Shown: positions 1 to 64,000 of the stretch, in pieces
Position numbering within the stretch: the first letter of the stretch is position 1
Layout: each line of letters starts with the position of its first letter
Translations under genes and position numbers: made by a program
The notes under the pieces: generated by a model
The model's database searches: none
Seen by the model: the letters and a program-made list of their open reading frames with translations, nothing else
Told to the model about the DNA's origin: nothing
DNA from: Erythrobacter sp. YJ-T3-07
GTDB lineage: Bacteria; Pseudomonadota; Alphaproteobacteria; Sphingomonadales; Sphingomonadaceae
Reading direction: 5' to 3'
NCBI RefSeq assembly: GCF_015999305.1
Contig: NZ_JAEAGP010000001.1
Coordinates: 744,001 to 808,000, forward strand
DNA length: 64,000 nt

Positions 1-94
1 GCAGTTCGCCTTCGAAGTGCACGTCGACGACGGCACCAATCACCTGCGCGATGGTGCCGTTGGTGGTCTGGTTGAGAGCTGGGGCGGTGGCCAT
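1..94 (-). CDS. atpD: F1 ATP synthase subunit beta, N-terminal fragment (cut by window edge)
   Basis: The first 31 codons are visible, reading leftwards from an ATG at 92-94 (MATAPALNQTTNGTIAQVIG...VVDVHFEGEL). The segment IAQVIGAVVDVHF matches the N-terminal beta-barrel of the catalytic beta subunit of F1Fo ATP synthase. It lies 23 bp downstream of atpG on the same strand, the usual order atpH-atpA-atpG-atpD. The nucleotide-binding domain lies outside the window, so the assignment rests on the N-terminus and the operon context. Confidence 0.93.
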   Translation of the reverse strand, partial: MATAPALNQTTNGTIAQVIGAVVDVHFEGEL

Positions 95-117
95 GTTCGT
101 TTCCTTGGTCCGTATCC

Positions 118-996
118 TTAGAGCGCCTCGGCGCCCGCAATGATTTCGATAAGCTCGGTGGTGATCGCAGCCTGACGCTGGCGGTTGTACTCGATGTTGA
201 GGTTCTTGATCAGGTCGCCCGCATTGCGCGTAGCGTTGTCCATCGCAGTCATCGATGCACCCTGTTCAGACGCCTCGCGTTCGAGCAGCGCGGCGAACAG
301 CTGGGTGCGGACATAGCGCGGCAGCAGGGCTTCGAGGATTTCCTCTTCGCCCGGCTCGTATTCGACCACGGCATCCGCCTTGGGCACGTCGCCCGCCTCG
401 GGTGCGGGGACCGGGATCAGCTGCTGCACGGTCGGGTTCTGCGCGAGTGCGGACTTGAAGATCGGATAGACCAGGTGCGCGACGTCGAACGCGCCTGCCT
501 CGAACATCTCGAGCAGCTCGTTCGCGATCGCTTCCGCCTCGTTGAAGCCGGGGGTGCGCACGTCGGAGGTGTCGAAATGCTTGGCGATCGCGCTGGCATT
601 GGCCCGCTTGATCGGTGCACGGCCCTTCCTGCCGACGAGGTAGAATTCGACCGTCTTGCCAGCTTCGCGAAGCGCGGCTGCCTTACGCAGCGCTTCCTTG
701 ACGATATTGGCGTTGAGGCCGCCGCACAGACCCTTGTCGGTGTTGACCACCACCAGCAGGTGGCGCTGGTCGCTGCCGGTGCCGGTCAGCAGCTTGGGGG
801 CCGCCGCCGAATCGCCGACCTTGGCCGCCAGGCTGGCCATCACCGCGTTCAGACGCTCCGCGTAGGGGCGTGCCTCTTCGGCAGCCTCCTGCGCACGGCG
901 CAGCTTGGCCGCCGCGACCATCTGCTTGGCCTTGGTGATCTTCTGCGTCGACCTGACCGACTTGATCCGGCCCTTGAGTTCTTTGAGGTTAGCCAT
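118..996 (-). CDS. atpG: F1 ATP synthase subunit gamma
   Basis: A 292-residue protein, normal length for the family. The N-terminus [20 protein letters not shown] and the C-terminal helix ([28 protein letters not shown]) are hallmarks of the gamma subunit, the rotating central shaft that couples proton flow through Fo to ATP synthesis on the beta subunits. The central GGLN element (LCGGLNANI) is present. It sits 24 bp after atpA and 23 bp before atpD on the minus strand, so the genes are probably co-transcribed. Confidence 0.97.
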
Positions 997-1020
997 CGTG
1001 GCTCCCTATCTCGCTGGGCT

Positions 1021-2562
<1,542 letters not shown>

Positions 2563-2593
2563 TCATCGACAGCCCTCCCGAAGGAGGTCGCTG

Positions 2594-3148
2594 TCAGCCT
2601 TTCATTGCCTGCGTAAGCGCGTTGAGACGGGTGCGGATCGATCCATCGATCCGCTTGGAGCCGATGGTGACGACGAGGCCACCAAGCATATCGGGGTCGA
2701 CGCTGCTGGTCAGCTTGACCGTGCGGCCTTCGCGCGCGGTCAGCTTCGCCTTCAGCGTGGAGAGCTGGTCTTCGGTCAGCGGGTGCGCGCTGATCACGTC
2801 CGCGCTCACTTCGCCGCGCTGGGCGGCGGCGATGTCGCGGAAGGCGCGAATCATGCGCGGAAGTTCGGCCAGCCGGCGATTCTCCGCCAGCACGCCGAGG
2901 AAGCGGCGCGTCAGGGTGTTGAGCTCGAGCAGCTTGGCGACCGCCTCGATCGCGCCCGCCTTGGCGGTGCGGCCGAGCTGGGGGTTGGTGATCAGCGAAG
3001 CGAGCTCCGACGATTCCGCCAGTGCGGCGGAAAGCGTCTCGAGATCGGATTCGACCGCGCTCACCACGCCATCTTCGGCAGCGAGCTCGAACAGCGCGAC
3101 TGCGTAACGCCCTGCAAGGCTAGCCTGAATACCGGCGGAAATCTCCAC
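2594..3148 (-). CDS. atpH: F1 ATP synthase subunit delta (OSCP homologue)
   Basis: From a GTG at 3146-3148 this reads 184 residues beginning (M)[22 protein letters not shown], the typical delta N-terminus. It ends with the [26 protein letters not shown] signature of the OSCP/delta family. Delta is the stalk protein linking F1 to Fo subunit b. The frame stays open upstream for 28 more codons, but that extension is unlike the family and an AGGA sits upstream of the GTG, so the GTG start is preferred. It is the first gene of the F1 cluster; its promoter should lie in 3149-3392. Confidence 0.93.
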
Positions 3149-3392
3149 GCCTGGGGGTCCTCTTCGGGTCCGGAAAGAAACGAGTGTGTAGCCTGCCTGA
3201 GCGGGGCGCGTCCAATGGATAGGGTTGGGCACCCCGGCGAAGCTGGCGCGCGCCTAGCATTGGGGTTTGAGAAGCGCAAGCCGAGGGGGAGTGGATTCGT
3301 TTGCCCAAAGGTGTGCGCCGGGCGTAGGCTGCGCCGTGCGACCCCCGTACACAAGGGCGCGGGCGCGGGAGAGATGGCATCGGGAGGTGATC

Positions 3393-4226
3393 ATGCAGAT
3401 GACGGCACTTGCCCCGCATTGCGGGGTGGAAGTGAGCGGGGTGCAGCTGGCCGAGGCGACTGGCGACGCCGCGCTGCTGAACGAGATTCGCACTGCCGTG
3501 TGGGAACATGGCGTGGCTCTGTTTCGCGATCAGGATTTCGGGCCGCAGGAACACATCGCCTTCGCGCGGGCGTGGGGCGGGATCGACATCAACAATTACT
3601 TCCCGCTGACCGATGCCTTTCCCGAGATCGCAGTGGTCGGCAAGCGCGCCGATCAGACGACCAATATCGGCGGCGGCTGGCATACCGATCATTCCTACGA
3701 CCAGATCCCGGCGATGGGCTCCATCCTGGTCGCGCGCGAGCTGCCGCCCACAGGCGGCGACACGCTGTTCGCGCATATGGGCGCGGCCTACGACGCGCTG
3801 TCGGATGATCTGAAGGCCGAGATCGAGGGGCTGGAGGCATTCCACAGCGCTGACCACGTCTACAGCCCGGACGGCTATTACGCGCAGACCGACATGGCCG
3901 AATCGCTGCGCGGTCAGCAGATGACCACCGGCGCGAGGCACCCGGTGGCGATCCGTCACCCGCAGACGGGGCGCAAGCTGCTCTACGTCAACGCGGCCTT
4001 CACCACCCACATCGTCGGGCGCACGCGGGAGGAAAGCATGCCGCTGCTCCAGCGCCTGTTCGCCACCGCCCTTTCGGCAGACAACACCGCACGGGTGGAG
4101 TGGCAGCCGGGCTCGGTCGCGATCTGGGACAACCGGACCACCTGGCACATGGCGATGAACGACTATCAGGGCCATGCGCGCACGATGCACCGCATCACCC
4201 TGACCGGCGAGGCGCTGGCGGCCTAG
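3393..4226 (+). CDS. TauD/TfdA-family Fe(II)/2-oxoglutarate dioxygenase
   Basis: A 277-residue enzyme of the taurine dioxygenase family, which couples decarboxylation of 2-oxoglutarate to hydroxylation of a small substrate. The Fe(II) facial triad is visible as WH97TD99H near residue 97 and the His of TTWH near 252. Arg263 and Arg267 (HARTMHR) fit the 2-oxoglutarate pocket. The start at 3393 has a strong GGGAGGTGA just upstream, while the longer in-frame extension is arginine-rich and unlike the family. The substrate cannot be named: no sulfonate transporter lies nearby. Its TAG overlaps the stop codon of the convergent protease gene by 4 nt. Confidence 0.85.
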   Translation: MQMTALAPHCGVEVSGVQLAEATGDAALLNEIRTAVWEHGVALFRDQDFGPQEHIAFARAWGGIDINNYFPLTDAFPEIAVVGKRADQTTNIGGGWHTDHSYDQIPAMGSILVARELPPTGGDTLFAHMGAAYDALSDDLKAEIEGLEAFHSADHVYSPDGYYAQTDMAESLRGQQMTTGARHPVAIRHPQTGRKLLYVNAAFTTHIVGRTREESMPLLQRLFATALSADNTARVEWQPGSVAIWDNRTTWHMAMNDYQGHARTMHRITLTGEALAA

Positions 4227-5881
4227 TCTGCCGGCTGGCAGGAATAGACCAGCCGCTCGTTCGGCTGGCTGGGCAAGGCGGAGAGCACCGCCTCCTGCTG
4301 GCGGCCCAGTTCCGCCGCACCGTCCTGAGCCTCGCACGAAGGCGCTGCGTAGGAGCCCCGCGCCTCGCGCGCGGCGGCCATCGCGTTGCGCGACAGCAGG
4401 TAGCGGTCGGCGCGATAGGTCCGCGTCTGCGGGTCGTACCGGGCGACGCTGACGACGTCTTCTTCGTTGGGCACGAACACGCGGGCCCACTGGCCGCTGG
4501 CAAAGCCGTATTGCGTGCGCCCGTTGACGCAGCCTTCCGCCGACCAGCGCAGATCCACCGAACGCTCGGCATCGCCGGTCACCCGGCTGCGCGAAGGCTC
4601 CAGCGTGCACACGAAATGGCCTGCGGTCGCTGCAGCCGAATCATTGGAGACCTGGTCGCTGCCCGTCTCCTCGCCCAGCGCGGCGGCGACCCGCCGGTCG
4701 ATCGCATCGAGGCCGGGCCGCGTCAGATAGAGCGCCGCTGCGGTCAAAACCAGCACCGCCGCCACCGCGTAGCAGGCATAGGGCAGCCAGTGGGGCAGGG
4801 TGGTGCGCGCGTCGTCGTCCCACTCGGGATCGTCCTCCGCCTCGTCCTCGGTCACCGCCACTCCGGCGGCAAGTTCCTTCTCGCGCCGCTGGGCGAGCGC
4901 ATAGCCCAGTACGCCGAGCCCGATCCCGGCGAGCAGGGCGAGCAGCGCCAGCGCGATGCGGTCTTCGCGCTCTTCCTGCACTGCCAGCGCGGCTTCGAGC
5001 TGGAGGCGGGAGCGCCGCTCGTTCGCCGCTTCGGAGCGGGCTTCCATCTGCGCGCGCGCCGCGTCGGCGGCGGCAGCGCGCCGTTCGCGCTCCGCCTCGT
5101 CGATCTCGGCCAGGCTGCGGCAGGGCAGGTCGTTGAGCTGGGCAGACACCTTGTTTGCGCGCAGGAACGGGATCAGCTCTCGGTTGGAGACCGCGAAGTA
5201 GAACTCGGCATCGGTTCCGTCGCTTTCCGCGCCAAAGGAATTGACCCCCAGCACCCGCCCGCAGGTGTCGAGCAGCGGGCCGCCCGAATTGCCGCGCGCG
5301 ATCGGCGCGGTGTGCAGGATCGTGTCGAACTGGCGGCTGGGCCGCTCGCCCGAAATGAAGCCGCGGCTCTTCACGGGGGGCTGCGAGCGGACGATGTCTT
5401 CGATCGACAAACCCTGCGCCCGGTCGACATTCATCGGATAGCCGACCGAGGTCACTGCATCCCCACTTGCCCCCGGCCGCCCGCCGACCAGCGTGAGCGG
5501 CGGCAGGCGCAGCGGCCCTTCGATGGCGAGCAGGGCAAGATCGGTCCCCGGATCGACCGCGACCACGCGAGCAAAGGCGGAGGCATCGCCATCGGGCGGG
5601 ATGATGCCGATCACCCGGTCCTCACCCAGCGTCCCTCCCGCCAGCGCCTCGCGCACGACGTGGGCATTGGTGACGATCCGCTGCGGAGAAACCGCAAAGC
5701 CGGTCCCATGGCTGAGCGGGTAGAGCGATTCGCCGCCCTGGCTGTCGGTGCCCTTGGCGAAGATCACGATCCGCACCACACCGCGCGCGGCGGCGTCGAT
5801 ATCCGCCGGCTCCGCATGAGCGGGAGCGGGCATCGCGAGCGGCGCGATCAGCATGGCGAGCAGGATCAGGATTCGCATCAT
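4223..5881 (-). CDS. Membrane-anchored trypsin-like serine protease
   Basis: About 552 residues from the first of two consecutive ATGs (5881 or 5878), followed by a signal-peptide-like stretch (MRILILLAMLIAPLAMPAPAHA). A trypsin-like domain follows with a full catalytic triad: His74 (VTNAHVV), Asp114 (GTDLALL) and Ser199 (GNSGGPL). A charged, Arg/Glu-rich coiled-coil-like stretch precedes two hydrophobic segments (near IALALLALLAGIGLGVLGY and YACYAVAAVLVLTAAALYL), with a C-terminal domain containing several Cys. This suggests an envelope protease anchored by its middle. It is divergent from ada (80 bp between starts) and converges on the dioxygenase gene with a 4-nt overlap. The substrate is unknown. 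Confidence 0.8.
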   Translation of the reverse strand: MMRILILLAMLIAPLAMPAPAHAEPADIDAAARGVVRIVIFAKGTDSQGGESLYPLSHGTGFAVSPQRIVTNAHVVREALAGGTLGEDRVIGIIPPDGDASAFARVVAVDPGTDLALLAIEGPLRLPPLTLVGGRPGASGDAVTSVGYPMNVDRAQGLSIEDIVRSQPPVKSRGFISGERPSRQFDTILHTAPIARGNSGGPLLDTCGRVLGVNSFGAESDGTDAEFYFAVSNRELIPFLRANKVSAQLNDLPCRSLAEIDEAERERRAAAADAARAQMEARSEAANERRSRLQLEAALAVQEEREDRIALALLALLAGIGLGVLGYALAQRREKELAAGVAVTEDEAEDDPEWDDDARTTLPHWLPYACYAVAAVLVLTAAALYLTRPGLDAIDRRVAAALGEETGSDQVSNDSAAATAGHFVCTLEPSRSRVTGDAERSVDLRWSAEGCVNGRTQYGFASGQWARVFVPNEEDVVSVARYDPQTRTYRADRYLLSRNAMAAAREARGSYAAPSCEAQDGAAELGRQQEAVLSALPSQPNERLVYSCQPAD

Positions 5882-5961
5882 CGGCGCTCTTTTGACCGCG
5901 CGCGGGTTTGGCCGCAAGCTTCGGGATGCGGTGGCTGCGCATTGTGTATAGGCCTTTCACC

Positions 5962-7011
5962 ATGACGACCCGACCCGCCCCCTGCGATGCCGACGACGAT
6001 ATGCGCTGGGCCGCCGTGATGCGGCGCGACCGGGCGTGCGATGGTCAGTTCGTCACCGGCGTGCTCTCCACCGGCATCTATTGCCGCCCCAGCTGCGCAG
6101 CGCGTCACCCTGCGCGATCCAACGTGCGCTTCTTCGCCGACGGAGCGCAGGCGCGTGCGGCAGGCCTGAGGCCCTGCAAGCGCTGCCTGCCCGACGATGT
6201 CGCGCGCGACGAGGCGGCGGTGCGGGCCGCGATCGATTCGATCCGCAGCGGAGAGAGCGCGACGTTGAACGAACTGGGCGCGATCACCGGCTACTCGCCG
6301 ACGCATTTCAGCCGTGTGTTCAAACGCGCCACCGGCCTCTCGCCTGCCGCCTATGCCCGGGCGTTGAGGGAAGAGCGCGCACGAGACGCCTTGAGCGGTG
6401 CAGCGCGGGTGACCGATGCGATCTATGATGCGGGCTACGAGGCACCGAGCCGCTTCTACGCCGCGATGGAAGGGAAACTGGGCATGAGTGCGAGCGCATG
6501 GAGGAATGGCGGACGCGGAGTGACGATCCGCTGGGCGGTGGTCGAGACCACGCTGGGCGCAATGCTCGTCGCGGCGACCGACAAGGGCGTATGTCGCCTC
6601 TCGTTCGACGAGGGCGAGGAAGATCTGCGCGCCCGCTTCCCGCAGGCCGAACTGGCCGGGGGTGGTGTCGAATTCTCAGGTCTGCTCGAACGGGTAATCG
6701 CTGCGGTCGAGCGGCCCGGGATCGCGCAGGACATTCCGCTCGATGTCGCAGGCACCGCGTTTCAGGAAGCCTGCTGGAAGGCATTGCGCGAAATTCCCCC
6801 GGGCGAGACGCGCAGCTATTCCGAAATCGCGGCGGCGGCGGGCAATCCCAAGGCGGTGCGCGCGGCGGGCAGTGCCAACGGGGCGAACAATGTCGCGGTG
6901 CTGATCCCCTGCCACCGGGTGATCCGCAGCGACGGCGGGATCGGCGGCTACGCCTATGGCACCGCGATCAAGGAAGAGCTGCTGAAGCGGGAGAAGGGCG
7001 GCAAGGACTAG
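5962..7011 (+). CDS. ada: Ada: methylphosphotriester/O6-methylguanine methyltransferase and activator
   Basis: A 349-residue full-length Ada. The N-terminal zinc domain has Cys41, Cys45, Cys72 and Cys75 (IYCRPSC, PCKRC); Cys41 would accept methyl groups from phosphotriesters. An AraC-type helix-turn-helix follows (TLNELGAITGYSPTHFSRVFKRATG), then the O6-alkylguanine transferase domain with the acceptor Cys317 in IPCHRVI. It repairs alkylated DNA in the cytoplasm and, once methylated, activates the adaptive response. The start at 5962 was chosen because the family begins here. There is no Shine-Dalgarno, and a TATAGG lies 9 nt upstream (5947-5952), so a leaderless mRNA is possible. No alkB is adjacent. 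Confidence 0.95.
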   Translation: MTTRPAPCDADDDMRWAAVMRRDRACDGQFVTGVLSTGIYCRPSCAARHPARSNVRFFADGAQARAAGLRPCKRCLPDDVARDEAAVRAAIDSIRSGESATLNELGAITGYSPTHFSRVFKRATGLSPAAYARALREERARDALSGAARVTDAIYDAGYEAPSRFYAAMEGKLGMSASAWRNGGRGVTIRWAVVETTLGAMLVAATDKGVCRLSFDEGEEDLRARFPQAELAGGGVEFSGLLERVIAAVERPGIAQDIPLDVAGTAFQEACWKALREIPPGETRSYSEIAAAAGNPKAVRAAGSANGANNVAVLIPCHRVIRSDGGIGGYAYGTAIKEELLKREKGGKD

Positions 7012-7126
7012 CACTGCGCTGGTCTCGCTTGGCGGGCAGGAAATCCGCGATTTCGAATACAACCATATTGACGGATAGTGTTCTGTCGGCCCAATTTCTC
7101 CCTCTGTAATGGGGATGGGGGAAATA

Positions 7127-8197
7127 ATGGAAGACACGCCTGCCACTGCGGCAGAGGAGCAGCAAGTTGAGGGCCGACTTGAGCGTTTCCGCCTTCTTCT
7201 GGCCCGCGTCGAGACGGTCTACCTCGAGGTTCTGAGGGCCGCGGCTCTCATCGTTGCGACACTGATCCTCTTCGGGATTGTGTGGCTTCTGATTTCATCC
7301 GCTTACCGATTGTCTCGGGATGCCGATGGCGTGGAGCTTGCGCCGGTCGCTGTTACTGCGCAGCAGGTGGTGGATATCGAAGATGGCGATGGCGAGGACA
7401 CAAAAACTGCCGATGCAGCGAACGACAAGGGACCATCGGATTTCGAAGCCTTCAGGGATAAATATTTCGCCCTGTACCAGTCGAATTTCGAGAAATATCT
7501 CAAGGACGACGATAGTAAGCTGTCCAAGGATGCCTTCACCGATCGGTTTCTGGTCGGGTTTGCCGACCAAGGCGAGATGATGGAGGATATGACCGTCGAA
7601 GCGGCTGCCGACATCGCGGAAAGCGCCGCCATGGCTGACGCGATGGTTGACGAATACGCATTCGAACCACGCTTTCTGCGCCCCGACGACTATCCCGATT
7701 TGCTCGCAACGATGCGCGAAGCGTCGACACTGCCGCTCACGATCGAGCGGCTCAAGAAATACGCCGACACTCCCAAGGTCCGATCCGAACGAAAGGTCAG
7801 GCGGACGCGGCAGGAAAGCTATTGCGAGTACTACAGCGACTATTTCGGCGAATGTCTCACCTATGGCTCGCGCACGGTCCCCTATGAGACGACCGAGGTG
7901 GATATGGTGATGCCAGAAGGAGTGCTCGACCCTAAAGCTCTGTTCGGAGCCTACCAGGATTCCTACATCTCCACGCTTCTGCGTGAACGGGAGAAGAGTT
8001 CCTCGGAAGCGGCGGAAGAGCGCAGCGCCCGGCTGGAAGCCAATGCGAAAGGCTGGCTTGGCCTAAGCAATGCCTTGTGGTTTGCAGGCGCGTTCCTAGT
8101 TCTGATGTTCTTCTTCCTGCTGGTCGCGATGGAGAGGCATCAGCGGCGCATGGCAGCCCAGCTTCAGGCTGCCCAAGTCGAGCAGTCGAGCGGCTAA
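7127..8197 (+). CDS. Two-helix membrane protein of unknown function
   Basis: I do not recognise this family. From the ATG at 7127, behind a GGGGGA Shine-Dalgarno (an earlier ATG at 7109 has none), the protein is 356 residues. It has an N-terminal hydrophobic helix (AAALIVATLILFGIVWLLIS), a long acidic region probably outside the cytoplasm, and a C-terminal helix (LWFAGAFLVLMFFFLLVAM) ending in a basic tail. The middle has a YCEYYSDYFGECLTYG patch with two cysteines. Base composition is visibly less GC-rich than the neighbouring genes, hinting at acquisition. Its stop overlaps the convergent TetR gene by 4 nt. Confidence 0.75.
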   Translation: MEDTPATAAEEQQVEGRLERFRLLLARVETVYLEVLRAAALIVATLILFGIVWLLISSAYRLSRDADGVELAPVAVTAQQVVDIEDGDGEDTKTADAANDKGPSDFEAFRDKYFALYQSNFEKYLKDDDSKLSKDAFTDRFLVGFADQGEMMEDMTVEAAADIAESAAMADAMVDEYAFEPRFLRPDDYPDLLATMREASTLPLTIERLKKYADTPKVRSERKVRRTRQESYCEYYSDYFGECLTYGSRTVPYETTEVDMVMPEGVLDPKALFGAYQDSYISTLLREREKSSSEAAEERSARLEANAKGWLGLSNALWFAGAFLVLMFFFLLVAMERHQRRMAAQLQAAQVEQSSG

Positions 8198-8799
8198 TCC
8201 GCGACGAAGATCGCCTGCGCGGCAAGATCGACGCAGGCTGCCAGATCCTTTTGCGCCGGAATGTCGTTGCCGAACAGCAGCGGCGAATAGAGCGGCGAGT
8301 AGAGCAGGGCGAGCGCGGCGCGTGGCTCCACGCCTTCATGCAGCTGCCCGGCCTTCGCCGCCCACGCGATCCGCCTGCGCGCCCAGTCGCGCCGCGGGTC
8401 GAGCCAGCGCTTGCGCACCGCGCTGGCAACCGCCGGGCTGTCGCGCCCACCGGCCAGCATGGCGGCAAACGCCCGGCCCGTAGGCCCGCGAAGCTGGTTC
8501 GCCATGCCCAATATCTGCGCGCGGAAATCCGCCTCGGCAGAGCCGGTGTCCTGCAGGTCGAGCGTTTCGTCGACTGCGGAAAAGAACGCGTCGATCGCCA
8601 GATCGCTGCGCCCGTCCCACCAGCGGTAGATCGTGCTCTTGCCCGTACCCGCCTCGCGCGCGACACCTTCGATGGTCAGCTTCTGATAGCCGTCGCGCAC
8701 CAGGATCTTCAGCGCCGCGATCAGGATCGCCTCGCGCGATTGCTCGCTGCGCGGGCGACCGCGGGGCTTATCTTCAGGGGAGGAAACGGTCTTGGCCAT
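8194..8799 (-). CDS. TetR/AcrR-family transcriptional regulator
   Basis: A 201-residue protein with a classical TetR N-terminal DNA-binding domain (residues about 20-65: AILIAALKILVRDGYQKLTIEGVAREAGTGKSTIYRWW), followed by a helical ligand-binding domain like TetR_C families (RAQILGMANQLRGPTGRAFAAM). It is probably a cytoplasmic repressor sensing a small molecule. The region upstream (8800-8856) contains the imperfect inverted sequence AACGGTACCGTT around 8812, a plausible autoregulatory operator overlapping its own promoter. The target genes are not evident; neither neighbour is an obvious efflux pump. Confidence 0.88.
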   Translation of the reverse strand: MAKTVSSPEDKPRGRPRSEQSREAILIAALKILVRDGYQKLTIEGVAREAGTGKSTIYRWWDGRSDLAIDAFFSAVDETLDLQDTGSAEADFRAQILGMANQLRGPTGRAFAAMLAGGRDSPAVASAVRKRWLDPRRDWARRRIAWAAKAGQLHEGVEPRAALALLYSPLYSPLLFGNDIPAQKDLAACVDLAAQAIFVAD

Positions 8800-8810
8800 G
8801 CGAAACGGTA

Positions 8811-8822
8811 CCGTTCCGCATG
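8811..8822. promoter_or_regulatory. Palindrome near the tetR-type gene start (possible operator)
   Basis: The sequence AACGGTACCGTT is a perfect 12-bp palindrome about 12-23 bp upstream of the TetR-family start codon. Its position over the expected core promoter or 5' leader is typical for autorepression by TetR proteins. Binding is an inference; only the symmetry and location are seen. Confidence 0.5.
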
Positions 8823-8856
8823 TGGGGCGACAAGCGTATGAGAACGCGAACGGTCG

Positions 8857-9006
8857 CTAGTTTTTGCATCCATTCTTCGCGCACGTGATGCTTCCGCTTG
8901 TATTCACCCAATGCTCCGGATGTACGGTTGTATCGAAACCGCAGCCGGTTTTGCCGCCCTTGGAGCCTACATGAACTTCGTCGGTCGGGGTGTGAAGCAC
9001 AGCCAT
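8857..9006 (-). CDS. Small cysteine-containing protein (49 residues)
   Basis: A short gene on the minus strand reading MAVLHTPTDEVHVGSKGG... and ending ...SITCAKNGCKN, with an in-frame TAG at 8857-8859. A clear Shine-Dalgarno (GGAGAAAGATA then ATG) sits at the right spacing. Three cysteines (22, 42, 47) and two histidines (29, 32) in a Gly/Lys-rich context suggest a small metal-binding or disulfide-bearing cytoplasmic protein; it has no signal peptide or membrane helix. It fills the gap between the tetR-type gene and the aldehyde dehydrogenase gene on the same strand. I have the impression that similar small proteins occur elsewhere but cannot name a family. Confidence 0.65.
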   Translation of the reverse strand: MAVLHTPTDEVHVGSKGGKTGCGFDTTVHPEHWVNTSGSITCAKNGCKN

Positions 9007-9094
9007 TATCTTTCTCCGGATGCCAATGGTCTCGCGTGAGAGACTAGTTGCATTAGCACCCGGAGAACATTCGTATCGCTACGTGGGTTGGTGC

Positions 9095-10474
9095 TTACTC
9101 CGCGCCGACGAAGATCGCCTTGGCGTTGGCGAATTCCTTGACGCCGAAGCCGCCATGCTCGCGCCCGTAGCCGGAGTTCTTCACACCGCCGAACGGCATC
9201 GAGGGATCGGCAAGGCCGAAGGTGTTGATGAACACCATGCCGGTGTCGAAGTGCTTGCTGGCAAGTTCGATCGCGCGGTCGACATTCTTGGACATGATCC
9301 CGCCGCCAAGACCGTAGCGGCTGTCGTTGGCGATCCGCATCGCATCCTCGTCGTCCTTCGCCTTGATGACGCTGGCGACGGGGCCGAATAGCTCGTCGTC
9401 ATAGGCAGGCTGGCCGGGTGCCACATGGGTCAGCACGGTGGCGGGATAGAAGGCTCCGGGGCCTTCGGGGATCGTGCCGCCGCAGGCGATCTTGGCGCCC
9501 TTCTCGACCGACTTGTCGACCTGTTCCTGCAAGGTCTTGCGCAAGTCTTCGCGGGCCATCGGGCCCATGTCGGTATCGTCCGAAGTCGGATCGCCGGTCT
9601 TGATCGCCTCGAACTTCGCGACGTATTTCTCGACGAATTCGTCGTAGACCTTCTCGGTCACGATGAAGCGCTTGCCCGCGATGCAGGTCTGGCCGTTGTT
9701 GTAGAGGCGCGCGGTGGCGCAGATGCCGACCGCCTTGTCGATGTCCGCATCCTCCAGCACCATGTAGGCGTCGTTGGAGCCAAGCTCGAGCACGGTCTTC
9801 TTGAGCGCCTTGCCCGCTTCTTCCGCGATGTGCTGGCCCGCGCCGTCCGACCCGGTGAGCGTGATACCGCGCACCTTGTCGTGGGCGATCAGCTCGTCCG
9901 ACGTATCATGGTCGACCACCAGCACGGTGAACAGGTTTTCGGGCAGGCCGCCCTTGGCGAAGATCTCGGCGATCTTCAGCCCGCTGCCGGTGCAGTTGGC
10001 GGCGTGCTTCAGCAGCACGCCATTGCCCGTCATCAGGTTGGCGATCGCGTAGCGGATCACCTGATAGGCGGGGAAGTTCCACGGCTGGATGCCGTAGACC
10101 ACGCCGATGGGCGAGTAGGTTACGATGCCACGCCCGGCATTGTTCGGGTCGCGCTTTTCGTCGGCCAGTTCCTTGGGGCCATTGGCCGCAGTGTAGTCGC
10201 AGATCGCGGCGCACAGCTCCACCTCGTCGCGGCTGTCCCTCAGCAGCTTGCCGACCTCTGCGGTCATCAGCTGGGCCAGCTCTTCCTTGTTGTCCCGCAA
10301 CGCCTTGCCGAGGCCCTTGATGACTTCGGCCCGGTCTTCGAGGCTGCGCAGCTTCCACTCGCTGAAGGCCTCATGGCAGGCATCGACCTTCGCGAAGGCC
10401 TCGTCCTTCGAAAGGTGGGTATAGCTGTCGATCTGCTCGCCGGTGGCGGGGTTGATGGTCGTAATATCAGTCAT
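9095..10474 (-). CDS. NAD(P)-dependent aldehyde dehydrogenase, succinate-semialdehyde dehydrogenase type
   Basis: A 459-residue ALDH starting MTDITTINPATGEQI, the length and N-terminus of the short succinate-semialdehyde dehydrogenases. The oxyanion Asn lies in PWNFP (about 133), the general base is Glu230 (LELGSND) and the catalytic thiol is Cys264 (NGQTCIAGKRF). It oxidises an aldehyde, probably succinate semialdehyde to succinate, in the cytoplasm. The frame is open far upstream across the neighbouring divergent gene, but the family start at 10472-10474 is clear. No gabT partner lies alongside. It is divergent from the siderophore-interacting protein gene (129 bp between starts). Confidence 0.87.
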   Translation of the reverse strand: MTDITTINPATGEQIDSYTHLSKDEAFAKVDACHEAFSEWKLRSLEDRAEVIKGLGKALRDNKEELAQLMTAEVGKLLRDSRDEVELCAAICDYTAANGPKELADEKRDPNNAGRGIVTYSPIGVVYGIQPWNFPAYQVIRYAIANLMTGNGVLLKHAANCTGSGLKIAEIFAKGGLPENLFTVLVVDHDTSDELIAHDKVRGITLTGSDGAGQHIAEEAGKALKKTVLELGSNDAYMVLEDADIDKAVGICATARLYNNGQTCIAGKRFIVTEKVYDEFVEKYVAKFEAIKTGDPTSDDTDMGPMAREDLRKTLQEQVDKSVEKGAKIACGGTIPEGPGAFYPATVLTHVAPGQPAYDDELFGPVASVIKAKDDEDAMRIANDSRYGLGGGIMSKNVDRAIELASKHFDTGMVFINTFGLADPSMPFGGVKNSGYGREHGGFGVKEFANAKAIFVGAE

Positions 10475-10572
10475 TGGGGGTAATCTTTCGTTTGGGGGTA
10501 CTCCTGTCCAAGTCTCGCGACGGGCTCCCGTTCCAAGCCCACGCGAATTGCGCCCCCGACCCTCGCGTTGCA

Positions 10573-10591
10573 AATGAGAGGCGTTCGCATT
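10573..10591. promoter_or_regulatory. Fur-box-like operator
   Basis: AATGAGAGGCGTTCGCATT is a 19-bp imperfect palindrome (AATGAGA / TCGCATT) closely resembling the Fur consensus AATGAGAAT-N-ATTCTCATT seen in many Proteobacteria. It lies 12 bp before the start codon of a siderophore-interacting protein gene, the kind of target Fur represses when iron is plentiful. This also argues against the in-frame start at 10568, which would place the operator inside the coding region. Confidence 0.7.
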
Positions 10592-10603
10592 ACATGGCCG
10601 GGC

Positions 10604-11359
10604 ATGAGCAACAGACCAGACCCCCGCGAACTCACCGTCATCAACCGCACCCGGATCACCCCTTCGCTCCAGCGCGTCACACTGGGCGGGGCAGGGTTGG
10701 CAGGCTTTCCCGCAGATCAGCAGGGCGGCTACCTCAAGCTGTTCCTTGGCGAGGATGCCAAGGGCAAGCCGATCGTGCGGACCTACACGATCCGCCACCA
10801 GCGCGAGACCGAGCTGGACATCGACTTCGCACTGCATGGTGACGACGCGGCAGGGCCGGCGACGAAATGGTCCCTCTCCGCACAGCCGGGAAGCACGATC
10901 AGGGTCGGCGGCCCGGGCGCGGCCAAGCCGCTGCCCGAGGCGCACGATTTCTACCTGATTGCGGGCGACATGACCGCGCTGCCCGCGATTTCAGTCAACC
11001 TCGCAGCGCTGGCAGATGACGCGAGCGGGTTCGCCGCGATCGAGATCCAGAACGAAGCGGACAAGGTCGATCTGGACAAGCCCGAGGGCGTGGAGATCTG
11101 CTGGCTGGTCAACCGTGAGCCGGGCAGCCAGCCCGATCTGCTCGCCGACAAACTCCGCAGCGTCGCCCTGCCGCAGGGCCGGATCGCGGGTTGGGCCGCG
11201 TGCGAGTTTTCCTCCATGCGCAACCTGCGTGCCTTCCTGCGTGACGAGCTGGGCCTGCGTGGCCCCTCGCTCTATATCTCCAGCTACTGGAAGGCGGGCC
11301 TGATCGAGGACGAGCACAAACTCGCCAAGCGCGAGGATGCGGAGGCGCAGCCGGCCTAG
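10604..11359 (+). CDS. Siderophore-interacting protein (FAD-dependent ferric-siderophore reductase)
   Basis: A 251-residue protein from MSNRPDPRELTVINRTRITP. The FAD-binding motif RTYTIRHQR and the downstream SIP domain (DFYLIAGDMTALPAISVNLAAL) match the siderophore-interacting protein family (ViuB/YqjH-like), cytoplasmic flavoproteins that release iron from ferric siderophores by reduction. The C-terminal half ends with the family-typical tryptophan/glycine segment (SSYWKAGLIEDEHK). A Fur-box-like site directly upstream supports iron-repressed expression. No TonB receptor lies within the window. Its stop codon overlaps the convergent photolyase gene by 4 nt. Confidence 0.88.
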   Translation: MSNRPDPRELTVINRTRITPSLQRVTLGGAGLAGFPADQQGGYLKLFLGEDAKGKPIVRTYTIRHQRETELDIDFALHGDDAAGPATKWSLSAQPGSTIRVGGPGAAKPLPEAHDFYLIAGDMTALPAISVNLAALADDASGFAAIEIQNEADKVDLDKPEGVEICWLVNREPGSQPDLLADKLRSVALPQGRIAGWAACEFSSMRNLRAFLRDELGLRGPSLYISSYWKAGLIEDEHKLAKREDAEAQPA

Positions 11360-12927
11360 TCGGCGCGCGCCCAGCCCTTCGCGGCGGGCTCCAGCGTGTC
11401 GAGAAAGTCTTGCGCGGTCTCCAGATAGGCGGCCTGCTTCTCCTCGCCCATCCGGTCCCAGTTGGAATAGATCCGCCCGATCCGGTGGTTGCTTTCCAGC
11501 GTGTCGCGATGCCGGTCCATGAAATGCCAGTAGAGGGAATTGAACGGGCACGCGCCTTCGCCGGTCTTCTTCGACACCGAGTAGGCGCAGTCTGAGCAGT
11601 AATTGCTCATCTTGTTGATGTAATTGCCTGACGCCGCGTAGGGCTTGCTCGCGAGCTTGCCGCCATCGGCATAGAGCACCATCGCCGCAACGTTGGGCAG
11701 CTCGACCCACTCGTAGGCGTCGGCATATACCACCAAGTACCAGTCCTGCACTTCGCGAGGGGAAATCCCTGCGATCAGACAGAAGTTGCCCAGCACCATC
11801 AGCCGCTGAATGTGATGCGCATGCGCATTGTCGCGCGTCGAGCGGATGCAGTCGGCGAGGCAGCGCATGTCGGTCTCGCCGGTCCAGAAGAATTCGGGCA
11901 ATCCGCGCTGCGCGTTGAGCGCGTTCGCGCGTCGCAGATGCGGCATGTGCAGCCAGTAGAAGCCGCGGACATATTCGCGCCAGCCGATCAGCTGGCGGAT
12001 GAACCCTTCGACGCTGTTGAGCGGGGCCTTGCCCTCCTCGTATGCCTGCTGAGCACGCCGACACAGATCGAGCGGGTCGAGCAGGCCGAGGTTGAGGCTG
12101 GTCGACAGCATTGAGTGGAACAGGTCGTCCTGCCCGTGGACCATCGCGTCCTGGTAGGGGCCGAAGCACTCGATCCGCTCGGCGAAGAAGGCGTCTGCGG
12201 CTTCTTCCGCCTGATCGCGCGTTACCGGCCAGCCGAAGCGCTCGAGGCTCCCGAAATGGTCGCCGAACTTCTCTTCGACCAGTGCGATGCAGCCCTGCGT
12301 GATCTCATCGGGCTCGAACAGCGGGCGCTGCGGCGCGGAGAGCCCCTCCTTTGGCGGCTTGCGGTTCTCGCCGTCATAGTTCCATTCGCCGCCTTCGGGC
12401 TTGTGGCCGTCCATCAGCAGCCCGGTTTTCCTGCGCATCTCGCGATAGAAGAATTCCATCCGCAGCGCATCGCGATCCTCCGCCCAGTCGCGAAATTCGG
12501 CCAGCGAGCACACGAAGCGGTCGTCGGGCAGGATCTCGACTTCGCAGGCGAACTTGTCGGGCCATTCCTCGATCGCCTGCTGCACGCGCCACTCGCCCGC
12601 CTCGACCACATGGATTGCGCGCGGATCGTGGCGTTCCACAGCGCGCGCGACCTCGCCGGTGAAGCTGCCCGCATTGTCCGGATCGGTCAGCTCGACGTAA
12701 TCGACCGTCCATCCGGCATCTCTCAGTTCGTCAGCAAAGTGGCGCATGGCGGAGAAGATGAGAGCGATCTTCTGCTTGTGGTGGCGCACATAGGTCGCCT
12801 CGTCCCAAACCTCCATCATCAGGATGACGGTGTCGTCCTTCGCGCGGCCTCGCAGAGAGGCGATGGTTCGGGTCAGCTGGTCGCCCAGGATGGGGACGAG
12901 GACGGGACCGGTATGCGTCTGTGCCAT
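11356..12927 (-). CDS. Iron-sulfur bacterial cryptochrome/photolyase (FeS-BCP, PhrB-like)
   Basis: A 523-residue member of the DPRP photolyase-related family. The N-terminal antenna domain (VLVPILGDQLT) and the FAD-binding C-terminal region (NAHAHHIQRLMVLGNF) are clear. Four cysteines at 356, 444, 447 and 460 reproduce the spacing of the [4Fe-4S] ligands known in Agrobacterium PhrB (350, 438, 441, 454). By family it is a (6-4) photolyase or blue-light receptor using FAD, a ribolumazine antenna and an Fe-S cluster. It stands alone, converging on the siderophore-interacting gene with a 4-nt overlap. Confidence 0.92.
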   Translation of the reverse strand: MAQTHTGPVLVPILGDQLTRTIASLRGRAKDDTVILMMEVWDEATYVRHHKQKIALIFSAMRHFADELRDAGWTVDYVELTDPDNAGSFTGEVARAVERHDPRAIHVVEAGEWRVQQAIEEWPDKFACEVEILPDDRFVCSLAEFRDWAEDRDALRMEFFYREMRRKTGLLMDGHKPEGGEWNYDGENRKPPKEGLSAPQRPLFEPDEITQGCIALVEEKFGDHFGSLERFGWPVTRDQAEEAADAFFAERIECFGPYQDAMVHGQDDLFHSMLSTSLNLGLLDPLDLCRRAQQAYEEGKAPLNSVEGFIRQLIGWREYVRGFYWLHMPHLRRANALNAQRGLPEFFWTGETDMRCLADCIRSTRDNAHAHHIQRLMVLGNFCLIAGISPREVQDWYLVVYADAYEWVELPNVAAMVLYADGGKLASKPYAASGNYINKMSNYCSDCAYSVSKKTGEGACPFNSLYWHFMDRHRDTLESNHRIGRIYSNWDRMGEEKQAAYLETAQDFLDTLEPAAKGWARAD

Positions 12928-12951
12928 GTGCGCTTAATGCCCGAGTGCAAC

Positions 12952-12996
12952 AAAAAGCGCCGCCGGCTTCAGGGAAAGCCGGCGGCGCATGTTTTT
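12952..12996 (-). terminator. Rho-independent terminator (possibly bidirectional)
   Basis: A perfect 13-bp stem GCGCCGCCGGCTT / AAGCCGGCGGCGC (12957-12969 and 12976-12988) with a 6-nt loop. Reading leftwards it is followed by five U residues (12952-12956), fitting termination of the secreted HEYFH/TPR protein gene at 13033-14592. A T run also follows on the plus strand (12992-12996), so it could work both ways, but no plus-strand gene ends here. Confidence 0.9.
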
Positions 12997-13032
12997 CGGC
13001 TCAGGTGCGAGAGGATGCCCCCTCGCAGAGAC

Positions 13033-14592
13033 CTAGTCTTCGTCCTTGTCGTTCAGCTTCGGCTTGAGCTTGTCGATAAGGGGCTGCCGGTTACCGGCTC
13101 GAGCCTTTTCGACGAGCCCGCGAAGCTCCTCCGCCTCGTCCGAGGAGTGCGGACTGTTCATCAGCGGGCCGAGCACCGCGATGGCCTGTTCATCCTTGCC
13201 CTCGGTCAGCAGCAGGTGGGCCAGCAGCGTCCGGATGCCGGAATCGAAAGGCGCAGTCCGGTACGCTTCCTCGAGCCCGATGATGGCCGCTTCCGGTGCC
13301 TTCTCGTCCGCATAGACATAGGTCAGGTAGTAGCCGACCAGGGCATTGGGTTCGATCGGGTTGATCCGGTTCGCGGCGACGAATGCGCTGCGTGCCTTCG
13401 AAAGCCAGTTCGGGTCCTTCTTGGCATATTCGAGTGCAATCCAGGCTTCGTAGAGCTTCGCCTTCTCCTCCTCCGGATCGATCGCGAGGATCCGGTCGAT
13501 CAGGCCCTGCGCTTCGGTGTAGTTCGTTGCGTCGAACTCCACTTCCAACGCGGCCAGCAGTACCGGAACGCTGTTCGGATACTGTTCGAGCAGCTGTTTC
13601 GCGTCCTTCACCTGCTCGCGGGCCTTGGAGCGGGTTACCCCGGCCTTGGACTCGATCATCATCATCATCCGCGCAGCCTCGTCGGCAGAGAGCTTGCGCA
13701 CTTTGACGTCGGGGTTGCTGTTCGGCGGGAAGGGAACGGCGATGCCGAGAATGCGGGCGTCACGATATTCCGCAAGCTCGCGGCTGAGCTTGCCGAGATC
13801 GCCGAACGCCTGCTTGGCGGCTTCCAGCCCGTCGACGCCCTGATTGATGAGCTTGAGATACTCGGCCAGCTGGCCTTTGCGGCTCGGTTCGAAAGACAGG
13901 TAATTGGTTGCCAGCCAGCCGTGCGCGTAGATCGGATATTCGCGCAGGTTCGCCGCCGAGGTGCCGAACATCAGGTTCGCGTTGGGGCGAACCTGCTTGA
14001 TCGAGGCCATGCGGGCGGGGGGCGGATCGCCGAGATAGAAGGTGTTGTCCTCGATCCGCAGCATGCCGAAGACTTCGGCCAGCCCTTCGATGTACCAGGC
14101 AGGATATGCCGCGGGCGAATGCTGGAACATGAAATAGTGGAAATACTCGTGCTGCAGCACCTGCTGCACGGCGATGGTGTTTTCCATCAGGGCGTAGTTG
14201 GACCGGCTGCCGGGCGAGGCGTAGCCGCGCCGCTTGTCCACTTCGACGGGGATGAACGCGACCGAACCGCCGGCGCGCGGGATGAAGAAGCCGAGCACGC
14301 CGCGCTGGCCGGCAAGATCGCCGATATCGTCGTCATCGCCAAACTGGAAAAGCGAGACCTTGGCTTCTTCGGGCAGCTCCCGGTCCACGTCGTAGGCGAC
14401 GCCGGTATAGACGCGCATCGCAAGATCGACCCGTTCGAGGCGGGTGGCAATATCGATCGCTTCCTGCTCGCCGGCTTCGGAATAGACGCGGAACTGTCCG
14501 GTCTCTGCCAACCACCATTCGGCGGCGAAGGCCGGACCGACAGATAATTGCGTAACGAGCATCGCGAGTGCGACGCGTAGAATCGACTTCAT
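13033..14592 (-). CDS. Secreted HExxH metallopeptidase-like protein with TPR-like C-terminus
   Basis: A 519-residue protein with an N-terminal signal peptide (MKSILRVALAMLVTQLSVGPAFA) and an AGGGGAG ribosome site fixing the start at 14592. A QHEYFHYF motif (His148, Glu149, His152) followed by WYIEGLAEVFG (Glu169 or Glu173) fits a gluzincin-type zinc site, as in DUF1570-like peptidases. The C-terminal half consists of alanine-rich helical pairs (LLAALEVEFDATNYTEAQGLIDRIL) typical of TPR repeats. It is probably a periplasmic peptidase or peptidase-like scaffold; the catalytic role is inferred from the motif only. It is followed by a strong terminator and is monocistronic. Confidence 0.8.
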   Translation of the reverse strand: MKSILRVALAMLVTQLSVGPAFAAEWWLAETGQFRVYSEAGEQEAIDIATRLERVDLAMRVYTGVAYDVDRELPEEAKVSLFQFGDDDDIGDLAGQRGVLGFFIPRAGGSVAFIPVEVDKRRGYASPGSRSNYALMENTIAVQQVLQHEYFHYFMFQHSPAAYPAWYIEGLAEVFGMLRIEDNTFYLGDPPPARMASIKQVRPNANLMFGTSAANLREYPIYAHGWLATNYLSFEPSRKGQLAEYLKLINQGVDGLEAAKQAFGDLGKLSRELAEYRDARILGIAVPFPPNSNPDVKVRKLSADEAARMMMMIESKAGVTRSKAREQVKDAKQLLEQYPNSVPVLLAALEVEFDATNYTEAQGLIDRILAIDPEEEKAKLYEAWIALEYAKKDPNWLSKARSAFVAANRINPIEPNALVGYYLTYVYADEKAPEAAIIGLEEAYRTAPFDSGIRTLLAHLLLTEGKDEQAIAVLGPLMNSPHSSDEAEELRGLVEKARAGNRQPLIDKLKPKLNDKDED

Positions 14593-14709
14593 TGTAGGCT
14601 CCCCTTGTGCGCGCGCCACGATATTCATCCGTGACTGCGAGGCAACCCCCCAGGGAGAAGTCGCAGGCTGCAAATCTACTCTGCGCGGTCCCGCCTATCC
14701 CGCTGGAAA

Positions 14710-16887
14710 TCAGACGAAACTATACGGATCGATGTCGATCCCCACGCGCACGCCGCGCGGCAGTTCCAGCGGGCCGAGCCAGTCGCGAATGGCATCCTGC
14801 AGCGCGGCGGTGCGCTTGGCGTTGATCAGCAGGCGATAGCGATAACGTCCGCGCAGCTGCGCCAGCGGGGCAGGTGCGGGGCCGAGGATCAAGATGTCGT
14901 CCAGCCGCGGGCGCGCATCGCCGATCCGCGCCGCGGCAAGGCGCGCTTCCTTGTCGTCCTCGCTCGACACGATGATCGCCGCCCAGCGCCCGAAGGGCGG
15001 GGCATTGGCGTGGCGACGCGCCTCCAGCTCGGCAGCGTAGAAGGCATCGCGGTCGCCCTCCGCCAGTGCGGCGATCACCGGCGCTTCGGGGTGGCGGGTC
15101 TGGATCAGCACTTCGCCCGGCTTGGAGGCGCGGCCCGCACGGCCTGCCACCTGTGCGATCTGCTGGTAGACCCGCTCCGCGGCGCGCAGGTCGCCGCCCT
15201 CCAGCCCCAGATCCGCATCGACCACGCCGACCAGCGTCAGGTCGGGGAAGTGGAAGCCCTTGGTCACCAGCTGCGTGCCGACGATCACGTCGATCGCCCC
15301 GCTTTCCGCCATCGCGACAAACTCGGCGGCACGGGCGGGGGTGTTGAGGGTGTCGGACGTGGCCACCGCGATGCGCGCCTCGGGAGCGATCTCGCGCACT
15401 TCGTCGGCCACCCGCTCGACCCCCGGACCGCAGGGGACGAGGCTGTCCTTCTCCCCGCACTCCGGGCAGGCCTCGGGCGTCGGTTCCTCGTGCCCGCAAT
15501 GGTGGCAGGCGAGCCGGTGGGAAAAGCGATGTTCGACCAGCCAGGCGCTGCATTGCTTGCACTGGAAGCGGTATCCGCAATTCCTGCACAGCGTCAGCGG
15601 GGCGTAGCCGCGCCGGTTGAGGAACAGCAGCGTCTGCTCGCCGCGCTCCATCCGCGCGAACAGCTCGCGGGCGAGCGTCGGGGCGAGCCAGCGGCCGCGC
15701 TCGGGCGGTTCCTCGGTCAGGTCGAGCAGGCGGATCGTGGGCAGCGAGGCCCCGCCGAAACGGCTCGGGAGGTCGAGCTTCCGGTAGGTGCCCGTCTCCG
15801 CCATGTGCAGGCTTTCGAGCGCGGGCGTGGCCGATGCCAGCACGACCGGTATCCGCTCGAAATGGCCCCGCATAACCGCGACATCGCGCGCGTTGTAACG
15901 CACGCCGTCGTCCTGCTTGAAGCTGATCTCGTGCGCCTCGTCGACCACGATCAGGCCGAGATTGGCATAGGGCAGGAACAGAGCGGAGCGTGCGCCGACC
16001 ACCACCTGCGCGCCGCCCTCTTCCGGCGCGCGGGCGATCGCGCGCCAGGCGCGGCGTCGCTCGGACGACTTGAGCGAGGAGTGCCATAGCACCGGCACCA
16101 CCCCGAAGCGGTCCTCGAACCGGCGCAGGAAATTCTCGGTCAGGGCGATTTCGGGGAGCAGGACGAGCACCTGCCTGCCGGCCCGAATCGCGGCGGCGAC
16201 GGGTTCGAAATAGGTTTCGGTCTTGCCCGATCCGGTCACCCCGTCGAGCAGGATCGGCGCGAAGTCCTTCGCCTCGACCGCCTTGACCAGCTCATCGGCG
16301 ACTTCGGCCTGCTGCGGCGAGAGCACGGGCTCGGCATGGTCGGGCTGCGCGCGCGGGTAGGGGCGGTCCGCGTCGACCTCTTCGGCTTCGAGCACGCCCT
16401 GGCTCACCAGCCCGCGCAATACCCCGTCGGAGACGCCCGCAATCGCGGCGAGTTCGCGGATCGTGCCCTGTCGGTCGACCAGCCTTTCCAGCGCTTGCTT
16501 GCGCTGCGGGGTCATCCGGTCGGGCTGCGTGTCGGTCAGGCGGTATTCGGTGACGGTGACGCCGCCCTTCAGCGCGCCCCCGCTCGCCAGCACCATCCGC
16601 GCGACCGAGGACATCGGGGCGCAGTAATAGTCCGCGGTCCATTCGATCAGGCGGCGCAGTTGCGCGTGCAGCGGACGCACCGGCAGGACCGACAGGATCG
16701 GGCGCAGCTTTGCCTCGGGCACCGACTCGCCGGGAAGGCGTTCTTCCTCCCACACGATGCCGGTGACCTGGCGAGGGCCTAGCGGGGCGACCACGACGCT
16801 GCCATGCTCAACCGCCATGCCATCGGGCACGCGGTAATCGAGTACGCCGAGCGCGGCGTTGAGGACGAGGAGGCGGATACGGCGCAT
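14710..16887 (-). CDS. priA: Primosomal protein N' (replication restart helicase)
   Basis: A 725-residue PriA. An N-terminal 3'-DNA-binding domain (MRRIRLLVLNAALGVLDYRVP) precedes the SF2 helicase core with Walker A (GVTGSGKT) and DEAH box (IVVDEAHE). The zinc-binding cysteine clusters are present (CRNCGYRFQCKQC, CHHCG, CPECG), and the C-terminal domain ends RGVRVGIDIDPYSF as in PriA. It reloads the replicative helicase at stalled forks. The start at 16887 matches the family; a longer in-frame extension is unlikely. It is divergent from the DUF4197 lipoprotein gene (59 bp apart). Confidence 0.96.
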   Translation of the reverse strand: MRRIRLLVLNAALGVLDYRVPDGMAVEHGSVVVAPLGPRQVTGIVWEEERLPGESVPEAKLRPILSVLPVRPLHAQLRRLIEWTADYYCAPMSSVARMVLASGGALKGGVTVTEYRLTDTQPDRMTPQRKQALERLVDRQGTIRELAAIAGVSDGVLRGLVSQGVLEAEEVDADRPYPRAQPDHAEPVLSPQQAEVADELVKAVEAKDFAPILLDGVTGSGKTETYFEPVAAAIRAGRQVLVLLPEIALTENFLRRFEDRFGVVPVLWHSSLKSSERRRAWRAIARAPEEGGAQVVVGARSALFLPYANLGLIVVDEAHEISFKQDDGVRYNARDVAVMRGHFERIPVVLASATPALESLHMAETGTYRKLDLPSRFGGASLPTIRLLDLTEEPPERGRWLAPTLARELFARMERGEQTLLFLNRRGYAPLTLCRNCGYRFQCKQCSAWLVEHRFSHRLACHHCGHEEPTPEACPECGEKDSLVPCGPGVERVADEVREIAPEARIAVATSDTLNTPARAAEFVAMAESGAIDVIVGTQLVTKGFHFPDLTLVGVVDADLGLEGGDLRAAERVYQQIAQVAGRAGRASKPGEVLIQTRHPEAPVIAALAEGDRDAFYAAELEARRHANAPPFGRWAAIIVSSEDDKEARLAAARIGDARPRLDDILILGPAPAPLAQLRGRYRYRLLINAKRTAALQDAIRDWLGPLELPRGVRVGIDIDPYSFV

Positions 16888-16946
16888 GGGTCGTCCGCCA
16901 ATATGGGTGCAGGGGCTCCCGCGCCACAAGCATGGAAGGTGAGACG

Positions 16947-17639
16947 ATGACCGGAATTCTGGAAAATGGCCTGAACCGGCGCAGCCTGCTGGGGGCTATC
17001 GGTGCCGGCGCGGGCGCGATGCTGCTGGGCGGATGCGCGACCTACGAGACCCGCGTAACCAACGTGATCGAGCGGCTGCTGCTCCTCTCCAGCCAGCGCG
17101 CCTTCGCCCGGCTCACCGCGCCGGGCGGCTTCTGGGACCAGCAGATCGCACAGGCCGGGCTCGACAATTTTCTGGGCGCGCGGGGCAACGTGCTCGCCGG
17201 GATTCTCACCTCGGGCCTGGTCAAGTCGCGGCTGGAGCGGGAGTTTGCAGGCTTTGCGGTCGAGGCGAGCGAGCGCGCCGCGCCGGTTATCTATGATTCG
17301 ATCCAGCTGATCGGGGTCGAGAACACGATCGGGCTGATCACCGGCGGGCCGACCGCCGCGACGAGCTACCTGCGCGCGGACCTTGGCCCGCGGCTGGTCG
17401 ATGCGATGGTGCCCGAACTGGGCGATGCGATGCGGCTGGCGCGCGATCCGGTGATCGGCCAGCTGGTCTCGGCGCTGGCCGGAGTCGATGTCGGCGGGGT
17501 GGCGGCGCGGCTCGCGAACGAGATCGACGATACCGTGTGGGCCGAGATCGGGCGCGAGGAAGCGGCGATCCGCGCCGATCCGCGCAGCACCAATGATCCC
17601 GTTCTGATCGGCGCGCTGGGCCGCGCCGGGCGGGGCTGA
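16947..17639 (+). CDS. DUF4197-type lipoprotein
   Basis: A 230-residue protein with a signal sequence ending in the lipobox LLGGC (Cys30). It starts with an NRRSLLG motif resembling a twin-arginine signal. The mature part (residues 40-225) is helical and resembles DUF4197 proteins in length and sequence style (GFWDQQIAQAGLDNFLGARGNV). The start at 16947 follows GGAAGGTGA. It is presumably attached to a periplasmic membrane face. Function is unknown, and the family call is moderate. Confidence 0.7.
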   Translation: MTGILENGLNRRSLLGAIGAGAGAMLLGGCATYETRVTNVIERLLLLSSQRAFARLTAPGGFWDQQIAQAGLDNFLGARGNVLAGILTSGLVKSRLEREFAGFAVEASERAAPVIYDSIQLIGVENTIGLITGGPTAATSYLRADLGPRLVDAMVPELGDAMRLARDPVIGQLVSALAGVDVGGVAARLANEIDDTVWAEIGREEAAIRADPRSTNDPVLIGALGRAGRG

Positions 17640-17653
17640 AGCGCGGGGAGCGG

Positions 17654-18295
17654 CTAGAAGCGGTAGGCCGCGCTCAGCTGGGGCACGTGGGTATAGGTGT
17701 CCCCGCCCGGCCGCGGGCGCAGTTGCAGCAGGTAGCCGCCGCTCACCTCGAAGCGTTCTGCCACGCGGTAGGTCAGCCCGGCGGCAAAGCGCAGCTGGTC
17801 GACCCGCTCCGGCCCGCCATCATTGCGATCGCGCAGTTGATACAGCAGCTCCGCCGATGCGCTGGCCTTCAGCTTGGGGGCGATCGTGTCGCTCAGCTGC
17901 ACGCGCTGGCGCAGCCGCAGCGCCATCCGGTCCGAATTGTCGTAGAAGCGTTCCTCGATCCGGGTGCGCAGCGACAGGATGCCGGTCGAAAAACCGACCT
18001 GCTGGTAGGGGCGAACCTCGGTAAAGCCGCCGATGTCGTGGATCTCGATCCCGCCACCCAGCGAAAAGCCATCACCGATCTCGTGATCGACCACCGCACC
18101 GACGATATATTCGTCGGGCCCGGCCTTGCGCCGTTGCTCCACTTCCACCTTCAGGCTGGTGCCCTCGGCAATATCGCCCTTGGCCGCCAGCTCGATCCAG
18201 AATTCGCTTTCATCCGCCAGAGCTGCGCTCGGTTGCAAAAGCACGGTCGCGGCGGCAAGTGGGAGGGCGCGCGCCGCAAGATTGACTGATCGCAT
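17654..18295 (-). CDS. DUF2490-type outer-membrane beta-barrel protein
   Basis: A 213-residue protein with a signal peptide (MRSVNLAARALPLAAATVLLQPSAALA), then alternating amphipathic strands (EFWIELAAKGDI, FYDNSDRMALRLRQRVQLS) and a C-terminal aromatic residue (QLSAAYRF). This fits a small outer-membrane barrel, and the pattern is that of DUF2490 proteins. It converges on the DUF4197 gene with a 14-bp gap and is divergent from fsa. The role is unknown. Confidence 0.72.
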   Translation of the reverse strand: MRSVNLAARALPLAAATVLLQPSAALADESEFWIELAAKGDIAEGTSLKVEVEQRRKAGPDEYIVGAVVDHEIGDGFSLGGGIEIHDIGGFTEVRPYQQVGFSTGILSLRTRIEERFYDNSDRMALRLRQRVQLSDTIAPKLKASASAELLYQLRDRNDGGPERVDQLRFAAGLTYRVAERFEVSGGYLLQLRPRPGGDTYTHVPQLSAAYRF

Positions 18296-18352
18296 CGGGA
18301 ATCCTTGAACAGGGTTCGGGTGTGACGCTTCCATGACAGGTATGTGACCAAA

Positions 18353-19006
18353 ATGAAATTCTTCGCAGACACCGCCGACATCGCCGACATCCGCGACCTG
18401 GCCGAAACGGGCCTGATCGACGGGGTGACCACCAACCCCTCGCTGATCCACAAGTCGGGCCGCGATTTTATCGAGGTGACCAAGGAAATCTGCGGGATCG
18501 TGGATGGCCCGGTCAGCGCCGAAGTCGTCGCGCTCGATCACGAGACGATGATGAAAGAGGCCGAAAAGCTGCGCAAGATTGCGGACAATGTCTGCATCAA
18601 GGTGCCGCTGACGCTCGACGGGCTTAAGACCTGCCGCGCGCTGACCGACGATGGCACGATGGTGAACGTGACTTTGTGCTTCTCCGCCAACCAGGCGCTG
18701 CTTGCAGCAAAGGCCGGCGCGACCTTCATCTCGCCCTTCGTCGGTCGGCACGACGACAACGGCTTCGACGGGATGCAGCTGATCGAGGATATCCGGCTGA
18801 TCTACGACAACTACGCATTCGAGACCGAAGTTCTGGTCGCCAGCGTGCGCCATGCGACGCATGTGTTGCAGGCGGCGAAGATCGGTGCGGACGTGATGAC
18901 CGCGCCGCCCAAGGTGATCCGTGGCCTCGTCAACCACGTGCTGACCGACAAGGGCATCGAAGGCTTCCTGAAGGACTGGCAGTCGACCGGTCAGAGCATC
19001 CTCTGA
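18353..19006 (+). CDS. fsa: Transaldolase-like fructose-6-phosphate aldolase (TalC/Fsa type)
   Basis: A 217-residue single-domain TIM barrel of the short transaldolase subfamily. It starts [16 protein letters not shown] with TNPSLI near residue 28 and the Schiff-base lysine Lys83 in CIKVPLT. The [16 protein letters not shown] segment is typical. It transfers a dihydroxyacetone unit (transaldolase) or cleaves fructose 6-phosphate; the subfamily does not decide which. An in-frame GTG lies 9 nt upstream, but the ATG gives the family N-terminus. CobT follows 10 bp downstream. Confidence 0.9.
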
Positions 19007-19016
19007 GGTTTCCGGC

Positions 19017-20840
19017 TTGAGCGAAGAAACCCCTCTCGACCGGTTCAAACGCGCGCTGACCGGCGGCGCGCGGGCGATCGCGCGCGAGCCCGAGGTGGAG
19101 GTCGCGTGGAGCGCGGACCGCCCGGGCGCTGCGGGCAAGAACTTCCGCGTGCCGCTGCCGGGCCGCCAGCTGCCGCCCGAACAGGCCGCCGAAGCACGCG
19201 GCTTCGCCGATAGCTTCGCGCTCAAGATCCGGCTGCACGACAACGCGCTGCACGATTTGGGTGCGCCCGGAGATCCGGTTGCGCGCGCGGTCTATGACGC
19301 GGTCGAGCAGGTGCGGTACGAGGCGCTCGGCGCGCAAGGCTTTGCCGGCGTGGGCGAGAACCTCGCCGCTGCGACCGAGCTGCGCGCCGCCAGCGACCCC
19401 ATTGCCCGCGCCACCGAAGCGCGCGACGTGCCGCTCTCCACCGCCGTTTCGCTGATGATGCGCGAGGCGCTGACCGGAAAGCCGATACCCGAACGCGCGA
19501 AGAAGGGCGTCGATCTCGTCCGCAACTTCGTCAACGAGCGCACCGGCGGCGATTTCTCTGCGTTGGCGGACAAGCTCGACGACCAGAAGGCGTTTCAGGA
19601 CCTCTCGATCGAGATGCTGCGCCAGCTCGACCTGATCGAAGGCGCGGACAGCGCGCCCGACGATGCGGACGAGGATGGCGACGAGGACGAGGGCGAATCG
19701 CCCGAAGACGATACCGACGAGGAAGACGCGGGCGACCAGTCGCCGCAGCAGAGCCCCGAAGCTGCCTCCGAAATGGCGGAAGGCGATGCCGACGAGGATG
19801 GCGAGGGCGAGCTGTCCGAAGAGGACGGCGACAGCGACGACGCTGGCGACGACGGCGAAGAGGGCATGATGCCCGTGCGCCCCAACCGCCACTGGACCGA
19901 CATTCCCGACGATTTCGAGTACCAAGTCTACACGCGCAAGTTCGACGAAGAGATCGCCGCGACCGAGCTGTGCGATGCCGACGAGCTCGACCGCCTGCGC
20001 GCCTACCTCGACAGCCAGCTGACCGGGTTGCAGCATGTCGTCACCCGGCTGGCCAACCGGCTCCAGCGGCGGCTGATGGCGCAGCAGAGCCGCAGCTGGG
20101 ACTTCGATCAGGAAGAGGGGATGCTCGACGCCGCGCGGCTGGCGCGCGTAGTTATCAGCCCGGGCCATTCTCTGTCCTACAAGGTCGAGCGGGAGACCGA
20201 GTTCAAGGACACGGTCGTCACCCTGCTGATCGACAATTCGGGGTCGATGCGCGGGCGGCCGATCTCGATCGCGGCGATCAGCGCGGACATCATCGCGCGC
20301 ACGCTGGAGCGGTGCGGGGTGAAGACCGAGATTCTCGGCTTCACCACCCGCGCGTGGAAGGGCGGCCACACGCGCGAGAAATGGCTCGCCGACGGCAAGC
20401 CGCAGCAGCCCGGCCGCCTCAATGACCTGCGCCACATCGTCTACAAGCAGGCCGACGAGCCGTGGCGCCGCGCGCGCCGCAACCTCGGCCTGATGATGCG
20501 CGAGGGGCTGCTGAAAGAGAATATCGACGGCGAAGCGCTGATGTGGGCGCACCAGCGACTGCTCGCCCGGCCCGAGGATCGCCGCATCCTGATGGTTATC
20601 TCTGACGGCGCGCCGGTCGATGACAGCACGCTATCGGTAAACCGCGCAGGCTATCTGGAAGCGCACCTGCGCAAGGTGATCGAGTGGATCGAGAAAGCCT
20701 CGCCCGTGCAGCTGGTCGCCATCGGCATCGGCCACGATGTGACGCGGTATTACAAGCGCGCGGTGACGATCATGGATGTCGAGCAACTCGGCGGGACGAT
20801 GATCGGGCAGATGGCGGATCTGTTCGAGGTTGAGGGGTGA
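19017..20840 (+). CDS. cobT: Cobaltochelatase subunit CobT
   Basis: A 607-residue protein with TTG start behind GAGG. The CobT N-terminal domain (residues about 1-210) is followed by a long Asp/Glu-rich linker (about 215-290) and a C-terminal von Willebrand A domain with the MIDAS motif DNSGSM near residue 405. With CobS (AAA+) and CobN it inserts cobalt into hydrogenobyrinic acid diamide in aerobic cobalamin synthesis. CobS and CobN are not in the window. It overlaps the next gene by 4 nt (GTGA). Confidence 0.93.
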
Positions 20841-21538
20841 GGGAAGACGCGACGGATCGCGACCAAGCTATCTTGGCGCTTTTCGGTGTTTTCGCAGGTA
20901 CGGTCCTTGGGTTCACTCTTGCCCAATTCGTTAGAGTTCGTGCGCTTTGCCTAGCCGATGACGTCAGCTGCATCCGCGAGTGGATGTCGGCGTTAAGCGG
21001 CTGGGCGGCTGGAGCCGCTGCGCTCATAGCCGCTGCATGGACTGTTCGCGTTCTCACCAAGCAAATTCGGCAAGGGCGCGAGCAACACATCGAACTGATG
21101 AAATTTCAGGCCTACGAGCGGCTCCTTTTGGTCGAGCAGGTTGGCAACCAGGCAAGCATGGCTCATGGAACGATCGCTCAGATTTTTCACGAGTTTCACG
21201 ACGAAGCGATTGAGCCATCGAATGCCAAATTGGCTAGCTATCTTGACGGCGCGAAGTTTGTGCTTGCTGAACTCACCAGAAGCGATTTCGCTTCAAAGCG
21301 TGCTCTGGCACAAGGAAACCTCCCGTCGAGCCGCGCTAGAACAGAAGTGGCATTGCCTGAGTTCGCTACCATCTGCGAAACCCTATTGAGTGTAGACGAA
21401 GACTCGCTTTCAGGTGAGGAGAGAGCGAACATTCTACGAGGCGCAAGCACCCACCTCATGCTCGCGTACGAGGATCTAAAGGATCTCCAAAGAGAGATGA
21501 TGGAGTTTCGACGGCGTTGGATGCATTTGTCCGCCTGA
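20837..21538 (+). CDS. Membrane protein of unknown function
   Basis: I do not recognise this protein. It has 233 residues with GTG start overlapping the cobT stop. Two hydrophobic segments occur near the N-terminus ([20 protein letters not shown] and [19 protein letters not shown]), followed by a helical, probably cytoplasmic domain with a basic start and an acidic tail. The layout recalls small two-helix proteins seen in variable regions. Codon usage is clearly less GC-rich than cobT just before it, suggesting a recently acquired gene placed behind an old one. It converges on the amidase gene (19-bp gap). Confidence 0.72.
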
Positions 21539-21557
21539 GGCGGCTGGTGCTTATTCA

Positions 21558-22229
21558 TCAGACCACCATGCAGAACGGCGCAGAGGGCCTGATCGCCTCG
21601 CTCTCCGCCGCCCCTGCAACTAAGTCCGGCACCACATCCCCTCGCGCATCCAGCACGGCTTCCCTGAACTGCTCCCACGGAAACAGGCTCCCCGGATCGC
21701 TCCTCCGCGCAGGATCGAGCATGGCGTGGCTCACCACGTGGCGCAGGTTGGGATATTTGGCCCAGGCGTAGCGTACGATTTGTGCGGTCGCCTCGACCTG
21801 CCAGTCGGAGAATGCGTCCGTTCGCACCTGCCGGTTCACCACCTCGATCCCGAGCGACCAGTGGTTGATCCGTCCGCGCCCGCCCCAGATCGCGGGGTGA
21901 GAGCAGCTATTGCGCACATGCCATGCCGCGCGTGCTTCGTGGCAGGTGGCCCACACGAATTGCCCGTGCTGTGGCTCGTCCTCGTCAGGCACCAGCCAGT
22001 GGAAGCTCGCTTTGCCGTCGAAAATCACGCCCGCCGCGCCTGCCGAGCTGCCGCCCGCCGTCGCGTGGATCACCACCGCGCGCACGCCTTTGATCGGATC
22101 GTAAATCCGCGCGCTCGACGCCTTCAGCGCCGCGTCGCGGATGCCCGGCCACCAGCGTTCCTCGAGCGGAGCGTGTTCGGGGCGAAGCGCGGGGTCGAGA
22201 TCGAAGTGATAGGTGGTGGGGTCGCCCAT
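21558..22229 (-). CDS. N-acetylmuramoyl-L-alanine amidase (Amidase_2 type)
   Basis: A 223-residue enzyme of the zinc-dependent amidase_2/PGRP family, which cleaves the amide bond between muramic acid and L-Ala in peptidoglycan. Ligands are His55 (VVIHATAGG), His168 (HVVSHAMLDP) and Asp178 (RRSDPG), with Glu129 in GIEVVN as a candidate catalytic residue. No classical signal peptide is visible, so it is cytoplasmic or exported another way; a prophage or gene-transfer-agent origin is possible, but no phage genes flank it. Confidence 0.85.
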   Translation of the reverse strand: MGDPTTYHFDLDPALRPEHAPLEERWWPGIRDAALKASSARIYDPIKGVRAVVIHATAGGSSAGAAGVIFDGKASFHWLVPDEDEPQHGQFVWATCHEARAAWHVRNSCSHPAIWGGRGRINHWSLGIEVVNRQVRTDAFSDWQVEATAQIVRYAWAKYPNLRHVVSHAMLDPARRSDPGSLFPWEQFREAVLDARGDVVPDLVAGAAESEAIRPSAPFCMVV

Positions 22230-22348
22230 GTGGTCCTCCCGAAAGGGTCGCAGGGCGAATCCAGCTAGAGCGCGATTTGCGAGTAGGACAGCAGGAAATG
22301 CAGCCTGCCGGGTTGGCGCGGGGGCGGACAGCCGCTAGCCAGCCGCGC

Positions 22349-23032
22349 ATGAGCGATACCCCGATGTCCGTTTCCGAAGCCGTCACCTCGCGCCGCTCGG
22401 TGCGCGATTTCCTCGATACGGCGGTGCCTCTCGATACGATCCGGCAGGTCATGGAGACCGCGCGCTGGGCCCCCTCGGGCTGCAATTACCAGCCGTGGGA
22501 AGCGACGATCCTGACCGGCGAACCTCTTGCCCAGCTGCGCGAGAAACTGCGCAGTTCCCAGATGAAGCAGCCCGACTACGACTGGGACGCGCCCAAGCAG
22601 GAGGACCGCTACAAGCAGCGCCTCTACGAACTTTCCGCCAGCATGTTCGAGTCGCTCGGTATCGAGCGCGAGGACAAGGCGGGCCGCGCCGCGGCGATGG
22701 GGCGCAACGTGGTCAGCTTCGGTGCGCCTGTCCTGCTGCTGTGCTACTTCCCGCGGATCGTGAAGGAAGCGCAGTGGAGCGATACCGGCATGTGGCTCCA
22801 GACCATCATGCTGCTGCTACGCGAGGAAGGGCTCGATTCCTGCCCGCAGGAATTCCTCGCCTACTACGCCGATCCGATCATGGAGCACATCGGAGTGAGC
22901 CGCGACACGCACATGTTCTTCTGCGGCATGGGCATCGGCTATCGCGATCCCGACGCGCCGGTGAACAGCTTCGAGCGCAGCCGGGTGCCGCTGGAGGAGC
23001 ATGTCCGCTTCGAAGGCTTCGAACAAGGGTAG
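22349..23032 (+). CDS. Nitroreductase-family flavoprotein
   Basis: A 227-residue FMN-dependent oxidoreductase. The family opening MSVSEAVTSRRSVRDFLD, the Arg-Ser/Arg pair binding FMN phosphate, and PSGCNYQPWEA near residue 46 are present. The C-terminal GMGIGYRDPDAPVNSFERSR matches BluB/NfnB-like nitroreductases. It probably reduces nitroaromatic or quinone-like compounds with NAD(P)H; the substrate is not known. It begins 119 bp from the amidase start, in the opposite direction, and is followed 7 bp later by a small membrane protein gene. Confidence 0.88.
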   Translation: MSDTPMSVSEAVTSRRSVRDFLDTAVPLDTIRQVMETARWAPSGCNYQPWEATILTGEPLAQLREKLRSSQMKQPDYDWDAPKQEDRYKQRLYELSASMFESLGIEREDKAGRAAAMGRNVVSFGAPVLLLCYFPRIVKEAQWSDTGMWLQTIMLLLREEGLDSCPQEFLAYYADPIMEHIGVSRDTHMFFCGMGIGYRDPDAPVNSFERSRVPLEEHVRFEGFEQG

Positions 23033-23039
23033 GCGAAGC

Positions 23040-23525
23040 ATGAGTCCGCGCCATCTCGTCGCCCTGCTGCTGGCGCTGTCGGCGATCAACCTCGCGCTGA
23101 TGATCCCTGGCGGTTTCGTCGAGACGCGCGATTTCAGCGCCTATCCCGCGAGTGTGCTGGCCGCATTCAACATCTTTCTGACCGTTCTCGGCCTTGGCTC
23201 GCTCGTGCTGGCATGGCTGACGTGGCGCGGCGGCGTGCGGCGGGGGTGGAGCATGGCGGCGGCGGTCGGCTACGCCGCGGTCTATCTGCTCGACCTCTTC
23301 GAGATATTCCCGGTGACCCCGGTGCCGATGTCCTCGCTGCTCGAAACGCTCGAATGGCTGGGTGCGGCGCTGGCCATCCTGCTCGCGACGGCGGTGCTGA
23401 CCGCAGGCAGCCGCGATGGGGGCGGCAGGCAAGGCGCGGCGATCCCGCGCGGCCTGACCATCGTGATGGGTATCGCGGGTATTGGGATCGTGATCTTCGC
23501 GACGATCGCCGCGATGGGCGGCTGA
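23040..23525 (+). CDS. Small four-helix membrane protein
   Basis: A 161-residue hydrophobic protein with four predicted membrane helices (HLVALLLALSAINLALMI, VLAAFNIFLTVLGLGSLVLAW, LGAALAILLATAVLTA and GLTIVMGIAGIGIVIFATI). It starts 7 bp after the nitroreductase stop and is likely co-transcribed with it. I do not recognise the family. The extracytoplasmic loop contains GGFVETRDFSAYPA. Confidence 0.72.
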   Translation: MSPRHLVALLLALSAINLALMIPGGFVETRDFSAYPASVLAAFNIFLTVLGLGSLVLAWLTWRGGVRRGWSMAAAVGYAAVYLLDLFEIFPVTPVPMSSLLETLEWLGAALAILLATAVLTAGSRDGGGRQGAAIPRGLTIVMGIAGIGIVIFATIAAMGG

Positions 23526-23583
23526 GGCGCGGAACCGCCAGTCAGTCGGGCGATTGAAGAGGGCACGGACCAAAGGAGCGGAC

Positions 23584-24000
23584 ATGCGTATAATCGGCTG
23601 GATTTCGACGATGGCGGCGGTCTGCGCGCTTGCGGCATGCGACGCACCCGACACGGCCAAGCCCGATGCGGAGCCGAGCGCTACGCAGGCCTCCGACCCT
23701 GCGCCGGTGATCGACCCGGTCGGCCCGAGCGACGCCGAACCCACTCCGCCCAGCGACGAATATGCCAACAGCCGCCCCGCGCTCGACAACAGCGCGGCTG
23801 AGCCCACCGAAGGCTCCTGCCTTGCCGAACTGGGGCGGGAGAAGGCCGAAACCCTGTCTGAGCAGTGCTACAACATGTCGCCTGCGACGCGGCCCGCGTG
23901 CAATATCCAGAACTCCTGCGACAAAATCCGCGCAGAGCTGAAGCGCGGCTGCGAGTTCGGCGATACGTCGGACAATCCGGACTACTGCGAAGGGCTTTAG
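23584..24000 (+). CDS. Cysteine-containing lipoprotein, function unknown
   Basis: A 138-residue protein with a lipobox (ALAAC, Cys20) after the signal sequence and an AAAGGAG ribosome site. A Pro/Asp/Ala-rich linker (about 21-75) is followed by a small domain with five cysteines (SCLAELGREKAETLSEQCYNM...ACNIQNSCDKI...GCEF), probably disulfide-linked outside the cytoplasm. I do not recognise it. Its stop overlaps the convergent membrane protein gene by 4 nt. Confidence 0.7.
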   Translation: MRIIGWISTMAAVCALAACDAPDTAKPDAEPSATQASDPAPVIDPVGPSDAEPTPPSDEYANSRPALDNSAAEPTEGSCLAELGREKAETLSEQCYNMSPATRPACNIQNSCDKIRAELKRGCEFGDTSDNPDYCEGL

Positions 24001-24584
24001 CTCCGCTCGTCCTCCGGCATGCGCCGGACGATGTCCGGGTCGCGCCAGATCATTACGCCCATGGTGACGAACCACCCCAGCTTCGCGAACGCCAGTCCGC
24101 GTTCGTAGAGCCCGTCCCACGCGGTCGGGACCAGGAACAGGACCGGCGCGGCCAGCGCCCACAGGGCCCCGCCGATATACAGCGCGATTCCCAGCCGCCG
24201 GTCGATCTCCCAGAACTGGCCGGCGGTCAGCAGCACGGTCAGCGGGAAGGCGACTCCCATCAGGTAGACCAGCTTGTAGTGAATCTGTGTGCCCTCGCCG
24301 GTCGAATAGGCCTCGTACGCCGCGATCAGCGTGTAATCGAGCGCGAGCACCACCAGCAGCACGGTGCCCAGCCGCCAGTCCCATCGCGATACGCGCCAGC
24401 GCACCAGCCCCACGGTTACGGCGAGCACACCGAGAACGAAGGCATAGATGCCGAGGTCGGAGAGGATGTCCCACGGCCCCGCAGCAAGGTTGCTGATCGT
24501 GTCGCTGAACAGGCCGATCCGGTTGGACAGGCGCGCGCCGACAATGTCGCACGCGACCGCGATCGCGCAGCCCGCGATGGCCAC
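23997..24584 (-). CDS. Multi-pass membrane protein, DUF998-like
   Basis: A 195-residue protein with about six hydrophobic segments. It starts with a CDIVGARLSNRIGLFSDTISNLAAGP region, and the ASxLG-like opening resembles DUF998 membrane proteins. The start is uncertain: the GTG at 24584 lacks a good ribosome site, and the frame is open upstream without an ATG. A signal- or transport-type role cannot be assigned. It is divergent from cysS (about 98 bp apart). Confidence 0.68.
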   Translation of the reverse strand: MAIAGCAIAVACDIVGARLSNRIGLFSDTISNLAAGPWDILSDLGIYAFVLGVLAVTVGLVRWRVSRWDWRLGTVLLVVLALDYTLIAAYEAYSTGEGTQIHYKLVYLMGVAFPLTVLLTAGQFWEIDRRLGIALYIGGALWALAAPVLFLVPTAWDGLYERGLAFAKLGWFVTMGVMIWRDPDIVRRMPEDERS

Positions 24585-24682
24585 GCCGCCCAGCGCGCGT
24601 GAAAATGGGTCGGTGCCCGAATCCTTGCTGATCTGATCGCTCCCTGTTGCGCAGCCGTGCGGCTTGGCGCATTTGCGCGGCC

Positions 24683-26206
24683 ATGACCGACGCGCCGCAA
24701 CTCAAGCTGTTCAATTCTCTCAACCGCCAGCTGGAACCCTTCGTTCCGGTCCACGAGGGGGAGGCGCGCGTCTACACCTGCGGGCCGACGGTCTATAACT
24801 ACCCGCATATCGGCAATATGCGCGCCTATGTGTTCGCGGATGTGCTGGGGCGCACGTTGAGCTGGCGCGGCTACAAACTCACCCACATCATCAATATCAC
24901 CGATGTCGGCCATCTGACCGACGACGCCGATGCGGGCGAGGACAAGCTGGAGAAGACGGCTGCGACGCAGAAGCAGTCGATCTGGGATATTGCCGAGCAT
25001 TACACAAAGGCGTTCAAGGACGACATAAGCGCGCTCAACATACGTCAACCGGCGCAGTGGTCGGTCGCGACCGACTACATCGCGGAGATGATCGACTTCG
25101 CGAAGCAGATCGAGCCGAAGCACTGCTACCAGCTGGAGAGTGGGCTCTATTTCGACGTCTCGACGGTCGAGGATTACGGGCGGCTGGCGCGCGCCGTGAC
25201 CGAAGAGGGCGAGGGCCGGATCGACACGGTCGAGGGTAAACGCAATGCCGCCGACTTCGCGATCTGGCGCACCACGCCCGCGGGCGAGACGCGGCAGATG
25301 GAGTGGGATTCGCCCTGGGGTCGCGGCGCGCCCGGCTGGCATCTCGAGTGCAGCGTGATGGGCGGCAAGCTGCTCGGCTTCCCGTTCGACATCCACACCG
25401 GCGGGATCGACCACCGCGAGATTCACCACCCCAACGAGATCGCGCAGAACCAGGCCTACTGCGGCTGCGGCGGGCTGGACGACGCGGCGCATTCGGGTGC
25501 GAAGATCTGGATGCACAACAACTTCCTGGTCGAGCGGTCGGGCAAGATGAGCAAGTCGAGCGGTGAGTTCCTGCGGTTGCAGCTTCTGATCGGCAAGGGA
25601 TACCACCCGCTCGCCTACCGGATGATGTGCCTCCAAGCGCATTACCGCAGCGAGCTGGAGTTCTCGTGGGAAGGGCTGGGTGCAGCGCTGACCCGGCTGA
25701 AGCGGATGGTGATGGCTGTTGAACAGCTTAAGAACCGTCATGCCGAACTTGTTTCGGCATCCAGCGAGCAGCCCGAGCCGTTTGTGCAGGAGGCGGGCTG
25801 GACCCTGAAACAAGTTCAGGGTGACGATTGGGGTAAGATCGCGCCAGCGATTGAGAAGTTTCAGGCGGCACTGGCCGACGACCTCAACACGTCGATCGCA
25901 CTGACTGCGCTCGAAGAGGCTTTGACGATCAAGAAGGTTGACCCGGCGCAAAAGCTGCGCGCGGTGGCTGCGATGGACGCCGTCCTCGGCCTCGGCCTGC
26001 TCGACCTCGCGCGGACCGATCTGCGCATTCGTCCGAAGGACGCGGTTATCACCGACGACCATATTACATCGGCTATCGCGTTTCGGAAGGAGCTTCGAGC
26101 GCAGCAGAACTACGCTGCTCTCGACCGCCAGCGCGACGAGCTTACCGCGAAGGGCGTCGAGGTGATGGACGGCGACCCGCTCGGCTGGGAGTGGAAGCTG
26201 GCGTGA
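24683..26206 (+). CDS. cysS: Cysteinyl-tRNA synthetase with in-frame repeat insertion
   Basis: A 507-residue class I synthetase. The HIGH-like motif is PHIGN (near residue 37), KMSKS is GKMSKSSG (near 290), and zinc ligands lie in CGPTVY, WHLECS and IHHPNE. It charges tRNA-Cys. The family usually has about 460-480 residues. The extra length here includes residues 352-382, exactly encoded by a 91-bp pair of inverted hairpins, inserted after the catalytic core in the C-terminal helical region. Apart from the insert the reading frame is intact, and being presumably the only cysS the protein must be functional. The start at 24683 gives the typical N-terminus. Confidence 0.95.
   Translation: MTDAPQLKLFNSLNRQLEPFVPVHEGEARVYTCGPTVYNYPHIGNMRAYVFADVLGRTLSWRGYKLTHIINITDVGHLTDDADAGEDKLEKTAATQKQSIWDIAEHYTKAFKDDISALNIRQPAQWSVATDYIAEMIDFAKQIEPKHCYQLESGLYFDVSTVEDYGRLARAVTEEGEGRIDTVEGKRNAADFAIWRTTPAGETRQMEWDSPWGRGAPGWHLECSVMGGKLLGFPFDIHTGGIDHREIHHPNEIAQNQAYCGCGGLDDAAHSGAKIWMHNNFLVERSGKMSKSSGEFLRLQLLIGKGYHPLAYRMMCLQAHYRSELEFSWEGLGAALTRLKRMVMAVEQLKNRHAELVSASSEQPEPFVQEAGWTLKQVQGDDWGKIAPAIEKFQAALADDLNTSIALTALEEALTIKKVDPAQKLRAVAAMDAVLGLGLLDLARTDLRIRPKDAVITDDHITSAIAFRKELRAQQNYAALDRQRDELTAKGVEVMDGDPLGWEWKLA
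25736..25826. repeat. REP-like hairpin doublet inside cysS
   Basis: Two inverted hairpins, each CGTCA-stem-loop-TCC. The left arm is TGCCGAA-CTTGT-TTCGGCA; the right arm, read on the minus strand, is ACCCTGAA-CTTGT-TTCAGGGT. They share the loop CTTGT and flanks but differ in stem bases in a pairing-preserving way. The 91-bp doublet is in frame and encodes about 31 residues (RHAELVSAS ... GWTLKQVQGD). Confidence 0.9.
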
Positions 26207-26214
26207 GGTCAAAC

Positions 26215-26327
26215 CGTCACCCCGGACCTGATCTGGGGTGGTGCTTCACTTCTGGTCCGTTCGCGTGAAAGAGAAGCCCTGGCCCGGATCCCCTGCCTCC
26301 GCAGGGGCAGGCAAGTCCGGGCCGACG
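26215..26327. repeat. Second REP-like inverted hairpin pair after cysS
   Basis: The left arm starts CGTCA and folds as ACCCCGGA-CCTGA-TCTGGGGT (26219-26239). The right arm (26281-26327), read on the minus strand, starts CGTCGGCCCGGACTTG and pairs GGCCCGGA with TCCGGGCC. Its loop is interrupted by a further CCCCTGC/GCAGGGG hairpin. The layout resembles the doublet inside cysS, and it fills the gap before the next gene. Confidence 0.75.
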
Positions 26328-26347
26328 AGACAAGAGAGGTTGAGCCT

Positions 26348-27286
26348 TTGACCACCGCAGTCCTGTCCGCACTGATCCGCCCGCTGGTCGAACCACGCCT
26401 GCCCGACTGGGTCGAGCCGCTGTGGTTCATGAGCAAGGACGAGGCGATCGACCTTGCGCCGCGTGCGGAGATCGGCTGGTTCGATTTCAACGAGCCCGGC
26501 CCTATGTGCGAGGTCGTGACCGCCGCGATGAACCTCAAATGGCTGAACTCGATCTATGCCGGGCTCGATTTCCTGCCGCTCGACCTGCTGGAGCAGCGCG
26601 GCACGATCGTCACCAACGGCGCTGGCATCAACGCGATCACCATCGCCGAATATGTCGTCATGCTGATGCTGACCCATGCCAAGGGCTACCGCGAGGTGGT
26701 TCGCGCGCAGGATCGGCACGAGTGGTTGCAGGACAGCCCCGGCAAGCGCGAGCTGGCGGGCGAGCGGGTGCTGCTGCTGGGCCTCGGCGCGATCGGGCAG
26801 CTGGTAAAGACCCGGCTCGAAGCTTTCGACATGGAGGTGGTGCCCGTGCGCCGGTCGGGCGCGGATGGCGCGTTGAAGCCCGACGAATGGCGCGGCAAGC
26901 TGGGCGAATTCGACTGGGTCGTGCTGGCGGTGCCCTCCACCCCCGAAACGCACCACATGATCGGCGCGGACGAACTCGCCGCCATGAAGGCCAACGCTGT
27001 GCTGGTGAACATCGCACGCGGCGATGTGGTCGACCAGGATGCGCTGGTCGATGCGCTGGAGGGAAAGCGGATCGAGGCCGCACTGCTCGATGTCACCGAC
27101 CCCGAGCCGCTGCCCGAAGACCATCCGCTGTGGTCGCTCGAGAATGCGCAGGTGACCATGCACCTGTCGGGCCGCGCGCAGAGCAAGATGTTTCAGCGCA
27201 GCGCGGACCGCTTCATCGAGAACCTTGCCCGCTGGCACGCGGGCGAACCGGTCGAGCCGCGTTTCGACCCGGCGCTGGGTTACTGA
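26348..27286 (+). CDS. D-isomer-specific 2-hydroxyacid dehydrogenase family protein
   Basis: A 312-residue protein with TTG start behind AGAGAGG. A Rossmann NAD(P) site is seen as LLLGLGAIGQLV near residue 139, and the catalytic Arg in VNIARGDVVD near 221. The usual acid His is expected in a PHxxG motif; here the segment is MHLSGRAQ, so the His is kept but the preceding Pro is Met. It would reduce a 2-keto acid or oxidise a D-2-hydroxy acid in the cytoplasm; the substrate is unknown. A ThDP enzyme and an aldehyde dehydrogenase follow on the same strand, possibly one pathway. Confidence 0.87.
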   Translation: MTTAVLSALIRPLVEPRLPDWVEPLWFMSKDEAIDLAPRAEIGWFDFNEPGPMCEVVTAAMNLKWLNSIYAGLDFLPLDLLEQRGTIVTNGAGINAITIAEYVVMLMLTHAKGYREVVRAQDRHEWLQDSPGKRELAGERVLLLGLGAIGQLVKTRLEAFDMEVVPVRRSGADGALKPDEWRGKLGEFDWVVLAVPSTPETHHMIGADELAAMKANAVLVNIARGDVVDQDALVDALEGKRIEAALLDVTDPEPLPEDHPLWSLENAQVTMHLSGRAQSKMFQRSADRFIENLARWHAGEPVEPRFDPALGY

Positions 27287-27352
27287 ACGCATCGCGAAAC
27301 CAATCCGTGTCGCCACCCGTATAGGTCGGGCACACCAGGAGGGGAGAGAGCG

Positions 27353-29014
27353 ATGGCCGAGGGACAAGCGATCAAGACGAGCGATCTGTTCGTCCAGTGC
27401 CTTGAGGCGGAGGGCGTCGAATATGTCTTCGGCGTTCCGGGCGAGGAGAACCTCGACCTGCTCGATTCGCTCTCGCGCTCCGACATCCGTCTGGTGCTCA
27501 CCCGGCACGAACAGGGCGCGGGGTTCATGGCCGCGACCTATGGCCGGCTGACGGGCAAGACGGCGGTGTGCCTGACCACGCTGGGCCCGGGTGCAACCAA
27601 TGCGCTGACCGCGGTGGCCTATGCCCAGCTTGGCGGGATGCCGATGCTAACCGTGACCGGGCAGAAGCCGATCAAGCATTCCAAGCAGGGCCGCTTCCAG
27701 ATCCTCGACGTGGTCGCGATGATGCACCCGGTGACCAAGTTCGCGCACCAGCTGGCGAGCGGGGAGACGCTGCCCGCGCGGGTGCGCGAGGCGGTGCGGC
27801 TGGCCGAGGAAGAGCGGCCCGGCGCGACCCATCTCGAACTGCCCGAAGATATCGCCGCGGAAGAGGCCCACGCCACCCCTCTCAAAGCCTCGGTCGCGCG
27901 CCGCCCCTCCGCCGAGCCCAAGGCGGTGCGGATCGCGGTCGAGGCGGTGGAAGCCGCGAAGAGGCCGCTGCTGGTGATCGGCGCGGGCGCGAACCGCAAC
28001 ATGGCGAGCAAGATGCTCGGCGAATTCGTCGACAAGACCGGCATTCCCTTCGTCACCACCCAGATGGGCAAGGGCGTGCTGGACGAGGAGCGACCGCTGT
28101 TCCTCGGCTGTGCGGCGCTTTCCAGCGGCGATTTCGTCCACCGGGCGATCGAGGAAGCGGACTGCATCCTCTCGATCGGGCACGACGTGATCGAGAAGCC
28201 GCCCTTCTTCATGCACCGCGACGACAAGCGGGTGGTCATCCACGTGTCGTACAACACGGCGGAGGTGGACCCGGTCTATTTCCCGCAGATCGAGGTGATC
28301 GGCGATATCGCCAACGCGATCTGGCAGATGAAGGAGGCGATCACCCCCCGCGACGACTGGGATGCAAGCTGCATGCTGCGTTACCGCGAGGCGGAGCAGG
28401 AGCATTCGCGCGAGTTGATGGAGGATCGCTGCTTCCCGATCTTCCCGCCGTTCCTGGTCGCCGCGATCCGCCGGGCGATGCCGCGCGAGGGTGTGATCTG
28501 CCTCGACAACGGGGTCTACAAGCTGTGGTTCGCAAGGAACTACATGGCGCACCTGCCCAACACGATCCTGCTCGACAATGCGCTCGCCAGCATGGGCGCG
28601 GGCCTGCCCAGCGCGATCGCCACCGCGCTGGTCCATCCGCAGCGAAAGGTGCTGGCGGTGTGCGGCGATGGCGGCTTCATGATGAGCGGGCAGGAACTGG
28701 AAACGGCGGTGCGGCTGGGCGTCGACCTGACCGTGCTGATCCTGCGCGACGATGCCTATGGCATGATCCGTTGGAAGCAGAAGAACATGGGGCTGGCCGA
28801 TTATGGCCTGACCTTCGGCAATCCCGATTTCGTCGACTACGCGCAAAGCTTCGGCGCGCATGGCCACCGGGTCGAGAGCGCGGAGCACCTCGAACAGCTG
28901 CTCGCCCAATGCCGCGATGCGGGCGGGGTGCATGTGATCGACTGTCCGGTCGACTATTCGGAAAACGATTCGCTGCTCAACCACGAGATCAAGGAACGCA
29001 GCGCGCAGCTTTGA
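27353..29014 (+). CDS. Acetolactate synthase-like thiamine diphosphate enzyme
   Basis: A 553-residue ThDP-dependent enzyme starting behind GGGGAGAG. It has the three-domain layout of acetohydroxyacid synthase/pyruvate-oxidase enzymes: Glu53 (RHEQGAG) for ThDP activation, a central domain, and the ThDP/Mg motif GDGGFMMSGQELETAVRLG near 439. No small regulatory subunit gene (ilvN) is adjacent, so a catabolic acetolactate synthase or a related carboligase/decarboxylase is more likely than the biosynthetic one. The aldehyde dehydrogenase gene 28 bp downstream suggests that an aldehyde product or substrate is handled jointly. Confidence 0.85.
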   Translation: MAEGQAIKTSDLFVQCLEAEGVEYVFGVPGEENLDLLDSLSRSDIRLVLTRHEQGAGFMAATYGRLTGKTAVCLTTLGPGATNALTAVAYAQLGGMPMLTVTGQKPIKHSKQGRFQILDVVAMMHPVTKFAHQLASGETLPARVREAVRLAEEERPGATHLELPEDIAAEEAHATPLKASVARRPSAEPKAVRIAVEAVEAAKRPLLVIGAGANRNMASKMLGEFVDKTGIPFVTTQMGKGVLDEERPLFLGCAALSSGDFVHRAIEEADCILSIGHDVIEKPPFFMHRDDKRVVIHVSYNTAEVDPVYFPQIEVIGDIANAIWQMKEAITPRDDWDASCMLRYREAEQEHSRELMEDRCFPIFPPFLVAAIRRAMPREGVICLDNGVYKLWFARNYMAHLPNTILLDNALASMGAGLPSAIATALVHPQRKVLAVCGDGGFMMSGQELETAVRLGVDLTVLILRDDAYGMIRWKQKNMGLADYGLTFGNPDFVDYAQSFGAHGHRVESAEHLEQLLAQCRDAGGVHVIDCPVDYSENDSLLNHEIKERSAQL

Positions 29015-29042
29015 GGTTGCCTTGGTAAAGGAGATTGCCCCC

Positions 29043-30473
29043 GTGCCACAGCTCAAGGACACCTACCCCCTCTACCTTCGCAACGAGGCCGCGCAGCCCA
29101 ACACCGATCTCGAGGTGACGGACAAGTACACCGGCGAGGTCGCATTCCGCACCGCACTCGCCACGCCCGAGATCATCGACGACGCGATCGTCGGCACGGT
29201 CGAGGCGACGGAGCCGATGGCGCGGCTCGCCAGCTATCAGCGGCAGGACGTGCTGATGCACTGCGTGAAACGGTTCGAGGAGCGTTTCGACGAACTCGCC
29301 TATGCGCTGTGCGTCGAAGCGGGCAAGCCGATCGGCGACAGCGAGGGTGAGGTCACCCGCCTGATCGACACCTTCCGCATCGCCGCCGAGGAAAGCGTGC
29401 GGCTGGGCGGCGAGGTCATGCCGCTCGACATTTCCGAACGCGCCAAAGGCTATCAGGCGATCTGGAAGCGCGTGCCCATCGGCCCGTGCAGCTTCATCTC
29501 TCCTTTCAACTTCCCGCTGAACCTTGCCGCGCACAAGATCGCGCCCGCGCTCGCGGTGGGCTGCCCCTTCATCCTCAAGCCCGCGAGCAAGACGCCGCTG
29601 GGCGCGATCATCATCGGCGAGGTGCTGGCCGAGACCGACCTGCCCAAGGGCGCGTTCTCGATCCTGCCCGCCAGCCGCGACGGCGCGGACCTGTTCACCA
29701 CCGACGAACGCCTCAAGCTGCTCAGCTTCACCGGGTCGGACGAGGTCGGTTGGGCGCTGAAGGCGCGGGCAGGCAAGAAGAAGGTCGTGATGGAGCTGGG
29801 CGGCAATGCCGCGGTCATCATCGACCGTGATGCCGATCTGAAGGATGCCCTGCCGCGCGTCATCAAGGGCGCCTTCTACCAGTCCGGCCAGTCATGCATC
29901 TCGGTCCAGCGCATCCTCATTCACGAAGATGTCTACGACGAGTTTCGCGACATGCTGGTCGAGGAAGCCAAGGCCCTCGTCGCGGGCGACCCGAAGGACA
30001 AGCACACCTTCATCGGCCCGATGATCGACGACGGCGAGGCCGAACGGGTCGAGGCATGGACTAGGCAAGCCCTCGACCATGGCGCAAAGCTGCTGTGCGG
30101 CGGCACGCGCGAGGGGCGGATGATCCCTGCAACCCTGCTCGAAAACGTCGACCGCGACGCTAAGGTGGTGAACGAGGAAGTGTTCGGGCCGCTCGCCGTC
30201 CTCATGAAGTTCTCCACTTTCGACGAGGCGATCGAGGAAACCAACCGCTCCGAATTCGGGCTCCAGGCGGGGATCTTCACGCGCGACCTGTTCAAGATGT
30301 TCGATGCGTGGGACCGGCTGGATTACGGCGGCATCTGCATCAACGAGATCCCCAGCTACCGCGTCGACAACATGCCCTATGGCGGGGTCAAGAACTCCGG
30401 CCTGGGCCGCGAGGGTGTGCGCTTCGCGATGGAGGACATGACCGAGATCCGGAATCTCGTGATCCGGCGGTAA
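29043..30473 (+). CDS. NAD(P)-dependent aldehyde dehydrogenase
   Basis: A 476-residue ALDH with the oxyanion Asn in SPFNFP (near 156), general base Glu251 (MELGGNA) and nucleophile Cys285 (QSGQSCISV). The start is the GTG at 29043, which has AAAGGAG at good spacing; an earlier in-frame TTG would include that ribosome site in the coding region. The sequence style (EEVFGPLAVLMKF) fits the lactaldehyde or non-phosphorylating glyceraldehyde-3-phosphate group. It is co-directional with the ThDP enzyme 28 bp upstream, so the two probably form an operon. Confidence 0.88.
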   Translation: MPQLKDTYPLYLRNEAAQPNTDLEVTDKYTGEVAFRTALATPEIIDDAIVGTVEATEPMARLASYQRQDVLMHCVKRFEERFDELAYALCVEAGKPIGDSEGEVTRLIDTFRIAAEESVRLGGEVMPLDISERAKGYQAIWKRVPIGPCSFISPFNFPLNLAAHKIAPALAVGCPFILKPASKTPLGAIIIGEVLAETDLPKGAFSILPASRDGADLFTTDERLKLLSFTGSDEVGWALKARAGKKKVVMELGGNAAVIIDRDADLKDALPRVIKGAFYQSGQSCISVQRILIHEDVYDEFRDMLVEEAKALVAGDPKDKHTFIGPMIDDGEAERVEAWTRQALDHGAKLLCGGTREGRMIPATLLENVDRDAKVVNEEVFGPLAVLMKFSTFDEAIEETNRSEFGLQAGIFTRDLFKMFDAWDRLDYGGICINEIPSYRVDNMPYGGVKNSGLGREGVRFAMEDMTEIRNLVIRR

Positions 30474-30504
30474 CCGGCGTGTTCGGGGCCGGTTTGACGC
30501 GGCC

Positions 30505-30532
30505 CCTGACACACCTGACACACAGTCCAGGG
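30505..30532. repeat. 28-bp dispersed repeat, copy 1
   Basis: Identical over 28 bp to 54978-55005. It begins CCTGACACA repeated directly (9-bp unit) and ends GTCCAGGG. It sits between the convergent aldehyde dehydrogenase gene and a small minus-strand gene. A GGGGCC/GGCCCC hairpin (30485-30506) abuts it, but no T tract follows, so it is not a normal terminator. Confidence 0.8.
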
Positions 30533-30565
30533 GGTTAAAAACCATCCCCCGCCACGGCCACCCGC

Positions 30566-30913
30566 TCACCCGTCCTCCAGCAGCAGCAATTCGCAGGTGA
30601 CGGTGAGCCGGGGTGAGGGTGCGAGGACATGGTCCACCGCGCTTACCGTCGCATCGGCGACCAGCTGGCCGGGCAGGGCGAATTCGTGATCGGGCAGCTC
30701 GGCGATCAGCATTTCGCCGCCGGCGATCGCCTCTGGCGTGTCGAACGCCAGTTGCACCGTGTGGCGCGTGCCCGCGAAGGTGATGCTCGCCCAGCCACGC
30801 TCGCGGTGGTCGAGCACGCGGGCCTCGCCCCCGGCGAGCGCGATCAGCGCGCGTTCGAGCCTTCCGGCGCTGCCCCGGCGCGGAGCAGGGGAGGGAGGGA
30901 CCTCAGCCTGCAT
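30566..30913 (-). CDS. Conserved-looking hypothetical protein (115 residues)
   Basis: I do not recognise it. The protein has an N-terminal Pro-rich stretch followed by an alpha/beta-looking domain (RALIALAGGEARVLDHRERGWASITFAGTRHTVQLAFD, with AELPDHEFALPGQLVADATV). It has no signal peptide or membrane helix. The gene overlaps the upstream 66-residue gene by 11 nt, so the two are translationally coupled. The pair is divergent from the S24 repressor-like gene and may be under its control. Confidence 0.68.
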   Translation of the reverse strand: MQAEVPPSPAPRRGSAGRLERALIALAGGEARVLDHRERGWASITFAGTRHTVQLAFDTPEAIAGGEMLIAELPDHEFALPGQLVADATVSAVDHVLAPSPRLTVTCELLLLEDG

Positions 30914-31103
30914 GGCGCGGCTCCCCCATCCGGGCGCGCCATTCGGCCATGAAGCCGTCTACGCGCCGCTCCGTGCCGGAGCGCGGCATGCGCCCGTTGC
31001 GCAGATCGAGCACGAAGCGCGGATCATGCGTCGCGAGCCGCCCGAATTTGGTCGCAGGCATATCGAATTCGCGCAAAAACCTCTCTATCCTTCGAATCAG
31101 CAT
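30903..31103 (-). CDS. Small DNA-binding-like protein (66 residues)
   Basis: Starts MLIRRIERFLREFDMPATKFGRLA behind GAGGGA. The segment FDMPATKFGRLATHDPRFVLDLRNGR resembles the helix-turn-helix of short Sphingomonadales proteins thought to bind DNA; this is a resemblance, not proof. It is rich in Arg and without signal. The first gene of a two-gene minus-strand unit (overlapping the next by 11 nt) and divergent from the S24 gene across a 112-bp region holding operator-like repeats. Confidence 0.66.
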   Translation of the reverse strand: MLIRRIERFLREFDMPATKFGRLATHDPRFVLDLRNGRMPRSGTERRVDGFMAEWRARMGEPRHAG

Positions 31104-31172
31104 AAATTTCCCTCACAGATGGCTTTGACAGGTCGATTCGGCGCCGCGGTGAAGGATTGCTCGCCTGTGAAA

Positions 31173-31209
31173 TCCTACTTGTCTAGGAAAAATCTTTCGC
31201 TATAGGAAA
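31173..31209 (+). promoter_or_regulatory. Predicted promoter and operator of the S24 repressor-like gene
   Basis: A -35-like TTGTCT (31179-31184) and a -10-like TATAGG (31201-31206) are separated by 16 nt. A palindrome TCCTA-N6-TAGGA (31173-31188) overlaps the -35, and TAGGAAA is repeated at 31184-31190 and 31203-31209. The arrangement is that of an autoregulated repressor promoter; which protein binds is inference. Confidence 0.5.
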
Positions 31210-31215
31210 TTGCGT

Positions 31216-31911
31216 ATGAGCGATGATCGACCCTCTGCGGGCAGCCTGTCAGGCGATCCGGCGCGTGTGCGCCTGCTCGAACTCGCGCAGGCGCGCGGTT
31301 CCAGCCTTGCGGCGCTTTCCAAGCTTATCGACCGCAATTCCAGCTATTTGCAGCAGTTCATCCGCAAGGGGAGCCCGCGCAAGCTGGAGGAGCAGGACCG
31401 GCGCACGCTGGCCCAGTTCTTCGGTGTCGACGAGAGTGAACTGGCCCCCGAGATGAGTGGCGCGGAGGAAAAATCCTATGCCACGTCTCGCTACTCTGCG
31501 GGCGACGAGGATTTCCACGCGATCCCGCGACTCTCGCTCGCCGCGGCGGCCGGGCCGGGGCAATTCGCCAATGGCGAGGCGCCGTTCGACAATTTCGGCT
31601 TTTCGGGCCGCTGGCTGCGCGAAAACGGGTTCGATCCGAAAATGCTCTCCGCGCTCACCGTGGAGGGCGATTCGATGGAGCCGCTGCTGCGCCATGGCGA
31701 CGAAATCCTGATCGATCGCGGATCTCGGTTCGAGCGGGACGGGGTCCATGTCGTGCGCATGGGCGACACGCTGATGGTCAAGCGGCTGGCGAGCGCCGGG
31801 GCGGGGCGGATCGCCCTGCTCAGCCAGAATCTCGCCTACCCGCCGGTGGAGGTGGGGCTGGACGAGATCGAGGTGCTGGGCCGCGTGGTGTGGAAGAGCG
31901 GGCGGTTGTGA
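31216..31911 (+). CDS. LexA/CI-like S24-family repressor
   Basis: A 231-residue protein with an N-terminal helix-turn-helix domain (residues about 15-75, SSLAALSKLIDRNSSYLQQFIRKG) and a C-terminal S24 peptidase domain with the Ser-Lys dyad Ser153 (VEGDSMEP) and Lys189 (LMVKRLA). An Ala-Gly pair at 112-113 (AAAAGPGQ) is at the position of the autocleavage site in LexA-type proteins. The ATG at 31216 follows AGGAA. This suggests a DNA-damage-responsive repressor, though it is not the canonical LexA. It is divergent from the two small genes at 30566-31103. Confidence 0.85.
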   Translation: MSDDRPSAGSLSGDPARVRLLELAQARGSSLAALSKLIDRNSSYLQQFIRKGSPRKLEEQDRRTLAQFFGVDESELAPEMSGAEEKSYATSRYSAGDEDFHAIPRLSLAAAAGPGQFANGEAPFDNFGFSGRWLRENGFDPKMLSALTVEGDSMEPLLRHGDEILIDRGSRFERDGVHVVRMGDTLMVKRLASAGAGRIALLSQNLAYPPVEVGLDEIEVLGRVVWKSGRL

Positions 31912-31914
31912 GCG

Positions 31915-32421
31915 CTAAATTACGTCGCGAGACGGATCATCGGCCGATCGGAGTCTCCATGTTTGCGTGCCGCTGTCCGCCTTTCGATAGAAAAAGGTCA
32001 CCGATGTGTTCTCTCTGACGCATTCTATGATTTCGTCATCGGCTGGCGGACCATGATCGACAGAGGACCAGCTTGCCGAGTCCTCCGATGGCATGACGAT
32101 CGCATACCAGTTGCCGGTTGCCTCGTACCACGCTGTTCCCGGACTGCATTTGAGTAGTGCGGAGACAAAGGCCTGATGTTCGCTCCCTGGAGGGGCATTC
32201 TCTCCCATTGAATCCAGCGATCCGACAACCTTGATGAAGCCCCTTGGATTGTCGTTTTCGCGATAGAACAGCGGGAAGACGAGTGACGAGCTCTTGGCTG
32301 CTTCGTCGACCGCTAGCTCCGGCGCGGCGCCACGCTTGCTATCATCGGGCCCTTCCTCTTCCTTTGACGAGCCGCAGCTGGCCAAGACGAGCAGACAGAA
32401 TAACGACGGCCAAGGGTTCAT
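31915..32421 (-). CDS. Lipoprotein of unknown function
   Basis: A 168-residue protein beginning MNPWPSLFCLLVLASC with the lipobox LASC (Cys16), so it is probably anchored in a membrane on the periplasmic side. The mature protein is Ser/Asp-rich with aromatic segments and three further cysteines (LLKCSPGTAWYEATGNWYAIVMP, IECVRENTSVTFFYRK). I do not recognise it. It is less GC-rich than the genes around it and has a weak ribosome site. It converges on the S24 gene with only 3 bp between stops. Confidence 0.7.
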   Translation of the reverse strand: MNPWPSLFCLLVLASCGSSKEEEGPDDSKRGAAPELAVDEAAKSSSLVFPLFYRENDNPRGFIKVVGSLDSMGENAPPGSEHQAFVSALLKCSPGTAWYEATGNWYAIVMPSEDSASWSSVDHGPPADDEIIECVRENTSVTFFYRKADSGTQTWRLRSADDPSRDVI

Positions 32422-32710
32422 GGCGTCACTGTCTGAGCGCGCTGCTTGGGAATGGCAAGCTGCGCGAGAGGAGCAGTCGGTCGAAGGGGGCGAGGCCACC
32501 GATCCGGCGCATGATCCTTGCATTCACCTCCGCATTAATGGGGCGAGCATGCTCGCCGATCTGGAGCGCGCAGGCGAGCTAGGCCGCGCTGATCAGTCTC
32601 GGCGGCGAGAGGACTTGGCTCGACGCCAGAGCCTGTATCCCTAACGTTTCTGCGCCGTTTAGAGGATTCTTCACCTTCGAGCGTCATGGTCCCCGCGAAA
32701 TCCGGGGGAC

Positions 32711-32959
32711 ATGATGATTACCAGACACCTGCTGCGCGACGAGACGGGCACATCGGCGATCGAATATGCGGTCATCATGGCGCTGATCGGGGTTGGACTG
32801 GTCGGGGCGCTCAACGCGCTCGGGACGGAGACCGCGAACAGCTATTCCAATGCGGCGGTCGCGCTGGAGCCTGCTGCGGACGAACCCGCGCCTGCGCCCA
32901 CGGCAACGCCCCCGCGCGTGCCCACCCGACCGGGCGGTGGCAATCGCGTGCCACGCTAA
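32711..32959 (+). CDS. Flp-type class III pilin (solitary)
   Basis: An 82-residue protein with a short basic leader MMITRHLLRDETG and a cleavage site before TSAIEY (Glu at +5). A hydrophobic helix (AIEYAVIMALIGVGLVGALNAL) follows and the tail is Pro/Ala-rich. This is the hallmark of the Flp pilin family, processed by the TadV peptidase and assembled by a Tad machine. No tad genes lie nearby, so the assembly system must be elsewhere. GGGGGA precedes two ATGs (32711 and 32714). The extended Pro-rich C-terminus is longer than in typical Flp pilins. Confidence 0.83.
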   Translation: MMITRHLLRDETGTSAIEYAVIMALIGVGLVGALNALGTETANSYSNAAVALEPAADEPAPAPTATPPRVPTRPGGGNRVPR

Positions 32960-32988
32960 GTCGAGCTGCGCGTCTTCCGGCTTGTTTT

Positions 32989-33390
32989 TCAGGACGGGGG
33001 GCGGCGGTAGTCGGAGTCTTTCAGAGACAGCATGTAATCGGTGACCAGCGCGACGTCCGCGTCGGTCAGCCCCACATCCATGATGTCGGGGTAGTTGTGC
33101 GCATCGCGCAGGTACGCCGTCAGCGTTTCGCGGGTCAGCCCGTCGCGGTTGGCGATTTCGGGGAAAGTCGGCGCCTGCGGCAGGGGCGACAGCGTGCCCG
33201 GCGTTACCGCGTGGCAGCTGCCGCACACCGCGCCAACCAGCATCGGCACGCCGTCCGCATCGGTCTGGGCAAGCTCCGCGCGGCTCGGTTGCGGCTGGGC
33301 AGCGGTGGCCGACTGCACGGGCGTATCCGGCTGGCAAGCTGCCAGTGCGAGAGTGCCCACGGCTGCGAGCAGGACGAATTGCGGCTTCAT
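32989..33390 (-). CDS. Class I cytochrome c lipoprotein
   Basis: A 133-residue protein with signal sequence and lipobox (ALAAC, Cys19). A single heme-binding CGSCH motif (Cys56, Cys59, His60) is followed by a Met near 100 (YPDIMDVGL) as likely sixth ligand. It is a small monoheme electron carrier on the periplasmic side of a membrane. The gene sits between a pilin and an MBL hydrolase gene, with no oxidase genes nearby, so the redox partner is unknown. Confidence 0.86.
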   Translation of the reverse strand: MKPQFVLLAAVGTLALAACQPDTPVQSATAAQPQPSRAELAQTDADGVPMLVGAVCGSCHAVTPGTLSPLPQAPTFPEIANRDGLTRETLTAYLRDAHNYPDIMDVGLTDADVALVTDYMLSLKDSDYRRPPS

Positions 33391-33472
33391 GGTCTGCGAT
33401 CCCTTCTCCAGGCCTTGGGGAAGGGTACCGCCGCCCTTGCCACCGATCAATCGGTGTTCCATCTCGGGGAAC

Positions 33473-34150
33473 ATGACCCAGACCAACGCCTCCGCCCAAG
33501 CCTCCCCCATGAAAGCCGCGATCCTGCCGGTGACGCCGCTGCAGCAGAACTGCTCGCTGATCTGGTGTACCCAGACCAACAAGGCCGCGTTGATCGATCC
33601 CGGTGGCGATCTCGACAAGCTGAAGGCGGGCGTCGCCAAGGCGGGTGTGGAGCTGGAGAAGATCCTCATCACCCACGGCCACCTCGACCATTGCGGGCAG
33701 GCGGGGATGCTGGCGAAGGAGCTGGGCTTGCCGATCGAGGGTCCGCACGAGGCGGACCGGTTCTGGATTGCGCGGCTCGATGAAGACGGCGCGCGGTTCC
33801 AGATGGAGGCGGCGAGCTTCGAGCCCGACCGGTGGCTGGAGGATGGCGACACCGTCACCGTCGGCAATCTGACGCTGGAGGTGATCCACTGCCCCGGCCA
33901 CACGCCGGGCCACGTGATCTTCTTCAACCGCGACCGCAAGTTCGCGATCGTGGGCGATGTGCTGTTCCAGGGCAGCATCGGGCGGACCGATTTCCCGATG
34001 AGCGATCATCAGAACCTGATCGACGCGATCACCAGGAAGCTGTGGCCGCTGGGCAACGACGTCACCTTCATCCCCGGCCACGGCCCGACCAGCACCTTCG
34101 GCCAGGAACGCCGCACCAACCCCTTCGTGGGCGATGCGGCGCTGGCGTGA
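33473..34150 (+). CDS. Metallo-beta-lactamase fold hydrolase (glyoxalase II-like)
   Basis: A 225-residue MBL-fold protein with the dinuclear metal motif ITHGHLDHCG (His68, His70, Asp72, His73). A CPGHTPGH segment and GDVLFQGSIGRTDF provide further ligands, and FIPGHGPTSTFGQER is typical of the hydroxyacylglutathione hydrolase-like branch. It may hydrolyse a thioester such as S-lactoylglutathione, but the short length fits YcbL-type homologues of uncertain substrate. The start at 33473 follows GGGGA; MKAAILPV at 33509 is an alternative. Confidence 0.85.
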   Translation: MTQTNASAQASPMKAAILPVTPLQQNCSLIWCTQTNKAALIDPGGDLDKLKAGVAKAGVELEKILITHGHLDHCGQAGMLAKELGLPIEGPHEADRFWIARLDEDGARFQMEAASFEPDRWLEDGDTVTVGNLTLEVIHCPGHTPGHVIFFNRDRKFAIVGDVLFQGSIGRTDFPMSDHQNLIDAITRKLWPLGNDVTFIPGHGPTSTFGQERRTNPFVGDAALA

Positions 34151-34184
34151 GCGCAGCAGCGCCGCTCCCTTGAGGAGGGGGCGC

Positions 34185-34583
34185 TCAGACCACCCCGAAG
34201 CCGATCAGCGCGGCAAGCACGCTCAGCCCCAGCAGCGTGAGCATCGTCACGATCACACCGATCTGCCGCGGCACCCCGCCTTTCTCCGCGTCCATTCCCA
34301 CGCCGTGCAGGATTCGCGCGAACACGAACAGGATGGAGAGGAGGTGCAGCCACATGCCGCCGCGCCCCGCCAGTTCGATCAGCACGATCAGCGCGAGCAC
34401 GAAGGGCGCGGTCTCGACGAAGTTGAGCTGTGCGCGCATCCGCCGGGCAAGCAGCGGGTTGCCGCCATCGCCGTGGCCGACCTTGGCCTTCAGCCGCGCG
34501 CGGCCGCAGCGCACCGCCAGCCACAGCGCCAGCAGCCCGAACATGGCGGCGCTGGTCAGCGACACCGGCAGCATGATATCCAT
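34185..34583 (-). CDS. MAPEG-family membrane protein
   Basis: A 132-residue protein with four hydrophobic helices. The pattern RMRAQLNFVETAPFVLALIVLIEL is the MAPEG signature (R-x-x-N-x-x-E-x-x-P). Family members include glutathione S-transferases and related enzymes in the inner membrane; in bacteria the activity is often uncertain. The start at 34583 follows GGGAGAG. It converges on the MBL hydrolase gene, 34 bp apart. Confidence 0.85.
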   Translation of the reverse strand: MDIMLPVSLTSAAMFGLLALWLAVRCGRARLKAKVGHGDGGNPLLARRMRAQLNFVETAPFVLALIVLIELAGRGGMWLHLLSILFVFARILHGVGMDAEKGGVPRQIGVIVTMLTLLGLSVLAALIGFGVV

Positions 34584-34815
34584 CGCATTCTCTCCCGTGC
34601 AGATCGTGTGAGGGGGACAGGCTTTAGCGCGGTGTTCGCGATGGCCAAGCGCCAAGCTGCGCTTGCATCGTGCGGCAGAATCGGTATAGCGCGCGCCTCT
34701 TGCCGCCATTGACGGAGCGTGAGCGCCGCACGACATAGCCGTTGTGCAGGCGCTTCCCCTCGCTTAAGGGCGGCTCTCAAGTATTGATTTTTAACCGTTT
34801 AGAACAGGTGCCGCC

Positions 34816-34998
34816 ATGGCCGTCCCCAAGAGAAAAGTATCGCCGCATCGCCGGGGCAATCGGCGCTCGCACGATTCGCTGAAGGTCGAAGCCTTCCACG
34901 AATGCGACAATTGCGGCGAATTGAAGCGCCCGCACAACATGTGCGGCCACTGCGGTCATTATAATGGCCGCCTGGTGCTCGAGCCCAAGGGCCTCTGA
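34816..34998 (+). CDS. rpmF: 50S ribosomal protein L32
   Basis: A 60-residue basic protein, [20 protein letters not shown], with a C-terminal zinc-ribbon-like CDNCG...CGHCG, which identifies L32. It is followed 26 bp later by plsX and fabH, the conserved rpmF-plsX-fabH order that links ribosome and lipid synthesis. A promoter should lie in the AT-rich stretch just upstream (34770-34805). Confidence 0.97.
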
Positions 34999-35024
34999 GC
35001 CCATCACGGTAAGGACGTAATCGC

Positions 35025-36107
35025 ATGAGTCTTCCGCGTATCGCCGTCGACGCGATGGGCGGCGACGAAGGCGTGCGCGTGATGGTCGAGGGTGCAGCCC
35101 TCGCCCGCCGTCGGCACGAGAAGTTCAGCTTCCTGCTGATGGGCGACCGTGCGCAGATCGAGCGCGCGCTGGAGAGCCATCCCGGCCTCGCCGGCGCGGC
35201 CGAGATCCGCCATTGCGAATCGGTGGTCGAGGGCGAGGACAAGCCTTCGCAGGCGCTCCGCCGTGCCAAGGGCACGTCGATGGGCGAGGCTGTCGCCGCA
35301 GTGAAACGCGGCGAAGCCGGCGCCGCGGTCAGCGCGGGCAATACCGGTGCGCTGATGGCGATCAGCAAGGTCGCGCTGCGCACCCTGCCGGGGATCGACC
35401 GGCCCGCGCTCGCCGCATTGCTTCCCACGCTCGAAGAGCAGGACGTCATCATGCTCGACCTCGGTGCCAATACCGAGTGCGACGCGCGCAACCTCGTCCA
35501 GTTCGCGATCATGGGTGCGGCCTATTCCCGCATCGTCACCGGGCGTCCGCGTCCGCGCGTGCGACTGCTCAATATCGGTACTGAAGACATCAAGGGCACC
35601 GGCGAAGTGCAGGAAGCGGCAAAGCACCTGAGAGCGGCCAAGACGCTGGCGATCGACTTCGACGGCTTCGTCGAGGCGGACAAGATCAACCGCGGCGATG
35701 TCGACGTGGTGGTGACCGACGGTTTCTCCGGCAATATCGCGCTGAAGGCCATCGAAGGCTCGGCCCGGTTCGTGACCGACCTGCTCAAGACCGCGTTCCG
35801 CTCCTCGCTGCGGTCAAAGATCGGCTTCCTCGTCTCGCGCCCCGCGACCGAGCTGCTGCGTCACCATCTGGACCCCAACAACCACAACGGCGCGGTCTTC
35901 CTCGGCCTCAACGGCGTGGTCGTGAAAAGCCACGGCAGCGCCACGGCCAATGGCGTCGCCAACGCGGTCGCAGTGGCAGCGCGGCTGCTGGAAGAAGACC
36001 TCACCGCGCGGATCGGCGAAGACCTCGCCGAACTGGGCGACAGCCTGATGGCCAATGGCCACCGTACCCCCAGCGACTCAAGCAAGATCGAGAGCAGCGC
36101 CAAGTGA
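35025..36107 (+). CDS. plsX: Phosphate acyltransferase PlsX
   Basis: A 360-residue protein with [11 protein letters not shown] at the N-terminus and the central [13 protein letters not shown] motif, both signatures of PlsX. It converts acyl-ACP and phosphate to acyl-phosphate, the acyl donor for PlsY in phospholipid synthesis. Typical family length is 330-350; the C-terminus is slightly extended. AAGGA precedes the start, and the last codons overlap fabH by 4 nt (GTGA). Confidence 0.97.
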
Positions 36108-37084
36108 TCCGCTCCCTCATCCGCGGGGCTGGCTCTGCCATGCCCCAACGCGTCGTGACCAATGAAGAGCTGGCAGGCCGGCTCGACACCAGCGACGAGT
36201 GGATCGTGGAGCGCACCGGCATCCGCCAGCGCCATATCGCGGGCGAGGGGGAAACCACCGGCACGCTGGCGATCGCGGCGGCGCGCGCCGCGCTGGCCGA
36301 TGCGGGGATCGACGCGAAGAAGATCGACCTGATCGTTCTCGCCACCGCGACGCCCGACAACACCTTCCCCGCGACCGCCACCAAGGTGCAGGCCGCGCTG
36401 GGCTGCAATGGCTGCCCCGCGTTCGACGTGCAGGCGGTATGCTCCGGCTTCCTCTATGCGATGACCACCGCCGACGCGATGCTGCGTAGCGGGCAGGCGA
36501 CCTGCGCGCTGGTGATCGGCGCGGAAACCTTCAGCCGCATTCTCGACTGGGAAGACCGCACCACCGCCGTGCTGTTCGGCGACGGCGCAGGCGCGATCGT
36601 GCTGGAAGCGCAGGACGTTGCCGAGGGCACCGCGAAAAGCGAGGGGTCGGGCATCCTGACCTCGCAGCTCCATGCAGACGGCGCGCAGCACGACCTGCTC
36701 TATGTCGATGGCGGCCCATCGACCACGCAGACCGTGGGCCATCTGCGGATGAAGGGGCGCGAGGTGTTCCGCCACGCGGTTGGCAATCTGGCGCAGGTGC
36801 TGGGCGATGTGGTCGCCAAGGCAGGCATCACCGTCGACCAGATCGACTGGGTGGTGCCGCACCAGGCCAATATCCGCATTCTGGAAGCGACCGCCAAGAA
36901 GCTTGGCCTGGCGCCCGAAAAGGTAATCGTCACGGTCGACCGGCACGCCAACACGTCTGCCGCATCCGTGCCGCTCGCCTTCGCCGCCGCGCGCGCGGAC
37001 GGGCGGATCAAACCGGGCGATCTGGTGCTGTTCGAAGCGATGGGCGGCGGGTTCACCTGGGGCGCAAGCCTGGTCCGGCTCTGA
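36104..37084 (+). CDS. fabH: Beta-ketoacyl-ACP synthase III
   Basis: A 326-residue FabH with the catalytic triad Cys113 ([12 protein letters not shown]), His near 251 (VPHQANIR) and Asn near 282 ([10 protein letters not shown]). It condenses acetyl-CoA with malonyl-ACP to start fatty acid synthesis. The start is GTG overlapping the plsX stop, so the two are translationally coupled, as usual. The next gene (ihfA) is 153 bp downstream and likely has its own promoter. Confidence 0.97.
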
Positions 37085-37144
37085 GCCCGCCCAGCCCCGT
37101 AGGGCACGCGAATCGCCGATGGTGCAAAAAACGCTGTGTCGCAT

Positions 37145-37173
37145 TTGCGGCACCACGTAATCATTGCTAGGCT
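37145..37173 (+). promoter_or_regulatory. Possible sigma70-type promoter for ihfA
   Basis: TTGCGG (37145-37150) and TAGGCT (37168-37173) are separated by 17 nt, about 65 nt before the ihfA start, in a 153-bp gap following fabH. The -10 is a poor match to TATAAT, so this is tentative. Confidence 0.3.
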
Positions 37174-37237
37174 TTCGGCGGTTTATCGAGGCTCTTTCGA
37201 GAACACCCGGCAAGAACAGAAAAAGGGATTCCTCACG

Positions 37238-37540
37238 ATGTCGCGCTCGGCGGGTACGCTGACCAGGGCCGATCTGGCCGAAACCATCAATCGCAAACTC
37301 GGCTTCAGCCGCGCGGAATCGCTGGCGCTGGTCGAATCGATCCTCGCGCATATGTGCGATTCCCTGAAGGACGGCGAGAACGTCAAGATTTCCGGCTTCG
37401 GTAGCTTCGTGCTGCGCGACAAGAAGGAACGCGTCGGCCGCAACCCCAAGACCGGGGTTGAGGTGCCGATCACCCCGCGCCGGGTAATGACCTTCCGCGC
37501 CAGCCAGACCCTGCGCGACCGGATCGCAGACGGAAGCTGA
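37238..37540 (+). CDS. ihfA: Integration host factor subunit alpha
   Basis: A 100-residue DNA-bending protein of the HU/IHF family. [26 protein letters not shown] at the N-terminus and [23 protein letters not shown] in the core identify the alpha subunit, whose Pro in GRNPKTG intercalates into DNA. The ATG at 37238 is preceded by AAAAAGGGA; the in-frame upstream extension is not conserved-looking. It is followed after 1 nt by a merR-type gene, the frequent ihfA-merR order. Confidence 0.95.
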
Positions 37541-37541
37541 C

Positions 37542-38012
37542 ATGGCCCGCCGCAGCTTCGACGATGGCAAGGACGCAGACGCGCTTCGGACCATCGGGGA
37601 GCTTGGCAAGGCGCTTGGCATAAAGGCGCACGTGCTGCGCTATTGGGAAGAGCAGTTCCCGATGCTGCAGCCTCTGAAACGGAGCGGAGGGCGCCGCTAT
37701 TACCGGGCCGACGATGTCGCGCTGGTCGAAACGATCGACCGGCTGGTGAACGGCGAAGGCTACACTCTCAAGGGCGCACGCGCGGCGATCGAGAAGGGGC
37801 GGGCAGGCATGAATCCTGCAGACGGGGACGACGAGGAACCAGAAGCACCGCGCGAAGGCGTGCGCCGTTACCTGACCGCGCGCGACCTGCCCGACCACGA
37901 CGAACCATCCGCACAACAGCCGCACCCGCGCCTGCGCCGCGCCGCCGACCGGGTCTTGCTCGACGAGCTGAAGGCGATCCGCGAGGGGCTGGCCGCCGCC
38001 ATTGGCGACTAG
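37542..38012 (+). CDS. MerR-family transcriptional regulator
   Basis: A 156-residue protein with a winged-helix MerR domain (LRTIGELGKALGIKAHVLRYWEEQFPMLQPLKRSGGRRYYRADDV, residues 16-60). An acidic linker and a short Arg-rich C-terminus follow; no metal-binding cysteines are present. It starts 1 nt after the ihfA stop, so they are co-translated. The target is unknown; in alphaproteobacteria this ihfA-linked regulator is common but poorly characterised. Confidence 0.92.
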   Translation: MARRSFDDGKDADALRTIGELGKALGIKAHVLRYWEEQFPMLQPLKRSGGRRYYRADDVALVETIDRLVNGEGYTLKGARAAIEKGRAGMNPADGDDEEPEAPREGVRRYLTARDLPDHDEPSAQQPHPRLRRAADRVLLDELKAIREGLAAAIGD

Positions 38013-38043
38013 GCGCCGCGAGCGTGTATCGGACTGCTGGGGT

Positions 38044-41000
38044 CTACTCCGCGGCCAGCAATTCGGCGGCTTGCAGGTCCACGCTGACGAGGCGGCTGAC
38101 GCCCTTCTCTATCATCGTCACCCCGAACAGGCGGTGCATCCGGCTCATCGTCACCGCATTGTGCGTGACGATCAGGTAGCGTGTGCTGGTCTCTTGCGTC
38201 ATCGCTTCCAGCAGGTCGCAGAAGCGGTCGATATTGGCGTCGTCGAGCGGAGCGTCGACCTCGTCGAGCACGCAGATCGGCGCGGGATTGGTCAGGAACA
38301 GCGCAAAGGTGAGTGCGATCGCGGTGAGCGCCTGTTCGCCGCCCGATAGCAGCGTGAGCGATTGCAGCCGCTTGCCCGGCGGCTGGGCGTAGATCTCAAG
38401 CCCGGCCTCCAGCGGATCATCGCTGTCGATCAGCGCGAGGTGCGCGACGCCGCCTTCAAACAGGCGGGCGAACAGCTTCTGGAAATGTGCATCGACCTGC
38501 TCGAACGCGGCGCGCAGCCGCTCGCGCCCTTCGCGGTTCAGCTGCCCGATCGATCCGCGCAGGCGATGCACCGCCTCGGTCAGTTCCTCGCGCTCGGCAG
38601 TAGTCGAGCCGTGCTCTTCCTCGATCCTGGCGAGTTCGTCGGCGGCAACGAGATTGACCGGGCCGATCCGTTCGCGCGATTGGGTCAGCTTGTCGAGCGT
38701 TTCGGACTCGGCCTCCCGGTCGGCCACATCCGCTTCGTCGAACTCGTACGCGGCGGGCAGCAGCGGCGGGGGCTTGTGGAAACGCTCGCCCGAAACGCGT
38801 GCCATTTCCGCCCGCCGCGCGTCCTCGTTCTCGGCCTGGTTGGCCAGCTGGGCGCGCCGTTCGCGCGCTTCGGAGAGCGCTTCGTTGGCGGCGCGCTGCG
38901 CGGTGTCGGCTGCGTCGGCGGCTGCCTGCGCGGTGTCGAGCGTGTCCTGCAAGGTGGCAAGCCGCGCGGCGGTTTCGCGGTGGCTGGTTCGCGCGGTCTC
39001 GATGTCGCGCGCCAGCCGCTCGGGCTGGTCGCCGACCTGTTCGCGCGCGGCGGCGATCTCGGCAAAGCGGCTGTCCATCTCCGCCAGCCGGCGCGCGGCT
39101 TCGTCCGCCCGGCGATCCCAGTGGGCGCGATCCGCGCGGTGGGCCGAAACGCGCTCCTTCGCGACCGCGAGCGCCTGTTCCTGCGCGGCGCGCGCGGCGG
39201 TGGCGGCGGAGAGCTGCGCGCGCGCGGTCTCGTGAGCGGAGCGGGCCGCATCGCGCCGCGCGGCGAGCGCCTCGGGATCGGTCAGCCCGGCCAGCGTTGC
39301 CTGCGCCGCCTCCAGCTCACGCGTCGCAGTGGCGCGCTGATCGGCGAGGTCGGTGCGCGCCTGTTCGAGCTGGCGCGCGCGTTCGGCATGGCTGGCGAGC
39401 GCAGCCTCTGCGCGGTCGAGCGCACGCAGCGCCTCGCGCTCGGCCTGCGCGGCGGCTTCGCGCTCGCTTTCGGCGCGGGAGAAGTCGGCCTGCGCGGCGT
39501 CGAGCGCGGCGCGCGCCTCGCCCACGCGGGCCTCGGCACTGGCGGCGGACTGCTGCAATTCGGGCAGGCGCTCGGCCAGAGTGGCGAGGCGGTTGGCCGC
39601 TTCGAGCCGCGCGGCCTCTGCGCCTCCCTCGCCGCGCACGACCAGCCCGTCCCACCGGCGCAGCGCGCCTGCAAGCGTGACCAGCCAGGTGCCCGGCTCC
39701 AGAGCGCGGCCATCATCCGCCTCGACCACCTGCACCCGCGCCAGGCGCGCGCGCAGTTCCTCGGGGCAGTCGCCGAGATGATGCAGCAGCGAATCGGCCA
39801 CCGGCTCGGGCTGCGGCGCTCCGGTCCAGAAGCGTCCATCCTCCGCCTCCGGCATGGCGCCCAGCGGGCTGCGGCCGTCGCGGCCCAGCACTGCGGCGAG
39901 CGCCGCCTCGTAACCGGGCGCGGCACGCACGCGATCGAGCGCGACCGGCTTGCCCGCCTTGGCCGCGCGCGCCTTGTCGCGTGTGCGCTGGTCCTTCTCC
40001 AGCGCGGCATGCTCGCGCTCCACACCGGCGAGTTCGGCGCGTGCTTCGGCGAGCGCTTCCTGCGCCTGCTCCAGCGCAGTGCGCGCGGCATCGCGCGCTT
40101 CGCGGCGGCCTTCGATCCGCCCGGCCAGCGCTTCCTGCGCTTCGCCAGCCTGCGTTGCGGCGGCCTGCGCCTCGGCCAGCGCCTGCGCGGGATCCTGCGC
40201 GCCTGCCTGCTGGCGTGCGGTCTCCTCCAGCCGCTCGGCCTCGCTCGCAAGCTTGGCGATCCGCCGTTCCGCGGTGTCGAGCGCGGCGCGCGCCACGCGC
40301 CATTCGGCATCGAGCGCCGCGTAATCCGCATTGGCGCGCGCGAGTTCCAGCTCGGCCGAACGTTCGGCCTGTTCCGCCCGCTCGGCATCCGCGATCACCT
40401 GCGGCAGCGCAGCCTCGGCTTGCGCCCGCGACGTCTCGCTCGCCGCCAGTTCGGCTTCGAGCCGCTGGAGAGCATCCGCCGCGTCGCGCCCGGTGCGCCC
40501 GTAATCCTCGCGGTCCTCTTCCAGCCGCGCGGCCTGCCGGTCGAGATCGGCGAGCCGGGCGAGCGCGGCGTCACGCTCCTTCTCAAGGCTGGCGAGCCGC
40601 TGCTCCTGCGCGCCCGCATCGGTGCGCGCGGCGACCAGCGCATCGCGCGCATCGGCGAGTTTTTCCGCCGCATCGCGCTGGGCCGTCTCGGTCTCGCCCG
40701 CACGCGTCTTGGCCGCCTCGACCGCTGCCTCCGCCTCGCCCGCCGCCTTGCGCGCGGCCTGCGCGCTGGCCGCCGCATCGCGCCAGCGGGCGAAGACCAG
40801 CCGGGCCTCGGCGACGCCGATCTCGTCGGTCAGCTTTGCATAGCGTTCCGCCTGTTTGGCCTGCCGCCTGAGCGAGGTAATCTGGCTGTCGAGCCCGGCG
40901 AGCAGGTCTTCCAACCGTGCGAGGTTGTTCTCTGTCTGGCGCAGCTTGCTCTCGGCATCCTTGCGCCGCACGTGCAGCCCGGCGATCCCCGCCGCTTCTT

Positions 41001-41466
41001 CCAGCATCGCGCGCCGCTCGACCGGCTTGGCCGCGATCATGTGCGCGATCTTGCCCTGGCTGACGAGTGCGGGGGAGTGGGCCCCGGTCGCCGCATCGGC
41101 AAAGGCGAGCGCGACGTCCTTTGCCCGCACGTCGTTTCCGTTGACGCGGTAGGCACTGCCCGCGCCGCGTTCGATCCGGCGGATGACCTCGAGCTCGGCG
41201 CCGGAGTCGTCCGCGCCGGTCAGCACCACTTCGGCGAACTGGCGCGGGGGACGCTCGGCCGTGCCGGCGAAGATCACGTCCTCCATCCCGCCCGAGCGCA
41301 TCGACTTGGCGGAGGTTTCCCCCATCACCCAGCGGATCGCTTCGAGCAGGTTGGATTTGCCGCAGCCGTTGGGGCCGACGACCCCGGTCAGCCCGGGTTC
41401 GATGCGCAGGGTTGCGGGCTCGACGAAGCTCTTGAAGCCAGACAGGCGAAGCTGCCGGATCTCCAT
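38044..41466 (-). CDS. smc: Chromosome segregation protein SMC
   Basis: A 1140-residue SMC. The head has Walker A (GPNGCGKSN near residue 32); two long coiled coils rich in Ala/Glu/Arg flank a hinge around 500-650. The C-terminal head has the signature LSGGEQALTAIALTFALF and Walker B (PICVLDEVDAPLDDAN). It extrudes DNA loops with ScpA and ScpB to organise the chromosome. The ATG at 41466 gives the canonical MEIRQLRLSGFKSFV. The coding region also has long open antisense frames caused by the GC-rich codon pattern; these are not genes. Confidence 0.97.
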   Translation of the reverse strand: MEIRQLRLSGFKSFVEPATLRIEPGLTGVVGPNGCGKSNLLEAIRWVMGETSAKSMRSGGMEDVIFAGTAERPPRQFAEVVLTGADDSGAELEVIRRIERGAGSAYRVNGNDVRAKDVALAFADAATGAHSPALVSQGKIAHMIAAKPVERRAMLEEAAGIAGLHVRRKDAESKLRQTENNLARLEDLLAGLDSQITSLRRQAKQAERYAKLTDEIGVAEARLVFARWRDAAASAQAARKAAGEAEAAVEAAKTRAGETETAQRDAAEKLADARDALVAARTDAGAQEQRLASLEKERDAALARLADLDRQAARLEEDREDYGRTGRDAADALQRLEAELAASETSRAQAEAALPQVIADAERAEQAERSAELELARANADYAALDAEWRVARAALDTAERRIAKLASEAERLEETARQQAGAQDPAQALAEAQAAATQAGEAQEALAGRIEGRREARDAARTALEQAQEALAEARAELAGVEREHAALEKDQRTRDKARAAKAGKPVALDRVRAAPGYEAALAAVLGRDGRSPLGAMPEAEDGRFWTGAPQPEPVADSLLHHLGDCPEELRARLARVQVVEADDGRALEPGTWLVTLAGALRRWDGLVVRGEGGAEAARLEAANRLATLAERLPELQQSAASAEARVGEARAALDAAQADFSRAESEREAAAQAEREALRALDRAEAALASHAERARQLEQARTDLADQRATATRELEAAQATLAGLTDPEALAARRDAARSAHETARAQLSAATAARAAQEQALAVAKERVSAHRADRAHWDRRADEAARRLAEMDSRFAEIAAAREQVGDQPERLARDIETARTSHRETAARLATLQDTLDTAQAAADAADTAQRAANEALSEARERRAQLANQAENEDARRAEMARVSGERFHKPPPLLPAAYEFDEADVADREAESETLDKLTQSRERIGPVNLVAADELARIEEEHGSTTAEREELTEAVHRLRGSIGQLNREGRERLRAAFEQVDAHFQKLFARLFEGGVAHLALIDSDDPLEAGLEIYAQPPGKRLQSLTLLSGGEQALTAIALTFALFLTNPAPICVLDEVDAPLDDANIDRFCDLLEAMTQETSTRYLIVTHNAVTMSRMHRLFGVTMIEKGVSRLVSVDLQAAELLAAE

Positions 41467-41488
41467 CCGCCGTGCCCGCTACCCGCGC

Positions 41489-42262
41489 CTAGCGCGCGCC
41501 CGCGCGCTGCAGGGCCGCTTCGACCGCCATCCAGCCGGAGCCGTCGAGCTTCTTGCCGTTGAGCACGAAGGTCGGCGTCTGGGTGATGTCGTCTTCCGTG
41601 GCGTAGCTTTGCGAGAGCTCGGCGGTGTTGGTCAGCTGTTCCGCATCGGCGAGGCAGGTGCGCGCCTGATCGCGGCTGATCCCGCGCGAGGCGAAGAAAT
41701 CGAGCAGGCCGGCGGTTTCGCCGAACGCGACGAAGCGCTGGTCTTCCGGCAGGTTGAGCGCGGATTCGAGCTGCGCCCCGCGTTCCTGCAACGGCTGCAT
41801 GATCGTGGGCAGGTTGGCCCAGACCTGGTCGGCGAGCGGCACCACCTGTTCGGGCGCGCCGCACTGGACCAGCCGGGTGAGCGCGAGGTCGATCGGGCCG
41901 TGGATCGCGAAGCTGCGGAATTCGAAGCTGACCCGGCCGGTATCGACATACTCGTTCATCAGAGGCTCGCTCGCCTCGACCGAGAAGGCGGCGCAGGCGG
42001 GGCAGGTGAGCGAGCCGTATTCGACCAGCTTGATCGGTGCATCCGGATTGCCGACCAGATAGCCGCCGCGATCGGTGCGCTGGGCGATTTCGGACCACAC
42101 CTGGCCGTCGGGCGCGGCCACTTCGGCCACCGGCTCTCCGCTGGGCGAGCCTTCGGCGTCGTCGCTCGAGCCGCAGGCGGCAAGGCCGAGGGCGAGCGGC
42201 AGGGCCACTGCAGCGAGGGCGAAGGATTTGGCGGAGATCACGGATTTGATCGGGGCGTTCAT
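41489..42262 (-). CDS. DsbA-fold thiol:disulfide oxidoreductase lipoprotein
   Basis: A 257-residue protein with a lipobox LAAC (Cys30) and a thioredoxin-fold DsbA domain. The CPAC active site (Cys87, Cys90) and the cis-Pro segment TQTPTFVLNG are present. It is periplasmic and membrane-anchored by lipid, and probably exchanges disulfides with exported proteins. The CPAC dipeptide differs from the DsbA CPHC of its downstream neighbour. It is 102 bp after the second DsbA-like gene and 22 bp before smc. Confidence 0.9.
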   Translation of the reverse strand: MNAPIKSVISAKSFALAAVALPLALGLAACGSSDDAEGSPSGEPVAEVAAPDGQVWSEIAQRTDRGGYLVGNPDAPIKLVEYGSLTCPACAAFSVEASEPLMNEYVDTGRVSFEFRSFAIHGPIDLALTRLVQCGAPEQVVPLADQVWANLPTIMQPLQERGAQLESALNLPEDQRFVAFGETAGLLDFFASRGISRDQARTCLADAEQLTNTAELSQSYATEDDITQTPTFVLNGKKLDGSGWMAVEAALQRAGAR

Positions 42263-42364
42263 CGGGCGGTCCTTTTCGTGCCAATTGGAAAGCTTAGGCG
42301 GAAGGTCTGGCGATTCGGAAGGTGCGGGGCGCAGGTTCTCCACCGGCGCCGCTTCCGGACGACG

Positions 42365-43066
42365 CTAGTCGGCGGGCGGGGCGGATGCACCCGGCGTGCC
42401 CGCGCCGGCCAGCGCCTGTTGCAGCTGGTCCCAGGTGTGCACACCTTCCAGCATGGTGCCGTTGACGACGAAGCTGGGCGTCGGGATCGGGCCATACGTC
42501 TCGACGTCGGCCTTGATCGCGCCTTCGATTCGGTCGGCCAGCGCCTGGTCGGCAAGGCACCGGTCCAGCTCCACCCGGGTATACCCGCGCCGCTCGAAAA
42601 TCGCGTAGAGGTTGAGGTCGCTCGCCACCGCGCGGCGGCGAGCGGCCTTGTCGCCGTTGAACCAGCGGTCGCTCTGCGCCTTCGTGGCGAGGCGCATCAG
42701 CGCGTTGTATTGCGGCTGTGCCATCATCAGTGCTGAATGGTTGCCGGGGAACTTCTCGGGCGCGCCGCAGCGGGCCATCATCGCCGCTGTCAGATCGACC
42801 GGGTTGGCCGCGACATCGCGGTATTCGTAGCGCAGATCGCCCTTCGAGACGTAGCCGAGCTTGAGGATTTCTTCCCCTTGCATCGCGAATTCGCGGCAGT
42901 GCGGGCAGGTATAGCTGAGGTATTCGATCACCGTCACCGGCGCATCGGGATTGCCGACGATGTGCGAAACGGGCGTACGTTCGACTGTCTGCAGCCAGCT
43001 CTGCGCCGCAGCCGGGCTTGCCAGACCGGCCAGCATCAGCAGCAGGGCCCCCATGATACGCGTCAT
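42365..43066 (-). CDS. DsbA-family thiol:disulfide interchange protein
   Basis: A 233-residue protein with a signal peptide (MTRIMGALLLMLAGLASPAAA) and a DsbA domain with CPHC (Cys54, Cys57) and cis-Pro (IPTPSFVVNG). It likely oxidises cysteines of exported proteins in the periplasm. The ATG overlaps the dciA stop (TGATG), so it is translationally coupled to dciA. It is one of two DsbA-like genes in series here. Confidence 0.9.
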   Translation of the reverse strand: MTRIMGALLLMLAGLASPAAAQSWLQTVERTPVSHIVGNPDAPVTVIEYLSYTCPHCREFAMQGEEILKLGYVSKGDLRYEYRDVAANPVDLTAAMMARCGAPEKFPGNHSALMMAQPQYNALMRLATKAQSDRWFNGDKAARRRAVASDLNLYAIFERRGYTRVELDRCLADQALADRIEGAIKADVETYGPIPTPSFVVNGTMLEGVHTWDQLQQALAGAGTPGASAPPAD

Positions 43067-43656
43067 CAATGCGTTTCTCCGTTGGTGTCGTCGCCCAGCG
43101 TGCGCGCGAGTCCTTCAAGGACGGCGCGCAGTTCGGGATCGCCGATATCGCGCAAAGACTCGCCCAGTTCCATCGGAATCGGCTTGAGTTCGGGCGGCCT
43201 CGTGCTGCGCGGGGGCTCTACCGCACGCGGCTGAACCGTACCTTGCCGCAGCTTGACCCGCGCGACCGCGCGATAGCCGAAGAAGCGGTTGGTCCGCTCG
43301 ATGATTTCGGGGATGACATGCTGGATCAGCGGCGCGTGGGCGGGCGCCACCACCAGCTGGAGGATGCCGTCGGCGCGCTCTCCCGGCGGGAAGCGGATCG
43401 ATTCGGGCGCGCAGACCTTGGCGTGGTCCGGCCCAACGATCTCCGGCCAGCGGGTCACGACAGAGCTTTGCACGAAGCCGTAGCGGCGGAACGCGGTGCG
43501 CCCGACCTGCGGCATCAGATCGCCGACCGGCTTTACCCCGCTGCCGCGCGAGCGCTCGAACGGGCGCACGTTCCCGGTTTTTGGGCCGCCTTTCGGGCCG
43601 GTCTTCTTCGCGCTTTTCCTGCCGGTCGCGGATTTGGGGGGAGGCTTGCGTTCCAT
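43066..43656 (-). CDS. dciA: DciA family protein (DUF721)
   Basis: A 196-residue basic protein with an Arg/Lys-rich N-terminus (about 1-45) and a DUF721 domain (residues 50-140: VGRTAFRRYGFVQSSVVTRWPEIVGPDHAKVCAPESIRF). DciA loads or helps the replicative helicase DnaB in bacteria lacking DnaC. The C-terminus has an Arg/Pro-rich tail. The gene is divergent from mutY (29 bp between starts) and coupled to the downstream dsbA-like gene. Confidence 0.86.
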   Translation of the reverse strand: MERKPPPKSATGRKSAKKTGPKGGPKTGNVRPFERSRGSGVKPVGDLMPQVGRTAFRRYGFVQSSVVTRWPEIVGPDHAKVCAPESIRFPPGERADGILQLVVAPAHAPLIQHVIPEIIERTNRFFGYRAVARVKLRQGTVQPRAVEPPRSTRPPELKPIPMELGESLRDIGDPELRAVLEGLARTLGDDTNGETH

Positions 43657-43685
43657 CGCGCGGCCACCGATGCCATAGGCGGCGC

Positions 43686-44738
43686 GTGACCACCAGAGAG
43701 ACCTGTGCGCAAATCCCGGCCCGGCTGCTCGCCTGGTACGACGAACACGCCCGCGCGCTGCCGTGGCGCAGCGCTCCGCGAGAGCCTCCTGCCGATCCCT
43801 ATCGCGTCTGGCTGTCCGAGATCATGCTGCAGCAGACCACCGTAGCGGCGGTGAAGCCCTTTTTCGCCACGTTCACGACCCGCTGGCCCACTGTCGAGGC
43901 ACTCGCCGCCGCGCCGCAGGAGGATGTGATGGCCGCGTGGGCCGGGCTTGGTTACTACTCGCGCGCCCGCAATCTGGTGAAGGCGGCGGGTGTGGTCGCC
44001 GAGATGGGCGGTTTTCCCGATACCGAGGAAGGGCTGCGCGCGCTGCCCGGCGTGGGTGCCTATACCGCCGCCGCAATCGCCGCGATCGCCTTCGGGCGGC
44101 GCGCGGTGGTGGTCGATGCCAATGTCGAGCGGGTGGTCGCGCGGTTATTCGCCATCGACACCCCGTTGCCGGGCGCGAGGCCGGCGATCCGCGAAGGGGC
44201 GGATCTCATCACCCCGGACGAGCGCAGCGGCGATTTCGCGCAAGGAATGATGGATCTGGGCAGCCGTATCTGCACCCCGCGCGCTCCGAACTGCGATGCC
44301 TGCCCGCTCGCGGCGGATTGCGCGGCGCGCGGACACGATCCCGAGCGGTTGCCGGTCAAGGCTCCGAAGAAGGCCAAACCCGTGCGGCAGGGCAGGGCCT
44401 ACTGGATCGAGCGTGAGGGGGCGGTGTGGCTGGTCCAGCGGGCACCCGAGGGAATGCTCGGCGGAATGCGTGCACTGCCCGATGATGGCTGGTCAGCGGC
44501 AGGCGATGGATCGGGCGATCCGCCGGTGGACGGCGCGTGGGAAGAGGCGGGCGTGGTGCGCCACACCTTCACGCATTTCGTGATCGAGCTGAGCGTGCTG
44601 CGGCTGGAGAGCGCGCAGGAAACCGGGCTGGCGCAGGGCGAATGGTGGCCGGTCGAGCGGATCGGCGAGGCGGGCCTGCCGACTTTGTTCGCCAAGGCCG
44701 CGCGGCTGGCGATCGCGGTGCGCGAACGCCTGATCTAG
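43686..44738 (+). CDS. mutY: A/G-specific adenine glycosylase MutY
   Basis: A 350-residue glycosylase from a GTG that gives the normal N-terminus (an upstream in-frame ATG adds an unlike, Arg-rich stretch). A helix-hairpin-helix (LPGVGAYTAAAIAAIAFG), catalytic Asp in VVDANVERVV, and four Fe-S cysteines (CTPRAPNCDACPLAADC, spacing 6-2-5) are clear. The C-terminal NUDIX-like domain (HTFTHFVIELSV) recognises 8-oxoguanine opposite adenine. It removes the mispaired adenine. A 29-bp divergent spacing from dciA is short. Confidence 0.95.
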   Translation: MTTRETCAQIPARLLAWYDEHARALPWRSAPREPPADPYRVWLSEIMLQQTTVAAVKPFFATFTTRWPTVEALAAAPQEDVMAAWAGLGYYSRARNLVKAAGVVAEMGGFPDTEEGLRALPGVGAYTAAAIAAIAFGRRAVVVDANVERVVARLFAIDTPLPGARPAIREGADLITPDERSGDFAQGMMDLGSRICTPRAPNCDACPLAADCAARGHDPERLPVKAPKKAKPVRQGRAYWIEREGAVWLVQRAPEGMLGGMRALPDDGWSAAGDGSGDPPVDGAWEEAGVVRHTFTHFVIELSVLRLESAQETGLAQGEWWPVERIGEAGLPTLFAKAARLAIAVRERLI

Positions 44739-44745
44739 CGCAGAG

Positions 44746-44967
44746 CTAGAAGATGCCGCCGCCCAGGAACAGCCGGATCACCGCAAGGATGGTCACGATG
44801 ATGCAGAAGGTCCGCCCGCTGGTGCTCGACGACAGAAAGCCGAGGATAATCCCGAGGATCAGGAACGGCATCGCGAAATAGTTCGCCCAGCCCAGAAACG
44901 GGATGGTTGCGGGGATGACGATGATGAGGCCGACGATTCCGAACAGCCAGGAAAGGATGTTGAGCAT
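44746..44967 (-). CDS. Small two-to-three-helix membrane protein
   Basis: A 73-residue hydrophobic protein starting MLNILSWLFGIVGLIIVIPATIPFLGWANYF with two or three helices (FLILGIILGFLSS, FCIIVTILAVIRLFLGGG). It is of unknown function but looks like small inner-membrane proteins seen in Sphingomonadales. The ribosome site GAAAGGA is upstream. It converges on mutY with 7 bp between stops. Confidence 0.7.
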   Translation of the reverse strand: MLNILSWLFGIVGLIIVIPATIPFLGWANYFAMPFLILGIILGFLSSSTSGRTFCIIVTILAVIRLFLGGGIF

Positions 44968-45077
44968 GTGTCTTATATGGTTAACGCACCTGAGGCTGGC
45001 AAGACAGAAAATGCGCGATTGACGGCAGACGGGCGGGCTTTAAGTTTCGCCGCGAAACGGATTAGCGGAGAGTAGAG

Positions 45078-46391
45078 ATGGCCTATCGGGAATTCACGGA
45101 CAGCGGTCTGTCGCGTCGCGGGCTGCTGCGCGGCGGGGCCTATCTTGCGGGCGGATCGATGCTCGCGAGCCTGCCTTTCGGCAGCGCGCTGTTCGCCCAC
45201 GACGTCGGCGAGGCATGGCCGCACCTCTCCGCCGAGATCGAGAAATATCTCTCCGAAAAGAAGCTCGCCAACGCGATCGCCGCGCTGGGCTGGAAGCAGG
45301 ACCCGCACGCCCACTCGGTCGGCGGCGGCACGCTGGCGCTGGGCGGCAGTACGAAGGCCGACCTCAACTCGCTCTACCGCATCTATTCGATGACCAAGCC
45401 GATTACCGGGATGGTCGCGATGCAACTGATCTCCGAAGGCAAGATGGCGCTCGACCAGCCGCTGTCCGACATCCTGCCCGCCTTTGCCCAGATGCAGGTG
45501 CAGAAGGAATATGACGGCGCGATCAGCGAGGACAATCTCGAACCGGCGAAGAGCCCGATCACGATCCGCCAACTGCTCACCCATACCTCCGGCCTTGGCT
45601 ACCAGATCATCCAGCAGGGCGCGCTCAAGGACGAATATTACCGGCTGGGCCTCGCCCCCGGGCAGGTGAGCCGAATGCCGATCCCCGGCATCCCGACGAT
45701 CGAACCTGCCGAAAGCCTCGAGCTTTTCGCCGATCGGCTTGCCACCGTGCCGCTGGTCTATCAGCCGGGCACCAAGTGGTCCTACTCGGTCGGGCTCGAC
45801 CTGATGGGCCGGGTGATCGAAGTGGTCGAAGGCAAGCCGTTCGATCAGGTGATGCAGGATGTGATCCTCGGCCCGACCGGGATGACCAGCACCTTCTTCA
45901 CCGTGCCGGAAAGCGAAGTCGGGCGGCTGACGACCAATTACGGCATCCTCAACGGGCAGGTCTTCCCGATCGACCCGGCGGCATCCTCGATCTACCTCGA
46001 CAAGCCTGCCTTCCCCTTCGGCGGAGCGGGCCTCGTCAGCAGCCCGCACGATTACGACCGCTTCCTGCGCATGCTGCTGGGCAAGGGCATGATCGACGGC
46101 ACCCGCGTGCTGAGCGAGGCTGCGGTCAATATCGGCACCTCGAATATCCTGCCGGCTACGGTCGATCTCACCGGATCGTGGGTCGAAGGGCAGGGCTTCG
46201 GCGCGGGCGGGCGCGTGGTCGACAAGGCGTTCGGCTGGGGCGGGGCTGCGGGCACGGCGGCCTTCGTCGATTTCGCATCGGGCCTGCGCGCCGGGTTCTT
46301 CGCCCAGTACATGCCGAGCGAGGCCTACCCCATCCAAGGCGAATTCCCCGATCTGGTGCGCAAGGATCTGGCCGCCGCAACCAATGGCTGA
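45078..46391 (+). CDS. Serine hydrolase of the class C beta-lactamase family
   Basis: A 437-residue protein with a twin-arginine-type signal (LSRRGLLRGGAYLAGGSMLASLPFGSALF). The serine nucleophile motif SMTK (Ser104, Lys107) and WSYSVGLD as YxN equivalent are present. It resembles EstB/beta-lactamase-like esterases or D-Ala-D-Ala peptidases; no KTG is obvious, so antibiotic hydrolysis is not implied. It is likely periplasmic and exported folded through Tat. Its end overlaps nudC by 8 nt, the first of a run of overlapping genes. Confidence 0.87.
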   Translation: MAYREFTDSGLSRRGLLRGGAYLAGGSMLASLPFGSALFAHDVGEAWPHLSAEIEKYLSEKKLANAIAALGWKQDPHAHSVGGGTLALGGSTKADLNSLYRIYSMTKPITGMVAMQLISEGKMALDQPLSDILPAFAQMQVQKEYDGAISEDNLEPAKSPITIRQLLTHTSGLGYQIIQQGALKDEYYRLGLAPGQVSRMPIPGIPTIEPAESLELFADRLATVPLVYQPGTKWSYSVGLDLMGRVIEVVEGKPFDQVMQDVILGPTGMTSTFFTVPESEVGRLTTNYGILNGQVFPIDPAASSIYLDKPAFPFGGAGLVSSPHDYDRFLRMLLGKGMIDGTRVLSEAAVNIGTSNILPATVDLTGSWVEGQGFGAGGRVVDKAFGWGGAAGTAAFVDFASGLRAGFFAQYMPSEAYPIQGEFPDLVRKDLAAATNG

Positions 46392-47289
46392 TCGTACCGC
46401 GTACCCGATCGCGTTCTCCGGCTCCCCGCTCGACCGGGCGGACAACCTGCGCGCCGATCCCGACGCGCTGGCCGGGATGATGAACTGGAAGGCGCGACTG
46501 CTGCTGCTCGACGGGCTGATGCCCTCGCTGGACGACGGCGGACGGCTGGCGTGGGGCACGCTGGCCGATGCGCCGCCCGATGCCGAGCTGGTGTTCCTCG
46601 GCCTCGACCGGGCGGATGGGGGCGAGAAAGCGTGCTTTGCCGCCGTCCCTCCGCAGGGCGATGCGCGCCCGCGCATGGCCAACCCGCAGCTGTGGTCGCT
46701 GATGACCAGCCTCGCGCCCGACCAGCTGGCGCTGTACGGCGGCGCGCGCAGCATCATCGACTGGCACGCGCGGCACCGCTTCTGCGCGCAATGCGGCCAT
46801 CCGACGCATGTCGCCAAGGGCGGCTGGCAGCGCAATTGCGACACCGATGAAGGCTGCGGCGCGCAGCATTTCCCGCGCACCGACCCGGTCACGATCATGC
46901 TGGTCGAATATGACGGCAAGCTGCTGCTGGGCCGCGGGCTCGGCTGGCCGGAGGGGCGCTATTCCGCGCTTGCCGGGTTCGTCGAGCCGGGCGAAACGAT
47001 CGAGGAAGGCGTCGCGCGCGAAGTGCTGGAGGAAACCGGCGTGGTGGTGCGCGACGTATCCTACATCCTCAGCCAGCCATGGCCGTTCCCCAGCCAGCTG
47101 ATGCTCGGCTGCATGGCCTATGCGGACGATGACGCGATCACGCTGGACGAGACCGAACTGGCCGAGGCCGGCTGGTTCACCCGCGAGGAGGTGGAGGCGG
47201 CGCTGGCAGGGCGCGAGGACGCACCCATCGTCGCGCCTCCGCCGCACACGATCGCGCATCAACTCTTCCGCTGGTGGATCGCCCAATGA
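46384..47289 (+). CDS. nudC: NADH pyrophosphatase / NAD-capped RNA decapping hydrolase
   Basis: A 301-residue NudC. A zinc ribbon (CAQCGHP ... C..C near residues 138-157) precedes the Nudix box (GFVEPGETIEEGVAREVLEETGV near residue 199) and SQPWPFPSQLM, the SQPWPFPxS NADH-specific motif. It hydrolyses NADH to NMNH and AMP and removes NAD caps from RNA. It overlaps the serine hydrolase gene by 8 nt and the FrnE-like gene by 4 nt (ATGA). Confidence 0.94.
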   Translation: MADRTAYPIAFSGSPLDRADNLRADPDALAGMMNWKARLLLLDGLMPSLDDGGRLAWGTLADAPPDAELVFLGLDRADGGEKACFAAVPPQGDARPRMANPQLWSLMTSLAPDQLALYGGARSIIDWHARHRFCAQCGHPTHVAKGGWQRNCDTDEGCGAQHFPRTDPVTIMLVEYDGKLLLGRGLGWPEGRYSALAGFVEPGETIEEGVAREVLEETGVVVRDVSYILSQPWPFPSQLMLGCMAYADDDAITLDETELAEAGWFTREEVEAALAGREDAPIVAPPPHTIAHQLFRWWIAQ

Positions 47290-47969
47290 CGCAGACGCTT
47301 ACGATCGACATCTGGTCCGATATCATGTGCCCGTGGTGCCTCGTCGGATGGGGTGGGCTGCGGCAGGCGCTGGATCAGCTCGACGGCGAGATCGACGCGC
47401 AGGTTCGCTGGCACGCGTTCGAGCTTAACCCCGATATGCCGGAAGACGGCGAGGAGCGCACCGCGCATATCGCGCGCAAGTATGGCCGCACGATGGAACA
47501 GTCGCGCGGCGTGCAGGACCAGATGCGCGAGGCGGCGCAGCGCGCGGGCGTGTCGCTCGATTATGAGGGCGGCGAGCCTGCTCCCGATGCGATGATGTGG
47601 AACACGCTCGCGGCGCACAAGCTGCTGACCTGGGCGCTGGAAGAGCACGGGCCGGAGAAGCAGACGCAGCTCAAGCTTGCGCTGTTCCACGCGCATTTCA
47701 ACCAGCGCCGCCGGATTGGCGAGCGCGATGTGCTGATCGATATTGCAGAGGAAGCCGGGCTCGACCGGGCAGGGGCGCAGGCTGCGCTCGACAGCGAGGA
47801 ATACACCGCGAAAGTCCGGGCCGAGGAACGCGCGGCGTACGAGATGAACATCACCGGCGTGCCCGCAATGGTGGTCGCGGGCAAGTTCCTGATCCCGGGC
47901 GCCCAGCCTGCCGAGGCCTATGCCGATACGCTTCGCCGGGTGGCGGAGAAGGTGGCAGATGCTGGCTAG
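47286..47969 (+). CDS. FrnE-like DsbA-family oxidoreductase
   Basis: A 227-residue cytoplasmic DsbA-fold protein with no signal peptide. It opens LTIDIWSDIMCPWCLVGWGGL with CPWC (Cys15, Cys18). The C-terminal INITGVPAMVVAGKFLIPGAQ-like segment contains the cis-Pro. It resembles FrnE/2-hydroxychromene-2-carboxylate isomerase-type proteins used in oxidative-stress or biosynthetic steps. The start overlaps the nudC stop (ATGA). An in-frame ATG 12 nt upstream would overlap more and is less likely. Confidence 0.87.
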   Translation: MTQTLTIDIWSDIMCPWCLVGWGGLRQALDQLDGEIDAQVRWHAFELNPDMPEDGEERTAHIARKYGRTMEQSRGVQDQMREAAQRAGVSLDYEGGEPAPDAMMWNTLAAHKLLTWALEEHGPEKQTQLKLALFHAHFNQRRRIGERDVLIDIAEEAGLDRAGAQAALDSEEYTAKVRAEERAAYEMNITGVPAMVVAGKFLIPGAQPAEAYADTLRRVAEKVADAG

Positions 47970-48966
47970 GGTGGCGATCGCGCTGCTGTGCTGGCTCGGC
48001 ATTCTTGCCGCCAGCCCCGCTGCCGCCGACGAACCGCGCAACTTCATCTACACCGGCGAGCTGGCGGAGCACCTCGACCTGCTCGACCGCCCGGATATCG
48101 AGGGCGCGCAGGTCGTCTATCCGTGGCGGATGCTGGAGCCTGAGAAGGGCGAATACGATTTCAGCGCGATCGAGGCGGACCTTGCGCTCACCGACGCGCG
48201 GGGCAAGCAGCTGTTCGCGCAGATTCAGGACCGCTTCTTCCTGCCGACTGCGCGCAACGTGCCGCAATATCTGCTCGACGATCCCGAATATGGCGGCGGG
48301 CTCGCGCGGCAGTACGACAATCCGGGCGAAGGCGAGCCGGAGGGGCAGGGCTGGACCGCGATGCAGTGGAACCCCGCCGTCCGCGCACGCTTTCAGGCGC
48401 TGTTGAGGGCGCTGGCGGAGCGGTTCGATGGACGCCTCTACGGCGTGAACCTGCCCGAAACTTCCTTCGATCCGTTGTCGAAAGAGGGTGGAGAGGACGG
48501 GTTCACCTGCGACGCCTATTTCGCCGGCACGCTCGACAATATGCGCGCCGCGCGCGCGGCTTTCGCTGAGACGCAGGTGGTCCAGTACATCAATTTCTGG
48601 CCCTGCGAGTGGAACAACGACCACCGCTATATGGAACGTGCCTTCGCGCTCGCGGTGGAGCAGGCGATCGGCACGGGCGGCCCGGACATCGTACCGCACA
48701 GGCGCGCGCAGATGAAGAACAGCTACCCCTTCTTCAATCGCCAAAAGGACGATCTGCCGCTGATCGCAATGGCGATCCAGGAGCCGACGCTGAGCTACAC
48801 CAACCCCGAGACGGGGCAGAAGTTCACCCGCGAAGAGTTCGTCGCCTTCGCGCGCGACTATCTGGGCGTCGACGTGATCTTCTGGAGCGTCGAAGCGCCG
48901 TGGCTGGCTGGTGAGCGGACACAAAAAACCCCGCCATCGCGGGCGGGGCTTTCTGTAGGCGGGTAA
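47959..48966 (+). CDS. Secreted TIM-barrel-like protein, function unknown
   Basis: A 335-residue protein with a signal peptide (MLARVAIALLCWLGILAASPAAA). The mature domain has YPWRMLEPEKGEYDFSAIEADL, resembling the strand-helix start of glycoside hydrolase TIM barrels, and NLPETSFDPL plus YINFWPCEWNN, which may be active-site-like. I cannot name a family. The start overlaps the FrnE-like stop. Its last 15 codons run through the terminator hairpin for the convergent gene and therefore may not be functional sequence. Confidence 0.7.
   Translation: MLARVAIALLCWLGILAASPAAADEPRNFIYTGELAEHLDLLDRPDIEGAQVVYPWRMLEPEKGEYDFSAIEADLALTDARGKQLFAQIQDRFFLPTARNVPQYLLDDPEYGGGLARQYDNPGEGEPEGQGWTAMQWNPAVRARFQALLRALAERFDGRLYGVNLPETSFDPLSKEGGEDGFTCDAYFAGTLDNMRAARAAFAETQVVQYINFWPCEWNNDHRYMERAFALAVEQAIGTGGPDIVPHRRAQMKNSYPFFNRQKDDLPLIAMAIQEPTLSYTNPETGQKFTREEFVAFARDYLGVDVIFWSVEAPWLAGERTQKTPPSRAGLSVGG
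48923..48952 (-). terminator. Rho-independent terminator inside the 3' end of a plus-strand gene
   Basis: CCCCGCC (48929-48935) pairs with GGCGGGG (48942-48948); reading leftwards, six U residues follow (48923-48928). This would terminate the DUF4168-like gene at 48967-49311. It lies wholly inside the last codons of the secreted TIM-barrel-like gene. Confidence 0.85.
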
Positions 48967-49311
48967 TCACCCTTCGGCTTGCTGTGCGCGCAGCTTGGTC
49001 ACGGCCTGCTCGGCGCGGGCCTGCAGATTCTTGTCGGTCTGGAGCGCAGCACCGATGCTGTTGAAGCGAGTCGGGGTCAGCTGGGCCTGCGAGAGGATTT
49101 CGATCGCTTTCTGATCCTTCTCCGCCTTCTCAAGCTCGGCGTTCTGCTGGAGATCGCCGATCATCGACGCTGCGATGATGAAGTTCTCCAGTTCGGCGTC
49201 CGAAACCGGCGCCATCTGAGTGGCGGCGGGTGCCTCTGCCTGCTGGGCCAGCGCGGGCTGCGCGGCGATGGCGAGGGATGCGGTGGCGATGGTGCTGAGT
49301 AGAAGCTTCAT
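48967..49311 (-). CDS. DUF4168-type secreted protein
   Basis: A 114-residue protein with a signal peptide (MKLLLSTIATASLAIAAQPALA) and a helical mature domain (SDAELENFIIAASMIGDLQQN, QAQLTPTRFNSIGAALQTD) in the style of DUF4168. The function is unknown, probably periplasmic. It abuts the plus-strand gene's stop, and its terminator lies within that gene. The start was set at the ATG that begins the signal peptide. Confidence 0.75.
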   Translation of the reverse strand: MKLLLSTIATASLAIAAQPALAQQAEAPAATQMAPVSDAELENFIIAASMIGDLQQNAELEKAEKDQKAIEILSQAQLTPTRFNSIGAALQTDKNLQARAEQAVTKLRAQQAEG

Positions 49312-49460
49312 GAGAGTGTCTCCCGTTCGTGAAAAATCGATACGGGTGCGCACCTCGTGACGACCGGCGCGCGGCTCAACCATAGCGCGCCGGGCCGTGA
49401 ATGAGTTTGGACGAGTGGGGCGCGCCAGAGGGATTAGCGCCGCCCCACCCGAAAAAGCGA

Positions 49461-49706
49461 TCAGGCCTGATTGCCGTTCTTGATCGCGCGCATGGTCTTC
49501 TCGCCCTTGCGTGCGTCCTGCTCGGGGTTGTCCGATCCGGTGGCGGGTTCGCGGTTGTCCGGATCGGTCGCGCGGTTGAGTTCGTCGCGTGCGCCGACGC
49601 GGCGATTGACGTCGCCTTCGGCACGGCCCTGGTGGGAGGGTGTAGCCTCTTCGGTCATCCGGTCGATCAGTTCGTTGTCGGGATGGCGGCTCTGACGTTC
49701 GGGCAT
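49461..49706 (-). CDS. Small hydrophilic protein of unknown function
   Basis: An 81-residue, highly charged protein (MPERQSRHPDNELIDRMTEE ... KGEKTMRAIKNGNQA) with a good Shine-Dalgarno (AAAGGAGAATTTTT then ATG). It has no signal or membrane helix and is probably intrinsically disordered. Such proteins are common in Sphingomonadales and may be stress-related, but I cannot name a family. Confidence 0.65.
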   Translation of the reverse strand: MPERQSRHPDNELIDRMTEEATPSHQGRAEGDVNRRVGARDELNRATDPDNREPATGSDNPEQDARKGEKTMRAIKNGNQA

Positions 49707-49773
49707 AAAAATTCTCCTTTCCCCTTCAATGGTTAGGGGAGGGGGAGCGTTCCGATTTTCCGGAACTGGCGGA

Positions 49774-50166
49774 CTAGATCAGGCCGAGCCGTTGCAGCTT
49801 GGTCGCCAGCGCGCCGGGCAGCACGTCGCCCACCTCCTCGCCCTCGGCCAGATCGCGTGGCGGCTCGCCCTTGAGGTAGCGCCAGCCCTGATGCGCGCGT
49901 TTGGGCTGCGGGTAGACCGGGATCAGCCGCGGTTCGAGGTCGATCGACCAGCGCGAGCCTCCGTCTGTCTCGCTGAAGCCGAGGATTTCGCTGCGTGCGA
50001 CGAGGTTGTGCTGGTGGATCCAGAACAGCGACCCGCCGATGCATTCCTCCCACCGCGTCGGGCGATAGCGCGTGGTGAGGTTGGGGCTGCGCCGGTTGGC
50101 GTACCAGCTTTCGAGGTCGGCAAAGCTCTGCGCGCCGAACGCGATCTTGGTCAGGTTGAGCGGCAT
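49774..50166 (-). CDS. DUF1489-family protein
   Basis: A 130-residue protein starting MPLNLTKIAFGAQSFADLESWYANR, matching alphaproteobacterial DUF1489 proteins in start and spacing (RPTRWEECIGGSLFWIHQHNLVARSEILGF in the centre). It is cytoplasmic with unknown function. A G-rich stretch upstream (GGGGGGAGG near 50168-50176) is on the wrong strand for its own ribosome site. It is monocistronic, with repeats upstream. Confidence 0.85.
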   Translation of the reverse strand: MPLNLTKIAFGAQSFADLESWYANRRSPNLTTRYRPTRWEECIGGSLFWIHQHNLVARSEILGFSETDGGSRWSIDLEPRLIPVYPQPKRAHQGWRYLKGEPPRDLAEGEEVGDVLPGALATKLQRLGLI

Positions 50167-50203
50167 GGGGGGGAGGTAGGTATTGAGCGACGCATTTGAA
50201 GTT

Positions 50204-50274
50204 CCGTTCGTGGTAAGCCTGTCGACCCGCGAACGGAGCGCGGCGTTCGCCTTTCAAGCTCAGGACGAACGGGG
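50204..50274. repeat. Degenerate inverted repeat (CCGTTCGT ... ACGAACGG)
   Basis: CCGTTCGTGGTAAGCCTGTC (50204-50223) is imperfectly inverted to TTTCAAGCTCAGGACGAACGG (about 50252-50272); the arms share CCGTTCGT-xxT-AGC-TG spacing. It resembles the well-known GTTCGTCCTGAGC-type dispersed repeat of Proteobacteria, decayed here. It lies between DUF1489 and mgtE. Confidence 0.6.
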
Positions 50275-50380
50275 CAGCGTGCGAAATCTCTCCAGCCAAC
50301 GCAGTTGGGTGAGGGTGAAGAGGGCGCCTGTCACCCTCATCCAGGCTTCGGTAGCTCGCAGCGCGAGCAACCTGCGCCAT

Positions 50381-50403
50381 CCTTCTCCCGTCGAGGGAGA
50401 AGG
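50381..50403. repeat. Palindromic repeat CCTTCTCCC/GGGAGAAGG
   Basis: A 9-bp perfect inverted repeat with a 5-nt loop ends 1 bp before the mgtE stop codon. No T tract follows on the minus strand, so it is an REP-type element or weak transcript end rather than a standard terminator. Confidence 0.6.
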
Positions 50404-50404
50404 A

Positions 50405-51865
50405 TCAGGAAACCAACCCACTCACCACGGCCAGCCCCAGGAACGCGAAGAAGCCCATCGAATCGGTCACCATCGTCACGAACACCGATGACGCGACCGC
50501 CGGGTCCTGCTTCGCGCGCTCGAACAGCACGGGGACGAGCACGCCCGCCAGCCCTGCCGTCACCACGTTGATGACCATCGCGAGCGCGATCACGCCGCCC
50601 AGCTTCCAGTCGAACACCAGCGCGGTCGCGATGCCGACCAGCACCGCGATGGTCACGCCGTTGAGGATCGCGACGCGCATCTCGCGCCATAATATCCTGC
50701 CGGTATTGGCGCGGGTCAGCTGGTTGGTGGCGATCGCGCGGACCGTCACCGCCATGGTCTGCGTGCCGGCATTGCCGCCGATGCTGGCGACGATCGGCAT
50801 CAGGATCGCGAGCGCCACCAGCTGCTCGATCGCGGCACCGAAGGCCGCGATGATAAGGCTGGCGACAAGCGCGGTGCCCAGATTCGCGACCAGCCAGCGC
50901 ACGCGGCTGGAGAAGGCCTCGCGAATCGGCTCGTTGATGTCGCCGTCGCCCGCACCCGAGAGCAGCAGGGCATCCTCGCCCGCTTCTTCGGAGATGATGT
51001 GGACCACGTCGTCGACCGTCATCTGGCCGACCAGCCGCCCGGTTCCGTCGATCACCGCGGCGGAGATCAGCGCGTATTTCTGGAACATCAGCGCGACCTC
51101 TTCCTGATCCATCAGGACCGGAATCACGGTCTGGTCGCGCTTCATCACGTCGGTCAGCGCGACCTGGCGCGGAGTGGTCAGAATCCAGCTGAGCGCACAG
51201 GTGCCGACCGGGTGGTGCGCCTCGTCGACCACGAAGACTTCGAAGAAATCGCCCAGCAGCGTGCCGTGGACGCGCAGGTAGTCGATCAGGTCGCCGACGG
51301 TGAAATGCTCGGGCACCGCGACGAATTCGCGGCTCATCAGGCGGCCGGCGGTCTCTTCCGGGTAGGACAGCGCGCTTTCGATCGCGGCGCGGTCCTCCGC
51401 GTCCATCTCGGCGAGGACGGCTTCGCGCTCGTCCGCGCCCATGTCCTCGATCATCTGGACCGCGTCGTCGGTTTCCAGCTGCTCCGCGATCAGGGCCACT
51501 GCCTCGGCGGGCATGCCCTCCATCATTTCTTCGCGAACCCAGTCGTTCAGCTCGGCGACGACCTCGCTGGTCATCAGGTCGCTGATCGCGATGGTCAGCT
51601 CGGCGCGCTGGTCGTTGTCGAGCAGTTCGAGCAGGTCGGCGACGTCGGCCGGGTGCAGCGGCTCGACCAGTTCGTAGAGTTCGCCGCGCCGGTCTTCCTC
51701 CAGCGCGGTGCGCACCGCGCGGAGATATTCGGGCTTGAGGCGGTTTTCCTCGTCGTGCCGCTCGTCATCCACGCGGTCGTCGGGGCGGCCCCCTTCGTGG
51801 GTATCGTCCTCGGCTGCCAGACCGGCAGGGTCGATCGTTTCGTCGAGGAGAGGATCGGCGCTCAT
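50405..51865 (-). CDS. mgtE: Magnesium transporter MgtE
   Basis: A 486-residue MgtE: a cytoplasmic helical N domain (YELVEPLHPADVADLLELL), tandem CBS domains (residues about 170-290, VTDVMKRDQTVIPVLMDQEEVALMF), and a C-terminal domain of about five membrane helices with the conserved PIVASIGGNAGTQTMAVTVRAIA motif that forms the pore. It moves Mg2+ across the inner membrane and is gated by cytoplasmic Mg2+. It is divergent from the cyclophilin gene (117 bp). Confidence 0.96.
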   Translation of the reverse strand: MSADPLLDETIDPAGLAAEDDTHEGGRPDDRVDDERHDEENRLKPEYLRAVRTALEEDRRGELYELVEPLHPADVADLLELLDNDQRAELTIAISDLMTSEVVAELNDWVREEMMEGMPAEAVALIAEQLETDDAVQMIEDMGADEREAVLAEMDAEDRAAIESALSYPEETAGRLMSREFVAVPEHFTVGDLIDYLRVHGTLLGDFFEVFVVDEAHHPVGTCALSWILTTPRQVALTDVMKRDQTVIPVLMDQEEVALMFQKYALISAAVIDGTGRLVGQMTVDDVVHIISEEAGEDALLLSGAGDGDINEPIREAFSSRVRWLVANLGTALVASLIIAAFGAAIEQLVALAILMPIVASIGGNAGTQTMAVTVRAIATNQLTRANTGRILWREMRVAILNGVTIAVLVGIATALVFDWKLGGVIALAMVINVVTAGLAGVLVPVLFERAKQDPAVASSVFVTMVTDSMGFFAFLGLAVVSGLVS

Positions 51866-51982
51866 GCCTGTGCGCCCCTAAGCGGATGCGGGGCAAAAGC
51901 AAGTCGCAGACGCCGCGCAGGGTGACAGGCGCGCGCGCTGCCGCTAGCCGGGCGGCAAGGCAAATTTGCAAGGAGATTCCCC

Positions 51983-52444
51983 ATGGCCGAGAAACTGACC
52001 CTCACGCTCGACACCGGCGACGGCGAAAACAAGGACGTCGTCATCAAGCTGCGCCCCGATCTGGCGCCCGGCCATGTCGAGCGGATTACTGAACTGGCCA
52101 AGGATGGCTTCTACGACGGCGTGGTGTTCCACCGCGTGATCCCCGGCTTCATGGCGCAGGGCGGCGACCCGACCGGAACCGGCATGGGCGGCAGCGACAA
52201 GCCCGACCTGAAGGCCGAGTTCAACAGCGAGCCGCACACCCGCGGCACCTGCTCGATGGCGCGCACCCAGGTGCCCGACAGCGCGAACAGCCAGTTCTTC
52301 ATCTGCTTCAACGACGCCGAATTCCTCGACGGCCAGTACACCGTGTGGGGCCAGGTCGAAAGCGGCATGGACCATGTCGACGCGCTGCCCAAGGGCGAGC
52401 CGCCCGCACAGCCGGGCAAGATCGTGAAGGCGAGCGTTTCGTAA
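51983..52444 (+). CDS. Cyclophilin-type peptidyl-prolyl cis-trans isomerase
   Basis: A 153-residue single-domain cyclophilin without signal peptide (cytoplasmic). The active-site pattern VVFHRVIPGFMAQGGDPTGTG and SANSQFFICF are family signatures; an Arg (HR) provides the catalytic residue. It helps folding by proline isomerisation. AAGGAG precedes the start, and a strong terminator follows. Confidence 0.95.
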   Translation: MAEKLTLTLDTGDGENKDVVIKLRPDLAPGHVERITELAKDGFYDGVVFHRVIPGFMAQGGDPTGTGMGGSDKPDLKAEFNSEPHTRGTCSMARTQVPDSANSQFFICFNDAEFLDGQYTVWGQVESGMDHVDALPKGEPPAQPGKIVKASVS

Positions 52445-52498
52445 AAGAACCCCATTCCAGCGCGAGCTGGATTCGTTGGCCACCAGGCCTGACGTAGG

Positions 52499-52532
52499 AA
52501 AGGGCCCCCTCTTCGCGAGGTGGGCCCTTTTT
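52499..52532 (+). terminator. Rho-independent terminator after the cyclophilin gene
   Basis: AAAGGGCCC (52499-52507) pairs with GGGCCCTTT (52522-52530), with an inner CTC/GAG extension, followed by TTTTT (52528-52532). It sits 55 bp past the stop codon. Confidence 0.92.
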
Positions 52533-52545
52533 GATTGTGCCGGGC

Positions 52546-53430
52546 TTAGAGCCCGGCCTTGACCAGCCAGTCGTGGAACATGCGCACGGGGCGCTCTTCC
52601 AGCGCGCCGGGCTTGCACACGAACCAGTAGGAATAGGGGCTCTCGACCTCCGCGTCGTAGAGGTTGACCAGCCGGTTGTCGGCCGCGCGGCGGCGGTGGT
52701 CGTCGTGCATGATCGCGATGCCCAGACCCTGCGCCGCGGCGGCGAGCATCAGCTGGCCCGAATCATAGTGATCGATCGCGGCGGGCTCCAGATCGGTGAG
52801 ATCGAGCGCCGCCTTCCACGCGGTGAAGCTTTCGGGCAGCCCGTTGTGGATCAGGAAGGTCTGCCGCGCGAGCAGGCCCGCATCGGGCGTGTCGCCCAGC
52901 GTCGCCGCCAGTTCGGCATTGGTGATCGCGTGAACCTTGTTCTCGTCCAGCCGCACCGCGTGCAAGCCGGCGCTGGGCCGGTTCGAGAGGATGATCGCCG
53001 CGTCCAGCGTATCGCCCACCCGGTCTTCCAGATGGGGGCCGGTGTCGATGTCGATATGCAGGATCGGGTGCAGCCGCCGCAGCTCGGCAAGGCGCGGGAA
53101 CAGCCGCTGGGTGCCGAACAGCGGCAGGACGCCCAGGTGCAGCCGCAGCAGGCTGGTGCTTTCCGACTGGCCTTCCACCGCGCGGGCAAGCGCTTCGAAA
53201 TGCGGCAGCACCGCCTCGTGGAACGCCGCGCCCTCGTCGGTCAGCTGCATCGCCTGGCGGGCGCGGGTGAACAGCTTCTTGCCGATGAACTCTTCCAGCG
53301 TGGCGATCCGCCGGCTGAGCGCCGAGGGGCTCAGTCCGAGCTGGTTCGCCGCCGCACGGGCGGAGCCCAGACGGACGGTGTGCATGAACGCTTCGAGCGA
53401 GCGCAACGGGGGGAGGCGGCGGTTGACCAT
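52546..53430 (-). CDS. LysR-family transcriptional regulator (GcvA-like)
   Basis: A 294-residue LysR protein. The N-terminal winged helix (LPPLRSLEAFMHTVRLGSARAAANQLGLSPSALSRRIATLE) opens NRRLPPLRSLEAF, the GcvA/AmpR-like style. The C-terminal ligand domain has LRLHLGVLPLFG and GLGIAIMHDD. It binds DNA and senses an unknown inducer. No target gene is obvious: the neighbour is corC (79 bp upstream of its start). Confidence 0.9.
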   Translation of the reverse strand: MVNRRLPPLRSLEAFMHTVRLGSARAAANQLGLSPSALSRRIATLEEFIGKKLFTRARQAMQLTDEGAAFHEAVLPHFEALARAVEGQSESTSLLRLHLGVLPLFGTQRLFPRLAELRRLHPILHIDIDTGPHLEDRVGDTLDAAIILSNRPSAGLHAVRLDENKVHAITNAELAATLGDTPDAGLLARQTFLIHNGLPESFTAWKAALDLTDLEPAAIDHYDSGQLMLAAAAQGLGIAIMHDDHRRRAADNRLVNLYDAEVESPYSYWFVCKPGALEERPVRMFHDWLVKAGL

Positions 53431-53509
53431 CAGGGCGACCTTGGCAGGATGCCGGGGCGCGCAAAAGCCCTATTTTTGGCAAGTTGCCGGGGCATGGCGC
53501 TGCGCGAGC

Positions 53510-54448
53510 CTACTCCTCCTCGCTGGCATCCTCGCGCGCGTGCAGGCGGACCTTCTTCACGTGGGTTTCGTCGCCTTCGATCACCTCGATCGTCCAGCCA
53601 TTGGGATGCTCCACGCTGGCGCCGACCTGGGGCACCTGTTCGGCGAGGATGAAGGTCAGGCCGCCCATCGTATCGACCGATTCCTCCACCTCGGCCAGCG
53701 CCGGGTCGATCCGCTTGGCGATATCCTCCAGCTCGGCGCGGGCGTCGATCTCCCACACGCCGTCGCCGATCGGGGTGATCCAGTCCTCCCGCTCGTCGTC
53801 GTGCTCGTCCTCGATCTCGCCGACGATCTCCTCGACCAGATCCTCGATCGTGATGATCCCGTCGGTGCCGGAGAACTCGTCGACCACGATCGCGAGGTGC
53901 ATGCGCTTCGCGCGCATGTCGGCCAGCACGTCGAGCGCGCCGCGGCTCTGCGGCACGTAGAGCGGCTGGCGCATCAGCGTCGTCCACTCGGACGGGGCCG
54001 GCTTGCCGCCGGTGAGGAAGGGGAACACGTCCTTGATGTGGATCATCCCGATCACATCGTCGAGCTGTTCGCGATAGACCGGCAGGCGCGAATGGCCGTG
54101 TTCGGTGAACACCTCCAGCAGTTCCTCCCACGAAGCGCCCGCTTCCACCGCCACGATTTCGCCGCGCGGGATCGCCACGTCGTCCGCATCGTGTTCGCTG
54201 AAATGGAGGAGATTGCGCAGCATCTCGCGCTCTTCGCGCGACAGGTCGCCGTCGTCGTGCGAATCGCCGCCGTGGGCCTCTTCCTCGCCCTCCTCGCGAT
54301 CGCGTTCGTTGATTGCGTCCTCGATCTCGCGCCGGAGGCTGCGTTCGCTGCCCTGGCCGTTCAAGAACTTGCGCATGGCGAGCCAGAGCCCGCCTCTACT
54401 GTCCGCGTCTCCCGCGCCAGCAGACTTGTCGCTATCGTTTTCGGGCAT
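53510..54448 (-). CDS. corC: CorC/HlyC-type CBS-domain protein
   Basis: A 312-residue soluble protein: acidic N-terminus, paired CBS domains (residues about 75-190, ARGEIVAVEAGASWEELLEVF and PLYVPQSRGALDVLADMRAKRMHLAIVVDEFSGTDGI), and a C-terminal CorC_HlyC domain. In the CorC family it supports Mg2+/Co2+ efflux and here follows ybeY, the conserved ybeY-corC order (24-bp gap). It lacks a membrane domain, as expected of CorC. Confidence 0.92.
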   Translation of the reverse strand: MPENDSDKSAGAGDADSRGGLWLAMRKFLNGQGSERSLRREIEDAINERDREEGEEEAHGGDSHDDGDLSREEREMLRNLLHFSEHDADDVAIPRGEIVAVEAGASWEELLEVFTEHGHSRLPVYREQLDDVIGMIHIKDVFPFLTGGKPAPSEWTTLMRQPLYVPQSRGALDVLADMRAKRMHLAIVVDEFSGTDGIITIEDLVEEIVGEIEDEHDDEREDWITPIGDGVWEIDARAELEDIAKRIDPALAEVEESVDTMGGLTFILAEQVPQVGASVEHPNGWTIEVIEGDETHVKKVRLHAREDASEEE

Positions 54449-54472
54449 GGCCCTGAAATGCTCTCCTGTTTC

Positions 54473-54955
54473 TCAAGCGTCACCATATGGGTCGGGCAGG
54501 CCCAGCAGTGCAAGCGCCTTCACCTCCAGCGCCTCCATTTCCTGTGCGTCCGCTGGCGAGATTTCGTGATCGAGCCCGGCCAGATGGAGCAGGCCGTGGA
54601 CCACCAGATGGCTCGCATGCGCCTCCAGTGGGATGCCTTTCTCCGCCGCTTCGCGCGCGCAGGTCTCGTGCGCGAGCGCGATGTCGCCCAGCAGTGCGGG
54701 CGGGCCATCGGGTGCGAGATCGAGCAGTTCGTCGCGCTCCAGCATCGGGAAGCTGAGCACGTTGGTCGGCTTGTCCTTCTCGCGCCAGTCGCGGTTCAAT
54801 TCGTGAACGTGCGCATCGGAGGTGAACAGGATGCTCGCCTCCAGCCGCGCATTGGCCAGCGCGGGCTCGACCTGAGCGGCAGCATCCGCCGCGCGGCTCG
54901 CCAGCGCATTCCACTCGCCGTCCGGCCAGTGCTCGACGTCGATCTCAAGCTGCAT
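54473..54955 (-). CDS. ybeY: Endoribonuclease YbeY (16S rRNA maturation)
   Basis: A 160-residue metalloprotein. HLVVHGLLHLAGLDHE carries the H-x3-H-x5-H zinc motif, with NVLSFPML and LLGDIALAHE typical of YbeY. It processes the 3' end of 16S rRNA and aids quality control. The start at 54955 is the family N-terminus; the open frame upstream runs through a dispersed repeat and is not coding. The partner phoH, normally just upstream, is instead at 60.8 kb. Confidence 0.95.
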   Translation of the reverse strand: MQLEIDVEHWPDGEWNALASRAADAAAQVEPALANARLEASILFTSDAHVHELNRDWREKDKPTNVLSFPMLERDELLDLAPDGPPALLGDIALAHETCAREAAEKGIPLEAHASHLVVHGLLHLAGLDHEISPADAQEMEALEVKALALLGLPDPYGDA

Positions 54956-54977
54956 GACGGCCTCCGCAAGGCGAGGG

Positions 54978-55005
54978 CCTGACACACCTGACACACAGTC
55001 CAGGG
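54978..55005. repeat. 28-bp dispersed repeat, copy 2
   Basis: Identical over 28 bp to 30505-30532, in the same orientation, 22 bp upstream of the ybeY start codon. It begins with CCTGACACA in direct repeat and is followed by an A-rich stretch, as is copy 1. Confidence 0.8.
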
Positions 55006-55127
55006 ACTGAAAAAACGGCCCTGCTCCGAGGTGCGGGTGGGGCGGGGTCAAGGAAGGGCGCGGGCACGATCATGAGGGCTCTCCTAGCGAATCCGGGCCG
55101 GGGTAGGAAAGTGCGCTGATGGCCCGC

Positions 55128-55469
55128 TTAGACCGGAGTGGCCGACAGTGCTTCGCGCCAGTGCGCGACCCGGTCTTCGAGGCGGGAGGTGCGGATGAAG
55201 TCGGTCACATCGTCGGGGAGGTCGAGCGTTTCGAGGATCTCGAAGCTGAAAGCCGCCTCGCCGTGCTCCTTCCACGCAGCCTGAAGCTCGCGGCGCGGGT
55301 GGCCGCCGGTGCGCATGGTGAAGCGCTGCCGGTTCTCGATCCCCGAAAGATCCTTCGCCCCGCCGACCCAGACGCGGTCCTCCCCTGCGAAGCGAAGCGT
55401 GTAGACTCCGGTTGCGATCGTGCGGTCCTTGTAAGCCGCGATCGCGGCCTTGCGGGCTTCGCCCTTCAT
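55128..55469 (-). CDS. GIY-YIG nuclease family protein
   Basis: A 113-residue protein with a GIY-YIG-type domain. GVYTLRFAGEDRVWVGGAKDL holds the degenerate GVY...WVG core, followed by ENRQRFTMRTGGHPRRELQAAW and FEILETL. The catalytic fold is compact; whether it still cleaves DNA is unknown. GGAACG precedes the ATG. It is divergent from the DUF2239 gene across 77 bp with a symmetric inverted repeat, so the two are probably co-regulated. A different GIY-YIG gene is broken at 60.5 kb. Confidence 0.8.
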   Translation of the reverse strand: MKGEARKAAIAAYKDRTIATGVYTLRFAGEDRVWVGGAKDLSGIENRQRFTMRTGGHPRRELQAAWKEHGEAAFSFEILETLDLPDDVTDFIRTSRLEDRVAHWREALSATPV

Positions 55470-55491
55470 GACTCGTTCCTTTCGGCGTGGG

Positions 55492-55541
55492 CTATTATTA
55501 CCCGGGTTATATTGACGCAAGGATTTTATCCGGGCAATAAT
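55492..55541. promoter_or_regulatory. Divergent promoters with shared inverted-repeat operator
   Basis: ATTATTACCCGG (55494-55505) is inverted in CCGGGCAATAAT (55530-55541) with one mismatch. On the plus strand TTGACG (55512-55517) and CAATAA (55535-55540) are 17 nt apart. On the minus strand TTGCGT and TAATAG (complement of 55492-55497) are also 17 nt apart. Each arm covers one -10 region, giving a symmetric divergent control region. Confidence 0.65.
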
Positions 55542-55546
55542 CGCGC

Positions 55547-56203
55547 ATGACCGATTTTGCCGACCTCGCCGCAACTGCCTTTGCGGGTCACAACCTGCTC
55601 GCCTCCGGCCCGCTCGATCTTGTCGCGCTTGCGGTGCGCAAGGCCGACAGGGACGGTGCCGATGGCCCGCTGCTGGTGTTCGACGATGCCAGCGGAAGGG
55701 TGATCGATCTTGATCTGCGCGGCAGCGAGGCGGACGTGCTGGGCCGGCTTGCGGATCGCGGCGCGGCGAGGCCCGGCCCGGCACAACGGCAGGAAAAGCC
55801 GCGCGGGCGCGGGCGACCCAAGCTCGGCGTGGTCGGGCGCGAGGTGACCCTGCTGCCGCGCCACTGGGACTGGCTGGAGCAGCAGCCGGGCAGCGCGTCT
55901 CAGGTGATCCGCCGCCTGATCGATGCGGCGCGGCGGGAGGAGGGCGGTGCTGCTGTCGCCGCTCGCCCCGCCGACCCCGCTGGCCCTGTTCATCCCACTC
56001 GCCCCGCCACCCGCAGGGTCCGCGCCGAACGCACCTATCGTGTGATGACGGCGCTCGCGGGCGATCTGCCCGGCTATGAGGAAGCGCTGCGCGCGCTGTT
56101 CGTTGGCAATGACGGCGCACTGGTGGTCATCAGCGCCCGCTGGCCCGTCGACATTGCCGCCTATGTGCAGCGGCTTGCGGGGCTGGATGGAGCAGAAAGA
56201 TAG
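55547..56203 (+). CDS. DUF2239-family protein with RHH-like DNA-binding segment
   Basis: A 218-residue protein matching DUF2239 in layout: an N-terminal alpha/beta part (residues 15-70), GRPKLGVVGREVTLLPRHWDWLEQQPG near residue 90 reminiscent of ribbon-helix-helix DNA-binding proteins, and a C-terminal helical part (RTYRVMTALAGDLPGYEEALRALF). There is no ribosome site, and the -10 is 6 nt before ATG, suggesting a leaderless mRNA. It may regulate its divergent GIY-YIG neighbour and itself through the inverted repeat; this is inference. Confidence 0.78.
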   Translation: MTDFADLAATAFAGHNLLASGPLDLVALAVRKADRDGADGPLLVFDDASGRVIDLDLRGSEADVLGRLADRGAARPGPAQRQEKPRGRGRPKLGVVGREVTLLPRHWDWLEQQPGSASQVIRRLIDAARREEGGAAVAARPADPAGPVHPTRPATRRVRAERTYRVMTALAGDLPGYEEALRALFVGNDGALVVISARWPVDIAAYVQRLAGLDGAER

Positions 56204-56262
56204 GTTTGCGGCCAAGCGGACGGGAACATTTGCGGTGAGGGAGAGTTAAAGACCACCGCGCA

Positions 56263-57768
56263 ATGCGAAGGTCCGCCTTGAATATCGATTTTCTCGAACT
56301 GGCCGAAGCCTCGCCCAACCCGTATGTCCTGATGGATCGCGGGTTGCGGCTGGTGTGGATGAACCGCGCGTATTGCGCGGTCACCATGCGCGCGCGCGAG
56401 GACATCATCGACCGCAAGATGTTCGACGCCTTCCCCGCCGATCCGGATTCGGAAAGTTTTCGCCAGCTCAGGGATTCGCTCGATCACGTGCTGGAAACCG
56501 GCGAGCCGGACGAGATCGCGCTGATCCGCTACGATATCGCGCGGCCCGACGGCGGCATGGACACCCGTTACTGGAGCGCGACGCACACCCCGCTTCACGG
56601 GCCCGATGGCAAGCCCGACTATATCCTCCAGCATACCGTCGACGTAACCGAACTGCAGGAACTGCGCCGCCTCCGCGACGAAGTGGGGGTGATGCGCCGG
56701 GCAGGGGCAATTCAGGAGCGCAACCGCAATCTGGAGCGCGAGAGCCAGCGCCTGCTCGAATTCTTCCAGCAGGCACCCGGCTTCGTCGCGGTGCTGGGTG
56801 GGCCGACCCATGTGTTCCAGATGGCCAACGCATCCTACCTGCGGCTGGTCGGGCGCGAGGATATCGTGGGCAAGACGGTGGAGGATGCGCTGCCCGAAGT
56901 CGTCGCGCAGGGCTTCATCGCCACGCTCGACCGGGTTTATGAGAGCGGCCAGGCCTATATCGGGCGGCGCGAGCCTGTGCTGCTCGACGGCGACCACGAC
57001 CCTGCCCACTCCAGGCGCGTGCTCAACTTCATCTTCCAGCCCATTTCCGACGGGGACGGGACGGTGACCGGGATCATCGTGCAAGGCTACGACGTGACCG
57101 AAGAGGTCGAGTACGAGGGGCGGCAGGAACTGCTGATCCAGGAGCTGAACCACCGGGTCAAGAACACGCTGGCGGTGGTCCAGAGCATCGCCCAGCAGAC
57201 CTTCCGCAACGTGCCCGATTCCGCACCCGCGATGGCGACCTTCAAGGCACGTCTCCATGCGCTGGGCGCGGCGCACGGGTTGCTGACCGAATCGAGCTGG
57301 AGCCCGGCGAGTGTGCACGAGATTCTGGACCTCACCGTTGCGGCATCCTTCGGCCCACTCGACGGGCGCGTGCTGCTCGACGGGCCGCACTTCCTGCTCA
57401 ACCCTGAAGTCGCGCTGGCGCTGACCATGATCGTGCACGAGCTGACCACCAACGCGATCAAGTATGGTGCGCTCAGCGATGATGCGGGCAGGGTGCAGGT
57501 CGGCTGGTCGGTGAACCCAGGCGAGGATTGCGACGTGCTCTCGCTGACCTGGCGCGAGCGGGGCGGGCCGCCGGTGGCATCTGCGCCGCGAGAAGGCTTC
57601 GGCACCCGGCTGATCCGCACCGGCATAACCTCCAAGCGGGGCACCAAGGTCGACCTGCGGTTCGAGCCGGAAGGCGTGGTCTGCGCGCTGGAGGTGATGC
57701 TCGAGTCCGGGGCCAATCACGAACCGAACGCAGCGGGCCCGATCAGCTCGCCGATCATGCCGGGCTGA
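56263..57768 (+). CDS. PAS-containing HWE-family sensor histidine kinase
   Basis: A 501-residue cytoplasmic kinase with two PAS-like domains (about 5-125 and 160-275). It has an HWE-type core: phospho-acceptor His in ELNHRVKNTLAVVQSIAQQT near residue 295, N-box HELTTNAIKYGAL, the characteristic WRE (LTWRERGG), and GFGTRLI. Such kinases in alphaproteobacteria often act in light or general stress responses. No response regulator is adjacent. PAS ligands are unknown; no conserved LOV cysteine is seen. Confidence 0.92.
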   Translation: MRRSALNIDFLELAEASPNPYVLMDRGLRLVWMNRAYCAVTMRAREDIIDRKMFDAFPADPDSESFRQLRDSLDHVLETGEPDEIALIRYDIARPDGGMDTRYWSATHTPLHGPDGKPDYILQHTVDVTELQELRRLRDEVGVMRRAGAIQERNRNLERESQRLLEFFQQAPGFVAVLGGPTHVFQMANASYLRLVGREDIVGKTVEDALPEVVAQGFIATLDRVYESGQAYIGRREPVLLDGDHDPAHSRRVLNFIFQPISDGDGTVTGIIVQGYDVTEEVEYEGRQELLIQELNHRVKNTLAVVQSIAQQTFRNVPDSAPAMATFKARLHALGAAHGLLTESSWSPASVHEILDLTVAASFGPLDGRVLLDGPHFLLNPEVALALTMIVHELTTNAIKYGALSDDAGRVQVGWSVNPGEDCDVLSLTWRERGGPPVASAPREGFGTRLIRTGITSKRGTKVDLRFEPEGVVCALEVMLESGANHEPNAAGPISSPIMPG

Positions 57769-57944
57769 CCCGGTCGGCGCCCGGTCCGACCGGGCCGATA
57801 TCTCGCAAGGCGGCGGCCGACAGGTCGATCACGCGCTTGCCTTGGCCCCGCGCTTTTACCCAATCGCAAGCTTGCAGGGGCTAGTACCCGCGCGACCTCT
57901 CGCGCAGTGGGGGGCATCGATCGTAAGAGGTGACTGCCAGACCA

Positions 57945-59147
57945 ATGCCCCAGGCGATTCTGCCATTGCTGATGAACCTGTCGATCGCGATCATGTTCGT
58001 CGCGGGTTTCATGGCCGTGGCCCATGCCCATCCGGTGGTCAGCAAGGCGCGCTGGTTTGCGCTGTGCTTCCTGCTCGGCCTGGCGGACCCGCTGGCAAAT
58101 CTCGCTGTGTGGTTCGGCGTCAACCCGGACGCGATGCGGTTGCTGGGCTTCACCCTGTTTCTCGCCGCGATGCTGGGCCTCGCGCTGGCGCTGTCCCATT
58201 TCCACGACCGCAAACCCTTCTGGAAGGTTGCGATTGCCATTCTGGCGGGCGGGTTCCTCTACCGGCTCTTCACGCTCGATGCGCCGCGCGATGCGACGTG
58301 GAACCTGCTGCTGTTCCAGAGCTGGTACGCGATGGCCGCCGCGCTGTGCGCCTACGCGGTCAGGCGCCACGCGCGCCCGTCGCCGATCAACACCATGCTC
58401 TACGTGCTGTTTCTGGTCCTCACGGTCCACTTCCCGATCAAGGCGATCTTCGCGAGCTATCTGGGCAGTGGCCGGACCGAGGGGGAGTATGCGAACACGC
58501 TGTATGCGGTGATCTCGCAGACCACCAGCGGCGTGCTGATGGTTGCGGCGGGGCTGCTGATCATCATCAACTTCCTCCAGTCGGTGGTCCAGAACACGCA
58601 GGCGCAGGCGCTGTCCGATCCGCTGACCGGGCTGCCCAACCGCCGCGCGATGGACCGCTGGTTCGACGAACTGGCCGCCGCCGAGGCGGACGAGCCGGCG
58701 GTGGTCGCGGTGATCGACATCGACCATTTCAAGACCTTCAACGACCGCTTCGGCCACGACGTCGGCGACAAGGTGCTGCGCGCGGTGGCCACCTGCCTCG
58801 ACCGGCATCGCCCCTCGGTCGCCCGGCTGGCGCGGCTCGGCGGGGAGGAATTCGTCCTGCTGCTGCTGAAGGACGAGGCGGAGGCGCTGCTGACCTGCGA
58901 GAGCATGCGGCTGGCGATCTCGCGCCTGACCTTCGCGGAGACCGACCCCGTAACCGTGAGCATCGGACTGGCCAGCGCGCTGCCCGGAGAGGCGATGGGC
59001 GGGCCGCTGCGGCGCGCCGACCAGGCACTCTACCGGGCGAAGGGGATGGGCCGGAACCGCTGCGAGGTTGCGCTGCCCGTCGATGGGCAGGCACCGTCCC
59101 CGCCGCCTTCCGGCGCGCCAGACCTCAAGCTGGTGGCGAAGAGCTGA
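57945..59147 (+). CDS. Membrane GGDEF-domain diguanylate cyclase
   Basis: About 400 residues. Six or so membrane helices (residues 1-210) are followed by a GGDEF domain with SDPLTGLPNRRAMDRW, VIDIDHFKTFNDRFGHDVGD and the active site LGGEEFVLLL. It makes cyclic di-GMP from GTP in response to an unknown membrane-sensed signal; no inhibitory RxxD site is obvious. AAGAGGTGA lies upstream; an in-frame GTG at 57930 is an alternative start. It follows the HWE kinase after 176 bp without shared operator. Confidence 0.92.
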   Translation: MPQAILPLLMNLSIAIMFVAGFMAVAHAHPVVSKARWFALCFLLGLADPLANLAVWFGVNPDAMRLLGFTLFLAAMLGLALALSHFHDRKPFWKVAIAILAGGFLYRLFTLDAPRDATWNLLLFQSWYAMAAALCAYAVRRHARPSPINTMLYVLFLVLTVHFPIKAIFASYLGSGRTEGEYANTLYAVISQTTSGVLMVAAGLLIIINFLQSVVQNTQAQALSDPLTGLPNRRAMDRWFDELAAAEADEPAVVAVIDIDHFKTFNDRFGHDVGDKVLRAVATCLDRHRPSVARLARLGGEEFVLLLLKDEAEALLTCESMRLAISRLTFAETDPVTVSIGLASALPGEAMGGPLRRADQALYRAKGMGRNRCEVALPVDGQAPSPPPSGAPDLKLVAKS

Positions 59148-59292
59148 TCGCGTCATCGAGGACGCAAGTCCGGACCAAAAGCGGCTAGCGAAAGCGCACG
59201 GGCCGTCCCTCTTCTGGCTCAAGCCACCGTGAATCGGCCTCTTGCCCAGGATCGCTCTGGAACCGGCCCAACGGGTCGGCATTGGGGTTCCT

Positions 59293-59322
59293 CGTCAGAC
59301 GACGTTCGTCACATCTCTGACG
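59293..59322. promoter_or_regulatory. Inverted repeat upstream of the ompA-like gene
   Basis: CGTCAGA (59293-59299) is perfectly inverted as TCTGACG (59316-59322), with 16 nt between. It lies about 92 bp before the OmpA-like start, in the 266-bp gap behind the GGDEF gene where I see no coding sequence. It could be an operator; no protein can be named. Confidence 0.35.
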
Positions 59323-59413
59323 GGGGCTTCACACGCCGGTCTGCCAGCAACGGGCGACCGGTTCCATTCTCGCGGGCCAGCACAGGCTCGCGCGACCAAC
59401 CGATGGAGTCGCA

Positions 59414-60331
59414 ATGATGAAGAGCAATTCTACCTCCACCTTCACCTCCACCAGGGCCGCGCTGGTCTGCGGGATCGCCGTTCTAGCCATGCCGGCGAGC
59501 GTTTCGGCACAGCAGCAGTGGGCGGACACCTCTGCCGATGCCACCGGCGAGACGACGCTGACCGTCACCGGCACGCTGCCGGGCGATATCTCCAACCTGC
59601 CCGAAGGGCCCGAGATCGACGGGTTCATCTCCGCCCGCAGCGACAACCGCATCCAGGTGACCACCGAAGACGGAGCGAAGACCGTCCTGTTCGTCTCCCC
59701 GGAAACCGAGATCAAGGCGCGCGGCGGCTTCCTCGGCCTGGCGCGGACCTCGCTCGAGGACGAGCAGCTGTATAACGGCGTGCCCGTGACCGTGCGGACC
59801 GTGCAGTGGGAAGACGGCCTGATCGCGCAGCGGATCAGCATGAAGGATAGCGATCTGAAGACCGCCGCGATGATCCAGCGCGGGACGGAGCAGGGCTTTG
59901 CCGAACAGACCGCCGCGACCGAGGCGCTGCGCGGGCGCGTGGCCGATATCGACAATTACAACGTCAAAGGCACGACCAACGTCTATTTCGACACCGGCGA
60001 ATACAAGCTGTCGGGCCAGGCGCAGGCGCAGCTGTGCGGTGCCGCCGCGCAGGCCGACCAGATGGACAACGCGCTGTTGCTGGTGGTCGGCTATACCGAC
60101 TCGACCGGCAGCTACGAGGTCAACCAGGAGCTGAGCGAGAAGCGCGCGGAGCGGGTGGTCAACTACCTGCAGCAGCAGTGCGGCTGGAAGCCCTACCGCA
60201 TGCTGACGCCGACCGGCATGGCGCAGGCCGACCCGGTGGCGGACAACTCCACCGACTACGGCAAGCAGCAGAACCGCCGCGTGGCGGTGAACATTCTCGT
60301 CAGCAAGGCTGTCGACGGAATGGGCGGCTGA
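59414..60331 (+). CDS. OmpA-domain envelope protein
   Basis: A 305-residue exported protein with a signal peptide ending near ASVSA (residue 32). The N-terminal part has beta-rich sequence (LTVTGTLPGDISNLP; a DUF-like domain). The C-terminal OmpA domain (residues about 195-300) carries NVYFDTGEYKLSGQAQAQL, LVVGYTDSTGSYEVNQELSEKRAERVVNYL and NRRVAVNIL, which bind peptidoglycan non-covalently. It anchors the envelope to the wall. An inverted repeat is upstream and a weak terminator downstream. Confidence 0.87.
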   Translation: MMKSNSTSTFTSTRAALVCGIAVLAMPASVSAQQQWADTSADATGETTLTVTGTLPGDISNLPEGPEIDGFISARSDNRIQVTTEDGAKTVLFVSPETEIKARGGFLGLARTSLEDEQLYNGVPVTVRTVQWEDGLIAQRISMKDSDLKTAAMIQRGTEQGFAEQTAATEALRGRVADIDNYNVKGTTNVYFDTGEYKLSGQAQAQLCGAAAQADQMDNALLLVVGYTDSTGSYEVNQELSEKRAERVVNYLQQQCGWKPYRMLTPTGMAQADPVADNSTDYGKQQNRRVAVNILVSKAVDGMGG

Positions 60332-60341
60332 TCGATCGAGG

Positions 60342-60368
60342 GGGCGGGCTTGAGGGTCCGCCCTTTCT
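60342..60368 (+). terminator. Possible terminator after the ompA-like gene
   Basis: GGGCGG (60342-60347) pairs with CCGCCC (60358-60363), followed by TTTCT. The stem is short and the U tract imperfect, so it is a weak candidate 10 bp past the stop. Confidence 0.5.
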
Positions 60369-60416
60369 ACTTGAAGCGGAGAGGGGGCGGGCCGAGATGC
60401 CTGCCCTTTTTCTCTT

Positions 60417-60451
60417 CCTTCGTCATCCCCGCGAAGGCGGGGATCCCGCTT
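60417..60451 (+). repeat. 35-bp palindromic repeat, left copy flanking a GIY-YIG pseudogene
   Basis: CCTTCGTCA-hairpin-TCC: the hairpin pairs ATCCCCGC with GCGGGGAT around GAAG. The right copy (60756-60790) is the same sequence inverted with two differences that form one compensatory base-pair change. Confidence 0.9.
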
Positions 60452-60461
60452 CCTTTCACCG

Positions 60462-60749
60462 TCACAGAATGTCCCCGAACCGGTCTACCCATTCCGGGTT
60501 CTGCTCCTCGATCAGCCGGATTTTCCACGCTCGCCGCCATTTCTTGACTGCTTTCTCACGCGCAATGGCATCTTCGATCCTGTCGTGACGTTCGGCGTAC
60601 ACCAGGCGATGCAAGCCGTACCGCTTGACGAAATCGGAGCCATCTCCGGCGCGATGCTAGTGAACGCGAGCCGCGAGGTCAGCCGTCACACCGATGTAGA
60701 TCGTCCCGCGATAGCGATCGGCCATGAGGTAGACCCACCCGCCCTTCAT
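60462..60749 (-). pseudogene. GIY-YIG endonuclease gene with an in-frame amber codon
   Basis: Read from the ATG at 60749 on the minus strand, the frame gives MKGGWVYLMADRYRGTIYIGVT..., a good GIY-YIG N-terminus (VYLM...IYIGVT). At codon 31 comes TAG (60657-60659), then the frame continues HRAGDGSDFVKRYGLHRLVYAERHD...EKAVKKWRRAWKIRLIEEQNPEWVDRF up to TGA at 60462. Homologues of this UPF0213-like family usually have Gln at this point (CAG), so one C-to-T change inactivates it. It lies between inverted 35-bp palindromes. A suppressed or programmed stop cannot be excluded. Confidence 0.82.
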
Positions 60750-60755
60750 TCAATT

Positions 60756-60790
60756 AAGCGGGACCCCCGCCTTCGCGGGGGTGACGAAGG
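60756..60790 (-). repeat. 35-bp palindromic repeat, right copy flanking a GIY-YIG pseudogene
   Basis: Inverted copy of 60417-60451; on the minus strand it reads CCTTCGTCA-CCCCCGC-GAAG-GCGGGGG-TCC. The stem pair that is T-A in the left copy is C-G here. The pseudogene's ATG starts only 6 bp inside it. Confidence 0.9.
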
Positions 60791-60808
60791 GGAGGGGGAG
60801 CGGCGAAA

Positions 60809-61852
60809 CTACTCCCCAGTCCCCTCGTACGCATCGACGATCCGCCCCACGATCGGGTGGCGGACCACGTCCGCGCTGGTGAAGCGGATCGTGCCGAAGC
60901 CTTCGATGCCTTCCAGCTTCTCGACCGCGTCGGCGAGGCCGCTCATGCGGTCGCCGCCGGGGATATCGACCTGCCGCGGATCGCCCGCCACCACCATCCG
61001 GCTGTTCTGGCCGAAGCGGGTGAGGAACATCTTCATCTGCTCGCGCGTGGTGTTCTGCGCCTCGTCGAGGATCACGAAGGCATCCGCCAGCGTGCGCCCG
61101 CGCATGAAGGCGATAGGCGCGATCTCGATCACGCCGCTGGCGATGTGCCGTTCCACCTGTTCGGGCGGCATGCAATCGTACAGCGCGTCGTAGAGCGGGC
61201 GCAGGAAGGGATCGACCTTCTCCTTCATGTCGCCGGGGAGGAACCCGATCTTCTCGCCCGCTTCCACCGCCGGGCGGCTGAGGATCAGTCGCTGCACGCT
61301 GCCGCTGGTCAGCTGCGCGACCGCCTGCGCGACCGCAAGGTAGGTCTTGCCGGTCCCCGCCGGGCCGAGCGCGAAGATGATGTCGTCGCGGCTCAGCGAG
61401 CGCATGTAATGCGCCTGCACCGCGCTGCGCGGAACGATGGTCTTGCGCCGGGTGCGGATCATGATCGGCGGTGCGCCGTCTTCGCCCGCGCGGCGGCCCT
61501 TGATGATTCCGTCGAGCGTGGGTTCGTTGGTCATCGCGATGATCGCCTCGATCGCGCCTTCGTCGAGGTCCTGCCCCAGCGCCAGCTTGTCGTACATTGC
61601 CTGCAGGACGTCGCGGGCGCGGGCGACCGAATCCTCCGGCCCTTCGATCATCACCTTGTCGCCGCGGGCGGAGATGAAGACCGACAGGCGGTTTTCCACC
61701 TGCACGAGGTTGGCATCGAACTGGCCGAACAGCGGGACCAGCAGGGACTGGTTCTCGAAATTCATTTCGGCCCGTGCGCGGCGTACTTCGCGCTGGGGGT
61801 GCGGTGGCGGGGAGAGCCGGGGCTCTCCGGCGCGAGTTGGTCTGCGGCCCAT
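60809..61852 (-). CDS. phoH: PhoH-family ATPase (YbeZ type)
   Basis: A 347-residue PhoH protein with a KH-like N-terminal part and an ATPase core: Walker A GPAGTGKTYLA near residue 145 and Walker B FVILDEAQN near 240, with SRPAVEAGEKIGFLPGD typical of the family. It acts with YbeY in RNA metabolism. AAAGGAG just upstream supports the start at 61852. Its usual neighbour ybeY is at 54.5 kb, not next to it. Confidence 0.94.
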   Translation of the reverse strand: MGRRPTRAGEPRLSPPPHPQREVRRARAEMNFENQSLLVPLFGQFDANLVQVENRLSVFISARGDKVMIEGPEDSVARARDVLQAMYDKLALGQDLDEGAIEAIIAMTNEPTLDGIIKGRRAGEDGAPPIMIRTRRKTIVPRSAVQAHYMRSLSRDDIIFALGPAGTGKTYLAVAQAVAQLTSGSVQRLILSRPAVEAGEKIGFLPGDMKEKVDPFLRPLYDALYDCMPPEQVERHIASGVIEIAPIAFMRGRTLADAFVILDEAQNTTREQMKMFLTRFGQNSRMVVAGDPRQVDIPGGDRMSGLADAVEKLEGIEGFGTIRFTSADVVRHPIVGRIVDAYEGTGE

Positions 61853-62090
61853 GCGCTCCTTTCAGGCTCGAGGCATTGCGAGTCCCGAATGTAAGGCGCG
61901 CGGCGGGCGAGGCAAGCGGCAGCAGCTCGCGCCGGTGGAAAGTCACCCGAGTGTCACGTGCGTGCGGGTGCGATACATTGCGCGACACAAAAAATGCGAT
62001 CCTGAACGGCCTCATGCGCCTTGCGTTCATATTGAGAGGCATAAATATGAATGCATGCCCGGTGGTGGGCATTGTTCAGGAGTGACCGGA

Positions 62091-62696
62091 ATGCGAAATC
62101 TTGTGATCATGGCGGTTGCCGCAGGACTGGTCCTGCCCACCGCTGCCAGTGCCCAGCAGCGTACCCCTGCCGAGCAGGCCGCGTGGGATGCGCGGATTGC
62201 CTCGCGCGAATCCTATGCCGCGCAGCAGCGTGGCGACGACCGGCGTGACGACCGCCGCGAGGCCCGCGACGACCGGCGTGAAGATCGTCGCGACGACAGG
62301 CGTGATGACCGGCGCGACGATCGTCGCGATGCGCGTCAGGATCGCCGCGACGACCGCCGCGAATGGCGTCAGGACCAGCGCGAAGACCGCCGCGACTATC
62401 GTCAGGCACGCCGCGATTACCGTGACTGGCGCGCGTACCGGCAGGCCGAGCGCAATGCCTTCCGTCGGGGTTCCTATTACGCCCCGCGCGGGCTGGCCTA
62501 TCGCCCGGTGCGGGTCGGTGCGCGGCTCAACTCGAACCTGTTCTGGGGCTCGCGTTACTGGGTCGACCCTTACGAATACTACCTGCCGCAGCCGCGCTAC
62601 GGCTACCAGCGCTACATCCGCTACGGCAATGATGTGCTGCTGATCGACACCCGCAACGGCCGCGTGCTGGTGGTGTACGACAGCTTCTTCTGGTGA
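62091..62696 (+). CDS. RcnB-like secreted protein with Arg/Asp repeats
   Basis: A 201-residue exported protein with signal peptide (MRNLVIMAVAAGLVLPTAASA). A long run of Asp-Arg-Arg repeats (about residues 48-110, units such as DDRRDDRR) precedes an aromatic C-terminal domain (SRYWVDPYEYYLPQPRYGYQRYIRYGNDVLLIDTRNGRVLVV), which resembles the RcnB family of periplasmic proteins. The charged repeat varies in unit length and may expand or contract. CAGGAG precedes the start; a terminator follows. Confidence 0.8.
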   Translation: MRNLVIMAVAAGLVLPTAASAQQRTPAEQAAWDARIASRESYAAQQRGDDRRDDRREARDDRREDRRDDRRDDRRDDRRDARQDRRDDRREWRQDQREDRRDYRQARRDYRDWRAYRQAERNAFRRGSYYAPRGLAYRPVRVGARLNSNLFWGSRYWVDPYEYYLPQPRYGYQRYIRYGNDVLLIDTRNGRVLVVYDSFFW

Positions 62697-62720
62697 TCTG
62701 AACCGGGAAGAGTGACGAAG

Positions 62721-62752
62721 CGCCTGGCCCCGCCGACGGGGTCAGGCGTTTT
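62721..62752 (+). terminator. Rho-independent terminator after the RcnB-like gene
   Basis: CGCCTGGCCCC (62721-62731) pairs with GGGGTCAGGCG (62738-62748) with one G-T mismatch, followed by TTTT. It is 25 bp past the stop codon. Confidence 0.88.
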
Positions 62753-62899
62753 CGTATGGACCGCTCCGTCTTCGAGCGGTTTGGAGCGGTAACGTCAGCG
62801 CTTTTGGCCCGCAGCGCGCGACACCTGCGACTGGACAGTTGAGAGTGCGCGGCTCTTCGCTAATGTAGAGAGAACGCATTGCCGCAGCAGAGGTCTTGC

Positions 62900-63412
62900 A
62901 TGTTCCCCAAGCGCGTCACCCTGATCCCGCTCGCTCTTTGTGCGTGCTCCCCACTGCCGCCATCGGCAACGGCAACTTCTGCGCCGCCTGTCGACGGTGC
63001 AGGCATGGTATGGTTGCAGAACGAGGTTGGCGCAGATGCGCTCTACCGCAGCGGGAATGTCGATCTCGATGGCGATGGTATCGACGAGATGCTGTTTTAC
63101 GTCGGCGGCCCTGGACGATGCGGGAGCGGCGGTTGCGACCTCTATGTGCTGCGCAATACCACCGATGGCATCGCGGTGATCGCACGGACCAGCGTCACCC
63201 AATTGCCGATCGGCGTCCTCGATACCTACCATCATGGGATGCGCGATATCGTTGTTTCCGTGGGCGGCGGCGGAATGCCCCATGGCTATCGCGTGTTGCG
63301 TTTCGACGGGCAAACCTATCCGGGCAATCCCACCGTTGCGCCCGCCGAACCGATCGACACGATCGGCACGCCGGTCATTTCGCAGGGCGATATGCGACCC
63401 ATCGTGTTCTGA
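62900..63412 (+). CDS. Lipoprotein with EF-hand-like acidic loop
   Basis: A 170-residue protein with a lipobox (ALCAC). The segment NVDLDGDGIDEML (near residue 56) resembles an EF-hand or FG-GAP calcium loop, and GPGRCGSGGCDLYVL has a cysteine pair. It is a periplasmic or outer-membrane lipoprotein of unknown function. AGAGG precedes the ATG at 62900; the earlier TTG is less likely. It abuts miaB (0 bp between stops). Confidence 0.72.
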   Translation: MFPKRVTLIPLALCACSPLPPSATATSAPPVDGAGMVWLQNEVGADALYRSGNVDLDGDGIDEMLFYVGGPGRCGSGGCDLYVLRNTTDGIAVIARTSVTQLPIGVLDTYHHGMRDIVVSVGGGGMPHGYRVLRFDGQTYPGNPTVAPAEPIDTIGTPVISQGDMRPIVF

Positions 63413-64000
63413 TCAGGCCAGCGTCGGCTCTGGTACTTTGCCCGCCAGCGAGTTCGGCCCGGCCTCGACCAGCTCCACCTCGACCAGATCGCCGATCTTC
63501 GTGTCCTCGCGCTCGAAGAACACCGATTGCAGCCACGGCGACTTGCCCAGCCACTGGCCGGGATACTTGCCCTTTTTCTCCACCAGCACTTCGCAGCTCC
63601 TGCCCACACTGGCGATATTGAACGCGTGCTGGTCGCGGTTGAGGCGGTCCTGCAGGCGGGCGAGGCGGTCCTTCATCACGTCCGGAGCAATCTGCCCGTC
63701 CATCCCCGCAGCGGGCGTGCCGGGGCGGGGCGAATACTTGAAGCTGAAGGCGTGCATGTAGCGGACCTCGTCCACCACCTTCAGCGTATCCTCGAACTCT
63801 GCCTCGGTCTCGCCAGGGAAGCCGACGATGAAATCGCCGCTGAGCGCAAGATCGGGCCGTGCCGCGCGGAAGCGTTCGATCAGCCGCAAGTAGCTTTCGA
63901 CCGTGTGGCTGCGGTTCATCGCCTTGAGCACGCGGTTATTGCCCGCCTGCACCGGCAGGTGGAGATAGGGCATCAGCTTGTCGAGCTCGCCATGCGCGGC
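63413..64000 (-). CDS. miaB: tRNA-2-methylthio-N6-dimethylallyladenosine synthase MiaB (C-terminal part; cut by window edge)
   Basis: The window holds about the last 196 residues, reading leftwards from the edge. LHLPVQAGNNRVLKAMNRSHTVESYL and DFIVGFPGETEAEFEDTLKVV are radical-SAM methylthiotransferase signatures, followed by the TRAM domain (GRSCEVLVEKKGKYPGQWLGKSPWLQSVFF). MiaB adds a methylthio group to i6A37 of tRNAs. The radical-SAM CxxxCxxC is outside the window. In many relatives phoH and ybeY follow directly; here two plus-strand genes intervene before phoH. Confidence 0.95.
   Translation of the reverse strand, partial: AAHGELDKLMPYLHLPVQAGNNRVLKAMNRSHTVESYLRLIERFRAARPDLALSGDFIVGFPGETEAEFEDTLKVVDEVRYMHAFSFKYSPRPGTPAAGMDGQIAPDVMKDRLARLQDRLNRDQHAFNIASVGRSCEVLVEKKGKYPGQWLGKSPWLQSVFFEREDTKIGDLVEVELVEAGPNSLAGKVPEPTLA

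Follow-up and report, generated by a model that had tools for sequence, protein, structure and literature searches.

A small GIY-YIG nuclease gene set between two inverted hairpins is a real and general arrangement, and the copy in the window (the whole 64-kb stretch of DNA that was analysed) is a relic. That copy is probably (at a probability of roughly 0.6) a degenerate member of what might be called a GIY-YIG REPtron, that is, a gene for a hairpin-specific, Ssn-like nuclease together with the hairpins that the enzyme would recognise and help to spread. REP-plus-enzyme pairings are of a known kind, but the enzyme class here differs.

The unit in the window

The unit lies between an OmpA-like gene and a gene that we take to be PhoH-like, with the following layout.

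60417..60790, no strand assigned: whole unit, hairpin, GIY-YIG (pseudo)gene and inverted hairpin, 374 bp (inverted-repeat search; same-site units in five congeners)
60417..60451, + strand: left 35-bp arm, holding a CGTC-type REP hairpin at 60420-60446 (TCGTC tag, 8-bp stem, 4-nt loop, CC tail)
60756..60790, - strand: right 35-bp arm, inverted, with its hairpin at 60761-60787
60465..60749, - strand: GIY-YIG nuclease gene, 95 codons with one in-frame TAG (PF01541 match, 45.5 bits)
60657..60659, - strand: the in-frame TAG, codon 31
59414..60331, + strand: left neighbour, OmpA-like gene (name from a reading of the translation)
60809..61852, - strand: right neighbour, presumably a PhoH-like gene

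A sequence-only reading had described a 374-bp unit with a 35-bp palindrome at each end in inverted orientation, and an inverted-repeat search recovered this pair of arms (60417-60451 and 60756-60790; 35 nt, 94% complementary, spacer 304 nt). The two differences between the arms do swap one stem pair (T-A for C-G), as that reading said. Its claim that a GIY-YIG gene stands alone between the repeats survives in part: a single minus-strand frame with a PF01541 match lies there, but the frame is broken by a TAG. Similarly, the start codon was placed 6 bp inside one repeat; the 6-bp offset is right, but the ATG at 60749 lies on the inner side of the right arm, outside the arm itself.

In a profile search the interrupted frame (60749-60465) scores 45.5 bits against PF01541, above the cut-off of 22.6, and an intact orthologue scores 52.4 bits. 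G16, Y19, G21, H33, E66 and N85 are among the columns invariant across 26 relatives. The only two PDB sequences matched by the profile are 1zg2 (E 6.5e-11) and 1ywl (E 1.2e-6), UPF0213 GIY-YIG proteins listed as 'hypothetical UPF0213 protein'. In PADLOC, one of three proteins gave a weak match (UzuA, E 2e-4); PHROG gave no match for three proteins, and NCBIfam no family for four.

Because of the in-frame TAG at 60657-60659, the gene as sequenced in the window is a pseudogene. A unit stands at the same site in five congeners, with intact gene copies in four and a different in-frame TAG of its own in the fifth. Six of the ten genomes of the genus, the window genome included, have the unit here, so that its insertion is not recent. 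Pairwise dN/dS among the six same-site orthologues ranges from 0.07 to 0.21 over 15 pairs (a simple count, with dS up to 1.1), which indicates purifying selection on the gene at this site. Together with the independent in-frame TAGs in two of the six, these values fit a gene that was long kept and is now decaying in some lineages. The neighbouring PhoH-like gene has a single match per genome in all 21 relatives searched.

CGTC-type hairpins in the window genome

When up to three mismatches are allowed, the 27-nt hairpin occurs in the 64-kb window only at the two arm sites (shuffle mean 0.00, n=100). Genome-wide, the same limit gives 23 matches, two of them in the window unit, and the reversed pattern gives none. 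Twenty of the other 21 copies belong to 13 inverted dimers with a total length of 73-111 bp, all with their CGTC tags outermost; one dimer has a class B hairpin as partner, and the remaining single copy adjoins a class B hairpin. As the arm pair around the GIY-YIG gene is oriented like these dimers, the gene takes the place of the dimer spacer. Over 15 distinct variants, which as copies in one genome are related, 97.5% of the cells in the 8-bp stem are paired, against 90.1% in shuffles; four of the eight stem pairs have changed on both sides, with a covariation score reached in none of 500 shuffles. These paired changes bear out the suggestion that the hairpin itself is maintained.

CGTC-tagged REPs, including the family CGTC-1, have been reported in five phyla, mostly in Alphaproteobacteria, with Neisseria dRS3 among them (Di Nocera, De Gregorio, & Rocco, 2013; PMC3733652). 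CGTC-1 elements carry an unpaired CGTC tag, an 8-bp stem, a 4-nt loop and a short tail, and occur predominantly as head-to-head dimers (PMC3733652). The window hairpins agree with this structure in tag, stem, loop and tail (TGTC is also accepted as the tag, and the tail is unpaired), and the dispersed copies in the window genome are likewise mostly head-to-head dimers; by sequence and layout they are classed as CGTC-type REPs, a described superfamily. In the accessible text of the same paper, CGTC REPs are apparently without a dedicated transposase, no tyrosine transposase gene is flanked by CGTC repeats, and no transposase gene is associated with CGTC-1, whereas the window hairpins bracket a GIY-YIG nuclease gene; the term 'GIY' is absent from its main text (PMC3733652).

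The window also holds a head-to-head dimer of another hairpin class at 25736-25825, with GTCATGCCGAACTTGTTTCGGCATCC on the + strand and GTCACCCTGAACTTGTTTCAGGGTCC on the - strand. The same class brackets the window genome's GIY-YIG gene at C1:2979085.

Inverted hairpins around homologous genes

Homologues of the GIY-YIG protein occur in 41 of 60 genomes (the window genome and its relatives). The survey set comprised 80 regions around homologue matches, with E down to 2.6e-20, plus two loci of the window genome itself, 82 in all; one match at a contig edge (G047:C527) was left out, and two tandem matches in G057 were counted as one region. A strict detector of GTCA-hairpin-TCC repeats with tags outward found them on both sides of the gene at 46 of the 82 loci, on one side at 14 and on neither at 22. 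Random positions of the same loci gave repeats on both sides in 0 of 4,100 cases and on one side in 130. A detector of any inverted repeat (score of at least 14), which ignores orientation and the CGTC tag, passed 71 of the 82 loci of relatives against 0 of 81 control windows. Homologous genes are therefore flanked by such hairpins far more often than control positions are, the comparison by which the sequence-only reading had proposed to check its claim.

The arrangement is also present, with other hairpins, in many other bacteria. Named genomes, taken as the best 80 of 558 relatives of one homologue, pass the inverted-repeat test at 59 of 80 loci, 52 of them with an internal hairpin, against 0 of 68 controls. 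Judged by title, the passing records among these best 80 of 558 belong to Alpha-, Beta- and Gammaproteobacteria, Nitrospirota, Elusimicrobia and Mesoaciditogaceae; those that fail include both Chloroflexi records, Doudnabacteria and Planctomycetota. A phylum-wide sample gives 22 of 29 passing loci (29 of 30 counted, the window's own locus L272 being left out) and 0 of 25 controls.

Orientation, scored separately by a simple rule, is outward at 55 of the 71 passing loci of relatives, 40 of the 59 named loci (from the best 80 of 558) and 19 of the 22 in the phylum sample. Tags face inward at 2, 11 and 2 of these loci, respectively, both kinds of tag are present at 5, 4 and 1, and the rule makes no call at 9, 4 and 0. 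Outward tags are the rule, not without exception. The named loci at which the tags of the best pair face the gene are L186, L189, L207, L225, L230, L236, L244, L253, L254, L259 and L260.

Within the window genome, all four small GIY-YIG genes lie between inverted hairpins: the one in the window, L042, L041 and L043, the last with a hairpin on one side by the strict rule and on both sides by eye if a GTCG tag is accepted. The UvrC-like gene L044 (653-aa frame) is unbracketed, the best inverted repeat over 900 bp on each side scoring 11.

Hairpin type and nuclease clade

Most hairpin classes share a GTCA...TCC frame, and stem and loop vary (GCGAAGGC, GGACTTGATCC, TGAACTTGTTTCA, CATTGCGAG and others). 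On a tree of 79 proteins, the 14 hairpin classes, which were assigned by hand and in some cases from one flank only, require 20 changes against 51.6 with shuffled labels, and none of 200 shuffles is as low; the tree has few columns, near-orthologues inflate its clustering, and it omits L141, L142 and L152 and carries L130, L147 and L149 without a hairpin label. For these classes, hairpin type follows nuclease clade.

A second nuclease clade has a different hairpin. The fourth GIY-YIG gene of the window genome was considered as a negative control and rejected for that use, being bracketed by an inverted CCGTTCGTCCTGAGCTTGTCGAAGGGCGAA hairpin.

G000:C1:2312318-2312533: L041, second-clade small GIY-YIG gene; its frame runs into the hairpin

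In this second clade (L041 and L352-L370), an inverted hairpin of the CCGTTCG-CTGAGC-GTCGAAG type or a variant of it (e.g. CCGTTCGTGTCGAGCGAAGTCGAGACAC) is present at 19 of 20 loci, against 0 of 20 controls; the loci were hand-picked from weaker homologue matches, several are same-genus orthologues, and the set omits at least four further long matches (G014, G053, G029:C2 and G033). The core of this hairpin occurs in 33 of the 60 genomes, with no backward matches, and three 15-letter strings of it are absent from the main texts of the papers searched.

Dispersed hairpins were compared with nuclease presence across the 60 genomes, with two hairpins subtracted per fetched unit, presence judged from fetched loci only and statistics that ignore phylogeny. 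At least four dispersed class C hairpins are found in 15 of the 17 genomes that have the matching nuclease and in 8 of the 43 that lack it (p 9e-7, kinship ignored). For class A the corresponding figures are 14 of 18 and 14 of 42 (p 0.002, kinship again ignored), and inside the family alone they are 10 of 13 and 12 of 23, a weak difference. Class B gives no association at the same threshold (4 of 11 against 12 of 49, p 0.46) and a rank-test p of 0.014, kinship likewise ignored. Two genomes are rich in class A hairpins that lack a matching nuclease: G044 has 58 and no nuclease homologue match, and G010 has 137 and no class A unit; of its three homologues one is of class C and two belong to the second clade. 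In both genomes the nuclease may have been lost, or another enzyme may act.

Dispersed units and polymorphic sites

Some units resemble mobile elements. In genome G029, three units (L141, L142 and L091) stand at unrelated sites and are 99.8% and 96% identical over ~460 bp, two of them with the same disrupted gene; in G037, two units with unrelated flanks share 89.8% identity over 420 bp. Near-identical copies at unrelated sites, as expected of a transposon-like element, thus occur in G029 and G037, and none were seen for the window's own unit. Identity among the G029 units runs on for ~25-45 bp beyond the hairpins, which are thus not just the termini. The ends of these units lie in sequence with GCGGAC / GTCCGC, possibly another repeat that the unit had entered before it spread. 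At the L142 site, the sister genome G358 has a gap of 509 bp between the flanks, against ~924 bp in G029.

The fnrL-fixJ site on Sphingobium megaplasmids, compared in 8 of 12 records (H73-H84), is polymorphic. Strains TomMM7A, TomMM15 and TomTYG46 have a whole unit, TomTYG64 (L326) and TomTYG74 (L327) have one symmetrical hairpin that reads like the outer halves of the left and right hairpins joined together, TomTYG72 and TomTYG65 have other repeats, and S. herbicidovorans is without such a hairpin. The joined hairpin could have arisen by deletion between the short stem repeats, or it could be the target as it was before insertion. In Sinorhizobium meliloti (L321), an intact unit adjoins a short derivative (~2660-2840) in which both hairpins survive but the gene is reduced to its end, a possible intermediate towards a dimer. 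Sinorhizobium K101 (L330) has neither the intact unit nor the short derivative; at that place it carries a near-symmetrical hairpin, which again looks like two outer halves joined and could be a deletion product or a target site. A further degenerate hairpin in K101 is present in S. meliloti too. Dimer sites also turn over: two sites in the window's genus carry repeats that differ between species, and of two dimer sites on Sphingobium plasmids one has, in two of four records, the second hairpin type instead.

No target-site duplication was noticed at the units. Comparison of loci with and without the unit, as the sequence-only reading had proposed, thus yielded a unit-free site in other species (Sphingobium fnrL-fixJ), but not at the window's own site, where the four congeners without the unit have other, rearranged sequence beside phoH and offer no clean empty site.

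Proposed mechanism and alternative explanations

REPs mobilised by RAYT transposases, the REPtrons that pair the two and the REP dimers known as REPINs are described systems (PMC3733652; see also PMC3116915). The units resemble them in that a nuclease gene is flanked by REPs, inverted REP dimers are dispersed and enzyme type matches repeat type. They differ in the enzyme: a RAYT is an HUH/Y1 enzyme, whereas the gene enclosed here is a GIY-YIG nuclease gene and the window genome has no Y1_Tnp match. The earlier proposal of a RAYT/REP analogue is well supported by sequence as to the pairing of nuclease and hairpins (association, co-segregation, dispersed units, a polymorphic site), but that the nuclease mobilises the hairpins is a step that we infer.

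GIY-YIG enzymes cut by hydrolysis and keep no covalent link to DNA, and because of this no RAYT-like covalent intermediate would be expected. Instead, the nuclease might bind the hairpin in single-stranded DNA (on the lagging strand, or during repair or uptake) and cut beside or within it. Spread would then proceed through repair and recombination, a unit or dimer being copied into the break in a homing-like manner. Dimers would be internally deleted units, and single symmetrical hairpins would be loss products or targets. At its broadest, the proposal is that small GIY-YIG nucleases form a second, non-HUH class of REP-mobilising enzymes, in which every clade originates and sustains a hairpin family of its own, with at least two superfamilies (CGTC and CCGTTCG-CTGAGC-GTCGAAG), and that internal deletion of such units, with spread through hairpin cleavage and copy-in repair, gave rise to many of the dispersed intergenic hairpins in Alphaproteobacteria and other phyla; we put the odds on this wider proposal at about even.

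A close precedent for such an enzyme is Ssn of Neisseria, said to have been described in Nature Communications in 2025. Ssn is reportedly a GIY-YIG, site-specific ssDNA nuclease that acts on the NTS repeat and modulates transformation, and its family is said to include many homologues of differing specificity. The GIY-YIG homologue of N. gonorrhoeae, which we take to be Ssn with NTS as its repeat, lies inside a cluster of 16 dRS3-type hairpins, the nearest pair being inverted with tags facing the gene. Ssn/NTS and the window unit are alike in that a small GIY-YIG nuclease is, by report, linked to a repeat, and in that the N. gonorrhoeae homologue sits among hairpins of the sequence type found in the window. 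They differ in that Ssn reportedly acts on ssDNA in transformation, whereas the gene here is bracketed by inverted CGTC REPs. We know of no claim that the ssn gene and inverted hairpins form a mobile unit, or of a link between Ssn and CGTC REPs.

Recognition of a repeat by a GIY-YIG nuclease is thus probably already known, and the earlier remark that no described system of this type was known probably does not stand, since Ssn/NTS by report links the two. The hairpins, too, belong to the CGTC REPs already described (PMC3733652). No text pairing GIY-YIG with 'repetitive extragenic palindromic' or with 'dRS3' was found in literature searches that miss most subscription papers, and a mobile REPtron class for CGTC REPs, or the second pair of nuclease and hairpin, was likewise not found in them.

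Ssn also suggests an account without mobility, in which the nuclease acts on hairpins in incoming or lagging-strand ssDNA as a transformation regulator or in genome maintenance, as reported for Ssn/NTS, the flanking copies being kept since nearby cutting is useful and the hairpins spreading by other means. Purifying selection and vertical persistence of the unit in six of the ten genus genomes suggest such a host-level role. Also in favour of this account, the N. gonorrhoeae homologue lies in a dRS3-type cluster, and the role described in Neisseria is reportedly in transformation. Near-identical units at unrelated sites, a polymorphic site and a short derivative that retains both hairpins are not predicted by pure regulation, however, and we consider this account unlikely, though still a serious contender.

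Under the REPtron reading the GIY-YIG enzyme itself would move the repeats; it might instead be a passenger among REPs moved by a Y1 (RAYT/IS200-type) transposase. The hairpins are REP-like in size, tag and dimer layout, and Y1_Tnp has matches in 11 of the 60 genomes, among them the hairpin-rich G047 (46 class A hairpins) and G041 (12). Yet Y1_Tnp has no match in the window genome, in its nine congeners or in the hairpin-rich G010, G020, G029, G038, G044 and G050, and neither of two scanned CGTC hairpin patterns occurs at any of 16 Y1_Tnp loci, ~1.6-3.4 kb each. In the accessible text of the CGTC survey, too, no such gene is flanked by CGTC repeats (PMC3733652). A passenger, moreover, would not track hairpin type. 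A RAYT as mobiliser in the window's genus was accordingly rejected as unsupported, with no Y1_Tnp in 10 genomes, and the passenger account is very improbable.

An explanation by coincidence, with ordinary transcription terminators or intergenic hairpins happening to lie on both sides of a small gene, is scarcely credible: G+C-rich intergenic hairpins are common and dispersed copies exist in many of these genomes, but control positions (0 of 4,100) and control windows (0 of 81, 68, 25 and 20) give no such pairs, and predominantly outward tags and a clade-specific hairpin type would be unexpected.

Implications

If the nuclease is the partner of CGTC REPs, what spreads these repeats could be tested with a single small enzyme and a single oligonucleotide for each clade. 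The REPtron reading, if true, would place a hydrolytic nuclease among the means by which tiny non-autonomous repeats are kept going in bacterial genomes. It would also connect the dRS3/NTS system of Neisseria with a broad family, from which many sequence-specific hairpin nucleases might be gained.
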